Below, in pieces: positions 1 to 64,000 of a stretch of 64,000 nt of DNA. The first letter of the stretch is position 1. Every line of letters begins with the position of its first letter. Position numbers and translations under genes: made by a program. The stretch lies in NCBI RefSeq assembly GCF_004362145.1, contig NZ_SNXC01000011.1, forward strand, positions 422,438 through 486,437. The letters run 5' to 3'. The notes below the pieces were generated by a model. That model saw nothing but the letters and a program-made list of their open reading frames with translations. It had not been told where the DNA came from and ran no database searches. This stretch comes from Marinomonas balearica. Lineage in GTDB: Bacteria > Pseudomonadota > Gammaproteobacteria > Pseudomonadales > Marinomonadaceae.

Positions 1-375
1 AATATGCTGGTTAAGGTTGCAGGCACGCCACTTGAGAATGTGGATGATTTGGATGAGTTTGATTTCATTCGTACCATTGCTGTTGCACGAATTATTATGC
101 CGACGTCTCACGTTCGTTTGTCTGCGGGCCGTCAAGGGATGTCCGAGCAGACACAGGCTCTTTGTTTTATGGCGGGCGCTAACTCTATTTTCTATGGAGA
201 GAAATTGCTAACAACGGATAACCCTGAAGCGGATCAGGACCGTATGTTGTTTAAGAAACTGGGCATTAATCCAGAACAGCGCGAAGAGCATTCTGATGAA
301 GCGGTTGTTGAGGCAATCGAAAGTCAGGTGCGTGAGCAGGCTGAAGCCAAAATGTTTTATGATGCCAGTGCTTAG
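1..375 (+). CDS. bioB: Biotin synthase, C-terminal part (cut by window edge)
   Basis: This is the last ~124 codons of biotin synthase, the radical-SAM enzyme that inserts sulfur into dethiobiotin. The frame is already open at base 1 and the ATG at base 4 is internal: the stretch beginning [16 protein letters not shown] is a conserved interior BioB segment. The visible part holds the end of the TIM barrel with [16 protein letters not shown] and the segment [17 protein letters not shown], both typical of BioB. The radical-SAM cysteine motif lies upstream of the window. It is followed by the overlapping bioF gene and the rest of a biotin operon, which supports the call. Confidence 0.95.
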
Positions 376-1537
376 GCCGCTTCCAGACTGGATATCGAGC
401 TCGGTTGAAGAAAGAAAAAAAGCGAGCTTGCATCGCGAGACTGAGGTGATAGATGCGCCTCAGTCTATCTCACCGACTATTGATGGTACTCCATTCCTTT
501 CTTTTTGTTCGAATGATTACCTTGGCCTAGCTGCTCACCCTACTTTGATCAATGCACTTGCAGAAGGTGCTGAGATTTATGGTGTAGGGAGTGGAGCTTC
601 TCATTTAGTATGTGGTCATCTATCTCCTCATGATGAGTTAGAACGAGCATTAAGTGATTGGCTAGGTGTAGAGCGGGTAATGCTGTTCAGTACTGGGTAC
701 ATGGCAAACCTTGCCGTATTGAGCGCTTTGGGTCGTCACTGTGAAACAGTTATACAGGATAAGTTAAATCACGCGTCCTTGATTGATGGAGCGTTGTTGA
801 GTGATGCTTCTGTTCGTCGCTATCTGCACGCTGATTTGAGCAGCGCTCGCAAACTGATTGAGAAGCAGTCATCTCCTTCAATGGTGGTGACAGATGGTAT
901 TTTCAGTATGGACGGAGATATCGCACCAATAGATGGTTTGATAAATCTATTGTCTGATAGTAAGCACTTACTCATAGTGGATGATGCTCATGGGCTGGGA
1001 TGTCTTGGAGATCAAGGGTTAGGTACTCTTGATGAGCAGGGCATCGCGGCATCCTCTGTCTCAGCGTTGATCGGCACCTTTGGAAAAGCGTTTGGAGCAG
1101 CAGGCGCGTTTGTTGCGTGCTCAAATGCAATGGCAGAATACTTAACTCAATTTGCACGCCCTTATATCTATACGACGGCGATGTCTCCTGCGATGGCGTA
1201 CGCCTCGAAATCAAGCCTTGATTTAATACGGTCAAAAGAAGGGGATGAGTTACGCAGCCGCCTTAATTCAAATATCTCGCTTTTCAAAGAGTGTATGGCT
1301 TCGCTACCGTTTGAACTAATGCCTTCAGACAGTGCAATACAACCGATCATGATCGGAGCTAGCGATCGAGCGATTGAGTTAAGTGCAGCATTGCGAGAAG
1401 AGGGAATTTTATGTACCGCTATACGACCACCAACTGTGCCGAATAATCAGGCTAGACTTCGAATTACGTTAAGTGCTGCGCACCGTCATGACGATATTAA
1501 ACGCTTGTGTGATACGCTTGAAAGATTAGCAAATTAA
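359..1537 (+). CDS. bioF: 8-amino-7-oxononanoate synthase
   Basis: A PLP-dependent alpha-oxoamine synthase that condenses pimeloyl-ACP (or -CoA) with L-alanine in biotin synthesis. About 392 residues, normal for the family. Seen: [13 protein letters not shown] near the N-terminus, [11 protein letters not shown], the VDDAHGLG strand that contacts the cofactor, and [13 protein letters not shown] with the Schiff-base lysine. Tandem ATGs at 359 and 362 lie inside the end of bioB, so the genes overlap by about 17 bases and are probably translationally coupled. No good ribosome site separates the two starts. A longer frame back to 296 is open but carries no BioF-like residues. Second gene of the biotin operon. 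Confidence 0.95.
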
Positions 1538-1551
1538 GGTTTATTTACATC

Positions 1552-2358
1552 ATGAGAACGTCTATAGAAACGCAATCGTTTGGCAGTCGTGCTAACCCGT
1601 CTATTTTTATAGTATCAGGCTGGGCGATGCCGAATGAGATTTTTAATGATTTCGCAAATCGTTTGTCAGAACGGTTTTATGTCGTTGTCGCGAGCCTGCC
1701 TGGTGTTACGTGCAGTGAAGAATGGCGAAGAAAGAACCGTATCGGGCCAAACTACGATATTGATGCGCTTGCTGAACAACTTATACGCGTTGCGCCAAGT
1801 AATGCGTGGTGGTTGGGGTGGTCCCTTGGGGGGATGATCTCAACGTACGTTGCAGCACGACGTTCTAGTTGTGTACAAGGTTTGATCACCATAGCTTCAG
1901 CCCCCAGTTTTGTGGCGCGAGAAGATTGTTCCTATGGTATGGCGCTTGCTGACTTTGACCATTTTCAAAACCTTGTTGAGCAAGATCCCAAAAAAGGATT
2001 AAAGCGTTTTGTGTCCCTGCAAGCAACCGGAGCATCGAATGAGCGCGCGTTAACTAAGTCCATTCGAGCAATACAAAATGAGGAGTTGATCGATGAAGCC
2101 GCTCTATCGGGTGGATTAAACTTGTTGCGATCATTAGATGTGAGGCGTGAATTAGAGTTACTTGATTTGCCCAATATCCACTATTTTGGGAAGCTTGATG
2201 CGCTCGTAAACTATTCTGCGATCGATTCGGAACTGCCACACAATGACCTTCAGTCCGTTGAACTTATCGACACCTCTGCACACCAACCGTTTCTTGAGTG
2301 CCCAGACATTCTGTTAGAAAAAATAATTACCTTTATCGATGACAACGCAATTGGATAA
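1552..2358 (+). CDS. bioH: Pimeloyl-ACP methyl ester esterase
   Basis: An alpha/beta hydrolase that removes the methyl ester from pimeloyl-ACP methyl ester, ending the disguised fatty-acid elongation phase of pimelate synthesis. 268 residues. The nucleophile elbow GWSLGGM places the catalytic serine at residue 91; an Asp in YFGKLDALV and a His in SAHQPFLE fit the rest of the triad. GWAMPNEIF near the start is the usual oxyanion/N-terminal BioH signature. It lies between bioF and bioC, as in pseudomonads, and its 3' end overlaps the start of bioC by 20 bases. The position makes BioH much more likely than an unrelated hydrolase. Confidence 0.92.
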   Translation: MRTSIETQSFGSRANPSIFIVSGWAMPNEIFNDFANRLSERFYVVVASLPGVTCSEEWRRKNRIGPNYDIDALAEQLIRVAPSNAWWLGWSLGGMISTYVAARRSSCVQGLITIASAPSFVAREDCSYGMALADFDHFQNLVEQDPKKGLKRFVSLQATGASNERALTKSIRAIQNEELIDEAALSGGLNLLRSLDVRRELELLDLPNIHYFGKLDALVNYSAIDSELPHNDLQSVELIDTSAHQPFLECPDILLEKIITFIDDNAIG

Positions 2359-3163
2359 ACGCCTCTATAAAACTTCTGTAGCGAGGCATTTTGGTCGTGC
2401 CGCAACGACTTACAATGATTATGCTGGTTTTCAGCTGAGAGTGGTGGATGAGTTAGCCGAATTGTTACCCAGTGCATTCTTACAGGAACCGTCTTCGCTA
2501 GATAGGTCTACTAGTTCGGTTTTTGTTGATTTAGGCGCAGGGACGGGCAGCAGTTCTAAAGCATTACGGAAAAAATACGGCTCTCAACCGCATTTGCTTT
2601 CGCTGGATATATCCGTTGATATGCTTAAACAGCTCAAATTTGATGGCGTGAATACCAATGTTTGTTGCGCTGATTTTGAGCAGCTTCCTATTAAGTCCTC
2701 TAGTATTGATTTGTTTTTTTCAAGTCTCGCAATTCAATGGTGCCTTTCACTTGATACCTTGTTGAGTGAGGTGAACCGCGCTTTAGTGCCTGACGGTGAA
2801 TTTGTATTTTCGACACTTTTAAACGGCTCTATGTTTGAACTCGAACAGGCTTGGAATCAGGTTGATCGACGCTCACACGTTAATCATTATTTGTCAGAGG
2901 CTCAAATTTTAGAAAAGATCAAAACAAATAATTTTGAGGTTGTTTGTTGTGAATCGAAAATTATTACTATGACGTTTCCCAGTGTGAAATCTGCGCTGTA
3001 TTCACTCAAAAAAATTGGAGCGTCTTTGGTAGTAGAAGGGCAAAAAGAGTTTATGTCTAAGAGTAAGTGGAAGCAATTTGTTGGCGCATATGAGGAGTAT
3101 AAAACTCATCAGGGGATTCCTCTAAGTTATCAGGTGATGTTTTCACGTATTCGGAAAAAGTAA
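2339..3163 (+). CDS. bioC: Malonyl-ACP O-methyltransferase
   Basis: A SAM-dependent class I methyltransferase that methylates malonyl-ACP so that it can enter fatty-acid synthesis as a pimelate precursor. 274 residues. The N-terminal motif KTSVARHFGRAATTYNDYA is characteristic of BioC. SAM-binding motif I is FVDLGAGTGSSSKAL at about residue 62, followed by an acidic residue after LLSLD and a motif IV-like segment SIDLFFSSLAIQW. The ATG lies inside the 3' end of bioH, so translation is probably coupled. It forms the BioC/BioH pair that opens and closes the pimeloyl-ester cycle. Confidence 0.93.
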   Translation: MTTQLDKRLYKTSVARHFGRAATTYNDYAGFQLRVVDELAELLPSAFLQEPSSLDRSTSSVFVDLGAGTGSSSKALRKKYGSQPHLLSLDISVDMLKQLKFDGVNTNVCCADFEQLPIKSSSIDLFFSSLAIQWCLSLDTLLSEVNRALVPDGEFVFSTLLNGSMFELEQAWNQVDRRSHVNHYLSEAQILEKIKTNNFEVVCCESKIITMTFPSVKSALYSLKKIGASLVVEGQKEFMSKSKWKQFVGAYEEYKTHQGIPLSYQVMFSRIRKK

Positions 3164-3177
3164 GAGAGTGAGTAAAC

Positions 3178-3867
3178 ATGAAAAAACGATTTTTTGTTGC
3201 GGGTACGGATACGGACGTAGGAAAAACCTATGTGTCTACGGGGTTGCTGAGCGCTGCTGTTCGAAACGGGGAGCGTGCGTTTGGTTTAAAGCCTATCGCC
3301 GCCGGAGCTGAGCAAATCGATGGAGCGCTTCGAAATGAGGACGCGCTTGCAATTTTAGCAGCAGGAAATGTTTCGTTAGCGTATGAGCAAATAAACCCAG
3401 TCGTTCTTGAAGAAGCCATAGCCCCTCACATTGCCGCTGCACATGAGGGGAAGCTGATAACAAGCTCCCGTCTTGAAGGGTATATAAAAGGTTCTATGTT
3501 GAATCCGCATGATTTTATGTTGGTTGAAGGCGCGGGTGGCTGGAGAGTGCCGTTAAACGATCGTGAGCTGCTTTCTGATCTGGCTAAGTCACTAAAATTC
3601 CCAGTTATTTTAGTGGTTAATATGAAGCTCGGGTGCCTCAACCACGCTTTACTTACTGTCGAATCTATTATCCGCGATGGGCTGAATATTGCGGGGTGGG
3701 TTGCTAATAGAGGGTTGGAAAGTATGGCTTTTTATAATGAAAATCTCGCCACACTTAAGCATATGATTAATGCGCCACTGCTTGGGGAGTTGTCTTGGAT
3801 GCCTAGCGATGAAGCTGCTCGATCCGAATTCGATGCAATCTATCAGTTATTAAGCACAAAAGACTAA
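3178..3867 (+). CDS. bioD: Dethiobiotin synthetase
   Basis: ATP-dependent carboxylase that closes the ureido ring of dethiobiotin, the step before BioB. 229 residues. The P-loop is GTDTDVGKTYVSTGLL at residues 8-23, followed by GLKPIAAG, which holds the substrate lysine, and VEGAGGWRVPL, the conserved catalytic glycine-rich segment. A GAGTGAG-like site lies 14 bases before the ATG. It is the last gene of the biotin operon in this window. The 101 bases that follow, up to the next start, show no strong terminator. Confidence 0.94.
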   Translation: MKKRFFVAGTDTDVGKTYVSTGLLSAAVRNGERAFGLKPIAAGAEQIDGALRNEDALAILAAGNVSLAYEQINPVVLEEAIAPHIAAAHEGKLITSSRLEGYIKGSMLNPHDFMLVEGAGGWRVPLNDRELLSDLAKSLKFPVILVVNMKLGCLNHALLTVESIIRDGLNIAGWVANRGLESMAFYNENLATLKHMINAPLLGELSWMPSDEAARSEFDAIYQLLSTKD

Positions 3868-3968
3868 ACAAATATGCACAAAATGTTATAAGGTTAATAA
3901 AGTTACAGGTATAACTTACTCTGTCTTTGAGTGGTCCTAATTTAACGTTTAGTGGTGAAATAGTCATT

Positions 3969-5150
3969 ATGCTGCGTTTTTATTATGTTGTTCTAGGTTG
4001 TCTGCTAGCCATCTTGTCATCCAGTGCATTTTCTTCAATAAATGTTGGGTTAGTTGCCTCGTTTGATGATGAGCAAGAGGCGCGTTCGTTGGCGTATCAA
4101 TACGGTATACAGGCGCTTTTTAAGCGAGTTAATACCGAGGGAGGCATAAAGGGGAAAAGCCTAACCTTAGAAGTGCTGAATGATCATGCAAACAGTGAAT
4201 TAGCGACCTCAAATGCGCAGCGACTGATTACTAGAAAAAAAACCATTGCATTATTTGGTGGGGATACATTACAAACCGCTGACGCGATAAAGCAAGTTGC
4301 ATTTCGTGAAAAAGTCCCTTACCTCAGCTCTATGACGAGTAGCCCGTCTCTTTATGGAAAAGTAGGTTATGTTCTCAATTTAAAACCCTCGATGTTGCAT
4401 GAATTTGACGCGCTGTGCCGATACTTTACTCAAGAGAAGAAACACCGCTTAGCAGTCGTTCATGCTCGTAATAGCATATATGCGGATTTGATAAAACAAA
4501 GCTGTTTATCAAGTGTTCCGAATGTCTCTTCGTTTAAAACGTTTAAGTTTGGAACGATACGTTCTTCAATCGAGCGAACTCATTTAGGTCTTCAGTCACT
4601 GAGAGACTACGATGTTGTGTTTGTCGGCAGCAATGGAGATCTCGCGCCGTTGTTGAAACAGATAAACATCAGCTCTATTTCTAACTCATATTATTTTTTA
4701 TCCGGCATTGAATTTAGGCGCAGTGTTCAAAATGTGGAAAATAAACGTGCTTTAAAATTTATCGAATATTTGCCAGTCAATTACTTGTCATCTAAAGCGT
4801 ACTCCAAATATAAATTAGATTTGAATGCATTGAGCCCAGCATTGCAACCTTCAAAAATAGGCTTTGAAGGTTATCTTGCTGCATCCGTATTAACAGCAGG
4901 GCTTGAGGCTGTGGTGAGTCCATTTGAAATCGAAGACCCAAACGACTTATTTAGGTTGCCTTTGTCGGTGGCACGAAAGTTAACAGGCTGGGTTCAATCT
5001 GGAAGTCAAAATACGTTGTCACGAGAGCTTAGCAATGCGTTGAATGTTACTCACACATTGGATCTAGGTCTTGGCCTGTACCTCGGCTTTGATGGTGAGA
5101 ATAACTACTTAGATTTCCCACTTCACATCAGTGAACCGCAGTTAGACTAA
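3969..5150 (+). CDS. Periplasmic type I substrate-binding protein (LivJ-like)
   Basis: A secreted binding protein of the branched-chain amino-acid/receptor-family type (Peripla_BP_6 fold). The start is taken as ATG 3969, which gives a clean signal peptide (MLRFYYVVLGCLLAILSSS, cleavage after about residue 22); a longer frame back to TTG 3927 only adds residues before the signal. Mature features are NVGLVASFDDEQEARS, a first lobe with FGGDTLQTADAIKQVA, a hinge region and a second lobe with KIGFEGYLAASVLTAGLEA. No ABC permease or ATPase gene is nearby. The next gene, 11 bases on, encodes a membrane hybrid kinase, so I infer a role as ligand sensor for that kinase rather than in transport. The ligand cannot be told from sequence. 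Confidence 0.75.
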   Translation: MLRFYYVVLGCLLAILSSSAFSSINVGLVASFDDEQEARSLAYQYGIQALFKRVNTEGGIKGKSLTLEVLNDHANSELATSNAQRLITRKKTIALFGGDTLQTADAIKQVAFREKVPYLSSMTSSPSLYGKVGYVLNLKPSMLHEFDALCRYFTQEKKHRLAVVHARNSIYADLIKQSCLSSVPNVSSFKTFKFGTIRSSIERTHLGLQSLRDYDVVFVGSNGDLAPLLKQINISSISNSYYFLSGIEFRRSVQNVENKRALKFIEYLPVNYLSSKAYSKYKLDLNALSPALQPSKIGFEGYLAASVLTAGLEAVVSPFEIEDPNDLFRLPLSVARKLTGWVQSGSQNTLSRELSNALNVTHTLDLGLGLYLGFDGENNYLDFPLHISEPQLD

Positions 5151-5161
5151 GGAGTGATTAC

Positions 5162-7726
5162 ATGTCTCAAGATATTCAGCTCGCACGCGTCAAAGCTCCC
5201 GTACTGATCCCCCTACTGTCCGCTCTGTTTATATTGTGGCTAGCCTTTGTTTTGATTGCTTGGCTTTGGTTGGAAAATGTTCGCCAAAATGAATTGGAAT
5301 CCCTTGCAGGTCGTTTTGATGAGCAAATTTATCGCTCTCAATTGACTCTCTCACGCTCTATTAGAGAGAGGTTGAATTGGGTGGACGATTTTTCTCAAGA
5401 ATTGAATGTTGATGACCCTAAGACTCTTCAGGATATTTTGTACGATTCTGCTGAAGCATTGGGTGTTGAGCGGCTTATTTGGATTGGGCAGTCGAACAAC
5501 GTTAAATTGGATTATTCAAAGGGCATCGTTCCAAATAAAGGGCTTATTGATTTAGGTAATCGAGACTTTTCCACTCCGTCTTCGACGCTCAAATTGTTGG
5601 GGGATGGTGAGCTGGTTGTCCGGACTGTTGTGCCGTTTGGTGAAAAGCAAGAAACATTTGTGTTGGTGGATGTATCGTTCAGCGATGCTATTTTGGAGGT
5701 CGCCCGTAATCAAGGGTTATACACGAATGTGTATGCGGAGAAAGCATCACTAGATTCTGAACAACTTAATAAGTATCGAGCTGCTATCGTCAATGCTTCT
5801 TCTTCAGATGATGCGCTTATATCGATAGCCACCAGTGATGCTGTTATCGACCACTCTATATTTTCAAAAGTGTTTGAACGTTATTTGCTTTCAGATTCGC
5901 CCAATATTTTTTATCAACCTGGATTCGAACAAGATGAACGTCTATTTGATATTGCGCTTATTCCGTTAATAGACAACAAGGGCAGTGTTATTTCACATGT
6001 CCTAGTTTCGCGTTCAGCAGAAGAAACAAGCGATGAGATATATTTGGCTCAAGCTATTATTACCGTTATTTCTCTGATTGTGGCGGGGTCGCTTTTTGTC
6101 TTTTTCTTCTGGTTGCTCGGGCGAATAGAGCAACGAATTCATGCTGGTGAAAAGCGAATTATAGAGGAGCGAGACCGTTCGGAGAGCTTACGATTGCAAT
6201 CTGAGTCGCTGCGAGTTGAAGCTGAAGAGCATCGTGTGTCCGCGGAACAAGCACGAGATGAGGCAGAAAAAGCCAGCGCCGTTAAGTCGGAGTTTTTGGC
6301 GAAAATGAGCCATGAACTTCGTACACCGTTGAATGCGATCATCGGGCTTTCGGAAATGATGCATGAAGACGCTTTAGAGTTTGGTGATGAAGATTATGTA
6401 GAGCCGCTGGAAAGGGTTGTACGATCCTCGAAGCACCTTTTGAACCTAATTAATGAAATATTGGACATCTCTAAAATCGAAGCTGGGAAGATGGAGTTAA
6501 GTGAATCCGAGCTTGATTTTGATGCAGTGCTGAGTGAGGTCTACCAGACGGTTGACTCGCTCGCTAAAAATAAAGGACTTTCGCTTGAGTACGAGGCTGG
6601 AAGTGTAGGGTTATTGATCGGAGACGCGTTACGTATCAAGCAGATATTTTTCAATCTATTAAGTAATGCCGTCAAGTTTACTGAGAGCGGAAGCGTAACG
6701 CTGAGAGTTGTAGAGCAGACGGATGAATTACAAGTTGATGTCATTGACACTGGTTTAGGAATGTCTGATGAACAAATAGACACCTTGTTTCAAGATTTTG
6801 TTCAGGTCGATTCCAGTGTTAATAGAAAGTTTGAAGGCACTGGGCTGGGTTTGGCGATCAGTCGTCGATTTGCGAGGATGATGAAGGGCGACATTACTGT
6901 GAAAAGTGAGATCGGGAAAGGTTCAACGTTTAGCGTTAGATTACCGATTAAACAAGGTGGACAAGCTCCTTCAATTATGGGAAGCACGGCAAAAGGAAAA
7001 TTTAATGTTTTGGTTATTGATGATGACCTTGAAACCGTATCCTATATTTCAAGCGTTTTAGAGCCCCGCTGTCATATTGAAACAGCTCGAAATGGTGTTG
7101 AGGCTCTTGAAAAAGCGCGGGAATTAAAACCGAAACTGATTACTCTTGATATAGAAATGCCTGTACTGAATGGATGGGATACATTAGCAGCGCTTAAGGC
7201 GGATCCTGAGTTGAGCGATATTCCGGTGATCATTATTTCTGTTACGGATGAAAAAGAAAAAGCCGCTGCGCTCGGTGTTGATAGTTACCTCGTTAAGCCT
7301 TTGTCACAGGAGAGTCTTGAGTCTGCTTTTGGGTCGCTAGACTGCTTGGAATCAACTAGAGTTTTAATAGTGGATGATTCCGAAGACATACGTATATCCG
7401 CAAAGCGGCTTTTAGAAAAAAGTGGGGCGCTTGTTGCTGAAGCTGGTAATGGCCTCGAGGCTCAAGTCGCAATAAACGATCAGATTCCTGACCTCATACT
7501 TCTTGATTTAATGATGCCAGAAATGGACGGTTTTGCTTTCTTGGAGTGGTTGAAAGTCCAGCCTGAATTAGCTCAAATAAATGTCTTTGTAATGACGGCA
7601 ATGACGTTAACAGATCAGCAAAAACGAATGCTGGAGAAGCGCGCGAATGCGGTCGTAACTAAGGGAAGTGACGATATGGGGGTTTTGTTTAAGGAAATTG
7701 ATACGTTACTTTGTGAGTCTAAATGA
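5162..7726 (+). CDS. Membrane hybrid histidine kinase with two receiver domains
   Basis: 854 residues. Transmembrane segment 1 at about 14-38, a periplasmic sensor region of about 250 residues (Cache-like by layout, not by a firm motif), transmembrane segment 2 at about 293-321, a coiled-coil signalling helix, then HisKA with SHELRTPLNAI (His384), HATPase with NLLSNAVKF, DTGLGMS and GTGLGLAIS, and two receiver domains. Receiver 1 has Asp663 in LDIEMP and receiver 2 Asp782 in LDLMMP; in receiver 2 the conserved lysine sits in VTKGS instead of the usual KP. No HPt domain is present. ATG 5162 follows a clear AGGAG. It overlaps the next receiver gene by 4 bases, so the four genes from 3969 are one signalling operon. 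Confidence 0.9.
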   Translation: MSQDIQLARVKAPVLIPLLSALFILWLAFVLIAWLWLENVRQNELESLAGRFDEQIYRSQLTLSRSIRERLNWVDDFSQELNVDDPKTLQDILYDSAEALGVERLIWIGQSNNVKLDYSKGIVPNKGLIDLGNRDFSTPSSTLKLLGDGELVVRTVVPFGEKQETFVLVDVSFSDAILEVARNQGLYTNVYAEKASLDSEQLNKYRAAIVNASSSDDALISIATSDAVIDHSIFSKVFERYLLSDSPNIFYQPGFEQDERLFDIALIPLIDNKGSVISHVLVSRSAEETSDEIYLAQAIITVISLIVAGSLFVFFFWLLGRIEQRIHAGEKRIIEERDRSESLRLQSESLRVEAEEHRVSAEQARDEAEKASAVKSEFLAKMSHELRTPLNAIIGLSEMMHEDALEFGDEDYVEPLERVVRSSKHLLNLINEILDISKIEAGKMELSESELDFDAVLSEVYQTVDSLAKNKGLSLEYEAGSVGLLIGDALRIKQIFFNLLSNAVKFTESGSVTLRVVEQTDELQVDVIDTGLGMSDEQIDTLFQDFVQVDSSVNRKFEGTGLGLAISRRFARMMKGDITVKSEIGKGSTFSVRLPIKQGGQAPSIMGSTAKGKFNVLVIDDDLETVSYISSVLEPRCHIETARNGVEALEKARELKPKLITLDIEMPVLNGWDTLAALKADPELSDIPVIIISVTDEKEKAAALGVDSYLVKPLSQESLESAFGSLDCLESTRVLIVDDSEDIRISAKRLLEKSGALVAEAGNGLEAQVAINDQIPDLILLDLMMPEMDGFAFLEWLKVQPELAQINVFVMTAMTLTDQQKRMLEKRANAVVTKGSDDMGVLFKEIDTLLCESK

Positions 7727-8085
7727 TGGCGAAATGTGTTCTTTATGTTGAAGATAACGAAGACAATGTTTATATGTTATCGAGAAGGTTAAAGCGCAAA
7801 GGTTGGGACGTAGAAGTTGCTCCGACAGGTGAAGACGGCGTTAGAATGGCGGAAAACAAGAGCTATGATCTTATTTTGATGGATTTGAGTCTTCCTGGAA
7901 TAGACGGATGGCAAGCAACTCAAATTATTCGTGAGAAGGGCATATTAACCCCGATACTTGCGCTTTCTGCGCATGCGATGCAAGAGCATATCGATCAAGC
8001 CTTATCTGCAGGCGCTAATGATTTTGATAGTAAACCCGTGGATTTCACGCGCTTACTAAGTAAGATGTCGAAACTTGGAGAGTAA
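7723..8085 (+). CDS. Single-domain response regulator
   Basis: A 120-residue stand-alone CheY-like receiver. Acidic pocket YVEDNEDN near the N-terminus, phospho-acceptor Asp in LILMDLSLPGIDGWQ, the hydroxyl residue in LALSAHAM and lysine in DSKPVDF: all key receiver residues are present. There is no output domain. The start ATG overlaps the kinase stop codon (ATGA), so it is translated with the kinase. Likely role: carry phosphate from the upstream kinase, either as a DivK-like modulator or as an intermediate in the relay. No HPt protein is encoded nearby. Confidence 0.88.
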   Translation: MMAKCVLYVEDNEDNVYMLSRRLKRKGWDVEVAPTGEDGVRMAENKSYDLILMDLSLPGIDGWQATQIIREKGILTPILALSAHAMQEHIDQALSAGANDFDSKPVDFTRLLSKMSKLGE

Positions 8086-8090
8086 GTTCT

Positions 8091-9761
8091 ATGAGTGAGC
8101 CTAGGATGCTGATTGTTGATGATCATGATGATAATCGCTATACCCTAATTCGTCGTCTTAGGCGTCTTGGCTACCCAGATTGTGACGAAGCCGAGAATGG
8201 TCAAGTTGCATTGGAAATGATTCGAGAGAATACTTACGATCTTGTTTTCTTAGATCTCATGATGCCTGTTATGGACGGCTTTTCAACGCTAAGAGCAATG
8301 CGTGAAGAGGGACTTTCGGATCATCTGCCTATTATAATGATTTCGGCCGCAGACGATTTAGAAAATGTTGCTAAAGGAATTGAGTTAGGCGCAGAAGACT
8401 ATTTATCTAAACCTTTTAATCCTACCCTTCTTAGTGCTCGAACAGCGTCTGCGCTGGAAAAGCGGTCTAAGGCCATTGCTAATTTAAACGCTGCAAAGTA
8501 TTGCGATCCGGCTTCAGGATTGAAAAATAAGCAAGGTTTGATTGAAGATCTTGATAGCGAAGCATCGAATGTTTCGGCCGCTATTATATTTAAGATGTCT
8601 AAATACAGTATGGTAATGTCTTCTTATGGAAACGACATTGCAAATCGTTACTTCTCTAGTCAGGCCAAGACACTGAGGTCTATGGTTGATTTGGAGTATC
8701 CAGAAGTAAAAGAGATATATCGATTTAATGACGATTTGTTGTCAATAACGCTGGAAAGTAACGACTCAAATTCGTTAGTCCAAATCGCACACAGTTTATG
8801 TCGCAAATTAAGTGGACGTAAACAAGTGGATAACGGGGCGTTAAATGAAGAAGTCGTCGCAGGTGTTGTCGCTGATCTTGATGAGGTAACTTCAACTGAC
8901 ATTCTCCAAAGACTGACTTCTTCGCTTGCTCAAACCTGTTCAAATGCTCCTGTCGCGTTGTATGACTCCGAACATACTTCCCAGGCCTTAAGGAGAATCA
9001 GGGTCGAGGCTGACTTAAAGGACGCCATTGATCAGCAGCTTCTCGAGGTGTTTTTTCAGCCACAAGTGAACGTATCAACCAAAGAGGTTGTTGCTGCAGA
9101 AGCATTGGTGCGTTGGAAACACACCGAGCTAGGTATGATTTCACCCGGTGAGTTTATTCCAATTGCCGAAGAGAATGGGATGATTGTGGCGCTTGGTGAA
9201 GTGGTGTTTATAAAAACCCTTAAGACCTTAAAAACGCTGGATAAGCTTGGGTGTTCAGTTCCGATAAGTATTAATATCGGCTCGGATCACTTTCTTATGC
9301 ACAATTTTGTTAGCTGGTGTAGTGAGGCGGTAGAAAGAGAGCAGGTTCCGGTTCAGTTTGTAAAATTAGAGCTGACGGAGTCGACATTGCTTAACAGTGT
9401 CGAAGAAGGGGTTAAGGTATTGAGTCAACTTCGCAGTAAGGGATTTAAAATTGCATTAGACGATTTTGGCACGGGATATTCCTCGTTGTCGTACTTACTT
9501 GAACTGCCGTTGGATCAGCTTAAAATTGATAAGCAATTTGTTGATATGCTGGATAAAGACAAACGATCGGAGAATCTTTTGTCTCATTTAGTGGGGCTCG
9601 CTCATGAGCTCGATTTGCAGGTTGTCGTCGAAGGGGTAGAGAATGAGGCGCAGGTCTCATTTATGGAGCATGCAGATGCGGATCTAATTCAGGGTTTTTA
9701 TTACTATAAACCACTGCCTCAACAAGAGTTTGTCTATCTTCTGTCAAAGCCAGTTAACTAA
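8091..9761 (+). CDS. Response regulator with degenerate GGDEF and intact EAL domain
   Basis: A 556-residue c-di-GMP signalling protein. Receiver domain at residues 1-125 (VDDHDDNR, LDLMMPVMDG, SKPF). A middle domain at about 140-300 has GGDEF-like layout, but the signature is replaced by FNDDL in the stretch IYRFNDDLLSIT, so it should not make c-di-GMP. The EAL domain at about 310-550 keeps AEALVRW, ELTEST, DDFGTGYSS, IDKQFV and VVEGVEN, all expected of an active phosphodiesterase. It is the last gene of the kinase operon and its 3' end forms part of a terminator. Being next to flagellar regulators, it may lower c-di-GMP to favour motility when the kinase is active; that is inference. Confidence 0.9.
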   Translation: MSEPRMLIVDDHDDNRYTLIRRLRRLGYPDCDEAENGQVALEMIRENTYDLVFLDLMMPVMDGFSTLRAMREEGLSDHLPIIMISAADDLENVAKGIELGAEDYLSKPFNPTLLSARTASALEKRSKAIANLNAAKYCDPASGLKNKQGLIEDLDSEASNVSAAIIFKMSKYSMVMSSYGNDIANRYFSSQAKTLRSMVDLEYPEVKEIYRFNDDLLSITLESNDSNSLVQIAHSLCRKLSGRKQVDNGALNEEVVAGVVADLDEVTSTDILQRLTSSLAQTCSNAPVALYDSEHTSQALRRIRVEADLKDAIDQQLLEVFFQPQVNVSTKEVVAAEALVRWKHTELGMISPGEFIPIAEENGMIVALGEVVFIKTLKTLKTLDKLGCSVPISINIGSDHFLMHNFVSWCSEAVEREQVPVQFVKLELTESTLLNSVEEGVKVLSQLRSKGFKIALDDFGTGYSSLSYLLELPLDQLKIDKQFVDMLDKDKRSENLLSHLVGLAHELDLQVVVEGVENEAQVSFMEHADADLIQGFYYYKPLPQQEFVYLLSKPVN

Positions 9762-9783
9762 ACCTTACTGGCTTTGAGTTTTT
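9744..9783 (+). terminator. Rho-independent terminator after the kinase/EAL operon
   Basis: A perfect 11-bp stem: TCAAAGCCAGT (9744-9754) pairs with ACTGGCTTTGA (9767-9777), with a 12-base loop, followed by GTTTTTC. The left arm overlaps the last codons of the EAL gene. It separates the sensory operon from the flagellar regulators, which must then have their own promoter in the short gap 9784-9824; I could not pick out a convincing sigma-54 or sigma-70 motif there. Confidence 0.85.
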
Positions 9784-9824
9784 CTTCGTCGTATATTTAA
9801 CTAATTGTTTATTGGATAGATTTT

Positions 9825-10289
9825 ATGAAAGCCTGCGTAATTGGCTTATCCAAAGAAGAGTACCAAACCCTGATTCCGGTTTTGCACTTTTTAGATGTGG
9901 ATTGGTCATATGATTTTGACTCTTCAGATATATTAATCGCTGGAGCAAGCCTTTCATTGGATGAGCTAATTAAGGTGGGCATTCCTTTTATAAGTTTAAA
10001 AACTCATGATTCGACGTTTGATATTGAAATAGGATGGTTGCGCCCATTACCTTGGAGGCAAACGGATATTCTTCCAATTTTTCACAAAATCCTCGAATCG
10101 AGAAAAATGCCGAGACAGTCAGGCGTTAATCTGAACCTTCATGTGCGGCATTTAGAATCATTATTAATACGCCAAGCGCTGGTGGCGTCGAAAGGAGTTG
10201 TGTCTAAAGCTGCTCAAATGCTTCAGATACAAAGGACAACCTTGATCGAAAAAATGCGTAGATACCACATTGATAAATCGGAGTATTAA
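9825..10289 (+). CDS. FlrA/FleQ-like protein lacking the AAA+ domain
   Basis: 154 residues, against about 480-490 for FlrA/FleQ, the sigma-54 activator at the top of polar flagellar hierarchies. Seen: an N-terminal ~95-residue segment resembling the atypical receiver of FleQ (VLHFLDVDWSY near the start, no acidic phospho-site), a short linker, and a C-terminal Fis-type HTH from about residue 105 with LIRQALVASKGVVSKAAQMLQIQRTTLIEKMR, very close in pattern to the FleQ HTH. The whole sigma-54-interacting AAA+ core (Walker A, GAFTGA, Walker B) is missing, with no frameshifted remnant in the flanking bases. It sits where flrA belongs, directly before flrB. It probably binds DNA but cannot itself drive sigma-54 open-complex formation. 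Confidence 0.75.
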   Translation: MKACVIGLSKEEYQTLIPVLHFLDVDWSYDFDSSDILIAGASLSLDELIKVGIPFISLKTHDSTFDIEIGWLRPLPWRQTDILPIFHKILESRKMPRQSGVNLNLHVRHLESLLIRQALVASKGVVSKAAQMLQIQRTTLIEKMRRYHIDKSEY

Positions 10290-11450
10290 GTGACCAAAGA
10301 TGAGGAAATAGCGCAGCTAAAAGACGCATTTTCAGCCTTTAAAGAAACCTCCGACGTGTTAAGTCAATCTTATTCAGATTTACAAGCACAGGTTGCTCTA
10401 CTGAGTGAGCAACTTGCTAAAAGTGAAAAGGCAAAAAAAGATCAGGAAACGCAAAATACGTTATTGATTAATCAGTTTCAGCAGCTGTTTTTATCGATGC
10501 CCGTCGGTGTTTTATTGCTAAATGCGCAGGGAGTTGTCGTTATGACAAACCCTATTATTGAAAAACTCTTAGATATTGCTCTCTTAGGGGAGAGTTGGGC
10601 AAGTATTGTACCTAAGTGTTTTAGCCCTCAAGAAGATGACGGTCATGAGGTGACTCTTGTAACAGGGCGACGTGTGAGAGTGGAAACTTCGTCGTTAGGA
10701 GATGTTCCAGGGCAGCTGATTATCTTAGTTGATCTTACGGAAACTCATCTACTTCAAAAGAAGCTTTCGCATCATGAGAGGTTGTCTAACATAGGTCGTA
10801 TGGTCGCAGCGCTTGCCCATCAAATAAGAACGCCTCTGGCTTCAGCAATGTTGTACGCAGGGCATTTAGAAAAAGACGATATCCCTATTGATTTAAGACG
10901 AAAATTCACTGGGAAGCTGTCAGAGAGATTGAAAAATATAGAGCATCAGATACGCGATATGCTGATCTTTTCCAAATCTGATATTCGATTGGACGAAATG
11001 ATTAGTGTGGTTGATTTTTATAATGAATTGACAGCACTTGCATCGGAAATCAGTGAAAGGACTGATTTCCCTGTGGTAGCTTATTTGAATTTTAGTGAGC
11101 CTGATCGAGTATTCATTAGGTGCAATAAAGATACGCTAGCAGGCGCTATTACAAATTTGATCAACAATGGCATTGAAGCGTCTGTTTTAGATAGAGTGCC
11201 AGTAGAGCTTGTGTTTGAAGAGACGAAAGACGGATTAATGGTCAGTGTTCGAGATCAAGGTGTTGGCATGAGCCCGCAAAAGAGAAAAGAAATTGATGAG
11301 GGTTTTGTCACCACAAAGCAACATGGTACAGGTTTAGGAATTATGGTGGTAAAAGCAATTGTCAGAGCTCATCATGGTGTTTTTCGGTTAATGAGTGAAG
11401 AAGGTAAGGGGACATGTGCGCTTGTAAATATTCCCTTGCTTAGGAGTTAA
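10290..11450 (+). CDS. flrB: Flagellar two-component sensor kinase FlrB/FleS
   Basis: A soluble histidine kinase of 386 residues that phosphorylates FlrC to switch on class III flagellar genes. Coiled-coil N-terminus (residues 5-60), a PAS domain at about 65-150 (LFLSMPVGVLLLNAQGVVVM), HisKA with AALAHQIRTPLAS (His177), and HATPase with NLINNGIEAS, DQGVGMSP and HGTGLGIMVVK. No membrane segments, as expected for FlrB. GTG start immediately after the stop of the FlrA-like gene; one base separates it from flrC. HQIRTP instead of HELRTP is typical of the FlrB/FleS group. Confidence 0.93.
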   Translation: MTKDEEIAQLKDAFSAFKETSDVLSQSYSDLQAQVALLSEQLAKSEKAKKDQETQNTLLINQFQQLFLSMPVGVLLLNAQGVVVMTNPIIEKLLDIALLGESWASIVPKCFSPQEDDGHEVTLVTGRRVRVETSSLGDVPGQLIILVDLTETHLLQKKLSHHERLSNIGRMVAALAHQIRTPLASAMLYAGHLEKDDIPIDLRRKFTGKLSERLKNIEHQIRDMLIFSKSDIRLDEMISVVDFYNELTALASEISERTDFPVVAYLNFSEPDRVFIRCNKDTLAGAITNLINNGIEASVLDRVPVELVFEETKDGLMVSVRDQGVGMSPQKRKEIDEGFVTTKQHGTGLGIMVVKAIVRAHHGVFRLMSEEGKGTCALVNIPLLRS

Positions 11451-11451
11451 A

Positions 11452-12804
11452 ATGAATAAAGTAAAGTTGCTGATTGTTGAAGATGATCGTGGATTAGCAG
11501 AGGCTCTTGAAGATACTTTGCTTCTTGCTGGCTATGATTGCAGTGTTGTTGGAAGCTCTGAAGATGCCATTTTAGCCCTAAAAAAACAAACGTTTGATAT
11601 GGTTGTTTCTGATATCAACTTACCCGGCATGGACGGTTATGGTTTATTAAAATATGTAGTGGGCCATTATCCTGAGCTTCCTATCATGCTGATGACTGCC
11701 TATGGTGATATTGCGCACGCCGTAGAAGCAATGCGAGAGGGTGCCGTCGATTACTTGTTAAAGCCCTTTGAAGAAGCAGAATTACTTGAAGTCATTCAAA
11801 AGCATGCTTCAGGCACTTCGGATGCAAAAAGTTCGTCTTTAATTGCGGTTGACCCTTCTAGTACGGCTATGGTCGATCTTGCAAGGCGTGTTGCTGTAAC
11901 AGATTCTACAGTTTTAATTTGTGGAGAAAGTGGCACAGGTAAAGAGGTGCTGGCGAATTTTATTCATACGTCATCGGCTAGAAAAGGCCAACCGTTTGTC
12001 GCGATAAACTGTGCTGCAATTCCAGAAAATATGCTTGAGGCCATATTGTTTGGGTATGAAAAGGGAGCATACACTGGCGCTGTAAATTCTCAAGCAGGTA
12101 AATTTGAGCAGGCAAACGGAGGAACCATCCTGTTAGATGAAATTACAGAAATGGATGTCGGTCTACAGGCTAAACTGCTCAGAGTGCTACAAGAGCAAGA
12201 AGTAGAAAGATTGGGTGGGAAAAAACCGATAAAACTGGATCTTCGGATTATTGCGACGACGAACCGTGATTTGGCGAGTTATGTAAAAGAAGGTGGATTT
12301 AGGGAAGACTTATTTTACAGGTTGAATGTTTTCCCGCTTAAATGGTTGCCTATTAGAGAGCGCAAAGGTGATATCATTCCAATTGCTGAGTCACTCCTTA
12401 AAAAACATTCGATTAAGATGAGATTGGGCGAGGTTGTATTAATGCCTTCTGCCCAAAGTAAGCTGGAATCTCACCGCTGGCCAGGAAATGTTCGAGAACT
12501 CGATAATGTGATACAGCGCGCCCTAATATTATGCGGTGGTGGAACAGTGCAGGAACAGCACATCGTATTCGATATGTTGAGCAGCGAGCCGCTGATCGAA
12601 TCTGAGTCTCCATCAGATGAAAATGACGATGCAGCGTCTATTCTTGGTCAAGGCGTACAGCAACACGAATTTAGAATTATCGCTCAAGCGCTAATTGAGG
12701 CGAAAGGAAAGCGCAAGGACGTTGCAGAGAAACTTGGGATAAGTCCTCGAACATTGCGTTATAAAATCGCTAAAATGCGTGAATATGGTTTAGAAGTTGA
12801 TTGA
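11452..12804 (+). CDS. flrC: Sigma-54-dependent flagellar response regulator FlrC/FleR
   Basis: An NtrC-type activator of 450 residues. Receiver with Asp54 in SDINLPGMDG; AAA+ domain with Walker A GESGTGKE at about 159-166, sigma-54 contact loop GAYTGA at about 205-210, Walker B GGTILLDEITEM and the arginine-finger region FREDLFYRLNVFP; Fis-type HTH at the C-terminus (RKDVAEKLGISPRTLRYKI). It activates genes for hook, basal body and stator in polar flagellar systems. All catalytic motifs are present, so it is the only complete sigma-54 activator in this window. Confidence 0.94.
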   Translation: MNKVKLLIVEDDRGLAEALEDTLLLAGYDCSVVGSSEDAILALKKQTFDMVVSDINLPGMDGYGLLKYVVGHYPELPIMLMTAYGDIAHAVEAMREGAVDYLLKPFEEAELLEVIQKHASGTSDAKSSSLIAVDPSSTAMVDLARRVAVTDSTVLICGESGTGKEVLANFIHTSSARKGQPFVAINCAAIPENMLEAILFGYEKGAYTGAVNSQAGKFEQANGGTILLDEITEMDVGLQAKLLRVLQEQEVERLGGKKPIKLDLRIIATTNRDLASYVKEGGFREDLFYRLNVFPLKWLPIRERKGDIIPIAESLLKKHSIKMRLGEVVLMPSAQSKLESHRWPGNVRELDNVIQRALILCGGGTVQEQHIVFDMLSSEPLIESESPSDENDDAASILGQGVQQHEFRIIAQALIEAKGKRKDVAEKLGISPRTLRYKIAKMREYGLEVD

Positions 12805-12871
12805 TCTTTTTATCTAGTTTTAAATAGCCTTATGCTAAGCTATATGTACAAAGGTTCATAGAGAGTGAAAT

Positions 12872-13237
12872 ATGGTCACAAATAGACCAGATATAAATCA
12901 GGTACTGTCTCAGATGCGCCAAATGCGGGAGCAGGTTCAGTCACCTTCCGATTCGTTGAATCGAATTAATAGTCAGGATGGATTAAATGTTAATGATGTA
13001 GCAGCGACCGATAAATCGGAGTTTGCTGATATGTTAAAACAGGCTATTGATCAGGTTAATACGAATCAGAAAGAGGCAACGAGCTTAGCTCAAGCGTATG
13101 AGCGTGGCGACCCTAATGTCGATTTACCAGAAGTGATGATTGGATTACAAAAATCCAGTATTTCTTTTGAAGCAATGACTCAGGTTCGCAACAAGCTGGT
13201 TGATGCCTACGAGAAAATAATGAATATGCCAGTATAA
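12872..13237 (+). CDS. fliE: Flagellar hook-basal body protein FliE
   Basis: Small rod-MS ring junction protein of 121 residues, exported by the flagellar type III system. Typical C-terminal half: FADMLKQAIDQVNTNQKEA, YERGDPNVDLPEVMIGLQKSSISFEAMTQVRNKLVDAYEKIM. First gene of the fliE-J run, after a 67-base gap from flrC in which I could not find a clear -24/-12 box. ATG with GAGAGTG shortly upstream. Confidence 0.95.
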   Translation: MVTNRPDINQVLSQMRQMREQVQSPSDSLNRINSQDGLNVNDVAATDKSEFADMLKQAIDQVNTNQKEATSLAQAYERGDPNVDLPEVMIGLQKSSISFEAMTQVRNKLVDAYEKIMNMPV

Positions 13238-13269
13238 TAGCTGGCAATAACGTTTAGGCGCCGATGTAA

Positions 13270-14943
13270 ATGGATAACGTTCCAGCACAACAATCTGAGC
13301 AAAAGCTATACATGGAGTTGTTGACGGGCTTCAATAAGTTGACGGTAATCCGACAGCTTGCATTGATGGTCGGTCTTGCCGCGTCTATAGCAATTGCTCT
13401 GGCGGCAGTGCTCTGGTCAAGTGGCCCATCCTATAAGCCTGTTTTAAGCAGCATTACTGATTATAACGCCGATCAAATAGTCGAACTCCTCAGTACGAAT
13501 AACATTCCTTTTAAACTCGATCAAAATACTGGCGCGCTGTTGGTCGAGGAAGAGTTTTATCACCAAGCAAGGTTAAAATTAGCAGGCTCAGGTATTGTCT
13601 CAGATAAAATTGTTGGCCTAGAAATCATGGATCAAGATCAGGCCTTGGGTACGTCGCAATTTATTGAAACTGCGCGTTACCGGCGTGGTTTAGAGGGCGA
13701 ACTTAGTCGGACGATTACCAGTTTGCAAAGCGTGAAGTCCGCTCGCGTTCATCTCGCTATTCCAAAAGAGTCGGTATTTGTGAGGGATACTCGAAAACCA
13801 ACCGCATCCGTATTTCTCGAATTGTATTCAGGACGGCGATTAGATCGCAGTCAAGTCGATGCGATAGTGAATTTGGTCGCTTCTAGTATCTCTCAATTGA
13901 GTGACAAAGATGTAACTGTTGTTGATCAACGAGGAACATTACTTACGGATAAGGACTCTACTTCAGAGCTGTCGATCGCTGGTAAACAATTTGACTACAC
14001 AAGGCGTGTTGAAGAAGTGATGCTGCGTCGAGTAAACAATATTTTATTGCCTGTCGTTGGATCCGGACGATTTAAAGCGGAAGTATCTGCTGATATTGAC
14101 TTTACAGCGGTGGAACAAACAGATGAGCAATATAACCCTGACCTTCTAGCGTTAAGAAGCGAGCAAACATTCAAAGAGCGTCGTTCCACGGCTGGTGGGA
14201 ACAACGGCGTACCGGGAGCGCTTACAAATCAGCCTCCTGGAGCAGTGAATGCACCCGAGCAAGCAGATGTGAATGGAACTCCTATTGGTGGCACAGGAGC
14301 GGGAGGAACAGGCCAATCGAAAGAAGAAACTACGCGAAACTTTGAGTTGGATCGAAGTATAAGTTATACCAAAAGACAGCAGGGAACTGTGCGTCGCCTT
14401 TCAGTTGCTGTAGTAGTGGACGATGTGGCCTCTCTAAATGCTGAAACATCGGAAATTGAACGAGCGCCGTGGAATGATGATGAACTTAGTCGTTTAACTT
14501 TATTGGTAAGAGACGCCGTTGGTTACGACCCTTCACGTGGAGACAGTGTCAGTGTCATTAATTCTCCATTTGCTTTGCCGGAGCCGCCTGCCGCACCAGA
14601 AATTATTCCATTTTATAAGCAGGAGTGGTTTTTAAGTCTGCTTCAGCCGACCCTTGTTGGTCTGTTTATATTGATCCTATTGCTGGTTGTAGTGCGTCCC
14701 ATACTTACGACTCTTAGTGAGCAGAACAAAATTGCCGTCGCTGAAGATACGGAAGCCGCCATATTTGCTGATGAAACAGATGAAATTTCTGATGATCAGG
14801 TCTCATTGGTGAGCGCAGAAGATGTTATGGTGCCTGGATCGCCAGAGAAAATTGATCGTCAATTAAATGCGATACGAGGGCTCATTGCGGAAGAGCCTGA
14901 ACGCGTCGCACAAGTTGTAAAACAGTGGGTAATGGAAGGGTAA
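13270..14943 (+). CDS. fliF: Flagellar MS-ring protein FliF
   Basis: Inner-membrane ring that houses the export gate and anchors the C-ring. 557 residues. Transmembrane segments at about 31-50 and 460-480. Periplasmic ring-building motifs include ALGTSQFIETARYRRGLEGELSRTI-type sequence (residues ~123-147), ARVHLAIP and DKDVTVVDQRGTLL, and there is a flexible Gly/Pro-rich region at about 310-355. The C-terminal cytoplasmic tail (DRQLNAIRGLIAEEPERVAQ and following VVKQWV) is the FliG-binding helix. fliG starts at the base after its stop codon. Confidence 0.96.
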   Translation: MDNVPAQQSEQKLYMELLTGFNKLTVIRQLALMVGLAASIAIALAAVLWSSGPSYKPVLSSITDYNADQIVELLSTNNIPFKLDQNTGALLVEEEFYHQARLKLAGSGIVSDKIVGLEIMDQDQALGTSQFIETARYRRGLEGELSRTITSLQSVKSARVHLAIPKESVFVRDTRKPTASVFLELYSGRRLDRSQVDAIVNLVASSISQLSDKDVTVVDQRGTLLTDKDSTSELSIAGKQFDYTRRVEEVMLRRVNNILLPVVGSGRFKAEVSADIDFTAVEQTDEQYNPDLLALRSEQTFKERRSTAGGNNGVPGALTNQPPGAVNAPEQADVNGTPIGGTGAGGTGQSKEETTRNFELDRSISYTKRQQGTVRRLSVAVVVDDVASLNAETSEIERAPWNDDELSRLTLLVRDAVGYDPSRGDSVSVINSPFALPEPPAAPEIIPFYKQEWFLSLLQPTLVGLFILILLLVVVRPILTTLSEQNKIAVAEDTEAAIFADETDEISDDQVSLVSAEDVMVPGSPEKIDRQLNAIRGLIAEEPERVAQVVKQWVMEG

Positions 14944-15957
14944 ATGAGCGAAGCGTCACCTGGTGAAGATCTAACCTCGATAGAGAAAGCTGCCGTCTTG
15001 TTGATGTCGCTTGGCGAATCTGATGCCGCACAAATTTTGAAGCACATGGGGCCAAAAGAAGTTCAGCGAATTGGTCAAACAATGGCTCAATTGGCGAACG
15101 TTCAGCGCCATCAAGTGGAGAAGGTGTTGGATGATTTCCTAATTCTTGTCGGAGATCAAACAGGTTTAGGACTGGGCGCTGATGGCTACATCAGAAACAT
15201 GCTTAAGGAAGCTTTAGGGGAAGAGAAAGCCGGAAGCTTGATTGACCGGATACTTTTAGGTGGTAATACCACGGGTCTAGACACTCTAAAATGGATGGAA
15301 CCGCGCGCGGTATCGGATGTTATTCGTTACGAGCACCCGCAAATTCAAGCAATCGTAATTTCTTATCTTGATTCCGATCAGGCTTCAGAAATCTTGGCAA
15401 ACTTTGACGAACGCGTGCGTCTGGATATCCTACTTAGGGTCGCATCATTAGAAACGGTTCAACCGGCTGCGCTGCAAGAGCTAAACAATATTCTTGAAAG
15501 ACAGTTCTCGGGTAATCAATCTACTCAGTCGACATCAATTGGTGGTGTGCGTACTGCTGCGAACATTATGAACTTAATAGACAGCTCTATAGAGTCTGAG
15601 CTTATGGAATCTATCCGAGATGTGGATGAAGATCTTGCTAACACTATTCAGGATATGATGTTCGTATTTGATAACTTGATTGACGTAGACGATCGCGGAA
15701 TTCAAGCAATCATGCGCGAAGTTGAGTCCGAAACACTTATTCTTGCACTGAAAGGGGCTGACCCGGATATGCAAGAGAAAATATTTAAAAACATGTCCTC
15801 GCGAGCGGCTGATATGCTGAAAGATGATTTAGAAGCGAAAGGCCCTGTTAGGGTGAGTGAAGTTGAGGTTGCGCAAAAAGAAATTTTGGCGATTGCACGT
15901 AGACTGGCTGATAACGGTGAAATCGTTCTCGGCGGTGGCGGCGAGCAAATGGTTTAA
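14944..15957 (+). CDS. fliG: Flagellar motor switch protein FliG
   Basis: C-ring rotor protein of 337 residues, the usual length. N-terminal FliF-binding domain (SIEKAAVLLMSLGESDAAQI), middle domain with the EHPQ motif in RYEHPQIQAIVISYL, and C-terminal torque domain with IDVDDRGIQAIMREVES and MQEKIFKNMSSRAADMLKDD carrying the charged residues that meet MotA-type stators. ATG lies immediately after the fliF stop; fliH follows 4 bases later. Confidence 0.97.
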   Translation: MSEASPGEDLTSIEKAAVLLMSLGESDAAQILKHMGPKEVQRIGQTMAQLANVQRHQVEKVLDDFLILVGDQTGLGLGADGYIRNMLKEALGEEKAGSLIDRILLGGNTTGLDTLKWMEPRAVSDVIRYEHPQIQAIVISYLDSDQASEILANFDERVRLDILLRVASLETVQPAALQELNNILERQFSGNQSTQSTSIGGVRTAANIMNLIDSSIESELMESIRDVDEDLANTIQDMMFVFDNLIDVDDRGIQAIMREVESETLILALKGADPDMQEKIFKNMSSRAADMLKDDLEAKGPVRVSEVEVAQKEILAIARRLADNGEIVLGGGGEQMV

Positions 15958-15961
15958 TTGA

Positions 15962-16765
15962 ATGACAGAGAATGGACCTGAAAACGATAAGAAGTTAACT
16001 GCATACGAGCGCTGGGAACTACCAAATTTAGATAATCATGATGATAAAGAGCAAGCTCCACGAGAATCTGCTCTTTATATCAAGGAAGAAGCCACTCCGG
16101 CTGTTGAAGAAATTGAAGAAGAGTCGTTAGTATACGAACCGTTAACCGCATCCCAATTAGAAGAAATACGCTCTGCTGCCTACGATGAAGGCTTTATTCA
16201 AGGTGAGTCCGATGGCTATGATAAAGGCTATAAAGAAGGTGTTGAGACAGGAAAGCAGGAAGGACTTGAGCTAGGGAAAGAGGAAGGGGTTGCAGAGGGT
16301 GTTGAGCTTGGTAAGGCCGAGGTGATTGAGCAAGGTGCAGCCCATCTTCAGCAAGTTGAAACGGCATTAAATCAGGCGTACCAAGAGCTATTACAACCTC
16401 TCGAGGAATCTCGATCTGAATTAGAATCATTGTTATATAGATCTGTTCGATCTCTTGTCGAAACAATTTGTGAAAATGAGTTAAGTGCTACCAGTGGAGA
16501 CATGCTAGTTAAGGGTCTATCTCAAGCGCTCGATACTATTGGGGAGTTTGAGGGAAAGGCCAGATTAACGGTTAATCCTGTAGACCGCGAGGCTCTAACG
16601 AATGTTGGGTCACTTGAGAGATTGGATATCCAAATTGAGTCAGATGATTCAATGTTGGAAGGGGGTTTTCTTTTGAACTCAAACTCCTTTTTTGTTGACG
16701 GTAGCGTAGAAACAAAATTAAACAGTGTCTTCGAAAAAATAAAATCTCCTTCCGAACAGCCATAA
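15962..16765 (+). CDS. fliH: Flagellar export ATPase regulator FliH
   Basis: 267 residues. The N-terminal peptide [11 protein letters not shown] matches the conserved FliH segment that docks on FliN/FlhA. A run of short glycine-spaced repeats follows at residues ~72-125 ([20 protein letters not shown], then similar GxxxG units), the usual FliH helix-packing region. The C-terminal part resembles the V-ATPase E subunit-like domain that binds FliI. It lies in the standard fliG-fliH-fliI order with very short spacers. Confidence 0.93.
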
Positions 16766-16769
16766 ACCT

Positions 16770-18101
16770 ATGACTTCAATTTTAGAGCGCATGTCACATC
16801 TTGAGTCACTTAATGTGACGATTCCGCCACCTGTTGTTGCCGGTAAGGTAACACGTATGGTGGGGCTGACAATGGAGGCGATCGGCTGCAAAGTGGCGTT
16901 GGGCGATCGTTGTAATGTTCAAGTCGGAAAGAGTAAATGGGTGGAATCAGAGGTTGTAGGATTTAATGGTAAGCTGACCTATCTTATGCCTACCGAGGCG
17001 ATTGAAGGGATTGCCCCTGGAGCACAAGTTGTTCCCCTCAATGAAGACAGTCGAATGCCGGTGGGTGATCATTTATTGGGAAGGGTCATTAACGGTCTAG
17101 GAAGACCATTGGATGGAAAAGGGCCGATAACCTCTGATCAGTCTATTTCATTGCAAGGTGAGATTATAAATCCGCTCCAAAGAAAACCTATTTCAGAAAC
17201 ACTCGATGTCGGTATTAAAACGATCAATAGTCTCTTGACCGTAGGTAAAGGGCAGCGATTGGGTCTATTTGCAGGCAGTGGTGTCGGGAAAAGTATGTTA
17301 CTTGGCATGATGACCCGATTTACAGAAGCTGACATTACTATTGTCGGGCTCATTGGCGAACGGGGGCGAGAGGTAAAAGAGTTTATTGAGCAAATCTTAG
17401 GGGAAGAAGGGCTCGCCAAGTCAGTGGTTATAGCGTCTCCTGCCGATGATTCGGCATTGATGCGTTTGAGAGCTGCTATGCTAACGACTCGAATTGCTGA
17501 ATATTTTCGTGATCAAGGGCGTAACGTGCTGCTGTTGATGGATTCTTTGACACGTTACGCACAAGCGCAACGTGAAATCGCGCTTTCTGTTGGAGAGCCT
17601 CCAGCAACAAAGGGTTATCCGCCGTCGGTATTTTCAAAGCTTCCTCAGTTAGTTGAACGAGCAGGGAACGGGAAGGAAGGTGGTGGCTCAATTACTGCAT
17701 TCTATACAGTGCTAACCGAAGGTGATGACCAGCAGGATCCTATTGCAGATTCTTCTCGTGCTATATTGGATGGTCATATTGTCTTGTCTCGACGACTTGC
17801 CGAAGAAGGGCACTACCCTGCGATTGATGTTGAGGCATCTATTTCCCGAGCAATGCCTCAAATAGTGAGTCAGGAGCATTTGCAAGGTGCTATGCGGGTT
17901 AAGCAGCTCTATTCAAAGTTTCAGCAAAATCGAGATTTGATATCAGTCGGAGCCTATAATAAGGGCAGTGATCCTGATCTTGATCAAGCAATTATGTTAA
18001 TGCCTGATATAAATGCGTTTCTTCGACAATCTCTCTCGGAAAGTTTTAATTTAGATCAAAGTCTTGAGCATCTGGTGAAAGCGTTAACTGCAAACAAGTA
18101 A
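16770..18101 (+). CDS. fliI: Flagellum-specific ATPase FliI
   Basis: ATPase of the flagellar type III export apparatus, homologous to the F1 beta subunit. 443 residues. Walker [16 protein letters not shown] at about residue 163-177, [17 protein letters not shown], Walker [18 protein letters not shown], and the [13 protein letters not shown] and [15 protein letters not shown] segments. ATG lies 4 bases after fliH. The next gene, fliJ, is unusually far away (162 bases). Confidence 0.97.
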
Positions 18102-18102
18102 T

Positions 18103-18125
18103 AATGCCTAATTATTGGTATTTTC
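18103..18125 (+). terminator. Possible weak terminator after fliI
   Basis: A 6-bp stem AATGCC (18103-18108) / GGTATT (18117-18122), including one G-T pair, is followed by a T-rich run (TTTTC). It is weak, but fits the uncommonly large gap between fliI and fliJ and may lower transcription into fliJ. Confidence 0.35.
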
Positions 18126-18177
18126 TTATCGCCTTTTGCTAGTATGTCACTGTATGAATACAATAATTGCGTAACGC

Positions 18178-18192
18178 CTTGTTTCGAACAAG
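18178..18192. promoter_or_regulatory. 15-bp palindrome in the fliI-fliJ gap
   Basis: CTTGTTTCGAACAAG has perfect 6-bp arms around a TCG centre, 72 bases before the fliJ start. It could be an operator for the distal fliJ-K segment or a small hairpin; AATTCTTT follows it. I recognise no specific regulator. Confidence 0.35.
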
Positions 18193-18263
18193 AATTCTTT
18201 ATGACGTATTGTTTTTGCGTGAAGTGAGTGCTTTCGTTGGGGTTAATGGATGAGATTTGAATT

Positions 18264-18698
18264 GTGAAAAAATCTGCTCGAATGCAAGTGCTTGTAAATT
18301 TAGCTCAGCGAGAAGAAGATAAGGTGTCTGAGCTTGTTGCAAATGAACGCAAGAAAGTAGACCTTGATAAGCAAAAATTACAAGATTTAAAAAGTTATGC
18401 GGAGCAGTACGACCAAGAGCGGAATTTGCTTGGTATGTCGTCTCATTTGGCCGTTAACTACCAGCATTTTGTTGATAGGCTACAACAAGCGATTCATCAG
18501 CAAGAAGGCCAAGTGTCTCGATCAGAACAGCAGTATAATATGGCGATGCGGCGCTGGCAGGCTGCCAGAGCAAAAACAAAAGGAATGGATTGGCTTAAGG
18601 ATAAATCTATTGGCGAAGAAGAGCGAGTCGAAGAAAAGCTTGAGCAGGCTAGAAACGATGAATTTGCAACCAGAAAATTCTTCGATAATAACCGCTAA
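18264..18698 (+). CDS. fliJ: Flagellar export chaperone FliJ
   Basis: 144 residues, nearly all helical and coiled-coil: charged heptads run through ERKKVDLDKQKLQDLKSYAEQ and QQAIHQQEGQVSRSEQQY. The N-terminus KKSARMQVLVNLAQREEDKV is typical of FliJ, which acts as the gamma-like stalk of the export ATPase. GTG start at 18264. It is separated from fliI by 162 bases holding a palindrome and a weak terminator, unlike the usual tight coupling, and followed after 9 bases by an unrecognised gene. Confidence 0.9.
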   Translation: MKKSARMQVLVNLAQREEDKVSELVANERKKVDLDKQKLQDLKSYAEQYDQERNLLGMSSHLAVNYQHFVDRLQQAIHQQEGQVSRSEQQYNMAMRRWQAARAKTKGMDWLKDKSIGEEERVEEKLEQARNDEFATRKFFDNNR

Positions 18699-18707
18699 TT
18701 TTTTGTT

Positions 18708-20483
18708 ATGACTGTTTTTTCTCCTACATACGTATCAGTCTCCCTCCATACTATTCAAGATATCGAAGAAGTTTTATTTTCTTATGCAATGAATCCTGTC
18801 TTCTGTTTGCAAAAAATTCGATCAGTACTTTCACGTTTATTTGAGCAAGAGCTAATTGGTGGTACTACGGCAAGCGTTCTTTTTCGTTTTACTTATCGTT
18901 ATGTCACGGCGGAGATCGAGAAAGGAAGTCGTTACAGTCCAAACGTTGTCAGTAATCTATTTGGTCAAATGGATGGCGTTAGAACGGTAATCGCTGCCAG
19001 CAGCTTTGGTCAATCTGACAGCGCGTTAAAACGTTTGAGTGGTCTTCCGTTTTGGTCGAATACTCTGTTGGTTTCTACAAACAGAGAAAAAGCTTCGTTT
19101 AGTGCGAAACTCGAAGGGGGGATTGAGCAACTTATTGAAGTGTTACCAGCGCTCGTCTCTCTTGGCAGTTTGAGGCTCGATGTCGAGGATGATGTTTATC
19201 TCATGTTAGAAACAACGCAGCCACTAAGTTGGCTGTCGACTCGCTTTTCTCACTTTGAGTGGTTTAGTAGGAAGAATGATTTGATGGATCATTCAAGTAA
19301 AGCCTGCTTTCAAGAAGGTTTGAGGTCTTTTCTACGCGATTCGCCCAATGTTACCCTTGTACGACAAGGGCAGCTTTCGAAGTATGAGTTACGCCGTCTC
19401 GAATCTTCTCTTCAAGGTGTTGTATCAAGACAATATGTGAAAGCCTCGGACTGCCGATTTAATGATAATTGTCTCACTCCAGATTATTTAGTACCAATAT
19501 TTGAAATGGAAGAAAGAGAGCTTGCTGAAGATGAGGTCTGTGATTTTCTCACCGTATCTGGCCACAGTTGCATGTATCTTAAATCTGATTCGAAATGGAC
19601 GCCTGAATTATTAGGGCGACAATCCTGCGTTGTAGAGGTGGTAATCGTTGAAATTGGAGACCATCAATTTGCATTTCCCAAAACGTCTCTATCGAATGCC
19701 TCAGATGAACAAGCGATATATGAATTAAGCTTTTCTAATTCAGACGGTTGGCACGTACGTGAAGCGCATGGCACTCTTTCCAATAATCATCGTTTAAACG
19801 CTATTAAATTAAAAGTGTTCGATAAAATCGTTTGGGTGAATTGCGATCACTTCTGGGCTGATTTTGCAATTTCTTACGATGTTCAGTCGATATCCAATCT
19901 ATATCTAAATATCTGGTCGACGGATCACTATGGTATTTTGGTTGAACCCAACTTTATTTCATTGATATTCAATCAGGATGAGCTGAATCTGCCTGATTTT
20001 GCGTTGGTAGAGTCGTCAAAATCCGTGCGTAATTCTGAAGTCCTTATGAGTAAAGGCGTGCTTGAAATGGATAAAAGGGTATATGAAATTAAACGAGGAC
20101 AGTATATTTCAAGTCCCAGTGAGGCAGTTGTTGATGTCGTTTCGGCACACGCTTTATCGATGTTTAAAGACAGTGCTCGATGGTTTGATCAATTGATACC
20201 CTTAGTGAATGTATTAGGAAATACGGAAAAACAATCTGATTTAGTCGTGATATTTCGAAACCAAGGCGGTTTTTTGTATGGAATTCGTGTGTTAAACGAA
20301 GTTCATACAGAAGAAGTGCAGCCAACTATTACTTTAAAGTGTGAGCTTTTGTATGATAATGGCTATCAAATGAAGCTTGGGGCGCTGAGTGACTTTACGT
20401 ATTTTGATTGGGAAGCTATATCCAATATGGCTCAAAATTTGATCCATATGATGTCTGAGGATTGTCTAAAAAATGGCTGCTGA
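18708..20483 (+). CDS. Unrecognised flagellar-locus protein with CheW/CheA-P5-like segments
   Basis: 591 residues, soluble, no signal peptide or membrane span. I do not recognise the family. In the second half, EVVIVEIGDHQFAFPKTSL (from about residue 311) resembles the first strands of the CheA regulatory domain in this window (MVTLGDQAFAFPLVSV). LIPLVNVLGNTEKQSDLVVIF and GGFLYGIRVLNEVHTEEVQP (about 504-545) resemble the last strands of a CheW fold (VVVIQVGMTEVGFVVDQLVG). The material between is longer than in CheW, and I see no kinase motifs in the N-terminal half. It sits between fliJ and an overlapping membrane-protein gene, upstream of STAS and PP2C genes. Possible scaffold or degenerate CheA relative; function unknown. 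Confidence 0.6.
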   Translation: MTVFSPTYVSVSLHTIQDIEEVLFSYAMNPVFCLQKIRSVLSRLFEQELIGGTTASVLFRFTYRYVTAEIEKGSRYSPNVVSNLFGQMDGVRTVIAASSFGQSDSALKRLSGLPFWSNTLLVSTNREKASFSAKLEGGIEQLIEVLPALVSLGSLRLDVEDDVYLMLETTQPLSWLSTRFSHFEWFSRKNDLMDHSSKACFQEGLRSFLRDSPNVTLVRQGQLSKYELRRLESSLQGVVSRQYVKASDCRFNDNCLTPDYLVPIFEMEERELAEDEVCDFLTVSGHSCMYLKSDSKWTPELLGRQSCVVEVVIVEIGDHQFAFPKTSLSNASDEQAIYELSFSNSDGWHVREAHGTLSNNHRLNAIKLKVFDKIVWVNCDHFWADFAISYDVQSISNLYLNIWSTDHYGILVEPNFISLIFNQDELNLPDFALVESSKSVRNSEVLMSKGVLEMDKRVYEIKRGQYISSPSEAVVDVVSAHALSMFKDSARWFDQLIPLVNVLGNTEKQSDLVVIFRNQGGFLYGIRVLNEVHTEEVQPTITLKCELLYDNGYQMKLGALSDFTYFDWEAISNMAQNLIHMMSEDCLKNGC

Positions 20484-22326
20484 AAGTAACGTCCAAATTC
20501 CTACAATAAAAATGTCAGATTTCATAATTCGGCATAGTTTGATTATTACTTTGCTGATGTTTTGTTCATTTGGCTTAGGCTATAAATACATTAACGAAGC
20601 GTGGAAATTACATGTTAACGATGCCGCATATTATATTAATGTAGAGACGCGAATTATCGAATTGAAAGCTCGAATGTTAATGCAAGCTCAATTCGAGGAT
20701 GAGGAGGAGTTTACTAACTTCTCTTTAACAACAAAGCTCAATGTTGATGGTATTGTTTCTAGTCTGTCTGACGAAGGCATTAGCACAATTAAGCTCGAAA
20801 ATATTTATCCGATTGGCTTAGATGAATACAAAGACAAAGCATTACTGAAAAGTAGAATAAACAGAAACCTATCACTTCTTGAGGATCAAAGGTTTGTCGT
20901 TGATAGTGCTCGATTAGCTTCTGAGTTGATATGGTGGAAATACGGAGATCAAAAGTGGTTGATCTCTTTTTGTGTGCTTGTCATATTTTCGCTGCTGTAT
21001 TTTGTGTTTTTTATCGTTCAGGTTCAACGAAAGATTGGAGCAGGTGTACGCTATTTACATACTGTCGTAGATAAATTGCATAACCCGAATGTCCATTCCT
21101 TAGTTCCATTTGAACGAAAAGATGAATTTTCAGAACTTGCTCGTTATGTCGAAAGTACAGTATTAAATATTCGATATGATTTGAATGATGCAAATGACGC
21201 ATCAAAAATTTTCCAACATGCATTTCACCATGCTTCCTCTCCAGTATTAATAGTGTCCCTCTCAACATCTGATATTCAATATGCAAACTTCGCATTTCAT
21301 TCTCTTTGGTCTGATTTTCATGAAGTCATGTCAAATCAGCTTCAGATCGAATGGTCGTTAGATACTTCAGAAGACGGTCGCTTCGAAAACCTGAAAGATT
21401 TAATGGATCAGCACGAGGTGCATTTAAAAATCGAACGCGGGGGCTATATTGTTCGATTTTTCAGCGATGATGATCCAGAAATCTCTAGCGATAGTTGTAT
21501 TGTAGTGTTTGAAAAACTCGATCCTGTTAATGAACTAACGGTGTTGAATGCATCTATTTCATTGATGTCTAAAGGGAACTGGGCTATTCCAATTAGAATA
21601 TTGGATCGTAGCTCGGTTTTTTATGACGCTTCTTCAAACTTGGAAAACATTAGGGCTCAAGTTCAACACGTGTTCAAAGAACTGCAAGAGAACAGTTTGA
21701 GCCCTCCTGTTTTGATTACTAAGTTACAACAAATACCAACGTTTATTCACCAAAATATAGATCACACTGAAGTGAGTAATGAGCTTGATATAAAGCAGCG
21801 TTGCTTGGAGTTGCATCGAGCGTTAGAGCATTTAGTGGACGACGTTCAAAACCTAAAGAATGGCTTTAATGCGATTTACGCAAACTTGGATTTAGATTTT
21901 GATAGTCTCTCAAGTGTCAAACAGTCAACTGAACGACTATCCATAGAAAAACTCAACGATGCTAAGTTAAGTGTTTTAGATGTTAAGCGAGCATTGCTGC
22001 CGTTACTTGAAGAGAAAGAGTCTGATTCATCATATCGCCGAAAGTTGATCGATTTGTTGCATGACATCGACCTTGTAGTTGACCAATTATCAATCGAGGA
22101 ACATGGAAGTGAGAATTCGTTTGATCAGCCTGTAGAAATCCTTAAGCTGGTAAAAGATTGCAGTCAGAGCCATGAAAACAAATTAAACGTGTTTTCTGAG
22201 CAGCTTGATCAGCTTTATAGTGAAATGAACGATTTGTTTGATGACGATGAGATAGATGAAGCTGAGGAGTTGTCAGGGTCTTATGTGGATCCTGAAAAGC
22301 GTCTAGACTCATGGGATGATTATTAA
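20473..22326 (+). CDS. Unrecognised membrane sensor-like protein with PAS-like and coiled-coil regions
   Basis: 617 residues, family not recognised. Transmembrane segment 1 at about 17-37, a periplasmic stretch of ~125 residues, transmembrane segment 2 at about 162-184, then a HAMP-like linker, a PAS-like segment starting near residue 247 (HHASSPVLIVSLSTSDIQYA and on), and a long helical, acidic C-terminal half with several predicted coiled coils. There is no HisKA, HATPase, GGDEF or receptor signalling tip. The layout is that of a sensor without an enzymatic output. Its ATG lies inside the end of the preceding CheW-like gene (11-base overlap), so the two products probably work together. A STAS gene follows 31 bases later. 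Confidence 0.6.
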   Translation: MAAESNVQIPTIKMSDFIIRHSLIITLLMFCSFGLGYKYINEAWKLHVNDAAYYINVETRIIELKARMLMQAQFEDEEEFTNFSLTTKLNVDGIVSSLSDEGISTIKLENIYPIGLDEYKDKALLKSRINRNLSLLEDQRFVVDSARLASELIWWKYGDQKWLISFCVLVIFSLLYFVFFIVQVQRKIGAGVRYLHTVVDKLHNPNVHSLVPFERKDEFSELARYVESTVLNIRYDLNDANDASKIFQHAFHHASSPVLIVSLSTSDIQYANFAFHSLWSDFHEVMSNQLQIEWSLDTSEDGRFENLKDLMDQHEVHLKIERGGYIVRFFSDDDPEISSDSCIVVFEKLDPVNELTVLNASISLMSKGNWAIPIRILDRSSVFYDASSNLENIRAQVQHVFKELQENSLSPPVLITKLQQIPTFIHQNIDHTEVSNELDIKQRCLELHRALEHLVDDVQNLKNGFNAIYANLDLDFDSLSSVKQSTERLSIEKLNDAKLSVLDVKRALLPLLEEKESDSSYRRKLIDLLHDIDLVVDQLSIEEHGSENSFDQPVEILKLVKDCSQSHENKLNVFSEQLDQLYSEMNDLFDDDEIDEAEELSGSYVDPEKRLDSWDDY

Positions 22327-22357
22327 GCATTTTGATGTCTAATGTATGGAGGCTGAA

Positions 22358-22654
22358 ATGATAAGTTGCGTTAAAAGCGATGGAGTTGCCACCATTAAGA
22401 TACAGGGCGCGTTTGATTTTAGCTGTCATAAGGCTTTTTCCGATGTGTATGAAAAAGTAAAAAGTGAGCGTGATATTCGAGTCGATTTCTCTGAAACGAC
22501 CTATTTAGACAGTTCTGCGTTAGGTATGCTGATATTGCTTCGTGATCATGCAAAAATAAAAAATGGGAGTGTTGTGCTAATTAGTCCAGATGAGACTGTG
22601 AATGATGCGTTAAAAATGGCAAACTTTGATCGACTGTTTAAGATAGAGCGATAG
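22358..22654 (+). CDS. STAS-domain anti-anti-sigma factor (HsbA-like)
   Basis: 98 residues, one STAS domain. YLDSSALGMLILL holds the phospho-acceptor serine (Ser52) in the family position. I chose ATG 22358 because GGAGG lies 5 bases before it; the upstream in-frame ATG at 22346 overlaps that ribosome site. In Pseudomonas the homologue HsbA, encoded near flagellar genes, switches partners between the anti-sigma-28 factor FlgM and a diguanylate cyclase. The neighbour gene, 2 bases on, encodes its likely phosphatase/kinase HsbR-like regulator. Confidence 0.85.
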   Translation: MISCVKSDGVATIKIQGAFDFSCHKAFSDVYEKVKSERDIRVDFSETTYLDSSALGMLILLRDHAKIKNGSVVLISPDETVNDALKMANFDRLFKIER

Positions 22655-22656
22655 CA

Positions 22657-24348
22657 ATGGATCAAACGCTTAACATTTTAATCGCTGATGATAACCCTTC
22701 CGACAGAATGCTCTTAGAGGCTATGCTGAGTCAGTTTGGTCACAATGTGATCACTGCTGTTGATGGCCAAGAAGCAGTGGAAATGTTCGACCCTAATCGC
22801 ATTCAGCTTGTGTGTCTTGATGTTAAGATGCCTAGAAAGGATGGCTGGGAAGCCGCAGTAGAAATTCAAAAAATTGCGGGTAGCTCATTCGTCGCTATTG
22901 TGTTTCTTTCGGGCGTAACAGACCCTGTCGCGTTATCCAATTGTCTTAAAGTCGGTGGTACCGATTTCATATCAAAACCCTACAGCCCTACTCTCGTCAC
23001 AGCGAAGTTAAAAGCCATTGCTCGTTTGTTGCTTTTACATAAAAAACTCTCGAAACAGCATAATGAGTTGTCGCTCTTTAGCCAAAAAATGGTTCAGGAC
23101 CAAGAAGTGGCTAAAATGGTCTATGAGCAAATTACTCGATCCAATAGTTTAAACGACCCGTGCTTAAAGACGTTGCATCGTGCAAGCCAGATATTTAATG
23201 GCGATGTGATTTTGGCTGCTTATAAGCCGAATGGGGGCATGCATCTACTTCTAGGTGATTTTACCGGACACGGGTTGTCTGCAGCTATTGGCGCATTGCC
23301 TCTAGCGGATATATTTTTTGAATGGACAGAAAAAGGCTTCTTAATGAAGCAAATATTGCCTGAAATAAATAAGCGGCTGTATTCTGTTTTACCCAGTAAT
23401 ATGTTTTGCAGCGCAGCATTTATTGATATCAATATTTATAATGAAAGTGTTGAAATTTGGAATGGTGGGTTACCAGATTTACTTTTATTTCGAGAGAACG
23501 ATAGGCTTCCGCGCCTGTTTAAATCAATGTGTTTACCGCTTGGAGTTGCAGACGAATATGAATTCGAGTGCGTGACGGACATTGTATCGTTTCGATCTTC
23601 GGATGTACTGCTCGCCTTTTCGGATGGGGTTTATGAGGCCAAGGGTGCTGGCGATCGAGTTATGTTTAACGACGCTCTTTCGCCCTTGTATGACGGGGAT
23701 GTAGAGCATGGCCGTCAATTCGAATGGCTGGAAAAAACGCTGTATGAAAAGGGGATTATAGATAATCCTCACGACGACTTATCCTGTTTGGCGATCGAGC
23801 TTAATCGTGAAAAGGGTTTTATTTCCAATCAAGCGGGTTATCTAAAACAACATACTCGAGTTCCTGCGAGCTTCTCGTTTGAGTATGCATTGGATGCTGA
23901 ATCTCTTAGATCAACAGATCCGCTGCCTTATGTGTTGCAAATTTTAACCACTGTGCCTGGTTTGAATGAGCATTCAAGTCAAATCTTTATGATTCTCTCT
24001 GAAATGTATTCCAATGCTTTAGAGCACGGTGTTTTAAAGTTGTCTTCATTCTCTAAACAAACAGTAGAAGGCTTCGAATATTACTATTCAGAAAGGAAAG
24101 AACGACTTTCAAGTCTCGACACAGGTACGGTAACAATAAAGGCGAAAGTTAATAGCACGAGCGAAAGAGGGATGTTGGAGCTTTCTGTCGAGGACAGTGG
24201 AGAAGGGTTTGATGTCAGCCAAAGTAATCAAGAATTAGAATGGATTGATACCCCCTATAGCCGAGGCATTCCTTTGTTAAAGCAACTTTGTGAGCAGGTT
24301 GAATTCTCTGAAAAAGGTAACTTTCTTAAAGTCGTTTACTCATGGTGA
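22657..24348 (+). CDS. Receiver / PP2C phosphatase / HATPase regulator (HsbR-like)
   Basis: 563 residues. Receiver at 1-125 with Asp55 in LDVKMPRKDGW; PP2C (SpoIIE/RsbU) domain at about 180-390 with LLLGDFTGHGLSAAIGALP, LAFSDGVYEA and HDDLSCLAIE; C-terminal HATPase_c anti-sigma-type kinase at about 410-563 with LSEMYSNALEHGV and VEDSGEGFD. This is the same three-domain order as Pseudomonas HsbR, which can both phosphorylate and dephosphorylate HsbA depending on receiver state. The usual HPt partner (HptB) is not encoded here; two unrecognised genes lie upstream instead. Confidence 0.9.
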   Translation: MDQTLNILIADDNPSDRMLLEAMLSQFGHNVITAVDGQEAVEMFDPNRIQLVCLDVKMPRKDGWEAAVEIQKIAGSSFVAIVFLSGVTDPVALSNCLKVGGTDFISKPYSPTLVTAKLKAIARLLLLHKKLSKQHNELSLFSQKMVQDQEVAKMVYEQITRSNSLNDPCLKTLHRASQIFNGDVILAAYKPNGGMHLLLGDFTGHGLSAAIGALPLADIFFEWTEKGFLMKQILPEINKRLYSVLPSNMFCSAAFIDINIYNESVEIWNGGLPDLLLFRENDRLPRLFKSMCLPLGVADEYEFECVTDIVSFRSSDVLLAFSDGVYEAKGAGDRVMFNDALSPLYDGDVEHGRQFEWLEKTLYEKGIIDNPHDDLSCLAIELNREKGFISNQAGYLKQHTRVPASFSFEYALDAESLRSTDPLPYVLQILTTVPGLNEHSSQIFMILSEMYSNALEHGVLKLSSFSKQTVEGFEYYYSERKERLSSLDTGTVTIKAKVNSTSERGMLELSVEDSGEGFDVSQSNQELEWIDTPYSRGIPLLKQLCEQVEFSEKGNFLKVVYSW

Positions 24349-24462
24349 ATGGCAGCATAACGAGTTCTAATTTAGACCTGTCGTATATTTCATATTTTTT
24401 TTAGTACTTTTAATAATTGGCCTTTTACTTGCTTTGTCTATAACGATTGGTTGGAGACATTT

Positions 24463-26235
24463 ATGGTAAATTCAGCGTCTATTCAAGTAAAAACTAGCCC
24501 ACTAAACCCATCTACTGGATCTTCGGTAGCCTCTTTATCGGTGAGTGAAGAATCATCTTTCGAAAAGCATTTGTCGAAATTTACTTCTGAGAAAAGTGAT
24601 AAAAACAGGGATGCTCAGTCTTCTGTGTCGGAACGGCAGGAACCAAATGAGGGTGCTGTTGACGCTCTAGAAAAGAATGTTAATGCTGCACCCGAAGAGG
24701 GGCAAAAGCCTGCTGTTGCAAGCGATCAGTTGCCTCAGGACGCTCAAACAGCGGTTGCGGACGAAGAGGTAACTGCAGAACAGGTTGAAAGTACTGACCC
24801 TGAAAGCACTGATCCTGAAAGTGCTGTTGCTGAAAGCATTGACTCTAAAAGTGCTAGCCTTGAAAAAAATAGAGTTGATGACCTCGAAGTTGAAGATTTA
24901 TCTGATGCTGCGCTTAAAGAAGTGGTTGCACAAGCAGAGAGTGTCGATGTAAATGGAAATGTCGACGATGAAAGCGGCAATGCTTTGCATGCTGATGAAA
25001 GCGATGCGGAAGAAAATGTCTCATTAGCTCAATATGCAGCTATTGATAGCGCGATTACGGACGAAAGTGAAGAACAGGCAGCTCTTCAGAATCAAGCGGT
25101 GAGCTCGGCTACCTATGAGACGGTTGTGCCGGTTACTATTTCAGGTGAAGGTCGAAAGTCCGAGGGTGTTGAGTTAAGCAGTAATTCGGAAGTTTCTAAA
25201 GGTGTTGTTCAAAATGCAACGTCTTCCGTAGGTTTGTCGCAGGATACCCAGTTAAATGGAGTAACAACATCTGTTTCCCTAGCTGAGAAGCTGTCGACTG
25301 CGGTAGCAAATAGTGCTGCCCCTTTGAAGAATAATGAGTTAGGAAATATCTCTGATGCAAGCAAAGGGCAAGAGCTTTTGCTTTCTGAAGGTGACGTCGA
25401 ATCAAGTGAGTCGGATTTAGAAAGTAATAACCTTAATTGGGTGATCAGCCAAATCAAACCGTCTAACTCAAATCAATCCAATTCTGTCAGTATGGTTTCT
25501 AATAGCGCCAACTTGACTCAGGGTGAATTGACTTTGCAGGGGCAAGAAGGAGAGCTAAGTGAAGGTGATATCATGAAGCCTTCACTAGTGGGAAGTGAGG
25601 CAGACCTGTTGTCTGATAAAGATCTGGAAGCTGGAGACCTTAAGAAAAAGGAATTGGATAGCAATTTAGCTAAATTATTTGGCGCGAACAATGAAAGTGA
25701 TCAGGCTGCAAATTTTGGCAACAATATTAACTCAGTTGCTGCTGGAAGCTCCAGCTCCAATCGTGTGCCGAGTCAAAGTGTCCCTAACTTTGTGATGAGT
25801 AATGTGCCGACATCCCCCGAATGGGCGGGAGAAATGTCTCAGAAAGTTTCAATTTTGAAAGCAGATGGAATTAAAACCGCTCATATTCATTTAGACCCAC
25901 CTGAACTCGGCAGCTTGACGGTTAAAGTTCAGGTGGATCATGACGGCAATGCTCAAGTAAGCTTCGTTGCAAGCTCTCAAATGGCGAGAGATGCTATCGA
26001 ATCTCAGCTTTCAAGGTTGAGAGAGATGTTGGCTCAGCAGGGCATGAACCTTGATAATGTGGATGTAGATGTGTCGAGTGGAGACGGTTCGCAAGCTGGT
26101 AAAGCTTCTGCTGGAGAGGGCGGACAAGGAGAAGGTTCGTCTGGTTTTGCTGAAGGGCAGGAAGAATTAGATGGTGAAGATATTCAAATGTATGATATTC
26201 ATAATGAGAAACAAGGGATTGATTATTATGCCTAA
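24463..26235 (+). CDS. fliK: Flagellar hook-length control protein FliK
   Basis: 590 residues. The C-terminal Flg_hook domain is clear (about residues 465-550: HLDPPELGSLTVKVQVDHDG, then SQLSRLREMLAQQGMNL). The long N-terminal part is acidic, Ser/Glu-rich and probably disordered, acting as the molecular ruler; it holds a short TDPES-type repeat. ATG 24463 is chosen because GGAG lies 6 bases upstream; the frame is open to a TTG at 24451 that overlaps this site. It stands apart from the minus-strand FliK-like gene at 45724-47439. Confidence 0.9.
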   Translation: MVNSASIQVKTSPLNPSTGSSVASLSVSEESSFEKHLSKFTSEKSDKNRDAQSSVSERQEPNEGAVDALEKNVNAAPEEGQKPAVASDQLPQDAQTAVADEEVTAEQVESTDPESTDPESAVAESIDSKSASLEKNRVDDLEVEDLSDAALKEVVAQAESVDVNGNVDDESGNALHADESDAEENVSLAQYAAIDSAITDESEEQAALQNQAVSSATYETVVPVTISGEGRKSEGVELSSNSEVSKGVVQNATSSVGLSQDTQLNGVTTSVSLAEKLSTAVANSAAPLKNNELGNISDASKGQELLLSEGDVESSESDLESNNLNWVISQIKPSNSNQSNSVSMVSNSANLTQGELTLQGQEGELSEGDIMKPSLVGSEADLLSDKDLEAGDLKKKELDSNLAKLFGANNESDQAANFGNNINSVAAGSSSSNRVPSQSVPNFVMSNVPTSPEWAGEMSQKVSILKADGIKTAHIHLDPPELGSLTVKVQVDHDGNAQVSFVASSQMARDAIESQLSRLREMLAQQGMNLDNVDVDVSSGDGSQAGKASAGEGGQGEGSSGFAEGQEELDGEDIQMYDIHNEKQGIDYYA

Positions 26236-26460
26236 GTTTATTTTCTAACTGGGGCAAATGGGAAGTCCGATTTATAGTGCTTTAAGCTCAACGGACTCTG
26301 TTCTTTAATTCCCTAAGTAATGTTGTGTCCTTTAAAATGACTATTTTTAGATAAACAGATGGTGATTCCTGCTATTCTTTGTAAAATAGCTTCAAAGAAG
26401 GTTTAATTGCTAGCTTAGTAATCAATTACGCTATTTTAATATACGAATGATGGGTAACGC

Positions 26461-26991
26461 ATGGCTGACGAAGAAAATTTAGACGTAAGCGCCGAAGACG
26501 GAAAGAAAGGCGGGAAGAAAAAACTCATTATTATACTCGTAGCTGTTCTGGTTCTTTTAGGGGGCGGTGGCGCGGCTGCATATTTATTTCTTTTTAGTGG
26601 TGACGAGCCGCCAGCAGAGGATGCTGCAGTTGAAGAGGTAGATGCGCAAGCTCAAGCTATTCAGACGGAAGGCCCGGCTATCTATTTAGAGTTAGATCAG
26701 CCTTTCGTCGTCGACTTTATGGTTGCTGGACGTCAACGTTATCTTCAATTGAATATGACGTTGAAATCCAGAGACCAAGTTCAAATAGATGCTGTAAAAG
26801 TCCATATGCCTTTGATTCGTAACAGTTTGGTTTTATTGTTTTCTAGTCAATCGTTTGATGAGTTACAGACTGTGGAAGGTAAGAAAGCATTGAAACAAGC
26901 TGCTTTGGAGTCTGTGAATAATATCCTTACTCAAGAGACCGGCGCGGGCGGCATGCAAGACGTGTTATTTACAAATTTTGTAATGCAGTAG
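26461..26991 (+). CDS. fliL: Flagellar basal body-associated protein FliL
   Basis: Inner-membrane protein of 176 residues that surrounds the stator and supports torque. Acidic/basic N-terminus with KKGGKKK, one transmembrane helix at about 20-44 (LIIILVAVLVLLGGGGAAAY), an acidic linker, then the periplasmic SPFH-like domain (YLELDQPFVVDF, RYLQLNMTLKSRD) ending FTNFVMQ. The 225-base gap before it probably holds the promoter for the fliL-flhB operon; it also has a loose inverted repeat, AGTCCG/CGGACT (26264-26297). Confidence 0.94.
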   Translation: MADEENLDVSAEDGKKGGKKKLIIILVAVLVLLGGGGAAAYLFLFSGDEPPAEDAAVEEVDAQAQAIQTEGPAIYLELDQPFVVDFMVAGRQRYLQLNMTLKSRDQVQIDAVKVHMPLIRNSLVLLFSSQSFDELQTVEGKKALKQAALESVNNILTQETGAGGMQDVLFTNFVMQ

Positions 26992-26997
26992 TAATGT

Positions 26998-27960
26998 ATG
27001 TCGGCACAGGATTTACTCTCTCAAGACGAAATTGATGCTCTTTTACATGGAGCAGACGAAAAGCCAGACGAAGATGATGCTGATGCGGGCGGAATAGCCT
27101 CATACGACATTACGAGTCAGGAGCGGATTGTACGTGGGCGTATGCCCACTCTTGAAATGATTAACGAGCGATTTGCTCGATATACTCGAATCAGCTTATT
27201 TAACCTTTTGCGTAGAACCGCTGATGTCTCCTCGGGCGGTTTGCAAATTATGAAATTTGGAGAGTATGTCCATACTCTTTATGTCCCAACAAGTTTGAAC
27301 CTAGTTAAGTTTCGTCCACTCAGAAGTACTGCATTGTTTATTCTTGATGCCAAATTAGTATTTAAATTGGTAGATAACTTTTTTGGTGGTGACGGACGGC
27401 ATGCGAAAATAGAAGGACGTGAATTTACACCGACTGAGATCCGGATTGTTCAGTTGATGTTGGAACAAGTGTTTGTCGACTTAACGGAAGCTTGGGCGCC
27501 AGTTTTAAAATTGGAACTTGAATACATCAGTTCTGAGGTTAACCCTGCAATGGCCAACATTGTTAGCCCGAGTGAAGTGGTTGTGGTATCAACATTTCAT
27601 ATTGAGCTAGATGGCGGTGGCGGGGAGCTTCATATTACTTTGCCTTATTCAATGATTGAGCCTGTACGAGAATTGTTGGACGCAGGTGTGCAAAGTGATG
27701 TGGACGAAAAAGATGATCGTTGGGGGAGATCCCTTCAACAAGACGTTCAAGATGTTGATGTAAAGCTTCATGTAAATGTCGCGAGTAAGAAAATATCGCT
27801 GGGTGATGTGCTTAAATTTAAGGTTGGTGATGTTATCCCAATTGAGATGCCAGAGCATGTCACAGTGCGGGCTAACAATGTCCCCACATTCAAAGGGAAA
27901 CTTGGTATGAGTAATGGCAAGTATTCCGTCCAAATGAAAGAAAGTATAAAAAAAGTTTAG
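26998..27960 (+). CDS. fliM: Flagellar motor switch protein FliM
   Basis: C-ring protein of 320 residues that receives CheY-P. The extreme N-terminus LLSQDEIDALLHG is the conserved CheY-binding peptide. A CheC-like middle domain (RMPTLEMINERFARYTRISL) and a C-terminal SpoA domain (VASKKISLGDVLKFKVGDVI) follow. Its N-terminal peptide closely matches the CheZ C-terminus and four repeats in CheA encoded in this same window. Confidence 0.97.
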   Translation: MSAQDLLSQDEIDALLHGADEKPDEDDADAGGIASYDITSQERIVRGRMPTLEMINERFARYTRISLFNLLRRTADVSSGGLQIMKFGEYVHTLYVPTSLNLVKFRPLRSTALFILDAKLVFKLVDNFFGGDGRHAKIEGREFTPTEIRIVQLMLEQVFVDLTEAWAPVLKLELEYISSEVNPAMANIVSPSEVVVVSTFHIELDGGGGELHITLPYSMIEPVRELLDAGVQSDVDEKDDRWGRSLQQDVQDVDVKLHVNVASKKISLGDVLKFKVGDVIPIEMPEHVTVRANNVPTFKGKLGMSNGKYSVQMKESIKKV

Positions 27961-27969
27961 GTAGTAGAG

Positions 27970-28422
27970 ATGGCAGAAGAAGAAAACCCAGATGCAGCAG
28001 GAATGGACAGTGAATTGGCTGATGAATGGGCAGCGGCAATGTCCGAATCTGGCGATGAAGCTACGGAGGACGTTGATGATGTTTGGGCTGAGGCAATGTC
28101 TGAACAAGAAGTTAAGCCGGTTCAACTTGACGAGCTTCCGGCTACAACCGACGGAGCGATTAGTTCTGATCTAGACTTAATAATGGATATTCCAGTCAAC
28201 CTTTCTATGGAGTTGGGTGGGACGGATATTGCTATTCGAAATCTGCTTCAGCTCACGCAGGGATCGGTTGTCGAGCTAGATCGTTATGCAGGTGAACCGC
28301 TAGATGTGCTTGTAAACGGTACGTTAATCGCTCATGGAGAAGTGGTAGTGGTGAACGATAAATATGGCATTCGCTTAACGGATGTTGTGAGTCCTAGTGA
28401 ACGAATTAAACGGCTGAAATAG
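27970..28422 (+). CDS. fliN: Flagellar motor switch protein FliN
   Basis: 150 residues, with the C-terminal SpoA domain DLDLIMDIPVNLSMELGGTD through VVVVNDKYGIRLTDVVSPSERIK. The acidic N-terminal extension carries two close copies of a W-containing motif: LADEWAAAMSE (about residues 16-26) and DDVWAEAMSEQ (about 36-46); related proteins usually show one. It lies in the standard fliM-fliN-fliO order with 9 and 1 base spacers. Confidence 0.95.
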   Translation: MAEEENPDAAGMDSELADEWAAAMSESGDEATEDVDDVWAEAMSEQEVKPVQLDELPATTDGAISSDLDLIMDIPVNLSMELGGTDIAIRNLLQLTQGSVVELDRYAGEPLDVLVNGTLIAHGEVVVVNDKYGIRLTDVVSPSERIKRLK

Positions 28423-28423
28423 T

Positions 28424-28822
28424 GTGTTTAATCGTATTTTAAGAGTTTACTTAACCCTGATGTTTTTGCTGTCAGGTATATCATATGCGTCGAGTGGTAT
28501 AGGGGATTTAGCCACGACATCGCAGGTTTGGCGGACGTTTTTAGGGTTAGCTGTTGTATTGGCCCTGGTTCCTTTGTCTTTATGGGGGATTAAAAAACTA
28601 CAGTCTGCACAGCTTCGTCTTCAACGTTCCGATATAAATGTATTAGCTGTTCAGTCGTTGGGTACAAAGGAAAAACTGGTTTTGGTGGAGGTTGAGGGTA
28701 AGCGTTCTTTACTTGGCGTGACAGCTAACTCCATAAATAAACTCGAAGAGTATTCTGAGAAAGAAAATAGCTTTAGAGTGGAAATGTCAAAAGCAGAAAG
28801 CGACATAAAAAATGAAGTATAG
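28424..28822 (+). CDS. fliO: Flagellar biosynthesis protein FliO
   Basis: 132-residue membrane protein that helps assemble the FliPQR export gate. GTG start. N-terminal hydrophobic signal-like segment ([19 protein letters not shown]), a second membrane helix at about 37-55 ([20 protein letters not shown]), then a small cytosolic domain ([21 protein letters not shown]) typical of FliO. Its end overlaps fliP by 11 bases. Confidence 0.88.
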
Positions 28823-29567
28823 AATGTTGAACAGTTTTATCTTGCTTCTAGTTGGATTAGTCGTTCCTTTGCAAGGTATAGCTGAAACGGGGCTTCCTGC
28901 TGTTTCTGTTATTACCAATCCAGACGGCAGTCAAGAGTACACGGTTTCACTTCAAATACTGTTTATCATGACGGCATTAACGCTGCTACCCTCAGCGTTA
29001 ATAATGATGACGTCGTTTACTCGAATAATAATTGTGTTGTCGATTCTTCGCCAAGCAATGGGGCTACAGCAAACGCCGTCGAATCAAATAATATTAGGTA
29101 TGGCGCTTTTTTTAACGCTTTTTATTATGAGTCCAACCTTAGATAAAATTAATGAGACAGCATTGCAGCCTTATTTAAGTGAAGATATTACCTCTCTTCA
29201 GGCTGTTGAAGCGGCTTCTCTTCCAATTAGAGAGTTTATGTTGGGTCAAACTCGAGAGGATGATATAGCTTTATTTGTGAAGTTAGCTGGTAAGGAGGGG
29301 CAGATACCGTCGTTAGACGAGCTTCCGTTTACGATACTGATGCCTGCATTTGTAACGTCTGAGTTAAAAACGGCATTTCAGATAGGTTTTATGCTGTTTA
29401 TTCCATTCCTTATTTTAGACATGGTTGTAGCGAGTGTATTGATGGCAATGGGTATGATGATGTTGTCTCCTATTATTATTTCATTGCCATTTAAAATAAT
29501 GCTGTTTGTTATGGTGGATGGTTGGTCTATGATTATGGGTACACTTGCTGCTAGCTTTGGAGTGTAA
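28812..29567 (+). CDS. fliP: Flagellar export gate protein FliP
   Basis: 251 residues. N-terminal cleavable signal ([20 protein letters not shown]), then membrane helices with the signature [20 protein letters not shown] and [19 protein letters not shown], and a late pair including [20 protein letters not shown]. Core of the FliP5Q4R1 export gate. Its ATG lies within the fliO 3' end. Confidence 0.97.
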
Positions 29568-29570
29568 AGG

Positions 29571-29840
29571 GTGGATCCTCAGGTAGTATTGGACTTGTAT
29601 GGTCAAGGTTTTTACCTGATCGTTTTGCTGGTTGGTGCTGTAATGGTGCCAAGTCTGGTTGTGGGGCTTATGGTGAGTGTATTTCAGGCCGCAACTCAAA
29701 TTAATGAGCAGACACTTTCATTCCTTCCTCGACTCATTGTAACTATCTTTACCATTATGCATTTAGGATCTTGGCTTTTAACAAAGCTAATGGACTTCAC
29801 AACGCAATTATTTATAAATATACCTATGATGATTGGGTAA
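29571..29840 (+). CDS. fliQ: Flagellar export gate protein FliQ
   Basis: 89 residues with two membrane hairpins: LIVLLVGAVMVPSLVVGLMV and LIVTIFTIMHLGSWLLTKLM, plus the conserved FQAATQINEQTLSFLPR loop between them. GTG start at 29571, 3 bases after fliP; fliR begins at the base after its stop. Confidence 0.96.
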   Translation: MDPQVVLDLYGQGFYLIVLLVGAVMVPSLVVGLMVSVFQAATQINEQTLSFLPRLIVTIFTIMHLGSWLLTKLMDFTTQLFINIPMMIG

Positions 29841-30623
29841 ATGTTCGAATTGAATGTTGATCAGCTGATGAGTTTTACTGTCAGTTTTACCCTTCCTTTC
29901 TTTCGTATCGGAGCGTTTTTGATGGCGTTGCCATTATTTGGCAGCAAGCTAGTCAGTACCCGAACTCGCATTCTTTATTCTTTTGCGATCTCTTTGGCAA
30001 TTACTCCAATAGTGGAAGCTCCGCCGTTTGACCCTGTTTCGCCAGCTTATATTCCTGTTATTGGTGAGCAGCTTGTAATTGGGTTTATTTTAGGTTTTAT
30101 CGTCACAATACTGTTTCAGCTTTTTTCTCTCGCAGGCCAGTTGGCTGCTATGAAAGCTGGGCTAGGTTTTGCTATGTCTAATGACCCTGCAAATGGAGTT
30201 ACGGTCGCCTCTTTGGGTCAATACTATTTGTCGATGGTTGGGTTGGCGTTTATTGGAACGAACGGTCATCATGTGATGATTGAGTATATTGTGGAAAGTT
30301 TTAATTATTGGCCTATCGGGAGTGGTTTTGATCCAGAAAAATACTGGGATGTAGTGCAGTTAGGTGGTTGGATGTTTGAGAAGGCATTGTTAATTGTATT
30401 GCCTTTAGCGGTAGCGGTACTAATTATGAATATATCGTTTGGTATCGTTGCAAAGGCTTCTCCACAATTGAATATTTTTGCGCTTGGTTTTCCTGTAATT
30501 CTATTGTTTTCGTTAGTATTCTTTTGGATGATGTTGGAGGATTTTTTAGATATTTATCGACTGTTCTTTGAAGATATTATCCTTTGGATGAAAGACTCGT
30601 GGGGGATCTCAGTCAATGGCTGA
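29841..30623 (+). CDS. fliR: Flagellar export gate protein FliR
   Basis: 260-residue polytopic membrane protein with about six helices. Family marks: FTLPFFRIGAFLMALPLFGS, IGFILGFIVTILFQLFSLAG and MSNDPANGVTVASLGQYY. It completes the FliPQR gate. Its stop overlaps the flhB start by 8 bases, as is common for this pair, which interact directly. Confidence 0.96.
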   Translation: MFELNVDQLMSFTVSFTLPFFRIGAFLMALPLFGSKLVSTRTRILYSFAISLAITPIVEAPPFDPVSPAYIPVIGEQLVIGFILGFIVTILFQLFSLAGQLAAMKAGLGFAMSNDPANGVTVASLGQYYLSMVGLAFIGTNGHHVMIEYIVESFNYWPIGSGFDPEKYWDVVQLGGWMFEKALLIVLPLAVAVLIMNISFGIVAKASPQLNIFALGFPVILLFSLVFFWMMLEDFLDIYRLFFEDIILWMKDSWGISVNG

Positions 30624-31749
30624 AAATGAAGATGGTTCAGAAAAAACCGAAGACGCCAGTTCGAAAAAACTTGATCAGGCTAGAGAGAAAGGAAACCTTG
30701 CCCGGTCTCGAGATTTAAGTTCGGCTGCATTGTTGATTGTTGCCGCAACAACCTTGTATATGACAGGGACTCTTCTTGCGAATGATTTGGCTAATGTTTT
30801 TTTGTTTAACTTTTCAATTGCGCGATCAGATATATTTGATCAGGCAAAAATGATATTTCATTTATATGAGTCGGGTGTTTCTATGATCGACTCACTTGTG
30901 GTGTTTATGTCTGTGGTGGCAGTGGCGGGTATCGTAGGGAGTGTGGCCATGGGGGGCTTTAATTTTACGTGGGAGCCTCTTGTTCCTAAATTTAGTAAAA
31001 TGAATCCCATTGCAGGGATAAAGCGAATGTTTTCGGTTCAATCGCTTGTTGAATTAGTTAAGTCCGTATTAAAGGTTTTGTTGGCCGGCAGTATTGCTAC
31101 GTTTGTTATTATGCATTTCTTGCCAGAGATATACGGTCTAACTTTCGAAAATATTCAAAGTGCTATTGAGCACGGCCTAGAAATAATTATGTGGGCGTTT
31201 ATTTTCGTATCTTTATCATTGGTGGCTATCGCTGCGATCGATGTTCCGTATCAGATTTGGAAACACTCCAACGACCTAAAAATGACCAAACAAGAGGTTA
31301 AGGATGAGCATAAACAGGCCGAGGGGGATCCACAGGTTAAAGGTCGAATTCGTCAATTGCAACAGCAGGCTGCGATGCGAAGAATGATGTCGGATGTTCC
31401 TCAGGCTGATGTGATTATTACTAACCCGACTCACTTTTCTGTTGCATTAAAATATGAGCAAAATGGCTCTCAAGCACCGATTATGTTGGCAAAAGGTGGA
31501 GACTTTATCGCATTGAAGATTCGCGAAATCGGAAATTTTTATGATATACCTGTGATACAATCCCCGGAGCTTACAAGGGCAATATATAAGCATACAGAAA
31601 TAGGTGAAGAGATACCTGAAGGCTTGTTTCAGGTCGTTGCGCAATTATTGGCTTATGTTTATCAATTAAAAAATGGTAATCAAAATAAATCAAATAGTAT
31701 GCCTGAATTCGAAGTGCCTCAAGACTATCGGTGGGATGGGCAAAAATAA
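30616..31749 (+). CDS. flhB: Flagellar export specificity-switch protein FlhB
   Basis: 377 residues. N-terminus EDGSEKTEDASSKKLDQARE, four membrane helices, then the cytosolic domain with the self-cleavage site NPTH (Asn270), as in DVIITNPTHFSVALKYE. Cleavage and contact with FliK switch export from rod/hook to filament proteins. A separate small gene at 45476-45724 encodes only a paralogue of the part after NPTH. Confidence 0.97.
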   Translation: MAENEDGSEKTEDASSKKLDQAREKGNLARSRDLSSAALLIVAATTLYMTGTLLANDLANVFLFNFSIARSDIFDQAKMIFHLYESGVSMIDSLVVFMSVVAVAGIVGSVAMGGFNFTWEPLVPKFSKMNPIAGIKRMFSVQSLVELVKSVLKVLLAGSIATFVIMHFLPEIYGLTFENIQSAIEHGLEIIMWAFIFVSLSLVAIAAIDVPYQIWKHSNDLKMTKQEVKDEHKQAEGDPQVKGRIRQLQQQAAMRRMMSDVPQADVIITNPTHFSVALKYEQNGSQAPIMLAKGGDFIALKIREIGNFYDIPVIQSPELTRAIYKHTEIGEEIPEGLFQVVAQLLAYVYQLKNGNQNKSNSMPEFEVPQDYRWDGQK

Positions 31750-31777
31750 AGAAATTGCATACTAAATAGGTGAATGA

Positions 31778-33904
31778 GTGGAGTTTGATAGACAGCGAGT
31801 ACTAGGTCAGGCGAAAGGTATTGTTAGCGGTAACTTAGGCGTTCCGTTTATTTTGCTCGCATTGCTGGCAATGATGGTTTTGCCATTACCAGCATTTTTG
31901 CTCGATGTGTTGTTCACTTTTAATATTGCGCTCGCAATAGTCGTATTGCTTGTCGCGATTTATTCAATGCGTCCTTTGGACTTTGCCGTATTCCCAACTG
32001 TTCTTCTTGTTTCGACTCTCATGAGGCTTGCGCTAAATGTGGCATCCACTCGAGTTGTGTTGCTTTACGGACATGAGGGAGGCGATGCAGCGGGTAAAGT
32101 CATTGAAGCATTTGGTGAGGTGGTTATTGGTGGCAACTACGTTGTTGGTTTTGTAGTTTTTGCCATCTTGATGATTATCAATTTCGCGGTTGTGACTAAA
32201 GGTGCAGGCCGAATTTCTGAGGTAAGTGCACGTTTTACGTTGGATGCCATGCCTGGTAAGCAAATGGCAATTGATGCAGATTTGAATGCTGGGATGATTG
32301 ATGCGGATCAGGCGCGTGAACGACGCAATGAAATTTCTGCTGAAGCAGAATTTTATGGATCGATGGACGGTGCGTCTAAATTCGTGAAAGGTGATGCCGT
32401 AGCGGGGATGATGATCCTTGCGATAAATATTATTGGGGGGCTCGCAATTGGAGTCTTTCAGTATGACCTGACTTTTGGTGATGCAGTAGAGCGATATTCT
32501 CTGCTTACTATTGGTGATGGGCTGGTTGCGCAATTACCTTCTTTGATGCTATCGACTGCTGCTGCGATCATGGTGACTCGCGTCAATGAATCTGGTGACA
32601 TGGGGGCGCAGGTCTACGGCCAGATGTTTGGCTCGACAAAAGCGTTGTATGTTGCCGCAGCCATAATGACAATAATGGGTATTGTTCCTGGAATGCCCCA
32701 CTTTTCTTTTCTGTCTCTTGCTCTAGCCTTAGGTGGTTTGGCCTATTTTCTGGAATATCGTAAAAAGAAAGAGGCTTCTAGTCGCAAGGCAGGGTCTTCA
32801 GTCAGTAAAGCTGGCTCGACTAAAGATAAGCCTGCACCCGAGCAGAAGGATTTGAGTTGGGAGGACGTTGCTCCAGTAGATATGCTTGGTTTGGAAGTAG
32901 GTTATAGATTAATTCCTTTAGTTGATAAGTCTCAAGGTGGAGAGCTTCTAGCACGAATAAAAGGTGTTAGGAGGAAACTTTCTCAAGATCTTGGGTTCTT
33001 GGTGCCCAGTGTTCACATACGAGATAATTTAGATCTTATGCCCAATGCGTACCGAATTACGTTGATGGGAGTCAGCTTAGCGGAAGCTGAAGTGCATCCA
33101 GACAAGGAGTTGGCGATCGATCCTGGTCAAGTTTTTGGTAAAATTGATGGTATCCCTGGAAAGGACCCTTCCTTTGGTTTAGATGCAGTATGGATTGATC
33201 CTAAAAAACGCGACCAAGCGCAAACATTTGGTTATACCGTTGTTGATGTCAGTACTGTTGTAGCCACGCATATTAACCAAGTCATGTTCAAGCATTCCTA
33301 TGAGTTAATCGGTCATGATGAAGTTCAGCAGTTGTTAGGTCTGTTAAAGCAGCATAATCCTAAGTTAGCAGAGGAGCTTGTTCCCAATACCGTTCCTTTA
33401 AGTGTGCTACTTAAAGTGCTGCAAAACCTATTGATTGAAGGTGTTCCTTTGCGAGATATGCGAACAATTGCAGAAGCTGTCATGGGGGTTCAGCCTAAAA
33501 CTCAAGATCCGATGGTTCTCACAGCGGCTGTGCGCACATCCTTGTCAAGGATGATTATTCAAACGTTAGCTGACGGTGTTGATGAAATCCCGGTTCTAAC
33601 TTTGGATCCTCAGTTGGAAAAAATGTTAATGCAAACAGTGCAGCAGAGTCAGCAAGCGGGGATTAAGAACGAGGAAGCGCTTATTCTTGAGCCATCAATG
33701 GCGGAGCAGCTTCAAACTTCATTGAAACAGTCTGCTGAACAGCAGGAGGCAATGGGGAATACACCAATATTGGTCGTTTCTGCTCCTATAAGGCCAATGC
33801 TGGCGCGTTTTATGAGATTTGGAATGGTGAATATGGCAGTTCTTTCTTATCAAGAAGTGCCGGACCATAAGCGTATTGCGGTTGTTGGTGTTATTGGTCA
33901 GTAA
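31778..33904 (+). CDS. flhA: Flagellar export protein FlhA
   Basis: 708 residues. Eight or so N-terminal membrane helices with the FHIPEP-family region (RPLDFAVFPTVLLVSTLMRL, NVASTRVVL), the cytosolic FLHA loop with AEVSARFTLDAMPGKQMAID-like sequence (residues ~148-167), and a cytosolic receptor domain for chaperone-substrate complexes at about 360-700. GTG start at 31778, 28 bases after flhB. The 115 bases before flhF have no gene. Confidence 0.96.
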   Translation: MEFDRQRVLGQAKGIVSGNLGVPFILLALLAMMVLPLPAFLLDVLFTFNIALAIVVLLVAIYSMRPLDFAVFPTVLLVSTLMRLALNVASTRVVLLYGHEGGDAAGKVIEAFGEVVIGGNYVVGFVVFAILMIINFAVVTKGAGRISEVSARFTLDAMPGKQMAIDADLNAGMIDADQARERRNEISAEAEFYGSMDGASKFVKGDAVAGMMILAINIIGGLAIGVFQYDLTFGDAVERYSLLTIGDGLVAQLPSLMLSTAAAIMVTRVNESGDMGAQVYGQMFGSTKALYVAAAIMTIMGIVPGMPHFSFLSLALALGGLAYFLEYRKKKEASSRKAGSSVSKAGSTKDKPAPEQKDLSWEDVAPVDMLGLEVGYRLIPLVDKSQGGELLARIKGVRRKLSQDLGFLVPSVHIRDNLDLMPNAYRITLMGVSLAEAEVHPDKELAIDPGQVFGKIDGIPGKDPSFGLDAVWIDPKKRDQAQTFGYTVVDVSTVVATHINQVMFKHSYELIGHDEVQQLLGLLKQHNPKLAEELVPNTVPLSVLLKVLQNLLIEGVPLRDMRTIAEAVMGVQPKTQDPMVLTAAVRTSLSRMIIQTLADGVDEIPVLTLDPQLEKMLMQTVQQSQQAGIKNEEALILEPSMAEQLQTSLKQSAEQQEAMGNTPILVVSAPIRPMLARFMRFGMVNMAVLSYQEVPDHKRIAVVGVIGQ

Positions 33905-34019
33905 TATGTTAGTCAAGAAGAGATATCCATACACTTGATTTTGTTGCTATATTTATTGAGACCTTTGAGTTAAGCTATGGATTTGTAAGAAAAATAGTAT
34001 CCGAAGGAATTCTCACTTT

Positions 34020-35303
34020 ATGCAAATTAGGCGATTCAGAGCCCCCGATATGCGCCAAGCAATACGGAAAGTCCGTGATGCTGTTGGGCCTGATGCCGTG
34101 ATTTTGTCTAATCAGAGATTGCCTAGCGGTGAAATTGAGATTACGACGGCGCTCGATTATGACGGATCGTTACCTTCTGGTTTATCATCAGCGCCTCCCG
34201 GACAACGCTATTCTTCATCAAATGATCCTAAAAAAGCTTACCAAGAACGTTTAGAGCAGGCTCGTAACAATCAGCCACCTGTGAAAAGAGCGACGCCAGA
34301 ACCTTCGTTGTTTGCAAATGATGCGTTTGCTTCGGTGGAAAAAAATGAGCCTTCTCAGATTGAAGAAGCACTCTCGATTAAAAACTCTGAAAAATCCTCT
34401 CAGCTTGTTGAAATGGAGAGGGAGTTAGATAGATTAAAGTCTGAGCTCAAAGAAACAAAAGAACAAATTGAAGAGAATAGTTCCAAAAGTAGTTACACAG
34501 AGTCGCCTGAACAGCATATACATAATAGACTACTCAAATTAGGACTTTCCGATATAGTAATAGAACGTATTATTAGTAATACTCCATTCCTTGGTCGAGA
34601 AGATGATTGGAAGAAAGCGCTTTCGTTTTTAGCGGACTATTTACCAGTTACTCGACAGGAAATGTCGCCAATGGATGGTTGCATTGCATTTATGGGGCCG
34701 ACAGGTGTAGGAAAAACAACCTCAATAGGTAAAATCGCCGCTCAACATGTATTGAAAAATGGCGCTGATAGTGTTGTTCTGGTTACGACAGATACTTATC
34801 GTATTGCAGCCCATGAGCAATTACGAACATTCGGACGAATACTGAATGTGCCAGTAGAAGTAGTAAATGAATATTCAGATTTAAATGAAGTGTTGGATAA
34901 ATACGCAAACTATTCGTTGGTTTTAGTTGATACGGCAGGTATGAATCCGAGGGACCGGAATTTAGAGCGGCAGCTAAAAATGATGAAGAAAGCGCGAGGT
35001 TATTTAAAAAAATTACTGGTATTACCTTGTACTAGTCAGCGGCAGGTTCTAAAAACAGTAGTAGACGTCTATTCTCAAATTGAATTAGATGGATGTGTTT
35101 TGAGTAAAATAGATGAATCTGCATCGTTGGGGGAAGCCATTAGCGTTGTTATAGAGGAAAATTTACCTGTTATGTTTGTTGCGGACGGGCAAAGGATTCC
35201 TGATGATATTGAACCGGCACGAGCTCACAACTTAATTAGTCGTGCGGTTTACACTGCAGAACAGTATGGTCAGTTGTATGGGTCACTAAAGTATGGGAGT
35301 TAG
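34020..35303 (+). CDS. flhF: Polar flagellar SRP-type GTPase FlhF
   Basis: 427 residues. N-terminal B region (RRFRAPDMRQAIRKVRDAVG), a long charged linker to about residue 170, an N domain, and a G domain with P-loop GPTGVGKTTSIGK (about 226-238), TTDTYRIAAHEQLRTFG and VDTAGM. FlhF sets the polar site of flagellum assembly in Vibrio and Pseudomonas. Its normal partner, the MinD-like ATPase FlhG, is expected directly downstream but is absent here: only 101 bases separate flhF from fliA. Confidence 0.96.
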   Translation: MQIRRFRAPDMRQAIRKVRDAVGPDAVILSNQRLPSGEIEITTALDYDGSLPSGLSSAPPGQRYSSSNDPKKAYQERLEQARNNQPPVKRATPEPSLFANDAFASVEKNEPSQIEEALSIKNSEKSSQLVEMERELDRLKSELKETKEQIEENSSKSSYTESPEQHIHNRLLKLGLSDIVIERIISNTPFLGREDDWKKALSFLADYLPVTRQEMSPMDGCIAFMGPTGVGKTTSIGKIAAQHVLKNGADSVVLVTTDTYRIAAHEQLRTFGRILNVPVEVVNEYSDLNEVLDKYANYSLVLVDTAGMNPRDRNLERQLKMMKKARGYLKKLLVLPCTSQRQVLKTVVDVYSQIELDGCVLSKIDESASLGEAISVVIEENLPVMFVADGQRIPDDIEPARAHNLISRAVYTAEQYGQLYGSLKYGS

Positions 35304-35404
35304 TAAAAATATGTTATTAGTGACAGCATATAATAATTGGATGTAGTACATTTAAGTTGCGCACTGATAATTCGGTGTCGGGAAAAGGTTAGAAGCGCGG
35401 TTTT

Positions 35405-36142
35405 ATGCAATCAAAGCACGGTTATAGTACCTATTCGAAAAAAGCGGCTCTTTCAATGGATGCCATTGTTCAACAGTATGGCTATCTTGTAAAAAAGATT
35501 GCTTACCATTTGTTGGCTCGATTGCCTAGCCATGTAGATGTCGATGATTTGACTCAAGCTGGCATGATTGGCTTGATAGAGGCATATAGGCGCTTTGAGT
35601 CTAATAAAGGAGCGTCGTTTGAAACTTATGCTGGTATTAGAATACGCGGCTCGATCATGGATGAAATGCGAAAAAGTGATTGGGCACCCCGTTCTGTTAG
35701 GCGAAATGGTCGAGCCGTAACAGAAGCAATTAAAGAATTAGAAGGTAAACTAGGGCGAGATGTTACAGACAATGAAGTGTCTGAACATATGGGAATCAGC
35801 GTTGACGAATATCATGAGATTATGCGTTCATCAATGTCTACTCAGCTTTTTAGTTACGAAGAGATGCTTGAAAGTGAGCATGGTAGTAATGAAATAAATA
35901 TCGAATCGGAAGATTCCCAGCCTTATGATGTTGTTGAAGAGGGAGGTTTTCAAAAGCAACTATCGGTAGAAATCGATAAGCTTCCCGAGAGAGAAAAATT
36001 GGTTTTGTCTCTTTATTATAATGAAGAATTGAATCTTAAAGAGATAGGATCTGTACTAGGTGTTAGTGAGTCTAGAGTAAGTCAAATACATAGTCAGGCG
36101 GCTATGCGTTTGAGAGCTAGATTAACGGATTGGCGAGACTAA
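35405..36142 (+). CDS. fliA: Flagellar sigma factor 28 (FliA)
   Basis: 245 residues. Sigma region 2 (VKKIAYHLLARLPSHVDVDD, LTQAGMIGLIEAYRRF, RIRGSIMDEMRKSDW), region 3 (RNGRAVTEAIKELEGKLGRD) and region 4 with HTH (LNLKEIGSVLGVSESRVSQI). It transcribes late flagellar and chemotaxis genes and is normally held by FlgM. Expected neighbours cheY and cheZ follow. Confidence 0.97.
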   Translation: MQSKHGYSTYSKKAALSMDAIVQQYGYLVKKIAYHLLARLPSHVDVDDLTQAGMIGLIEAYRRFESNKGASFETYAGIRIRGSIMDEMRKSDWAPRSVRRNGRAVTEAIKELEGKLGRDVTDNEVSEHMGISVDEYHEIMRSSMSTQLFSYEEMLESEHGSNEINIESEDSQPYDVVEEGGFQKQLSVEIDKLPEREKLVLSLYYNEELNLKEIGSVLGVSESRVSQIHSQAAMRLRARLTDWRD

Positions 36143-36188
36143 TATTATATGAGTATTGAAATACTACCTTTGTGGTGTGGAGGTTGCA

Positions 36189-36581
36189 TTGGATAAAAAC
36201 ATGAAAATCCTGATTGTTGATGATTTCTCAACGATGAGACGTATCATCAAAAATTTACTTAGGGATTTGGGATTTACCAATACGGTAGAGGCGGATGACG
36301 GCACGACAGCGTTACCGATTCTTCAGACAGGAACCATCGACTTCCTTGTAACTGATTGGAATATGCCAGGTATGACAGGAATTGAGTTGCTTCGCGCAGT
36401 ACGTGCGGACGATAAACTCAAGACGATTCCTGTACTTATGGTTACTGCAGAGGCAAAGCGGGATCAGATTATTACTGCTGCGCAAGCGGGTGTTAACGGC
36501 TACGTTGTAAAACCATTTACAGCTGTGGCGCTTAAAGAGAAAATCGAAAAGATTTTTGAGCGAATTGATTCTGCGAAATAA
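36189..36581 (+). CDS. cheY: Chemotaxis response regulator CheY
   Basis: 130 residues as annotated. Receiver with [15 protein letters not shown], phospho-Asp in [12 protein letters not shown] (residue 56), Thr in VTAEAKR and Lys in VVKPFTA. I chose the TTG at 36189 because a perfect GGAGG (36179-36183) ends 5 bases before it, and the encoded [10 protein letters not shown] matches the short N-terminal extension seen in Vibrio-type CheY. The alternative ATG at 36201 would leave GGAGG 17 bases away. The frame continues upstream but without family likeness. CheY-P binds FliM and is dephosphorylated by CheZ. Confidence 0.93.
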
Positions 36582-36594
36582 TAGGGGCCTTTGA

Positions 36595-37386
36595 ATGTCA
36601 GATTTTAAGGAATCTAAGCTAGGAGATTTCGAAAGTACCGTAAAAGATGGGGCGGTCGATTTACTCAATAAGCTTGAGGCCGGCGACTTTAGTGGTGCTA
36701 TTAAAATCATCCAAGAATTAAGTGAAGCTCGTCATAAGAGTTTTTACTATGAAGTAGGGACGCTAACTCGTAGCTTGCATGATGCAATCAAAGACTTTCA
36801 AATTGAGTCTATTGACGACGTTATAGAAGTTACCACGGATGAAGATAACAATTCTAGAATCACCGATGCTTCAGATCGTTTAACGTATGTTATCGAAATG
36901 ACTAGCTCGGCAGCCAATAAAACGATGGATATGGTTGATAGCAGTGTACCTGTTGCAAGTGAGTTGCAAACTCAGGCTGAGGCTCTGCATAAAGACTGGA
37001 ATCGTTTAATTCAGCGAGACCTAACACCACAAGAGTTCAGAGAGTTGTATAAGCGAATTGACGCGTTTTTGGGCTATACCAAAAACAGCGCTAATACTTT
37101 ACACGGCAACTTGAATACTATTCTTTTAGAGCAAGGGTACCAAGATTTGACGGGGCAAGTTATTGCCCGCGTGAATGAGCTTATAAGAGATGTTGAAGAA
37201 AAGCTGGTTCACTTGGTAGCTGTCGCGGGACGCGTGGATAGCATCTCAGGGTTCGAGCACGAAATTACTGAAAAAGAACGTGACGAAAACCGAGGTCATG
37301 GTCCCGCAGTAAATACTGAAAACAACCCAGAAGTACTGAATAGTCAAGACGAAGTAGACGACTTGCTATCAAGTCTTGGTTTCTAA
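36595..37386 (+). CDS. cheZ: CheY-P phosphatase CheZ
   Basis: 263 residues, mainly a long helical hairpin. The catalytic glutamine lies in YQDLTGQVIARVNELI. The C-terminal peptide NSQDEVDDLLSSLGF is the high-affinity CheY-binding tail known from enteric CheZ and is separated from the body by an acidic linker. 12 bases before cheA, which follows with GAGGAG. This tail closely resembles the FliM N-terminus and the CheA linker repeats. Confidence 0.95.
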   Translation: MSDFKESKLGDFESTVKDGAVDLLNKLEAGDFSGAIKIIQELSEARHKSFYYEVGTLTRSLHDAIKDFQIESIDDVIEVTTDEDNNSRITDASDRLTYVIEMTSSAANKTMDMVDSSVPVASELQTQAEALHKDWNRLIQRDLTPQEFRELYKRIDAFLGYTKNSANTLHGNLNTILLEQGYQDLTGQVIARVNELIRDVEEKLVHLVAVAGRVDSISGFEHEITEKERDENRGHGPAVNTENNPEVLNSQDEVDDLLSSLGF

Positions 37387-37398
37387 GAGGAGCTGAGG

Positions 37399-39762
37399 AT
37401 GAGTTTCGAGGTCGATGAAGAAATTCTACAGGATTTTTTGGTAGAAGCTGGTGAAATCCTGGAGCAGCTTTCCGAACAATTAGTAGATCTAGAGCAAAAC
37501 CCCGAAGATAATGCGTTGCTTAACGCAATCTTTAGAGGATTCCATACGGTTAAAGGCGGCGCTGGTTTCCTTCAATTAACCGCATTAGTTGATTGCTGTC
37601 ATTACGCTGAAAACGTATTCGATATTTTACGTAATGGTCAAAGATCCGTTAATGCTGAGTTGATGGATGTCGTGCTACAAGCGCTTGACTCTGTGAATGA
37701 AATGTTCGAAATGGTTCGTAATGGACAAGAACCAGTGCCTGCAGACCCTGAACTTATTAGTGCTTTGAGTCAGTATGCTAAACCACCTTCTGAAGAAGAG
37801 TTGGCGGAAGCGGATGAAGAGTCAGAAGATGTGGACGAGGTTGAGGAGGAATCGACAACTGATTCTGAACATTCGAGTGAGCAAAGTGATGTTTCTTCTG
37901 ACGATATTTCTGATGACGAATTTGCATCGTTACTCAATGCGCTAGGCGATGCTTCGCCTGAAGAGACTGCCAATGTAAATGAGCCAGCCTCAAATGCTGA
38001 AAGTAATTCAGATGATATTACCGAAGATGAATTCGATGCTTTGCTAGATCAGCTTCATGGTTCAAGTGCGCCTGGCGTTGATGCTGATCAAGCTGAAGAG
38101 AAAAAAAGCAGTGCTTCAACTAAACCTACTGCTGATTCTCAAGATTCAGGAACGGATGACATCACTGAGGACGAATTTGAAGCGCTGTTGGATCAATTGC
38201 ACGGTGCAGGTGCTCCAGGCGTTGACGACTCAGCTCCGGCTGACAACTCTTCAACAGATTCAAAAAGCGCAAGCAAAGAGGCTGAAGAAGCCAGTAAACC
38301 GGCTGCTGCATCAAGTGGTACAGAATCTGATCTGATTACTGAAGATGAATTTGAATCTTTGCTTGACAGTTTGCATGGCAAAGGTGCTGCACCTTCTAAA
38401 GAAGCCGAGGCGAGCTCTGCCTCAAAAGCGGCGCCTAAAGAAGAAAAGGTAGAAGCAAAAGCATCTAAAAAATCAGATGCGAAGCCAAAACCGAAAGCAA
38501 AACCTAAAGCGGAATCCCCGAAAAAAGCTTCAGTGCCCAAAAAAGCCGAAGTGGCTCCTAAAGAGTCTAAAGAAAGAGGGAACGCCCCCGTAGCTCAAGA
38601 AACAACGGTTCGTGTTGATACTAAACGACTAGACGACATAATGAATATGGTCGGCGAGTTAGTGCTGGTTCGTAATCGACTAGTTCGTTTGGGGCTTCAA
38701 AGTGAAGATGAGTCGATGTCCAAAGCGGTTGCAAACTTGGATGTGGTAACTGGCGATCTCCAAAATGCGGTTATGAAAACCCGTATGCAACCGATTAAGA
38801 AAGTGTTTGGTCGATTCCCACGAGTGGTACGAGATCTTGCGCGTAACCTTAAGAAAGAAGTTAATCTTGAGCTTCGTGGTGAAGATACGGATTTGGATAA
38901 GAACTTAGTGGAAGCGTTAGCAGATCCTCTAGTCCACTTGGTTCGAAACTCGGTAGACCATGGAATCGAATCTCCCGATGTTCGTGAGGCGAATGGCAAG
39001 CCGCGAATGGGACATGTAATACTGTCGGCAGAACAAGAAGGGGATCATATTCTCCTGTCGATCGACGACGATGGTGCGGGAATGGATGCGCAGGTTCTGC
39101 GTAATAAAGCGGTTGAGAAAGGTGTCTTGGACGCTGATGCAGCCGAACGATTGTCAGATGAAGAAGCGTTTAATCTGATATTTGCACCGGGCTTTTCGAC
39201 AAAACAAGAGATTACAGATGTTTCTGGTCGTGGCGTTGGCATGGATGTCGTTAAGACTAAGATTAACCAACTCAACGGAACGTTGGAAATTCAATCTGTT
39301 CTTGGTCAAGGTTCGCGTTTTAGCATTAAAGTACCTTTAACATTAGCAATCATGCCAACGTTGATGGTGACTTTAGGAGATCAAGCATTCGCTTTCCCTC
39401 TGGTAAGCGTAAACGAGATTTTCCATCTGAACCTCAAGAAGACAAATGTAGTTGATGGCCAACAGGTTGTTGTTATTCGAGGTAAAACGTTACCAATCTT
39501 CCATCTCAAGAGTTGGTTGGTTAAAAATGCCGATTACAATTTAACGCCTGAAGAAGCGCATGTTGTAGTGATTCAGGTGGGCATGACCGAAGTTGGGTTT
39601 GTAGTAGATCAACTCGTTGGTCAGGAAGAGGTGGTTATTAAACCGCTCGGTAAAATGCTGCAAGGTACTGCGGGTATGTCTGGTGCAACAATTACGGGCG
39701 ATGGTCGGATTGCTCTGATATTGGATGTGCCGAGCATGCTGAAGAATTATGCGTCTCGATAA
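37399..39762 (+). CDS. cheA: Chemotaxis histidine kinase CheA with repeated linker peptides
   Basis: 787 residues. P1/HPt domain with phospho-His49 in FHTVKGGAGFL. Residues about 130-400 are acidic, then Lys/Pro/Ala-rich, low-complexity sequence where a P2 domain would sit; I see no P2 fold there but four copies of a peptide of the form D-x-I-T-E-D-E-F-x-x-L-L-D-x-L-H-G, starting near residues 168, 205, 253 and 311. P3 dimerisation starts at VDTKRLDDIMNMVGELV, P4 kinase has HLVRNSVDHGIE, IDDDGAGMD and GRGVGMDVVK, and the P5 CheW-like domain has MVTLGDQAFAFPLVSVNE. Core of the chemoreceptor array, phosphorylating CheY and CheB. Confidence 0.97.
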   Translation: MSFEVDEEILQDFLVEAGEILEQLSEQLVDLEQNPEDNALLNAIFRGFHTVKGGAGFLQLTALVDCCHYAENVFDILRNGQRSVNAELMDVVLQALDSVNEMFEMVRNGQEPVPADPELISALSQYAKPPSEEELAEADEESEDVDEVEEESTTDSEHSSEQSDVSSDDISDDEFASLLNALGDASPEETANVNEPASNAESNSDDITEDEFDALLDQLHGSSAPGVDADQAEEKKSSASTKPTADSQDSGTDDITEDEFEALLDQLHGAGAPGVDDSAPADNSSTDSKSASKEAEEASKPAAASSGTESDLITEDEFESLLDSLHGKGAAPSKEAEASSASKAAPKEEKVEAKASKKSDAKPKPKAKPKAESPKKASVPKKAEVAPKESKERGNAPVAQETTVRVDTKRLDDIMNMVGELVLVRNRLVRLGLQSEDESMSKAVANLDVVTGDLQNAVMKTRMQPIKKVFGRFPRVVRDLARNLKKEVNLELRGEDTDLDKNLVEALADPLVHLVRNSVDHGIESPDVREANGKPRMGHVILSAEQEGDHILLSIDDDGAGMDAQVLRNKAVEKGVLDADAAERLSDEEAFNLIFAPGFSTKQEITDVSGRGVGMDVVKTKINQLNGTLEIQSVLGQGSRFSIKVPLTLAIMPTLMVTLGDQAFAFPLVSVNEIFHLNLKKTNVVDGQQVVVIRGKTLPIFHLKSWLVKNADYNLTPEEAHVVVIQVGMTEVGFVVDQLVGQEEVVIKPLGKMLQGTAGMSGATITGDGRIALILDVPSMLKNYASR
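37900..38380 (+). repeat. Four FliM-like peptide repeats in the CheA linker
   Basis: Coding repeats in cheA. Copies start at 37900 (DDISDDEFASLLNALG), 38011 (DDITEDEFDALLDQLHG), 38155 (DDITEDEFEALLDQLHG) and 38329 (DLITEDEFESLLDSLHG), spaced by 33-60 residues of low-complexity sequence. The first is the most diverged. The pattern matches LLSQDEIDALLHG at the FliM N-terminus and NSQDEVDDLLSSLGF at the CheZ C-terminus, both known CheY-binding peptides. CheY recruitment is inferred from this likeness. Confidence 0.8.
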
Positions 39763-39786
39763 TCGGTCTGAGTTAGGAGTAAACAT

Positions 39787-40851
39787 ATGCCTGTAAAGGT
39801 ATTAGTAGTTGACGATTCGGGCTTCTTTCGTCGCCGATTAGTTGAAATATTTGATGCTGACCCTCGCCTGAAGGTAATTGGAACAGCAAATAATGGCAAA
39901 GAGGCAGTAGAAAAGGTTCAGTCGCTATCTCCTGATGTTGTAACAATGGATTACGAAATGCCTGTTTTAGATGGCATTTCGGCTGTTACTAACATCATGA
40001 AGTTAAAGCCTACGCCAGTACTAATGTTTTCTTCGCTGACTCATGAAGGTGCTCAAGTAACCTTGGATGCACTGGAAGCAGGTGCTGTTGACTTTATGCC
40101 AAAGAATTTCGAAGATATATCTCGAGATTCTGCGGTAGTCAAACACACACTTGTAGAACGAGTAATCACTGTTGCTAGAACGAGGCTAGGTGGGAGTAAA
40201 GGTCCCGCTCAGCCTCTTGCAAAAAAAGCAGCGCCTAAAAATATTGTTACTGAGCGCGGTGTTATTATTCCTCGCGCTCGCAAAAAAGTGGGGCTCGTTG
40301 CAATAGGAACTTCAACAGGTGGGCCAATGGCTTTGCAAACTGTATTGAAGCGACTTCCTAAGGACTTTCCTACTCCGCTTGTTTTGGTTCAGCATATGCC
40401 GGCAGCCTTTACTAACGCATTTGCAGAACGTCTTAATCATATTTGCCAGATTCAAGTTAAAGAAGCGCAAGATGGCGATAAACTTCAACCTGGGGTTGCT
40501 CTTCTTGCGCCTGGTGGTAAGCAAATGATGGTTGACCCTAGGAACGGCGGTTGCGTACGGATTTTGCAAGGTGATGAGCGTCTTAACTATAAACCCTCTG
40601 TAGATGTAACTTTTGGTTCGGCTTCTAAATGTTACCCCGGTAAAGTATTGTCGGTTGTTATGACTGGCATGGGGGCAGACGGCAGAGAGGGCGCTCGAAT
40701 GTTAAAAGATACTGGATCTCGTGTTTGGGTTCAAAGTGAAGATTCTTGTGTTATATACGGTATGCCAATGGCGGTAGAAAAAGCGAACCTTGCCGATGAT
40801 ATTATCCATCTAGAGCACATCGGTGATCGGATTATCAAAGAGGTTTTCTAG
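39787..40851 (+). CDS. cheB: Chemoreceptor methylesterase/deamidase CheB
   Basis: 354 residues. N-terminal receiver with Asp55 in TMDYEMPVLDG, a linker, and a C-terminal methylesterase domain: catalytic Ser in GTSTGGPMALQ, His in LVQHMPAAFT and Asp in MTGMGADGREGA. It removes receptor methyl groups for adaptation. The matching methyltransferase gene cheR is not in this window. AGGAG lies before the ATG; its stop overlaps the motC GTG. Confidence 0.96.
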   Translation: MPVKVLVVDDSGFFRRRLVEIFDADPRLKVIGTANNGKEAVEKVQSLSPDVVTMDYEMPVLDGISAVTNIMKLKPTPVLMFSSLTHEGAQVTLDALEAGAVDFMPKNFEDISRDSAVVKHTLVERVITVARTRLGGSKGPAQPLAKKAAPKNIVTERGVIIPRARKKVGLVAIGTSTGGPMALQTVLKRLPKDFPTPLVLVQHMPAAFTNAFAERLNHICQIQVKEAQDGDKLQPGVALLAPGGKQMMVDPRNGGCVRILQGDERLNYKPSVDVTFGSASKCYPGKVLSVVMTGMGADGREGARMLKDTGSRVWVQSEDSCVIYGMPMAVEKANLADDIIHLEHIGDRIIKEVF

Positions 40852-41588
40852 TGGATTTCCTGACCATAGGCGGTCTGCTGGTTGCATTTTGTTCGGTTTT
40901 CCTAGCAAATTGGCTTGGAGGAGGAGAGGTCATTCTCCTCCTTAACCTCCCATCTGCAATAATTGTTATTGCTGGCAGTATGGGCGCCACCTTGATGCAA
41001 AGTCGACTTACCGACGCGTTAGAGGCCGCTAAATTGCTTAAGTGGTCTATCTTCCCTCCTGTTTTTAATCTTCAAAAAGCCAGACTGCTAATAGGAACTC
41101 TTTCCAACAAAGCTCGTCGCCTTTCTCTCGTGTCTTTGGATGCAGACATCGCTGCACTGGGCAATCCTTTTGCAACGAGAGCATTGCAAATGGCGATTGA
41201 CGGAGCAGATCCTGATATGTTGTCCGATAGGCTTCATGAGGAAGCCATTCGAATTCGCGATAAGCGACATATCAGCATTAGTTTTTTAGAGTCAATCGGC
41301 GGGTACGCGCCTACATTGGGTATAATGGGGTCTGTTTTAGGGCTGATACAAGCTATGGCTAATTTAGACAGTCCTGAAGCGCTGGGACATGGTATTGCCG
41401 TCGCATTTGTATCTACGTTGTATGGACAGGGTTTTGCTAATCTTGTTGTCTTTCCTATTTCCAAAAAACTGTCTAATTATTGTGATCAGGAATTGCTTTA
41501 TAACCAACTGTTGATAGATGGGGTTCATGGAATTGCCATAGGGAAGCACCCTCAAAGGCTTGACCTTGAATTGAGCGGCTATGAATGA
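40851..41588 (+). CDS. motC: Flagellar stator protein MotC (MotA-type)
   Basis: 245-residue MotA/PomA-type proton- or sodium-channel subunit with four membrane helices: two at the N-terminus (FLTIGGLLVAFCSVFLANWL) and two later (SIGGYAPTLGIMGSVLGLIQ and AVAFVSTLYGQGFANLVVFP). The cytosolic loop between carries the charged residues that meet FliG. GTG start overlaps the cheB stop (1 base), and the end overlaps motD. The position after cheB is that of the second stator pair MotCD in pseudomonads. Confidence 0.93.
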   Translation: MDFLTIGGLLVAFCSVFLANWLGGGEVILLLNLPSAIIVIAGSMGATLMQSRLTDALEAAKLLKWSIFPPVFNLQKARLLIGTLSNKARRLSLVSLDADIAALGNPFATRALQMAIDGADPDMLSDRLHEEAIRIRDKRHISISFLESIGGYAPTLGIMGSVLGLIQAMANLDSPEALGHGIAVAFVSTLYGQGFANLVVFPISKKLSNYCDQELLYNQLLIDGVHGIAIGKHPQRLDLELSGYE

Positions 41589-42423
41589 GCGCTCAAAATC
41601 CTTAGCTCGTAGGCGACGAGCGCAATATAATCCTAGAAATTCGTCTGATAAGGGGAAGGATCGTTGGGTCCTCTCTTATGCAGACTTTATTACTTTGTTG
41701 TTTGCTTTTTTTGTGGCCTTATATTCGATCTCTTTAGATAAAGCAGGTGACGAGCGTCTGTTAACCGAAACCCTGAATGGCGTTTTTGATGCGGTGCAGA
41801 AATCGGTAAAACCCATTAATATTGGTGAGCCTATCGTGGGGGAACCTGATGGTGAAGAGATTCTTGAAGTCGATCCTGAAAATGCAGAAGAGTCTATTTC
41901 CAAAGGTGAGGAAGGCTCACCTGATAACTCTACGCCGTCCCAGATATATGATTTGTTAAATGAAGTTATTTCATCGCAATTCGCTTCTTTAACTCAGTCA
42001 GGAAAAGTGTCAATTTCAGAAAATGACAGTTGGATTAGTCTTGAGCTGAAGTCTGGCCTCCTATTTGGCGAAGGTGAATATGAGTTAACCAACGAAGCTG
42101 TGGCTCTGCTAATTGTCATCTCAAATATATTGAACTCTTACCCTTCACCCGTTCTTGTAGAAGGTAATACCGATGATCAACCTATCGCTCGAGCAGCTCC
42201 GTTTTCCTCTAATTGGTCTTTGTCTAGTTTACGAGCTTCAGCAGTTGTCGATGAGCTGGTTTTTCGAGGAGTGAGCCCTAAATTAATCGCGCCGATTGGT
42301 TTTTCAAGTGAGCATCCAAAAGTTAGAAATCGAAATGACGAGTCAAGAGCCCAAAATCGGCGAGTTACGCTAAAAATCAGTAAGTTAAGAACGGATAATC
42401 TATACGATTACTTGTTTAATTAG
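41581..42423 (+). CDS. motD: Flagellar stator protein MotD (MotB-type)
   Basis: 280 residues. Basic N-terminus (RSKSLARRRRAQYNPRN), one membrane helix at about 30-50 in which SYADFITLLFAFFVALYSI places the ion-carrying Asp at residue 35, an acidic linker, and a C-terminal OmpA-like peptidoglycan-binding domain (VEGNTDDQPI, LSSLRASAVVDELVFRGVSP, NRRVTLKI). It pairs with MotC, with an 8-base gene overlap. Confidence 0.94.
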   Translation: MNERSKSLARRRRAQYNPRNSSDKGKDRWVLSYADFITLLFAFFVALYSISLDKAGDERLLTETLNGVFDAVQKSVKPINIGEPIVGEPDGEEILEVDPENAEESISKGEEGSPDNSTPSQIYDLLNEVISSQFASLTQSGKVSISENDSWISLELKSGLLFGEGEYELTNEAVALLIVISNILNSYPSPVLVEGNTDDQPIARAAPFSSNWSLSSLRASAVVDELVFRGVSPKLIAPIGFSSEHPKVRNRNDESRAQNRRVTLKISKLRTDNLYDYLFN

Positions 42424-42490
42424 GCCGATACTGTATATGATTACAAATATTTTGCATAAACAGTCATATTGAGAAAGTTGGGGAGATAGA

Positions 42491-43264
42491 GTGCACATTT
42501 GGGCGGTCGCGAATCAAAAAGGTGGTGTTGGCAAAACAACAACTGTTGTGACCTTGGCAGGACTCTTGGCAGATGCTGGTCACCGAGTGTTAATGATTGA
42601 TCTGGATCCACATGGATCTCTTACGAGTTATTTTAGATTTGACCCTGACTCAATTGAACACAGCGGCTATGATTTATTTCAGGTAAATGGGAAAATCCCC
42701 GAGAGCCTTCCGCCTTCTTTAATTTTAGAAACTGGTCATCCTAGCCTGTCTCTTTTGCCGGCTTCTACGGCGTTGGCAACACTCGAAAGACATGCTCAGT
42801 CTCAAGGAGGAATGGGGCTTGTTATATCAAAGACATTGGCTATTCTCTGGGATGACTTTGATTACGTTTTAATCGATAGTCCACCAGTGCTGGGGGTGTT
42901 GATGATCAATGCATTGGCAGCATGTCAGCAATTGGTGATTCCAGTACAAACAGAGTTTCTTGCTATTAAGGGTTTAGAAAGAATGGTTAGGACGCTTAGT
43001 ATGATTAACCGTGCTAGAAAGCGTCCTGTTCCGTATACCATCGTTCCTACGTTATTTGATAGGCGTACACAGGCGTCTAATAAAAGCTTAAGAAGTATCA
43101 AAGAAATATACGATGAAACGGTGTGGCATTCAGTGATTCCCGTAGATACGAAATTAAGAGATGCCAGTACCGCAGGTATTGCTCCCTCTGCACTCGATGC
43201 AAGTGCTAGAGGCGTAAAAGCTTATGCTAGTTTAATGGACTCCTTACTTAACCCAGCTGGGTAA
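42491..43264 (+). CDS. parC: ParA-type ATPase ParC (chemotaxis array partitioning)
   Basis: 257-residue Soj/MinD-like ATPase with deviant Walker A NQKGGVGKTTT at residues 8-18, switch region LIDLDPHGSLTSY and VLIDSPPVLGVL. In Vibrio and Pseudomonas the ParA homologue at this exact place (motD - parC - parP - cheW) segregates polar chemoreceptor clusters; it is not topoisomerase IV ParC. GTG start after GGGAGATAGA. A GCCGATA string at 42424 in the gap before it recalls a sigma-28 -10 element, but no fitting -35 was seen. Confidence 0.9.
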   Translation: MHIWAVANQKGGVGKTTTVVTLAGLLADAGHRVLMIDLDPHGSLTSYFRFDPDSIEHSGYDLFQVNGKIPESLPPSLILETGHPSLSLLPASTALATLERHAQSQGGMGLVISKTLAILWDDFDYVLIDSPPVLGVLMINALAACQQLVIPVQTEFLAIKGLERMVRTLSMINRARKRPVPYTIVPTLFDRRTQASNKSLRSIKEIYDETVWHSVIPVDTKLRDASTAGIAPSALDASARGVKAYASLMDSLLNPAG

Positions 43265-43265
43265 G

Positions 43266-44546
43266 ATGGTAATGAAAGATATAAAAAATCAAGAGCAGGA
43301 GTTGGTTGGCCCTCAAAAGGCTCTGCAAAAGTATTTAGACGATTTGTTACAGGATGCGACGGAGCCAACAACGTCATCCGAAGTGTTGGTCGAAGAATCA
43401 ACCGTTGAAGTTGAAGAGGCTATGCCTTCACTGAGTGCAGAGGCTTCCAAAGATGAAGAGTTTCAAGAGGATGTTCTTGAGGAAGGCTCGCATGATAAAG
43501 AAAGTGAAATTACTGAAGAAAGTCAGCGGATCGATCAACAAGATGAGTTTGACAGGTTAGATTTGTCTTTTGCTGACTTTGAGGCTGCTATACAGCCGTT
43601 ACAGCAAGAATATGAATCGGTTGCTCAACAGGGGGCATCGACAGCGACAGTTGAAGAGAATGAATTAAGTCTTGGATTGACGATTGGTACATCTGAGTTG
43701 TTGTCAGCAGATCATTTAGTTGATGAAGACGAGCTGTCTAAAAAAGTGCTCGAGGAAGAGCCCCCTGAGGAAGTTGAAGAGCAACTTCAAGAATCAGAGC
43801 TACAAGAGGATGTATCGTCTGTTTCTTATGATTCAGATATAGCAGATGAAGAAAGTGACAATACTGAACTTTCGACTGATGTTACGGTGGCAGATATTGA
43901 AACGGAAGTAGTGTTGGATAATGAACTTTCTGTTGCTTCAACTCCTATTTTAGAAGGAAATGTTGCAACAGAAAGTGCAATGTTTGATGAGTCGCATACT
44001 GCTGACATAGCGGATACGGACGAAGAAATACATCTAGAGCCTAAAAAACAAATTGCTCCGACAGATCCTCTGCCTTGGGCTCAGAGTCGCTTTGAATGTT
44101 TACTTTTCCATGTAGGTAAGCTGAAACTCGCAGTGCCATTGGTTGAGTTAGGTGGTATACACCAAGGGGATGATGAAAAACTGACAGCTATTTTTGGTCA
44201 ACCTAGCTGGTTTTTAGGGATGTCTAATGTTGGTGAGTTTAACCTTCGGACAGTGGACACTGCGAAGTGGGTTATGCCTGATCACTATGAAGGCGAATTA
44301 AAGGAAAGCTTTAAATTCGTTATTCAGCTTGATCGTTCAGATTGGGGATTAGCGTGCGAATTGGTGGCAGAAGCGATTTCTCTGGAGCCGTCAGAAGTTA
44401 AATGGCGTTCAGATCGCAGCCGAAGACCCTGGTTGGCAGGGACGGTAATAGATCATATGTGTGCAATTTTAGATGTACAAGGTTTCATAACATTGCTGGA
44501 AGACCCGGAAAATGGTTTTCGCAAACACTTAAAACATGTTGACTGA
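43266..44546 (+). CDS. parP: ParP-like CheW-domain protein
   Basis: 426 residues. The first ~265 are acidic, Glu/Ser-rich and probably disordered apart from a short N-terminal helix (PQKALQKYLDDLLQDA). The C-terminal ~150 residues form a CheW-like domain (ECLLFHVGKLKLAVPLVELG, FGQPSWFLGM, WLAGTVIDHMCAILDVQGFI). ParP tethers CheA arrays to the pole together with ParC. Directly follows parC (1 base) and precedes cheW. The acidic linker is longer than I would expect for a minimal ParP. Confidence 0.88.
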   Translation: MVMKDIKNQEQELVGPQKALQKYLDDLLQDATEPTTSSEVLVEESTVEVEEAMPSLSAEASKDEEFQEDVLEEGSHDKESEITEESQRIDQQDEFDRLDLSFADFEAAIQPLQQEYESVAQQGASTATVEENELSLGLTIGTSELLSADHLVDEDELSKKVLEEEPPEEVEEQLQESELQEDVSSVSYDSDIADEESDNTELSTDVTVADIETEVVLDNELSVASTPILEGNVATESAMFDESHTADIADTDEEIHLEPKKQIAPTDPLPWAQSRFECLLFHVGKLKLAVPLVELGGIHQGDDEKLTAIFGQPSWFLGMSNVGEFNLRTVDTAKWVMPDHYEGELKESFKFVIQLDRSDWGLACELVAEAISLEPSEVKWRSDRSRRPWLAGTVIDHMCAILDVQGFITLLEDPENGFRKHLKHVD

Positions 44547-44557
44547 GGAGGTAGCTG

Positions 44558-45049
44558 ATGACTACTGGTCGCGGGTTGCAAGAAGTAAAAGAACAAGATG
44601 ATCCAATGTTGCAATGGGTGACATTTCGATTAGACAGTGAAATATATGGCGTAAACGTCATGCAGGTTAAAGAAGTTCTACGCCATACAGAAATCGCGCC
44701 TATACCCGGAGCGCCTTCGTTTGTGCTGGGTATTATTCATTTACGTGGTACTGTAGTTACCGTAATCGATACGTGTCAAAAGTTTGCTCTGTCATCCGGG
44801 GAAATTACGGATTCAACTCGTATCATGATTATGGAAGTAGAAAAACAAATTATTGGGATTTTGGTGGATGCAGTGTCAGAGGTTGTGTATCTGCGTCAAT
44901 CTGAAATTGAAGTATCTCCAGCTGTTGGAAATGATGAATCCTCTAAATTTATTCAGGGTGTTTGTCATAAGAATGATACGCTGCTTATTCTAGTCGATTT
45001 GGATAAACTATTGTCCGAAGATGAGTTGGTCGAAATTGGATCACTCTAA
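44558..45049 (+). CDS. cheW: Chemotaxis coupling protein CheW
   Basis: 163 residues, one CheW domain: WVTFRLDSEIYGVNVMQVKE, IPGAPSFVLGIIHLRGTVVT and VDAVSEVVYLRQSEIEVSP. It links chemoreceptors to CheA. GAGGAGGTAG gives a strong ribosome site before the ATG. Last canonical chemotaxis gene in the run. Confidence 0.96.
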   Translation: MTTGRGLQEVKEQDDPMLQWVTFRLDSEIYGVNVMQVKEVLRHTEIAPIPGAPSFVLGIIHLRGTVVTVIDTCQKFALSSGEITDSTRIMIMEVEKQIIGILVDAVSEVVYLRQSEIEVSPAVGNDESSKFIQGVCHKNDTLLILVDLDKLLSEDELVEIGSL

Positions 45050-45068
45050 GTTTTTGTGTGGGCTATAA

Positions 45069-45485
45069 ATGGAATCGCAGTGGATATTTAACCTGCTACT
45101 TGTATTGCAGTTTGTATTTATTATCATTTTGGCGGTGTGGAGTTTTAGGCTGTCCTCTAGGCTTAAACGTTCTATTCGCGCGCAAGAAAAAGCAGATATA
45201 AACCAGAAAAAGCAAGTGCAGGTTTTAGCTTCGGGGTCCATTGGTATGGGGCGTCGTTTGGTTGCTATTGAGAAAAAACTCAATATTGCAGTAGAGCGAC
45301 AATCAGAGATTATCACCAAAGAGAGTGCGGGTGGTGTTTCGTATAACCGAGCAATGGAATTGCTGGAAATGGGCGCTACTGTTGATGACCTTGTCTCAAA
45401 GTGTGGACTAATCCGAGCAGAAGCAGAGCTAATTAGTCTTTTAAAGAATGAATCTCGTAGAAACTCCGACCACCCTTATTCGTAA
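45069..45485 (+). CDS. DUF2802 membrane-anchored protein
   Basis: 138 residues. One N-terminal membrane helix (IFNLLLVLQFVFIIILAVWS), then a basic coiled coil, and a C-terminal helix-turn-helix-like segment (YNRAMELLEMGATVDDLVSK, then CGLIRAEAELISLL). This matches the DUF2802 family found next to cheW in many polar-flagellated gammaproteobacteria; members resemble SwrB, which activates flagellar export-gate assembly in Bacillus. Function here is inferred only. Its 3' end overlaps the convergent FlhB-like gene by 10 bases. Confidence 0.75.
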   Translation: MESQWIFNLLLVLQFVFIIILAVWSFRLSSRLKRSIRAQEKADINQKKQVQVLASGSIGMGRRLVAIEKKLNIAVERQSEIITKESAGGVSYNRAMELLEMGATVDDLVSKCGLIRAEAELISLLKNESRRNSDHPYS

Positions 45486-45724
45486 GCTTTTTTGATATTG
45501 TGCGCAAACGCGATTATCTCGGCAACTGCCAAATACAGCGACTCTGGAATTTCATCTCCAATTTCCAGTGTTGCTAGCACTTCAACAAGCTCAGGGCTTT
45601 CATGCAGTAATACATCATTTTCCTGGGCGATTTCCATAATACGTTCTGCCATGAGGCCGGAGCCTTTTGCAGTGACTTTCGGTGCGCTTTGATAATCATA
45701 TTGTAATGCGACAGCTTTTTTCAT
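45476..45724 (-). CDS. FlhB C-terminal-domain paralogue (FhlB-like)
   Basis: 82 residues. Entirely comparable to the cytosolic FlhB segment: LMAERIMEIAQENDVLLHES and EIGDEIPESLYLAVAEIIAF align with ALKIREIGNFYDIPVIQSPEL and EIGEEIPEGLFQVVAQLLAYV of the FlhB encoded at 30616-31749. It has no membrane part and begins where the self-cleaved fragment would. ATG overlaps the stop of the upstream FliK-like gene (TAATG). Such stand-alone proteins are thought to substitute for or modulate FlhB's cleaved fragment. Confidence 0.87.
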   Translation of the reverse strand: MKKAVALQYDYQSAPKVTAKGSGLMAERIMEIAQENDVLLHESPELVEVLATLEIGDEIPESLYLAVAEIIAFAHNIKKAYE

Positions 45725-47439
45725 TACGTTCTCACATCAATCAATCTTTTGGTGGTCGATAAAGGTTGTTCTTTTTCCTCTTTGAATTTTGTAATGAACG
45801 CATCTAGTCTGTCTAACACAATGTCTTTCTCTTGAAGTGATTTCTTTAAAGACGGAAAATGCGTTTTAATTAACTTTTCCGTTATCTGATTTTCTACAGC
45901 AAAGAGTGCGCTGACGTTACGCTCTTGAACGCTCACTCTTGCTTCAAACTTACCTGTTTCTTCAAAGTCGAATTTTAGCTGAATAAGCCACCGGCGCTTA
46001 TGTGGATCCACTTCTTCTTTTGTGTCTCTGTCCTGATCAATTGTCAATTTTACCATTGACTGATCAGAGCCGTTTTTAATGGGGAGCTCAATATGTAAAG
46101 GGTAGACCGTGTTGTCACTCTGAGACTGTTCTACAAAGTGCCTAAGTTGATTTGTGGAAATTCGGTCAATTGCGCCAGCAATAGAATTCATAGAATTCGA
46201 AATTTGTTGGTTAGGTGATTTTGTGGTAGCAGTATCACTGTCTTGTTGCGCATTTTGTAAGCGAATTAGGTTTAACTTTAAATCCTGAGGAAGTGATTCT
46301 GTATTTTTCGCCAGATTTGATTCCGCAAAAAGCCCGCTGCTTAATATGGCGCTTTTGAGTGCATTGGGGGAGCTAATCAGGCTGCTTAGATTTGGAAACT
46401 CTTTAACCAGTTGGTTTAATGCACTTTGAACTTTTGGGGTCAGAGTGTCGCTCTCAGACGAGATATTCTGTAATGACTTTAGCGTATTTGTAAATTCTTG
46501 AAATGTAGCCTGATTTGGGAGCGATTGCTTTAACGCTTCTGTCGTTGGTGTGTTGGCATTCGCTCTAGGTTGAGTCGGAGCAAGTTGAATGTTTCCTTGT
46601 TTATCAACAAAAACAGAGAGAGAGTCACCTGCTTTGAGTGGTGCTTTTGTTGTTAAGGTGAGCTCTTGGCTACCGTCCGTTACGGTAGTTTGAAAGGTCG
46701 CTGTGTTTTGTACTTTTTGTGGCGATGTATTTAGCGGTGATGTCGAGTTCGTATTAGTTGTTGTATTCGCGTTTGGAGTTGTATTGGTGGAATTTGAAAG
46801 TGCTTTAAGAGTAAATACTTCAGAGACAATTTTGATGCTTGTTAAAACTTCTTTAGAATTCGCAGTTGGATTGGCGTTACTTGTTGCAGAAGCGGAAGGT
46901 GACGCCGAATACGTCAGTTTTGGTGAGCCTGTATCCGCTTGACGGGCCGTGTTCGTTGTTGATGTATTCTGTGGCACTTGCGTTGCGTTTTGAGTGCTGT
47001 TGTTTTGGGGATTGTTTTGAATTCTACTCGTTTGCGCTGAATCGGCATTCGATTGGGAGATTTTTACATTGAGCGTTAAACTGGATTTACTGTTAGACGC
47101 ATCAAGGTTTCCAGTATCGCCTACTTTTATGTTGTTGTTTGGTTGATCATTAATGACAGTGAATGGCTTAGACTGATTGTTTGTTACCCGAATAAACTGG
47201 GTTGGGCCTTGTTGGGTTTGCGCTGTCTGAACTGACGTTACTCTAATTGGTTGCAGGCTGTTTATTAACTTCAATTCACTTGTTAAAGTGGCTATTTTTC
47301 CTGTTAATGCTCCGGTGCTGCTATTTCCCGAGGTTTTGTTATCAGAGACTTTGTTATCAGCTGTTTTAGTTGTGCTGTTGTTTAACAAGGAATTGATGTT
47401 AGAAAGCATTCTTTTTTGTCCTTCGAGAGAAAATTGCAC
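45724..47439 (-). CDS. Second FliK-like hook-length control protein
   Basis: 571 residues on the minus strand. A very long Asn/Thr/Ser/Gln-rich N-terminal half (residues ~10-290, with runs such as NTTPNANTTTNTNSTSPLN) is probably extended. The C-terminal part (about 430-550) has FliK-like layout: PLHIELPIKNGSDQSMVKLT, RRWLIQLKFDFEETGKFEAR, AVENQITEKLIKTHFPSLKK. It is quite unlike the acidic FliK at 24463-26235. Coupled to an FlhB C-domain protein, its natural binding partner by analogy with FliK-FlhB. Such a gene after cheW also occurs in pseudomonads, as I recall. Confidence 0.75.
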   Translation of the reverse strand: MQFSLEGQKRMLSNINSLLNNSTTKTADNKVSDNKTSGNSSTGALTGKIATLTSELKLINSLQPIRVTSVQTAQTQQGPTQFIRVTNNQSKPFTVINDQPNNNIKVGDTGNLDASNSKSSLTLNVKISQSNADSAQTSRIQNNPQNNSTQNATQVPQNTSTTNTARQADTGSPKLTYSASPSASATSNANPTANSKEVLTSIKIVSEVFTLKALSNSTNTTPNANTTTNTNSTSPLNTSPQKVQNTATFQTTVTDGSQELTLTTKAPLKAGDSLSVFVDKQGNIQLAPTQPRANANTPTTEALKQSLPNQATFQEFTNTLKSLQNISSESDTLTPKVQSALNQLVKEFPNLSSLISSPNALKSAILSSGLFAESNLAKNTESLPQDLKLNLIRLQNAQQDSDTATTKSPNQQISNSMNSIAGAIDRISTNQLRHFVEQSQSDNTVYPLHIELPIKNGSDQSMVKLTIDQDRDTKEEVDPHKRRWLIQLKFDFEETGKFEARVSVQERNVSALFAVENQITEKLIKTHFPSLKKSLQEKDIVLDRLDAFITKFKEEKEQPLSTTKRLIDVRT

Positions 47440-47442
47440 CGT

Positions 47443-47478
47443 GTTTCTTTTATAATCGGACGGCGTTTCTTTTATAAT
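47443..47478. repeat. Tandem 14-bp direct repeat with TATAAT in a divergent intergenic region
   Basis: GTTTCTTTTATAAT occurs at 47443-47456 and again at 47465-47478, a 22-base period (about two helical turns). Each copy ends in TATAAT on the plus strand. It lies just upstream of the minus-strand FliK-like gene and about 125 bases before ccmA. It could be paired -10 elements for ccmA or a duplicated regulator site; no good -35 is spaced correctly for either copy. Confidence 0.5.
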
Positions 47479-47601
47479 AGCCTAGAGAGTTATATAACGG
47501 CTTTGTCATTTTACAGGCGGTAAAGATTGTTTCCAATGCTCTTATTCGAACATAACTTCCCTACATAACGGCAGGTTGAGACAAAACTTTTGGGAATGAT
47601 G

Positions 47602-48201
47602 ATGTTGCTGAGCATAAAAGATCTAGAAATTGAGAGAGACGATAAGGTGTTGTTTTCCCCTGTTTCGTTTGACCTTAATAGTGGCGATATTATTAAAATC
47701 GCTGGGGAAAATGGATCAGGGAAAAGTTCGTTGCTAAGAGCGATTCTCGGTTTTTTAACAATCAGTGATGGCACGATTCTTTATCGCGGCGGCAGTACAA
47801 ATAGAGCCTACAACCAGTTTTTGAAAGAAACATTATATATCGGTCACAACACGGGGGTAAAAGACAACCTCTCTGTGAGTGAAAATCTGTATTTGCTAAA
47901 TGGAAGTGTACCCAAAAAGGAATTTAGTACCGTGGTAGATATGCTTCAATTACAGGAACACATGGATGTTCTGTGTCGTTTTTTGTCTGAAGGACAAAAA
48001 AAACGCGTTGCGTTAGCGAGCTTATGGCTGCGTGAATGTACTCTTTGGATATTAGATGAACCTTTTGTGTCTCTCGATAATGTTGCTCAAGCACTGATTC
48101 AAAATGCGATATTGAAGCAAGTTGCGAAAGGTGGGGCAGTCGTGTTGACGACTCATCAACCTCTAGCTATACCTAATTACAAAGAGGTTTTTCTTAGTTA
48201 G
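47602..48201 (+). CDS. ccmA: Heme exporter ATP-binding protein CcmA
   Basis: ABC ATPase of the CcmABCD complex that releases holo-CcmE in c-type cytochrome maturation. About 199 residues. Walker A AGENGSGKSSLL, signature LSEGQKKRVALASL, Walker B LWILDEPFVSLD, H-loop TTHQP. Three in-frame ATGs (47596, 47599, 47602) and a TTG at 47590 compete; I chose 47602 because GGGA at 47592-47595 is 6 bases upstream and MLLSIKDLEIERD fits the family N-terminus. First gene of ccmA-I. Confidence 0.93.
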   Translation: MLLSIKDLEIERDDKVLFSPVSFDLNSGDIIKIAGENGSGKSSLLRAILGFLTISDGTILYRGGSTNRAYNQFLKETLYIGHNTGVKDNLSVSENLYLLNGSVPKKEFSTVVDMLQLQEHMDVLCRFLSEGQKKRVALASLWLRECTLWILDEPFVSLDNVAQALIQNAILKQVAKGGAVVLTTHQPLAIPNYKEVFLS

Positions 48202-48203
48202 CA

Positions 48204-48866
48204 ATGACTTACTCTAGTATTTTCCTATCTGAGTGGTATTTGACATTTCGTCGAAAGCAGGACATTGCGAACTCTATCTTGTTTTTTCTCGTCGTGATTG
48301 TTTTATTCCCGATAGGCGTCTCTGCATCACCTTCATTTTTAGCATCTGCTTCGGTGGGGATTATTTGGTGTGCGGCAAGCCTTGCTTCAATGCTGGCACT
48401 CGACGGCATTTTTAAAGAAGATCTCCGTGATGGTTCGATTGATCAGTGGCGAATGAACGGGTTGATGGTGTCTATTATTGTATTAGGTAAAGTGTTAATT
48501 CGTTGGGGCGCCTTTATCCTTCCGTTACTTGTGTTAATTCCGTTTTGTGGGGTTGCATTGTCGTTGCCTGAAGATCTTATGTTTGAAACAATAGTAAGCC
48601 TTCTTGTGGGAACCCCCACACTTTTTTTATTAGCGGCAATTGGTGCTTCCATTACCGCTTCGTTGAGAAACAGCGCGGTTTTAATGACCTTGATTGTGAT
48701 GCCTCTTTATCTCCCCGTCTTAATTTTTTCAACTGGATATGTAAAAGCTTCTGAGTTAGGCGTGTCTGGAATCGGTCAGCTGGCGATATTAGCGGCGATT
48801 TTTTTGATCGTATTGCTTATCTCTCCGTTTTTTTGTGCAATTTCTTTAAAAGCGAGTGCTGAATAA
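48204..48866 (+). CDS. ccmB: Heme exporter membrane protein CcmB
   Basis: 220 residues, six membrane helices. Family marks: FLSEWYLTFRRKQDIANSIL, GIIWCAASLASMLALDGIFKED near residue 65, and the LLVGTPTLFLLAAIGASITA segment. Membrane partner of CcmA. Overlaps ccmC at its last base. Confidence 0.94.
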   Translation: MTYSSIFLSEWYLTFRRKQDIANSILFFLVVIVLFPIGVSASPSFLASASVGIIWCAASLASMLALDGIFKEDLRDGSIDQWRMNGLMVSIIVLGKVLIRWGAFILPLLVLIPFCGVALSLPEDLMFETIVSLLVGTPTLFLLAAIGASITASLRNSAVLMTLIVMPLYLPVLIFSTGYVKASELGVSGIGQLAILAAIFLIVLLISPFFCAISLKASAE

Positions 48867-49609
48867 TGAATTGGTCATGGTTCCATACTCTGGGCTCACC
48901 GAAGAAGTTTTATTATCTCTCTCTAAAATGGGAGCGATTTTTGCTGAGTTTCGGGGCTCTATTTTTAGGAAGCGGCCTTGTCTGGGGGCTTGGGTTTGCC
49001 CCAGAAGATTATCTACAGGGAAACAGTTTTCGTATAATTTATATTCATGTTCCAGCAGCGGTTATTGCTCAAAGTTTTTATGTCGCAATGGGAGTGGCAG
49101 CATTTGTGCAAATTGTATGGCGAATGAAGTTAGCTCCGATTGCTCTTCGTGGTTTTGCAACTGTCGGGGCTTTAATGGCTGCGTTAGCCCTTATAACAGG
49201 CGCAATTTGGGGAAAGCCAACATGGGGAACTTGGTGGCAATGGGATGCCCGCATTACCTCTGTATTAATTTTGCTTATAATGTATTTAGGGATCATTGCA
49301 ATACATAATACATATTTGGAGCGACAGCTGTCCGATAGGTTGAGCGCAGTGATTGCATTGGTTGGGTTAATCAATTTACCCATCATTAAATATTCCGTTG
49401 ATTGGTGGAATACTCTGCATCAACCTGCGACGTTCACGTTAACTGAACAGCCGAAAATGCCGTCCGAAATGTGGCTTCCCTTGTTGTTGAGTTTTATCGG
49501 TCTGTACATTGTTGCCTTGGCTATTGTGTTTATTCGGATGCAAACACATATATTGGAGCGCGAAAAGAAAACTCGGTGGGTTAGAGATGAGGTTAACGAT
49601 GGCGTTTGA
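48866..49609 (+). CDS. ccmC: Heme-handling protein CcmC
   Basis: 247 residues, six membrane helices. The tryptophan-rich heme-binding motif TWGTWWQWDARITSV lies at about residues 117-131, flanked by conserved histidines in IYIHVPAAVIAQ and SVDWWNTLHQPATF. CcmC loads heme on CcmE. The end overlaps ccmD by 11 bases. Confidence 0.96.
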   Translation: MNWSWFHTLGSPKKFYYLSLKWERFLLSFGALFLGSGLVWGLGFAPEDYLQGNSFRIIYIHVPAAVIAQSFYVAMGVAAFVQIVWRMKLAPIALRGFATVGALMAALALITGAIWGKPTWGTWWQWDARITSVLILLIMYLGIIAIHNTYLERQLSDRLSAVIALVGLINLPIIKYSVDWWNTLHQPATFTLTEQPKMPSEMWLPLLLSFIGLYIVALAIVFIRMQTHILEREKKTRWVRDEVNDGV

Positions 49610-49814
49610 GTCGATTGAAAATTTTCTCTTGATGGGAACTCACGGTGTTTATGTATGGTCTAGTTATGGCATCTTTGTTATCTCAATGCTGATTTTGTTT
49701 ATTCAGTCAGTACGAAGTCGAACTAAACAAAAAATGCGCATTCTTAGACGCATGCGCTCGTTAGACAAAACTCAACTTTCATCTGCTTTAAGTGATCAAA
49801 ACCATGCACCCTGA
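49599..49814 (+). CDS. ccmD: Small heme-exporter subunit CcmD
   Basis: 71 residues. [20 protein letters not shown] forms the single membrane helix with the conserved GxHGxYVW-type tyrosine region, followed by a basic tail ([16 protein letters not shown]). Start chosen at ATG 49599; an earlier ATG at 49587 and a longer open frame lie inside ccmC. CcmD helps release holo-CcmE. Confidence 0.88.
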
Positions 49815-50262
49815 GCGAAGAAAAAGAGCATTACTGCTTATCGTAATTTTGATCATTGTTGGTGCTGCCGCAGGCCTCGTTATGTATGCACTTAGACAGA
49901 ATATCAACTTATTTTATTCTCCGACTCAAATTCAGTCAGGTGAAGCGCCAATTAACGTTACTATTCGCGCGGGTGGAATGGTTGAAAAAAATTCAGTTGT
50001 GAGAGAGTCGGAAGGGCTAAAAATCAGGTTTTCTATTACGGATTACGCTAGCAGGGTCACGGTTATATACAACGGAATATTACCCGATTTATTTCGAGAG
50101 GAGCAAGGTATTGTCGCACGAGGAAAACTGACTGAAAGCGGTGAGTTTTTAGCGGAAGAGGTCTTGGCAAAGCATGACGAAAATTATATGCCTCCCGAGG
50201 TTTCAGACGCTTTGAAGTCTGCGAAATCAAACGACCAGCGAAATAAATTAGAAGGAAAATAG
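49804..50262 (+). CDS. ccmE: Periplasmic heme chaperone CcmE
   Basis: 152 residues. Membrane anchor at about 8-28 ([20 protein letters not shown]), an OB-fold periplasmic domain ([29 protein letters not shown]) and the heme-attachment motif [13 protein letters not shown], with the covalently bound histidine. ATG 49804 ([11 protein letters not shown]) fits the family; a GTG at 49792 extends it by four residues and cannot be ruled out. It overlaps ccmD. Confidence 0.94.
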
Positions 50263-50303
50263 AATAGTGAGACGGGAAACTAACGTGCTTCTGGATGCCA
50301 ATA

Positions 50304-52244
50304 ATGATTCCTGAGTTGGCTCACTTCAGTTTGATCTTGGCAATGTGCTTTGCAGTACTGGGTTTTCTTGTTCCTGTTATTGGCGTTTACCAACGAGATA
50401 GGGTGCTTGCGAGGCTGTCATTACCATTAACGTATCTTACTGGTGTTTTCACTTTTCTGGCATTTTTAGGGCTGTGTTACTCGTTTTCGGTCGATGACTT
50501 CAGTGTTTTATATATCGCAGAAAATTCCAGTCAATTATTGCCTCTTTGGTTTAAAATAAGCGCTGTTTGGGGAGGACACGAAGGCTCCTTGCTACTGTGG
50601 GTGCTAATTTTATCTGGCTGGAATTGCTATGTAGCGTTTCGAAGCCATGCGTTATATGAAGATTTTCGTGGCATTCTTTTATCTGTTCTGAGTTTGATTT
50701 CATCTGGTTTTTTGTCGTTTCTTCTTTTTACATCTTCGCCCTTTGTACGCTTACTGCCTAACTCACCTCAGATCGGTGGGGATTTGAATCCGTTGCTGCA
50801 AGATTTCGGTTTGATCATACATCCGCCAATGTTGTATATGGGCTATGTGGGTTTTTCTGTGCCATTTGCCTTTGCAATAGCAGCATTAATTACAGGAAAA
50901 ATGGACGCTCAATGGGCTCGCTGGGTAAGACCTTGGGTAAACTTCGCATGGGCATTTCTTACACTCGGTATTGCACTTGGAAGCTGGTGGGCATACTACG
51001 AACTTGGTTGGGGTGGTTGGTGGTTTTGGGATCCAGTTGAAAATGCTTCTTTTATGCCATGGCTGGCAGGTACAGCACTTTTGCACAGTCTAGCTGTGTC
51101 AGAAAAAAGAGGCTTATTTAAAAGCTGGACGCTTTTGTTAGCAATCTTTACTTTTGCTCTTTCTTTCTTAGGAACATTTTTAGTTCGTTCAGGAGTACTA
51201 ACCTCAGTACATTCTTTTGCCTCTGATCCTACACGAGGAACGTATGTATTGACGATGCTGTTGATCATCGTGGGGGGAGGCTTGCTCCTGTTTGCCATGA
51301 GAGCGTCATCTATTCGCAATACTTCCTATTTTGATATCTTCGGAAAAGAAAGTTGGTTACTTCTGAATAATATTTTATTGATCACACTAACTTTGATTGT
51401 ATTTGTTGGAACGCTTTCTCCATTAGTACTGGAAGCTATGGGATCAGGTAGGGTGTCCGTTGGACCGCCTTATTTTAATTTAGTGTTCAATCCTGTTGCG
51501 TGTTTGCTGATTTTCTTTATGGGGATTGGCCCGATATCTCGTTGGCAGTCGACGAAACCAAAGTACTTACTTAGAGTGACTTGGTTTCCCTTTATACTCG
51601 CGTTATTTATTGCGACTGCGTGTTTTCAATTTCTCTTGTTTGAATGGCTCGCGTTCTTTGCTTTTACGATTGCTTTATGGGTTCTCATCATGGCGATTAG
51701 AGACTTACTAGGCAAGGCAGTAACCAAAGATACGACTGTGTTTACGCGAATGCGAAAGCTTCCTAAAAGTCGATATGGTATGCACATTGCCCACATAGGC
51801 GTCGTGATTAGCTTAATAGGGGTAGTACTCGTCAGCATCAACTCTGAAGAACGTTTTGTGCGTTTGCATGTAGGGGAATCGGCAAGTGTAAAGAACTATC
51901 AGTTTACCTTAAGCGATATGGCTGTTTCGCGTGAAGCAAACTTCGTATCCCAAAAAGCAGAGTTTAACGTAACTAACAATGACGTTGCGTTAGGAGTAAT
52001 GTATCCAGAAAAACGCTACTATCAAACGCGGGGTCAGGTTATGACTGAAGCGGCTCTGTCTACAGGGTTTACAAGAGACCTTTATATTGCGTTAGGAGAG
52101 CGATATGACGACGATTCTTGGAGCGTAAAAATTTATGTTAAATCCTTCGTGCGCTGGATCTGGCTGGGTGCATTGGTAATGATGTTTGGCGGTATACTGG
52201 CAGCGTTGGATAAGCGATATAAACCCCGTGGAGAAATTGAGTGA
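50304..52244 (+). CDS. ccmF: Cytochrome c heme lyase subunit CcmF
   Basis: 646 residues, about 14 membrane helices. The WWD motif GGWWFWDPVENASFMPWL lies near residue 235; SAVWGGHEGSLLLWVL and LGTFLVRSGVLTSVHSFASD are also diagnostic. It transfers heme from CcmE to apocytochrome together with CcmH/I. ATG 50304 (MIPELAHFSL) is preferred by family comparison over ATG 50295, which adds three residues. Confidence 0.96.
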   Translation: MIPELAHFSLILAMCFAVLGFLVPVIGVYQRDRVLARLSLPLTYLTGVFTFLAFLGLCYSFSVDDFSVLYIAENSSQLLPLWFKISAVWGGHEGSLLLWVLILSGWNCYVAFRSHALYEDFRGILLSVLSLISSGFLSFLLFTSSPFVRLLPNSPQIGGDLNPLLQDFGLIIHPPMLYMGYVGFSVPFAFAIAALITGKMDAQWARWVRPWVNFAWAFLTLGIALGSWWAYYELGWGGWWFWDPVENASFMPWLAGTALLHSLAVSEKRGLFKSWTLLLAIFTFALSFLGTFLVRSGVLTSVHSFASDPTRGTYVLTMLLIIVGGGLLLFAMRASSIRNTSYFDIFGKESWLLLNNILLITLTLIVFVGTLSPLVLEAMGSGRVSVGPPYFNLVFNPVACLLIFFMGIGPISRWQSTKPKYLLRVTWFPFILALFIATACFQFLLFEWLAFFAFTIALWVLIMAIRDLLGKAVTKDTTVFTRMRKLPKSRYGMHIAHIGVVISLIGVVLVSINSEERFVRLHVGESASVKNYQFTLSDMAVSREANFVSQKAEFNVTNNDVALGVMYPEKRYYQTRGQVMTEAALSTGFTRDLYIALGERYDDDSWSVKIYVKSFVRWIWLGALVMMFGGILAALDKRYKPRGEIE

Positions 52245-52753
52245 AAAAAGTCCTATTTTTTATCCCATTTATTGCGTTAGTGATCTTGGGAAGTTTTTTT
52301 TATTTTAACTTAGATCGTCATGATGATCAGATGCCTTCTGCATTGCTCGGAAAGTCTGTTCCCAGCTTTACATTGGTTAATTTAAAAACGAACGACATCA
52401 TTACGCAAAAAGATCTACCCCAAGGCCCTTATTTAATCAATGTTTGGGGAACTTGGTGTCCAGCTTGCGCACAAGAGCATGAATATCTAATGGAATTGTC
52501 CGCTAAGGGGATTAATATTATTGGAATTGACTACAAAGATGAGATGAAGCCTGCACTGGATTGGTTGGCTGAGCGCGGTAACCCGTACAGTAAAGTGATC
52601 TTTGATGAAATGGGGCGTTTGGGAGTGGATTTAGGTGTAACCGGTGCGCCTGAAACATTCGTAGTGAACAGCAAAGGGGTGATTGTTCAACGTCATCAAG
52701 GGGTTGTAAACGAGGCAGTTTGGCAATCCCTCAAAAGCTATATGAATGAGTAA
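52241..52753 (+). CDS. ccmG: Thiol:disulfide interchange protein CcmG/DsbE
   Basis: 170 residues. N-terminal membrane anchor (VLFFIPFIALVILGSFFYFN), thioredoxin fold with active site GTWCPACAQEH, and the cis-Pro region VTGAPETFVV. It reduces apocytochrome c heme-binding cysteines. GTG start overlaps the ccmF stop (GTGA). Confidence 0.95.
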   Translation: MKKVLFFIPFIALVILGSFFYFNLDRHDDQMPSALLGKSVPSFTLVNLKTNDIITQKDLPQGPYLINVWGTWCPACAQEHEYLMELSAKGINIIGIDYKDEMKPALDWLAERGNPYSKVIFDEMGRLGVDLGVTGAPETFVVNSKGVIVQRHQGVVNEAVWQSLKSYMNE

Positions 52754-52779
52754 AGATAAGCTTGCGAAGAGAGTTGAAT

Positions 52780-53202
52780 ATGGCGTTATGGTTGAGGGCG
52801 GTGTTTGTTTGGTTTGCTTTCTTGAGCGGAATTAATTCTGGAATGGCCTTGGCAGATTCTATTCGGGAATTCGAGACGCCTTCGCAGAAAGTACGTTACG
52901 AGCAACTGATACAATCGCTAAGATGCCCGAAATGTCAAAATCAAAGCCTTGCAGACTCGGACTCTGCAATTGCCACTGATTTAAGAGATCAAGTGTACCG
53001 AATGATAACGTCTAACAAGTCAAATACGGATATTGAAGATTATATGGTTGCACGATACGGCGAATTTGTTTTGTATAAACCGGTTTTTGAGTCGCATACT
53101 TTCTTTTTATGGGCCGCGCCTTTGTTATTTCTTTCTGTGGGAGCAATAGTATTTATTTTGGTCCTCAGAGCTCAGAGAAAAATAACGGAGACTGAGTTTT
53201 GA
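52780..53202 (+). CDS. ccmH: Cytochrome c maturation protein CcmH
   Basis: 140 residues. Signal peptide (LWLRAVFVWFAFLSGINSGM, cleavage near ALA-DS), the redox motif LRCPKCQNQSLADSDSAIA, a three-helix domain with DYMVARYGEFVLYKP, and a C-terminal membrane helix. ATG 52780 gives a normal signal peptide and has GAGAG upstream; the frame is open to a TTG at 52762. It is the short CcmH form, with CcmI separate. Confidence 0.93.
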   Translation: MALWLRAVFVWFAFLSGINSGMALADSIREFETPSQKVRYEQLIQSLRCPKCQNQSLADSDSAIATDLRDQVYRMITSNKSNTDIEDYMVARYGEFVLYKPVFESHTFFLWAAPLLFLSVGAIVFILVLRAQRKITETEF

Positions 53203-54308
53203 TACTAACTGGCTCCATTATTGTCTTGTTACTTGTCTCCGTATTTACTTTGATAGAATTCAGCAAGCGGAGTGTTGTAAGAGCGAATTTTTTAGATAAT
53301 TTCGATCAGGTCGAAAATAATGCAACTCAGCATGTAGCTACTCTGCGTGTAGGTACTTTGCGTATTGGTAGAACAACCGTCGTCGCATTTAGTATCATGT
53401 TTACGATTCTTGCGAGCACTGTACTGTATAAGAAGCTTGGGTATCAGGCTGATGTTTCGTTTGTTGAGGCACTTCAAACTGGAGAGTTGGATACAAACCA
53501 GAGTACAGAGTACTTAATTTACCGAACGAAAAGATATAACCACTACAGTGATTGGTTCTACCTCGCTGAACATTACTTCGCCACTGCTCAGTATGGTTTA
53601 GCGATTTCAACCTATCGAACGGCTCTCGAACGTTCACCTACAGATGGCGATGTTAAGGATAGGGTTCAAATATTAAATGGGTATGCACAAGCCGCCTATA
53701 TGTTCTCCGAAAGGCAAATCACAAATGACCTTGTGGACATCGTTGAGCAAATTCTGATACTCGATCCTAAAAATTCTTCAGCGCTCGGCTTTACGGGTAT
53801 TATCGCATATGAAGCGGGAGAAATATTTACGGCTTTTTCTAAGTGGGCCTATGCGCTTCGTTTTAGTTCATTGGGTCAAGAACGGCTAACATTGTTAAAA
53901 ACGATCAATCAGGCACAAAAGGTAACGCAAGCGAATAAAATGCCACACGACGATTCTAGCGTTCAAATGCTGGACACGACTCACATCGTTTATTTGAATC
54001 TCGCAATTCCTGAAGACGTTGCTCTTACACAAGATACGGTATTTTTAGTCTATGCAAAAGTAGATGAATTACCCTATCCGATCAGTATTCAAAAAGTGCC
54101 ATTACATGATGCACAAGGGACGATTATTTTGACGAACATGGATTACATGATAGAGGGGAAAACATTGGCGGATTTCAGTAACGTTGATATATTTGTTCGT
54201 ATGTCGACAAAACATGACCAAAAGGCCTCAAGTGGACGTATTGTTGGTGAATTGCTAAACATATCTACACAGGCCCAAAAAAAATTTAGGGTGAATGTTG
54301 TCTTATAA
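53199..54308 (+). CDS. ccmI: Cytochrome c maturation protein CcmI (TPR protein)
   Basis: 369 residues. Two N-terminal membrane helices (about 2-18 and 64-83: VVAFSIMFTILASTVLY), then TPR-like helices (YNHYSDWFYLAEHYFATAQY, LAISTYRTALERSPTDGDV) and a periplasmic C-terminal domain. CcmI holds apocytochrome c for the heme lyase. TTG start overlapping the ccmH stop (TTGA), with CGGAG 11 bases upstream. The region between the membrane helices contains a small in-frame duplication giving LRVGTLRIG. Confidence 0.85.
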   Translation: MILTGSIIVLLLVSVFTLIEFSKRSVVRANFLDNFDQVENNATQHVATLRVGTLRIGRTTVVAFSIMFTILASTVLYKKLGYQADVSFVEALQTGELDTNQSTEYLIYRTKRYNHYSDWFYLAEHYFATAQYGLAISTYRTALERSPTDGDVKDRVQILNGYAQAAYMFSERQITNDLVDIVEQILILDPKNSSALGFTGIIAYEAGEIFTAFSKWAYALRFSSLGQERLTLLKTINQAQKVTQANKMPHDDSSVQMLDTTHIVYLNLAIPEDVALTQDTVFLVYAKVDELPYPISIQKVPLHDAQGTIILTNMDYMIEGKTLADFSNVDIFVRMSTKHDQKASSGRIVGELLNISTQAQKKFRVNVVL

Positions 54309-54318
54309 TTGAAACAGG

Positions 54319-54350
54319 GCGGCGTTCATCTGATAATAGCCGCAATTTTA
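54319..54350 (+). terminator. Possible terminator after ccmI
   Basis: GCGGC (54319-54323) pairs with GCCGC (54339-54343) across a 15-base loop, followed by AATTTTATT. Short but GC-rich stem at the end of the ccm run, just before zipA. Moderate to weak. Confidence 0.45.
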
Positions 54351-54372
54351 TTGATTTAATTCGGAATTTGTA

Positions 54373-57585
<3,213 letters not shown>

Positions 57586-57586
<1 letters not shown>

Positions 57587-57819
57587 TGGATACGTTAATT
57601 CCGTGGGAGTCACTTGAACCACAAACATTAAATAATGTGCTTAAAGAAATTGTAACGCGAGATGGTACAGATTATGGTGATTATGAGCTTACAGCAGAGC
57701 AGAAAATTGCCCAAGCTATTCAGGCTTTAAAGCACGGAACAGCAGTTTTATTGTTTGATACGGAAAGTGAAACGATCAAAATGATGTTGAAAGATCAGCT
57801 GCAACACTATGATCACTAA
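57586..57819 (+). CDS. yheU: YheU-family small protein (UPF0270)
   Basis: 77 residues. IPWESLEPQTLNNVLKEIVT, DGTDYGDYELTAEQKIAQAI and LKHGTAVLLFDTESETI match the YheU family (E. coli YheU begins similarly with LIPWQDLSPETL). Function unknown. GTG start overlaps the last base of ligA, so the two are co-translated. A bidirectional terminator follows. Confidence 0.85.
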
Positions 57820-57850
57820 TATTGCAGAAGTTGTGATTATGAAAAAGTAG

Positions 57851-57890
57851 CCATAAAAAAATCTCTATGCATAAGCATAGAGATTTTTTT
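57851..57890. terminator. Bidirectional terminator between yheU and luxS
   Basis: A perfect 10-bp stem ATCTCTATGC (57861-57870) / GCATAGAGAT (57875-57884) with an ATAA loop, flanked by an A run on the left (57855-57860) and a T run on the right (57885-57890). It can stop both the rightward yheU transcript and the leftward luxS transcript. Confidence 0.92.
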
Positions 57891-57928
57891 ATTTCCGAGC
57901 TCTTTATCTTTTTGAGATAAGTGTTTAT

Positions 57929-58441
57929 TTAGCTATTCTGTTCTAAAAATTCTTCGCTTAGATACAGTTCTTGATTACTGTTTACTTGAACGTCACGCTC
58001 TAAAATGTTCTTAGCGATTTCTTTCGCTTCATCCAAAGAGTGCATTTGGTAAGTGCCACACTGATATTCATTTAGTTCAGGAATATCGCCCTTTTCTTTA
58101 ACCTCAAGTACGTCTTCCATTGCTGCTTTCCACGATGCTGCAACAGTTGCTTCGATTGGCGTGCCCACTAAGCTCATGTAAAAACCTGTACGGCAGCCCA
58201 TTGGAGAAATATCGATGATTTCAACAGAGTCGCTGTTAAGGTGATCACGCATAAAACCAGCAAACAAATGTTCTAGAGTATGGATGCCTTTTTCAGACAA
58301 AATTTCTTCGTTTGGGATGCAAAAACGAAGATCAAATACGGTAATCGTGTCGCCTTTTGGTGTAGCCATAGATTTTGCGACGCGAACGGCAGGAGCATGC
58401 ATGCGAGTGTGGTCAACTCGGAAGCTATCTAAAAGAGGCAT
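57929..58441 (-). CDS. luxS: S-ribosylhomocysteine lyase LuxS
   Basis: 170 residues. Metal-binding motif HTLEH with His54 and His58, the catalytic Cys in [10 protein letters not shown], and a further cysteine ligand in [10 protein letters not shown]. It cleaves S-ribosylhomocysteine to homocysteine and DPD, the precursor of AI-2, as part of the activated methyl cycle. Lone gene on the minus strand, with its own terminator; promoter expected in 58442-58600. Confidence 0.97.
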
Positions 58442-58999
58442 AATTCATTTCCTATCATTCTTTATATATTGTGGCGCTAAGCTTAAAAGCGTAATACCTT
58501 ACCTTATTAAGCGTCGAGCCGATGAGGATTATTGTACATGAATTTTAGCATTACGGCGGATCCGATAAGTAGAATACGCAAAAAAACTAACGGCTCAGTA
58601 CACTAAATCGAAGCTAAATTACTTACTAATATAATGAGAAGTGCCTCCGGCAGAGGGGAGGGCTTACAGAGTGAAGCTGAGGTAATAGGTAGGCAACATT
58701 ATGGTTTTGAACCAAGCATATATTGCTAAGTTCTCTCGTCTTAGCGTCAGATACAGGTAGTGACATCAGACCGGCACCGACAAATGTTGTGATTGTTATC
58801 ACTATGCCTTGTATTGACTCCAAAGATCTCTGGTATTCCATCGCATTAATCCTGATAATTGTTGTTAGAAGATCGAATAGTAATCAAATTTTTATCATTC
58901 TCTTTGGAGGGGGCGTGCTTGAATAAGGTGCGTGATGGCTTAAATCTTTTCGACACAGGGAAGTTGGCTGCTAAAGAGAGTCTATGAAAACAAGAATGA
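58442..58999. other. Long stretch without a supported gene
   Basis: About 560 bases between the luxS start and the opening of the ClC frame. It should hold the luxS promoter and possibly a promoter for the ClC-hemJ genes. Short open frames exist on both strands (for example minus strand 58841-58626, 71 codons, with a hydrophobic segment IVITITTFVGAGLMSLPVSD), but none has a ribosome site or a convincing family match. A CCGATAAG string at 58561 has no fitting -35. Possibly decayed coding sequence; nothing else seen. Confidence 0.5.
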
Positions 59000-59083
59000 G
59001 TAAAGGAAAAAAGCCTGAGAAACTTTAACTTCACCTTTAAGTGGCGCATTCAGCAGAATAAGAACCAAAACCAAGGGCTGCTC

Positions 59084-60775
59084 TTGTTATCCTTCTTGGC
59101 GATCGTATCGGGCCTAGTGAGTGGGTTAGTAATGATTAGCCTTGTTTCACTAGTCCACTTTGTATCTAGCTTTATTATCCCTCAGCACCCAGAAAACTAC
59201 GAAGCGCTTTCAGTATTGGAACGGATTATTATCCCTAGTACTGGGTGTTTGGTTCTTGCTGTATTTTGGGTTTTGCTTCGGCCGAAAACACAAAAGGTTG
59301 GGATTCCCTATGTCGTTGAACGGCTTAATTACTATCAGGGGAATCTACCTTTCTCAAATGCCCTTGCCCAATTTATTGGTGCATTTATTGGCTTAGCTGC
59401 TGGTTTGTCGATAGGAAAGGAAGGCCCAGCAGCCCACATAGGAGCGACGTTTGGAAGTCAACTCGGTCAGCGATTTAGACTTTCTTTTGAAAATATTGAG
59501 GTGCTGGTGGCGTGTGGTGTGACAGGAGCGATTGCCGCCGCTTTTCAAACTCCTCTTGCCGCAATGCTGTTCACATTCGAAGTGATTTTTATCCGTTACA
59601 GTATGTCTCAGGTGCTTCCTGTTCTATTGTCTGCCGTTTCGGCAACGGTTTTAAGCCAATCTATACTGGGGCATTTAGAGTGGTTTGAAGTTGTGAGTAT
59701 GGATGTTCCGAACTTTGATCTGTCTCTGGCTATGGTATGTTTGGTGTTGGTTGGTTTGACTGTTGTTTTTGCAAGTTTGTTTTTTCAAGTACAAAAATGG
59801 CTGTGGCGTTTTTCTCATTGGTCAATTTGGTATCGCTTCTCAATAGTTGCCCTTTTAACATCATTAGTTGGAGGGTTGTTTCCTCAAGTCTTAGGTGGGG
59901 GATACGACACCATTAATATGGTTTTTTCGGGGGGCGTTTTAGCGACTTCATTATTCTTCATTGCTTTTCTTAAAATGTTGCTTACTGCCAGCTCAATTGG
60001 GTTAGGCATTCCCGGCGGCATGATTGGTCCAACGTTTTCAATCGGTGGGCTGTTAGGGCTTCAAGTAGCGGTTTGGTTTGATACGGGTTTACCTGTACCT
60101 ATTGAGACAGCGTTATTTGTTCTATTAGGTATGGCTTCGATGATGGCTGCGTGTTTTCAGGCACCGTTGGCAGCCCTATTAGCAATGCTGGAAATGACGC
60201 ATACATCTGAAGTGATTTTTCCCGCGATGTTTGTCATTGTGCTTTCATGTTTGCTCACTAAGCTTTTATTTAAGCAAGACTCCGTGTTTATTGAGCGGTT
60301 AAATTATCTTGGTTTGTCGTCGGTTTCGTCTCCGATGGAGAAGCAACTTCGATCTCATATTGTCGAACCAGTAGCGCATTCAGCGATCGTAATCTCAAAT
60401 GTTGTAAAATTTGAGCAAATAAAAGATTTTGCTTCAAATATGATAGACTACGTCTATGTGAGTAGAAGCGGGCAATGGTATGAAATTCCTGTTTCTGAAT
60501 TGCTCAGTAAAATGTCAGCGCTTGATTTCGGCCCTCACCCTTGGTTAAAACCTTGTGACGAGGTTTTAGGGTTAAGTACAGATGAAATGTCAGCCGTTTT
60601 GATAGTTGAGATAGAAGAGCCTGATTCACTAATGAAACTGCGTTCGATTTTCAAAGAGACATCGGCAGATAAGTTATTAATAGATCTAAAACAGTCTAAT
60701 CAGCTTTGTGTCGTAACTCGAAAAAGGTTAGATGAGTTTTTCCTAAAGGAACCGTCACCAAATGTTGTGGATTAA
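59084..60775 (+). CDS. ClC-family chloride channel/transporter
   Basis: At least 563 residues. Ten or more membrane helices with the ClC signatures GKEGPAAHIGATFGSQLGQ (gating glutamate present) and GIPGGMIGPTFSIGG, and VGIPYVVERLN for the first selectivity loop. A C-terminal cytosolic part of ~140 residues may be a worn CBS region. The start is uncertain: TTG 59084 has AGGG 7 bases upstream, but the frame is open back to 59000 and those codons (ending FKWRIQQNKNQNQGLLLL) look like a real N-terminus with no standard start. ATGs at 58984 and 58996 would join it if one A were missing from the A6 run at 59007-59012. Overlaps hemJ by 14 bases. Confidence 0.88.
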   Translation: MLSFLAIVSGLVSGLVMISLVSLVHFVSSFIIPQHPENYEALSVLERIIIPSTGCLVLAVFWVLLRPKTQKVGIPYVVERLNYYQGNLPFSNALAQFIGAFIGLAAGLSIGKEGPAAHIGATFGSQLGQRFRLSFENIEVLVACGVTGAIAAAFQTPLAAMLFTFEVIFIRYSMSQVLPVLLSAVSATVLSQSILGHLEWFEVVSMDVPNFDLSLAMVCLVLVGLTVVFASLFFQVQKWLWRFSHWSIWYRFSIVALLTSLVGGLFPQVLGGGYDTINMVFSGGVLATSLFFIAFLKMLLTASSIGLGIPGGMIGPTFSIGGLLGLQVAVWFDTGLPVPIETALFVLLGMASMMAACFQAPLAALLAMLEMTHTSEVIFPAMFVIVLSCLLTKLLFKQDSVFIERLNYLGLSSVSSPMEKQLRSHIVEPVAHSAIVISNVVKFEQIKDFASNMIDYVYVSRSGQWYEIPVSELLSKMSALDFGPHPWLKPCDEVLGLSTDEMSAVLIVEIEEPDSLMKLRSIFKETSADKLLIDLKQSNQLCVVTRKRLDEFFLKEPSPNVVD

Positions 60776-61184
60776 AGCTTTTCATATTGTTGCGATTGTA
60801 TGTTGGTTTGCAGCTCTTTTCTATTTGCCTCGTTTATTTGTTTATCATGCGAGTGCAACAGATCAAGAAAGTATTGAACGTTTCAAAGTGATGGAAAGAA
60901 AACTATATCGCGGCATTATGACGCCATCTGCTATAGCAAGCGTTTTGTTAGGACTATGGCTAATGAGCTATGCGACGGATTACTACCTTTCATCTGCCTG
61001 GTTTCATGCCAAATTGACATTGGTTGTTTTATTGATTGGTTACCATCACGCATGTGGCCGATTGCTTAAGAAATTTGCACAAGATAAGAATACGCGAAGT
61101 CATGTCTTCTTCCGATGGTTTAATGAATTTCCCGTATTGGTATTAGTTGGAATTTGTATTCTTGTTGTCGTTAAACCTTTTTAA
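60762..61184 (+). CDS. hemJ: Protoporphyrinogen oxidase HemJ
   Basis: 140 residues, four membrane helices. FHIVAIVCWFAALFYLPRLF with the conserved His near the N-terminus, VYH, ERKLYRGIMTPSAI, and SAWFHAKLTLVVLLIGYHH fit the HemJ (UPF0093) family, which oxidises protoporphyrinogen IX in bacteria without HemG or HemY. The next gene is hemL, also for heme synthesis, which supports the call. Its start overlaps the ClC gene end. Confidence 0.85.
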   Translation: MLWIKAFHIVAIVCWFAALFYLPRLFVYHASATDQESIERFKVMERKLYRGIMTPSAIASVLLGLWLMSYATDYYLSSAWFHAKLTLVVLLIGYHHACGRLLKKFAQDKNTRSHVFFRWFNEFPVLVLVGICILVVVKPF

Positions 61185-61206
61185 TTTTTTGATGGATTTG
61201 AAATAA

Positions 61207-62490
61207 ATGAGTCGTTCTGAAACCTTATATGCACGCGCACAAAAACACATTCCTGGTGGCGTTAATTCTCCGGTAAGAGCGTTTAATGGTGTAGGTGGCA
61301 CCCCAGTGTTTTTCCAAAAAGGCGAAGGGGCATATATTTTCGATGAGGATAAGAAGCGTTATATAGACTATGTTGGTTCATGGGGGCCTATGATTCTAGG
61401 TCATTCTCATCCAAGTGTTATTAATGCTGTTCGTGAGCAGTTGGACTCAGGTCTAAGTTTTGGTGCGCCTACTGAAGTTGAAATCGCCATGGCGGAGAAG
61501 GTATGTGAAATTGTACCGTCAATGGAAATGGTGCGTATGGTTAACTCTGGAACAGAAGCAACCATGAGCGCGATTCGTCTGGCTCGTGGTTATACTGGCC
61601 GAGACACGATTATCAAGTTTGAAGGCTGTTACCATGGTCATTCGGATTCGCTGCTGGTAAAAGCAGGTTCTGGTGCCTTGACTCTGGGGGTTCCTAATTC
61701 ACCGGGGGTTCCAGCAAGTGTTGCACAACACACAGTGACGTTGCAATTTAACGATATTGAAGGTGTAAAACGTTGCTTTAATGAAATAGGAGATAAAGTA
61801 GCGTGTGTGATTGTTGAACCCGTTGCTGGGAATATGAACTGCATTCCACCTATAGAAGGGTTCCTTGAAACGCTGAGAGAGGAGTGTACTTCATCTGGCG
61901 CAGTTCTGATCTTTGATGAAGTCATGACGGGATTCCGTGTTGCTTTAGGTGGTGCTCAGGAGCGATTTGGCATTACACCAGACCTTACTACAATGGGGAA
62001 AGTCATTGGAGCAGGTATGCCAGTTGGAGCTTTTGGTGGTAAACGTGAGATTATGGAACACATTTCTCCGTTGGGACCTGTGTATCAAGCTGGCACGTTG
62101 TCTGGTAACCCTGTTGCCATGGTTGCAGGTCTCACAGTATTGAATCAGATTACCCAACCTGGTTTTTATGATTCCCTTGAAAAGAAAGCACACATGCTGA
62201 TGGACGGAATGAAGCTTGCTGCTGACCAAGCAGGTGTATCGATTTCTACCGTCGTTGTTGGCAGTATGTTCGGTCTGTTTTTTACGGACGCAGAGAAAGT
62301 AACGTCGTTTGCACAAGTGCAACAGTGTGATGTAGAGAGATTCAAAAAGTTCTTCCATTACATGCTCGAGGAAGGCGTTTATCTAGCACCTTCTGCGTAC
62401 GAAGCAGGATTTATGTCTGCATCTCATACGGAAGAAGATATTCAACACTCAATTGAAGCCGCGAAAACAGCGTTCGCGAAATTGGTTTAA
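61207..62490 (+). CDS. hemL: Glutamate-1-semialdehyde 2,1-aminomutase
   Basis: 427 residues, PLP-dependent aminotransferase fold that makes 5-aminolevulinate for tetrapyrroles. [78 protein letters not shown], and cofactor lysine Lys265 in [17 protein letters not shown] are all diagnostic. 22 bases after hemJ. Confidence 0.97.
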
Positions 62491-62606
62491 GTTAGTGTAC
62501 TAGAACATTGTGACTGACATATCTAGGGGATAACCCTTTTACAATAAATGATCAGTGTTGTTGCAAGCTTAATTGAGTTTGACTGAAATAGGATTAAATA
62601 ATCAAT

Positions 62607-63446
62607 ATGTCGATTGATGACACGCAAATGAAAAATACAGATATTGAAAACTCTGGGGTTAACGAAACGAACGCCGGTTTAAATACAGAAAGTGCAGAAA
62701 AAGCAACTGTTGAGCAATCAACAGAGTCAGAAGAAAAGGTACAGAAACAGCCGCATAAAGGCGTCTATCTTTTACCTAACCTGTTTACAACGGGAGCGTT
62801 GTTTTCGGGTTTTTATTCGATAATTGCAGCTATGAATGGCGAATTTGGCAATGCAGCAATCGCAATTTTTATCTCTATGGTTCTGGATGGATTAGATGGG
62901 CGTGTAGCTCGATTTACGCGAACGCAAAGTGCATTTGGCGCTGAGTATGATTCGTTGGCCGATATGGTGTCATTTGGTATTGCTCCAGCATTAGTCGCGT
63001 TCACTTGGGCGTTGGCACCATTAGGAAAGGTTGGTTGGATTGCTGCATTTATTTATGCAGTAGGTGCCGCTCTTCGTCTTGCTCGTTTTAATACGATGCT
63101 TGGTGTTGAAGAAAAACGCTATTTTACAGGGTTACCAAGTCCGTCCGCAGCGGCAATTGTTGCTGGCGTAATATGGGCAGCGACTGAAAAAGGAGTGTCG
63201 GGTTCCGATATTGCAAGTTGGATGGCGTTATTGGTGCCGATTACAGGTTTGCTGATGGTCAGCAATGTTAAGTATCGAAGCTTTAAAGATTTAAACCTCA
63301 AAGGCCGAGTGCCTTTTGTTGTTCTCTTGATCTCTGTTCTCGTGTTGATCTTGGTTGCGCTAGAACCTGCGATCGTATTGATGGGTGTATTCTGTCTCTA
63401 TGGCCTTTGGGGTATTGGTGGAATCTTTTTTAAAGCACTTCGGTAA
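62607..63446 (+). CDS. pssA: CDP-diacylglycerol-serine O-phosphatidyltransferase
   Basis: 279 residues. After a hydrophilic N-terminal extension of ~45 residues come about eight membrane helices. The CDP-alcohol phosphotransferase motif DGLDGRVARFTRTQSAFG, continuing to AEYDSLADMVSFG, holds all the conserved acidic residues. It makes phosphatidylserine. In Pseudomonas, pssA is likewise followed by msrP. Confidence 0.95.
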   Translation: MSIDDTQMKNTDIENSGVNETNAGLNTESAEKATVEQSTESEEKVQKQPHKGVYLLPNLFTTGALFSGFYSIIAAMNGEFGNAAIAIFISMVLDGLDGRVARFTRTQSAFGAEYDSLADMVSFGIAPALVAFTWALAPLGKVGWIAAFIYAVGAALRLARFNTMLGVEEKRYFTGLPSPSAAAIVAGVIWAATEKGVSGSDIASWMALLVPITGLLMVSNVKYRSFKDLNLKGRVPFVVLLISVLVLILVALEPAIVLMGVFCLYGLWGIGGIFFKALR

Positions 63447-63460
63447 TATTTTTTGATTTG

Positions 63461-63502
63461 ATCCGACTAAACTAACTAAGAGAGTGTAGTCGGATTAAAT
63501 TT
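63461..63502 (+). terminator. Terminator after pssA
   Basis: ATCCGACTA (63461-63469) pairs perfectly with TAGTCGGAT (63487-63495); a 17-base loop separates them and TAAATTTTTT follows. It separates pssA from msrP. Confidence 0.8.
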
Positions 63503-63549
63503 TTTAGTCATGATGCGCTCTATATGTTTATTACTATTAGGGGCGCGTT

Positions 63550-64000
63550 ATGCAAATAAAGATTGCTAAAACTTCTGAATGTCACGAAAGTACAGTAACT
63601 CCTAAATCTATTTATCTTAATAGGCGCCAGTTTATGCAAGCTGGAATAGTAGGTAGTGCTGCACTTTCTCTGCCTGTAAATTCCATTGCTGCAACAGGTG
63701 AAAATACCAACCCTCTTTCGCCTCCAGCTTCATTAAAGCCATCATTCGGTTCAATTTCTAAAACGGCCTTTGGTAGCACAGAAACTCCAGCCCCTTTTGA
63801 TACTGCAACGACGTATAACAACTTCTATGAGTTTGGCTACGGTAAAGGCGATCCAGAAAAAAAGGCAGCTTCATTAAAGCCTTACCCTTGGAAAATTAAT
63901 ATTGAAGGGGAGGCGGATATCACGGGGGCCTTTGATTTAGAAGATCTAATTAAAGAGAGCCAACTAGAGGAAAGGATTTATCGGCTAAGGTGTGTCGAAG
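63550..64000 (+). CDS. msrP: Protein-methionine-sulfoxide reductase catalytic subunit MsrP, N-terminal part
   Basis: The first 150 codons of a molybdopterin-dependent periplasmic methionine sulfoxide reductase; the frame is open to the window end. Twin-arginine signal NRRQFMQAGIVGSAALSLP, then DTATTYNNFYEFGYGKGDPE, YPWKINIEGEADI, DLEDLIKES and ERIYRLRCVE, all matching MsrP (YedY). The Cys in RLRCVE, at the edge of the window, is the molybdenum ligand. ATG at 63550. The heme-containing partner MsrQ would be expected downstream. Confidence 0.94.
   Translation, partial: MQIKIAKTSECHESTVTPKSIYLNRRQFMQAGIVGSAALSLPVNSIAATGENTNPLSPPASLKPSFGSISKTAFGSTETPAPFDTATTYNNFYEFGYGKGDPEKKAASLKPYPWKINIEGEADITGAFDLEDLIKESQLEERIYRLRCVE

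Follow-up and report, generated by a model that had tools for sequence, protein, structure and literature searches.

Short peptide repeats in place of P2 in a gammaproteobacterial CheA, candidate docking motifs for CheY

Nearly 52% of CheA kinases are reported to lack a P2 domain in the accessible text of the surveys by Berry, Andrianova and Zhulin (PMC10542144 / PMC10782961). Descriptions of individual proteins place a 'LID' between P2 and P3 in Vibrio cholerae CheA (PMC7534058) and give Pseudomonas putida CheA five domains (PMC11978298); given our own survey of relatives, presented below, a P2 in either protein is questionable. CheY uses its alpha4-beta5-alpha5 face to bind the N-terminal helix and loop of FliM (PMC11528121, accessible text), and the affinity of the FliM N-terminus is about 20 times higher for phosphorylated CheY (PMC7355467, accessible text).

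The window, by which we mean the whole stretch of 64,000 nucleotides of Marinomonas balearica DNA that was analysed, encodes a CheA that is supported by the ORF list, Pfam and AlphaFold and whose nearest named relatives belong to Marinomonas and Maribrevibacterium. A preliminary description, made from the sequence alone, had placed four peptides resembling the CheY-binding ends of FliM and CheZ in the linker of this protein, and the open reading frame and its translation have four peptides of 17 residues each exactly there, between 37900 and 38379.

37399..39762, + strand: CheA, 787 aa, with P1 (Hpt) at aa 8-99, linker at about aa 128-400, P3 at aa 402-461, P4 at aa 509-648 and P5 at aa 655-782
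37900..37950, + strand: CheA repeat 1, DDISDDEFASLLNALGD, aa 168-184; predicted helix 172-183
38011..38061, + strand: CheA repeat 2, DDITEDEFDALLDQLHG, aa 205-221; predicted helix 209-219
38155..38205, + strand: CheA repeat 3, DDITEDEFEALLDQLHG, aa 253-269; predicted helix 257-267
38329..38379, + strand: CheA repeat 4, DLITEDEFESLLDSLHG, aa 311-327; predicted helix 315-327 (315-326 in the full-length model)

Repeat 1 is without the HG ending. Copies 2 and 3 are equal in 16 of 17 residues and differ in 12 of those 16 codons, which suggests that the peptide is under selection and that the duplication is old; the same codon divergence rules out a recent origin of the repeats by slippage. An AlphaFold model of residues 1-414, based on 51 sequences, has a confident P1 followed by four isolated helices, one per repeat, and the same four helices appear, at lower confidence, in a full-length model based on 34 sequences. 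Outside these helices the linker is largely below pLDDT 50 in both models. Docking of the repeats within CheA itself is unsupported, as the helices stand isolated from the rest of the protein in the full-length model (no PAE).

The peptides had also been said to stand where a P2 domain should be, and neither Pfam, nor hhalign with a positive control, nor AlphaFold reveals a folded P2 in this CheA. The Pfam matches over cut-off are Hpt at 8-99, H-kinase_dim at 402-461, HATPase_c at 509-648 and CheW at 655-782; no P2 or CheY-binding family in Pfam matches the protein, and matches to SHOCT and SOBP are both sub-threshold, SHOCT (PF09851) reaching 20.4 and 24.3 bits under a Pfam cut-off of 27 bits. 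The same kind of scan gives CheY-binding at 8.2e-17 for E. coli K-12 CheA, which served as positive control. For the 52 linkers of the window CheA and 51 relatives, P2 and CheY-binding are absent among the 25 listed of 42 Pfam families, and because these 25 are ranked by member number, at most one of the 52 linkers could have either. Aligned by hhalign with the linkers of window-type CheAs (those that reach a phmmer score of 390 when compared with the P3-P5 core of the window CheA), E. coli P2 gives Prob 1.5 and E 0.033 over 12 columns. In the positive control, the mid region of ten CheAs not of this type, the values are Prob 69.7 and E 4.2e-5. Neither AlphaFold model has a P2 fold between P1 and P3. 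A Foldseek search with the 1-414 model returned 11 PDB matches at E 0.001 or better, all of them CheA/P1 entries or designed or repeat helical proteins; one of the 11, 2LP4, is a P1-CheY/P2 complex. A normal P2 overlooked by Pfam is ruled out by the hhalign comparison with its positive control together with the AlphaFold models.

Counting the motif across CheAs had been proposed in the preliminary description, and the count, once run, separates window-type CheAs (120 of 120 positive in the order, 51 of 52 in the class) from CheAs of other kinds (0 of 41). A copy was called at a score of 12; when 4520 shuffled linkers of relatives were scored, a single position exceeded this value. Of the 293 genomes of the order, 125 have a CheA match at 1e-100, and a window-type CheA was recognised in 124 of these, the remaining genome (G052) having a 44% match only, outside the sample. 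Every full-length CheA of window type in the order, the window's own included, has at least one copy (one copy in 1, two in 14, three in 47 and four in 58; n=120), counts that lean upwards because the matrix used for counting had regex copies of window-type CheAs as its training set. The plain regex finds at least one copy in every window-type CheA of the order set listed and misses a few class members. Beyond the order, the CheA has a match in 203 of 369 genomes of the class, and 60 loci were hand-chosen from these, mostly one per family and with divergent ones included; 53 have a window-type CheA, of which 52 are full length, with no copy in 1, one in 4, two in 19, three in 25, four in 2 and eight in 1, the same upward lean applying. 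The only CheA with zero copies, at locus L245, has degenerate repeat forms by eye, and L244 and L245 are only just above the class cut. The 41 CheAs of other kinds, all without a copy, comprise 11 in the class sample and 30 from loci akin to that of the second CheA of the window's genome (itself included). This survey of relatives rules out the repeats being an artefact of one genome.

Frames without P1 were omitted from the copy histograms, namely L301, L302, L304 (3, 2 and 2 copies) and L309 (0) in the order and L208 (0 copies) in the class. A further 80 named loci, found partly by motif pattern, were kept out of the copy-frequency counts; the same loci do enter sequence sets A3 (50 of the 80) and A4 (33 of the 80) and the order conservation figures. 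Set A1 excludes the eight-copy CheA, a 1073-aa protein (L200, 9050-12268, - strand) in which the eight motif copies are followed by a long PAKPAAA repeat. The window neighbourhood cheY-cheZ-cheA-cheB-mot-parC-parP-cheW agrees with that of CheA class F6, and 'F6' is a tentative label for window-type CheA taken from this gene neighbourhood, membership being set by the core score cut.

Within the linker, conservation is concentrated in the repeats. The mean majority-residue fraction for 51 sequences of the order, from loci found partly by motif pattern, is 0.77 in the repeats, 0.28 in the other linker and 0.82 in P1; for the class it is 0.51, 0.21 and 0.68, with repeat 1 mostly a gap in the class figure. 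The repeats are the only conserved linker stretches in the order, and elsewhere 11 single residues reach 60%. Phe is invariant in 305 of 305 distinct copies, though I, V, L or M would also have been accepted by the search, and E-F-x-x-L-L is near-invariant across the class (the LL was demanded by the search). The copies differ by position, and by eye each type is kept across the order. These position-specific types, together with the missing HG ending of copy 1, would suit repeats that act copy by copy or recruit another receiver-domain protein (CheB, CheV) or array partner, and E. coli P2 docks CheB too according to the accessible text of PMC10542144. We regard this alternative as unlikely: no positive pointer to another partner emerged, and the fetched stretch has no CheB match at 1e-10 beside nine CheAs that carry copies (L179, L214, L237, L239, L241, L242, L243, L253 and L259).

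Two further genes of the window encode the proteins with which the repeats had been compared, and their peptides lie near the chain ends.

26995..27957, + strand: FliM open frame, with the N-terminal peptide LLSQDEIDALLHG at 27013-27051
36595..37386, + strand: CheZ phosphatase (ORF list, Pfam), with the C-terminal peptide NSQDEVDDLLSSLGF at 37339-37383

We take PDB entries 1F4V and 1KMI to be the complexes for the FliM N-terminal and CheZ C-terminal CheY-binding peptides. The CheA repeats fit [ST]xxE[FIV][DE]xLL, are predicted to be helical and lie in a flexible region, as do peptides of the FliM/CheZ type. The preliminary description went further and called the peptides of the three proteins near-identical; a common residue pattern stands, but the Phe of 305 of 305 CheA copies contrasts with Ile in FliM and Val in CheZ of the window. 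Searched in the DNA of the whole genome, a pattern of roughly [ST][DEQH][DE][DEQH][FILV..][DE]x[LF][LF] occurs at six places (one for the backward-pattern control), one each in FliM and CheZ, three in CheA, where all repeats but one are hit, and one inside a histidine kinase ATPase domain. Of 77 matches in 12 further genomes, where the gene was checked at fetched loci and assigned by place and peptide at others, 54 are in CheA (36), FliM (11) and CheZ (7) and 23 in other genes, with 6 in all for the backward control. Neither the pattern matches of the window's own genome nor an ORF scan yielded a usable single chain with both motif and receiver domain; the one own-genome match beyond FliM, CheZ and CheA is in a kinase that has receiver domains, but it falls within the ATPase domain.

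A matrix built from CheZ tails plus FliM, with CheA kept out of the training, places 33 CheAs among the 100 best non-CheZ frames and has its top-scoring site inside a repeat in 134 of 188 CheAs. Forward against reversed CheAs (n=188), it scores 66 versus 93 at a cut-off of 8, 55 versus 92 at 9, 49 versus 88 at 10 and 21 versus 2 at 12; at the same four cut-offs shuffled linkers give 8, 7, 1 and 1, and P3-P5 of the same proteins 15, 13, 10 and 0. Forward CheA outscores reversed CheA only at the highest cut-off tried, and reversed outscores forward at the three lower ones. Conversely, a CheA-trained matrix did not single out the FliM and CheZ tails among 15,564 other frames. The reversed control and this last result indicate that the likeness of CheA, FliM and CheZ is, at the level of sequence, a common pattern, with homology not significant. 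The pattern [ST]xxE[FIV]xxLL is in part a general helix start: SHOCT matches at E 0.1 or better occur in 45 of the 52 linkers of the window CheA and its 51 relatives (best E-value among the other members 4.6e-9). Both the SHOCT-like matches and the reversed-sequence control would be expected if the repeats were generic amphipathic segments with helix caps, served a structural or intramolecular purpose and resembled FliM and CheZ by convergence. We consider such a role unlikely, since the near-invariant E-F-x-x-L-L of the class (LL demanded by the search) and the variable copy number suggest ligand binding, and since the repeat helices are isolated in the full-length model, at lower confidence than in the fragment model. 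CheZ itself had no match in the neighbourhoods of L230, L240-L245 and L255; a CheZ-like tail is encoded in a neighbouring frame at L241, L242 and L245, so that the absence of CheZ at these loci is weak evidence.

The repeats sit where P2 would be, between P1 and P3, and the proposed partner is encoded immediately upstream of CheZ.

36198..36578, + strand: CheY (aligned part; the listed ORF begins at 36156; ORF list, Pfam, alignment)

We posit that the repeats, rather probably, replace the missing P2 as short linear motifs on which CheY, and perhaps the CheB receiver too, would dock, and their presence in its place suggests a different route of CheY to the kinase. Every motif would form a short helix and pack against alpha4-beta5-alpha5 of CheY, the face used by FliM, and its I/F/L/L would occupy the places of FliM L6/I11/L14/L15, which we take to be the contact residues of FliM. 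CheY would be kept close to P1~P while its phosphorylation site stayed accessible; by having several weak sites on each chain, or eight in a dimer of the window CheA, the kinase would raise the local CheY concentration while permitting quick release, and CheA, FliM and CheZ would compete for a single CheY face. Across alpha4-beta5-alpha5 the window CheY closely resembles that of E. coli. The positions taken as the FliM-binding face have, in 181 CheYs of this kind, a mean conservation of 0.94 versus 0.86 elsewhere, and 15 of 19 face positions equal those of E. coli versus 62 of 103 others. The preference of FliM for CheY~P counts against CheY docking, which would call for the reverse preference: sites like that of FliM would retain the product, unless the Phe and the extra acidic residues of CheA alter the preference. 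More tentatively, and with some doubt, we propose that a whole gammaproteobacterial class of CheA without P2 may be supplied with CheY via one to eight motifs on a disordered arm, with look-alike peptides competing in kinase, switch and phosphatase and copy number tuning gain.

A further alternative, which the preliminary description did not consider, arises from two genes downstream of the window CheA, both named by place and kind.

42491..43264, + strand: ParC-like ParA-type ATPase
43266..44546, + strand: ParP-like protein with a C-terminal CheW-like domain

The repeats could be all or part of the CheA LID, binding the AIF domain of ParP and so anchoring the array at the cell pole via ParC. 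The window CheA is followed at 3-5 kb by ParC- and ParP-like genes, which are also present in many relatives' neighbourhoods, the repeats are the sole conserved linker stretches in the order, and the LID is described, in the accessible text of PMC7534058 and PMC5706961, as lying before P3 and occurring only in species with ParC/ParP. We nonetheless find this identification unlikely, as five genomes that are 96-100% complete (G301, G586, G313, G316 and G482) lack a ParP match at 0.001, and their ParA matches reach only about 32-36% identity, as does the second ParA of the window genome. Of their CheAs, L230, L239, L240 and L254 score with copies and L245 shows degenerate forms. Each of these five CheAs is beside a CheY. 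The motif, or a degenerate form of it, is found here with no ParP match and with a distant ParA only, outside the ParC/ParP setting described for the LID. ParP was also unfound in G303, G439, G455 and G563 despite a closer ParC match (47-49%), so the search misses diverged ParP and the argument against the LID rests mainly on ParC. As separate observations, the repeats of L239 and L254 have an altered second half (LLQMREQK, LLNQRDFL); the two genomes concerned belong to the same family and are among those without a ParP match and with a distant ParA only. In the CheZ- and FliM-trained scans, a segment like LQDYLDDLL scores in relatives' ParP-like proteins, and the window ParP-like protein (43266-44546) has a similar N-terminal KYLDDLLQDA; such a segment could be a helix that binds either ParC or CheY.

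The genome's second CheA (L113, 8113-10338, + strand, contig C6 of G000) is also without P2 by Pfam and hhalign, and its linker has five copies of a different short motif, [ASCG][FY]GFF[DEN]. Between one and five copies of this GFF-type motif occur in 17 of 30 related CheA loci (the second CheA included), and two of these relatives, L183 and L184, have by eye a P2-like stretch plus GFF copies. Upstream of the second CheA is a CheY frame in which Trp stands at the position of E. coli Tyr106 and the alpha4-beta5-alpha5 face differs, a divergence that would be in keeping with a different docking motif. The second CheA may use its own array of GFF motifs for its own CheY, which would insulate the two pathways.

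If linear motifs are used as proposed, window-type CheAs would offer one answer to how CheAs without P2 find CheY, docking would be tunable through copy number, and the five-domain picture of Pseudomonas and Vibrio CheA may need revision. The literature examined, which did not extend to most subscription papers, contained no description of these CheA repeats. In the accessible text of PMC10542144 / PMC10782961, the CheAs without P2 have an extended unstructured region at the place of P2 in AlphaFold models, as here; that text names no motif in the region and calls P2 dispensable. The P2 or CheY-binding domain (PF07194, PF09078) and the repeats share their place between P1 and P3 and the proposed job of docking CheY, whereas P2 is a folded domain and the window-type linker has peptide repeats only, with no fold detected. 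The Vibrio LID (Ringgaard 2014, via the accessible text of PMC5706961 and PMC7534058) is in the same part of CheA and the same ParC/ParP neighbourhood, but it is described between P2 and P3 and only with ParC/ParP, while the repeats occur with no detectable P2 and also without a close ParC. The N-terminal peptide of FliM and the C-terminal peptide of CheZ are like the repeats in being short acidic amphipathic helices of the form [ST]xxE[hydrophobic][DE]xLL; they lie near a chain end, whereas the CheA repeats, putative in their binding to CheY, are internal and in tandem and have Phe at the key position.
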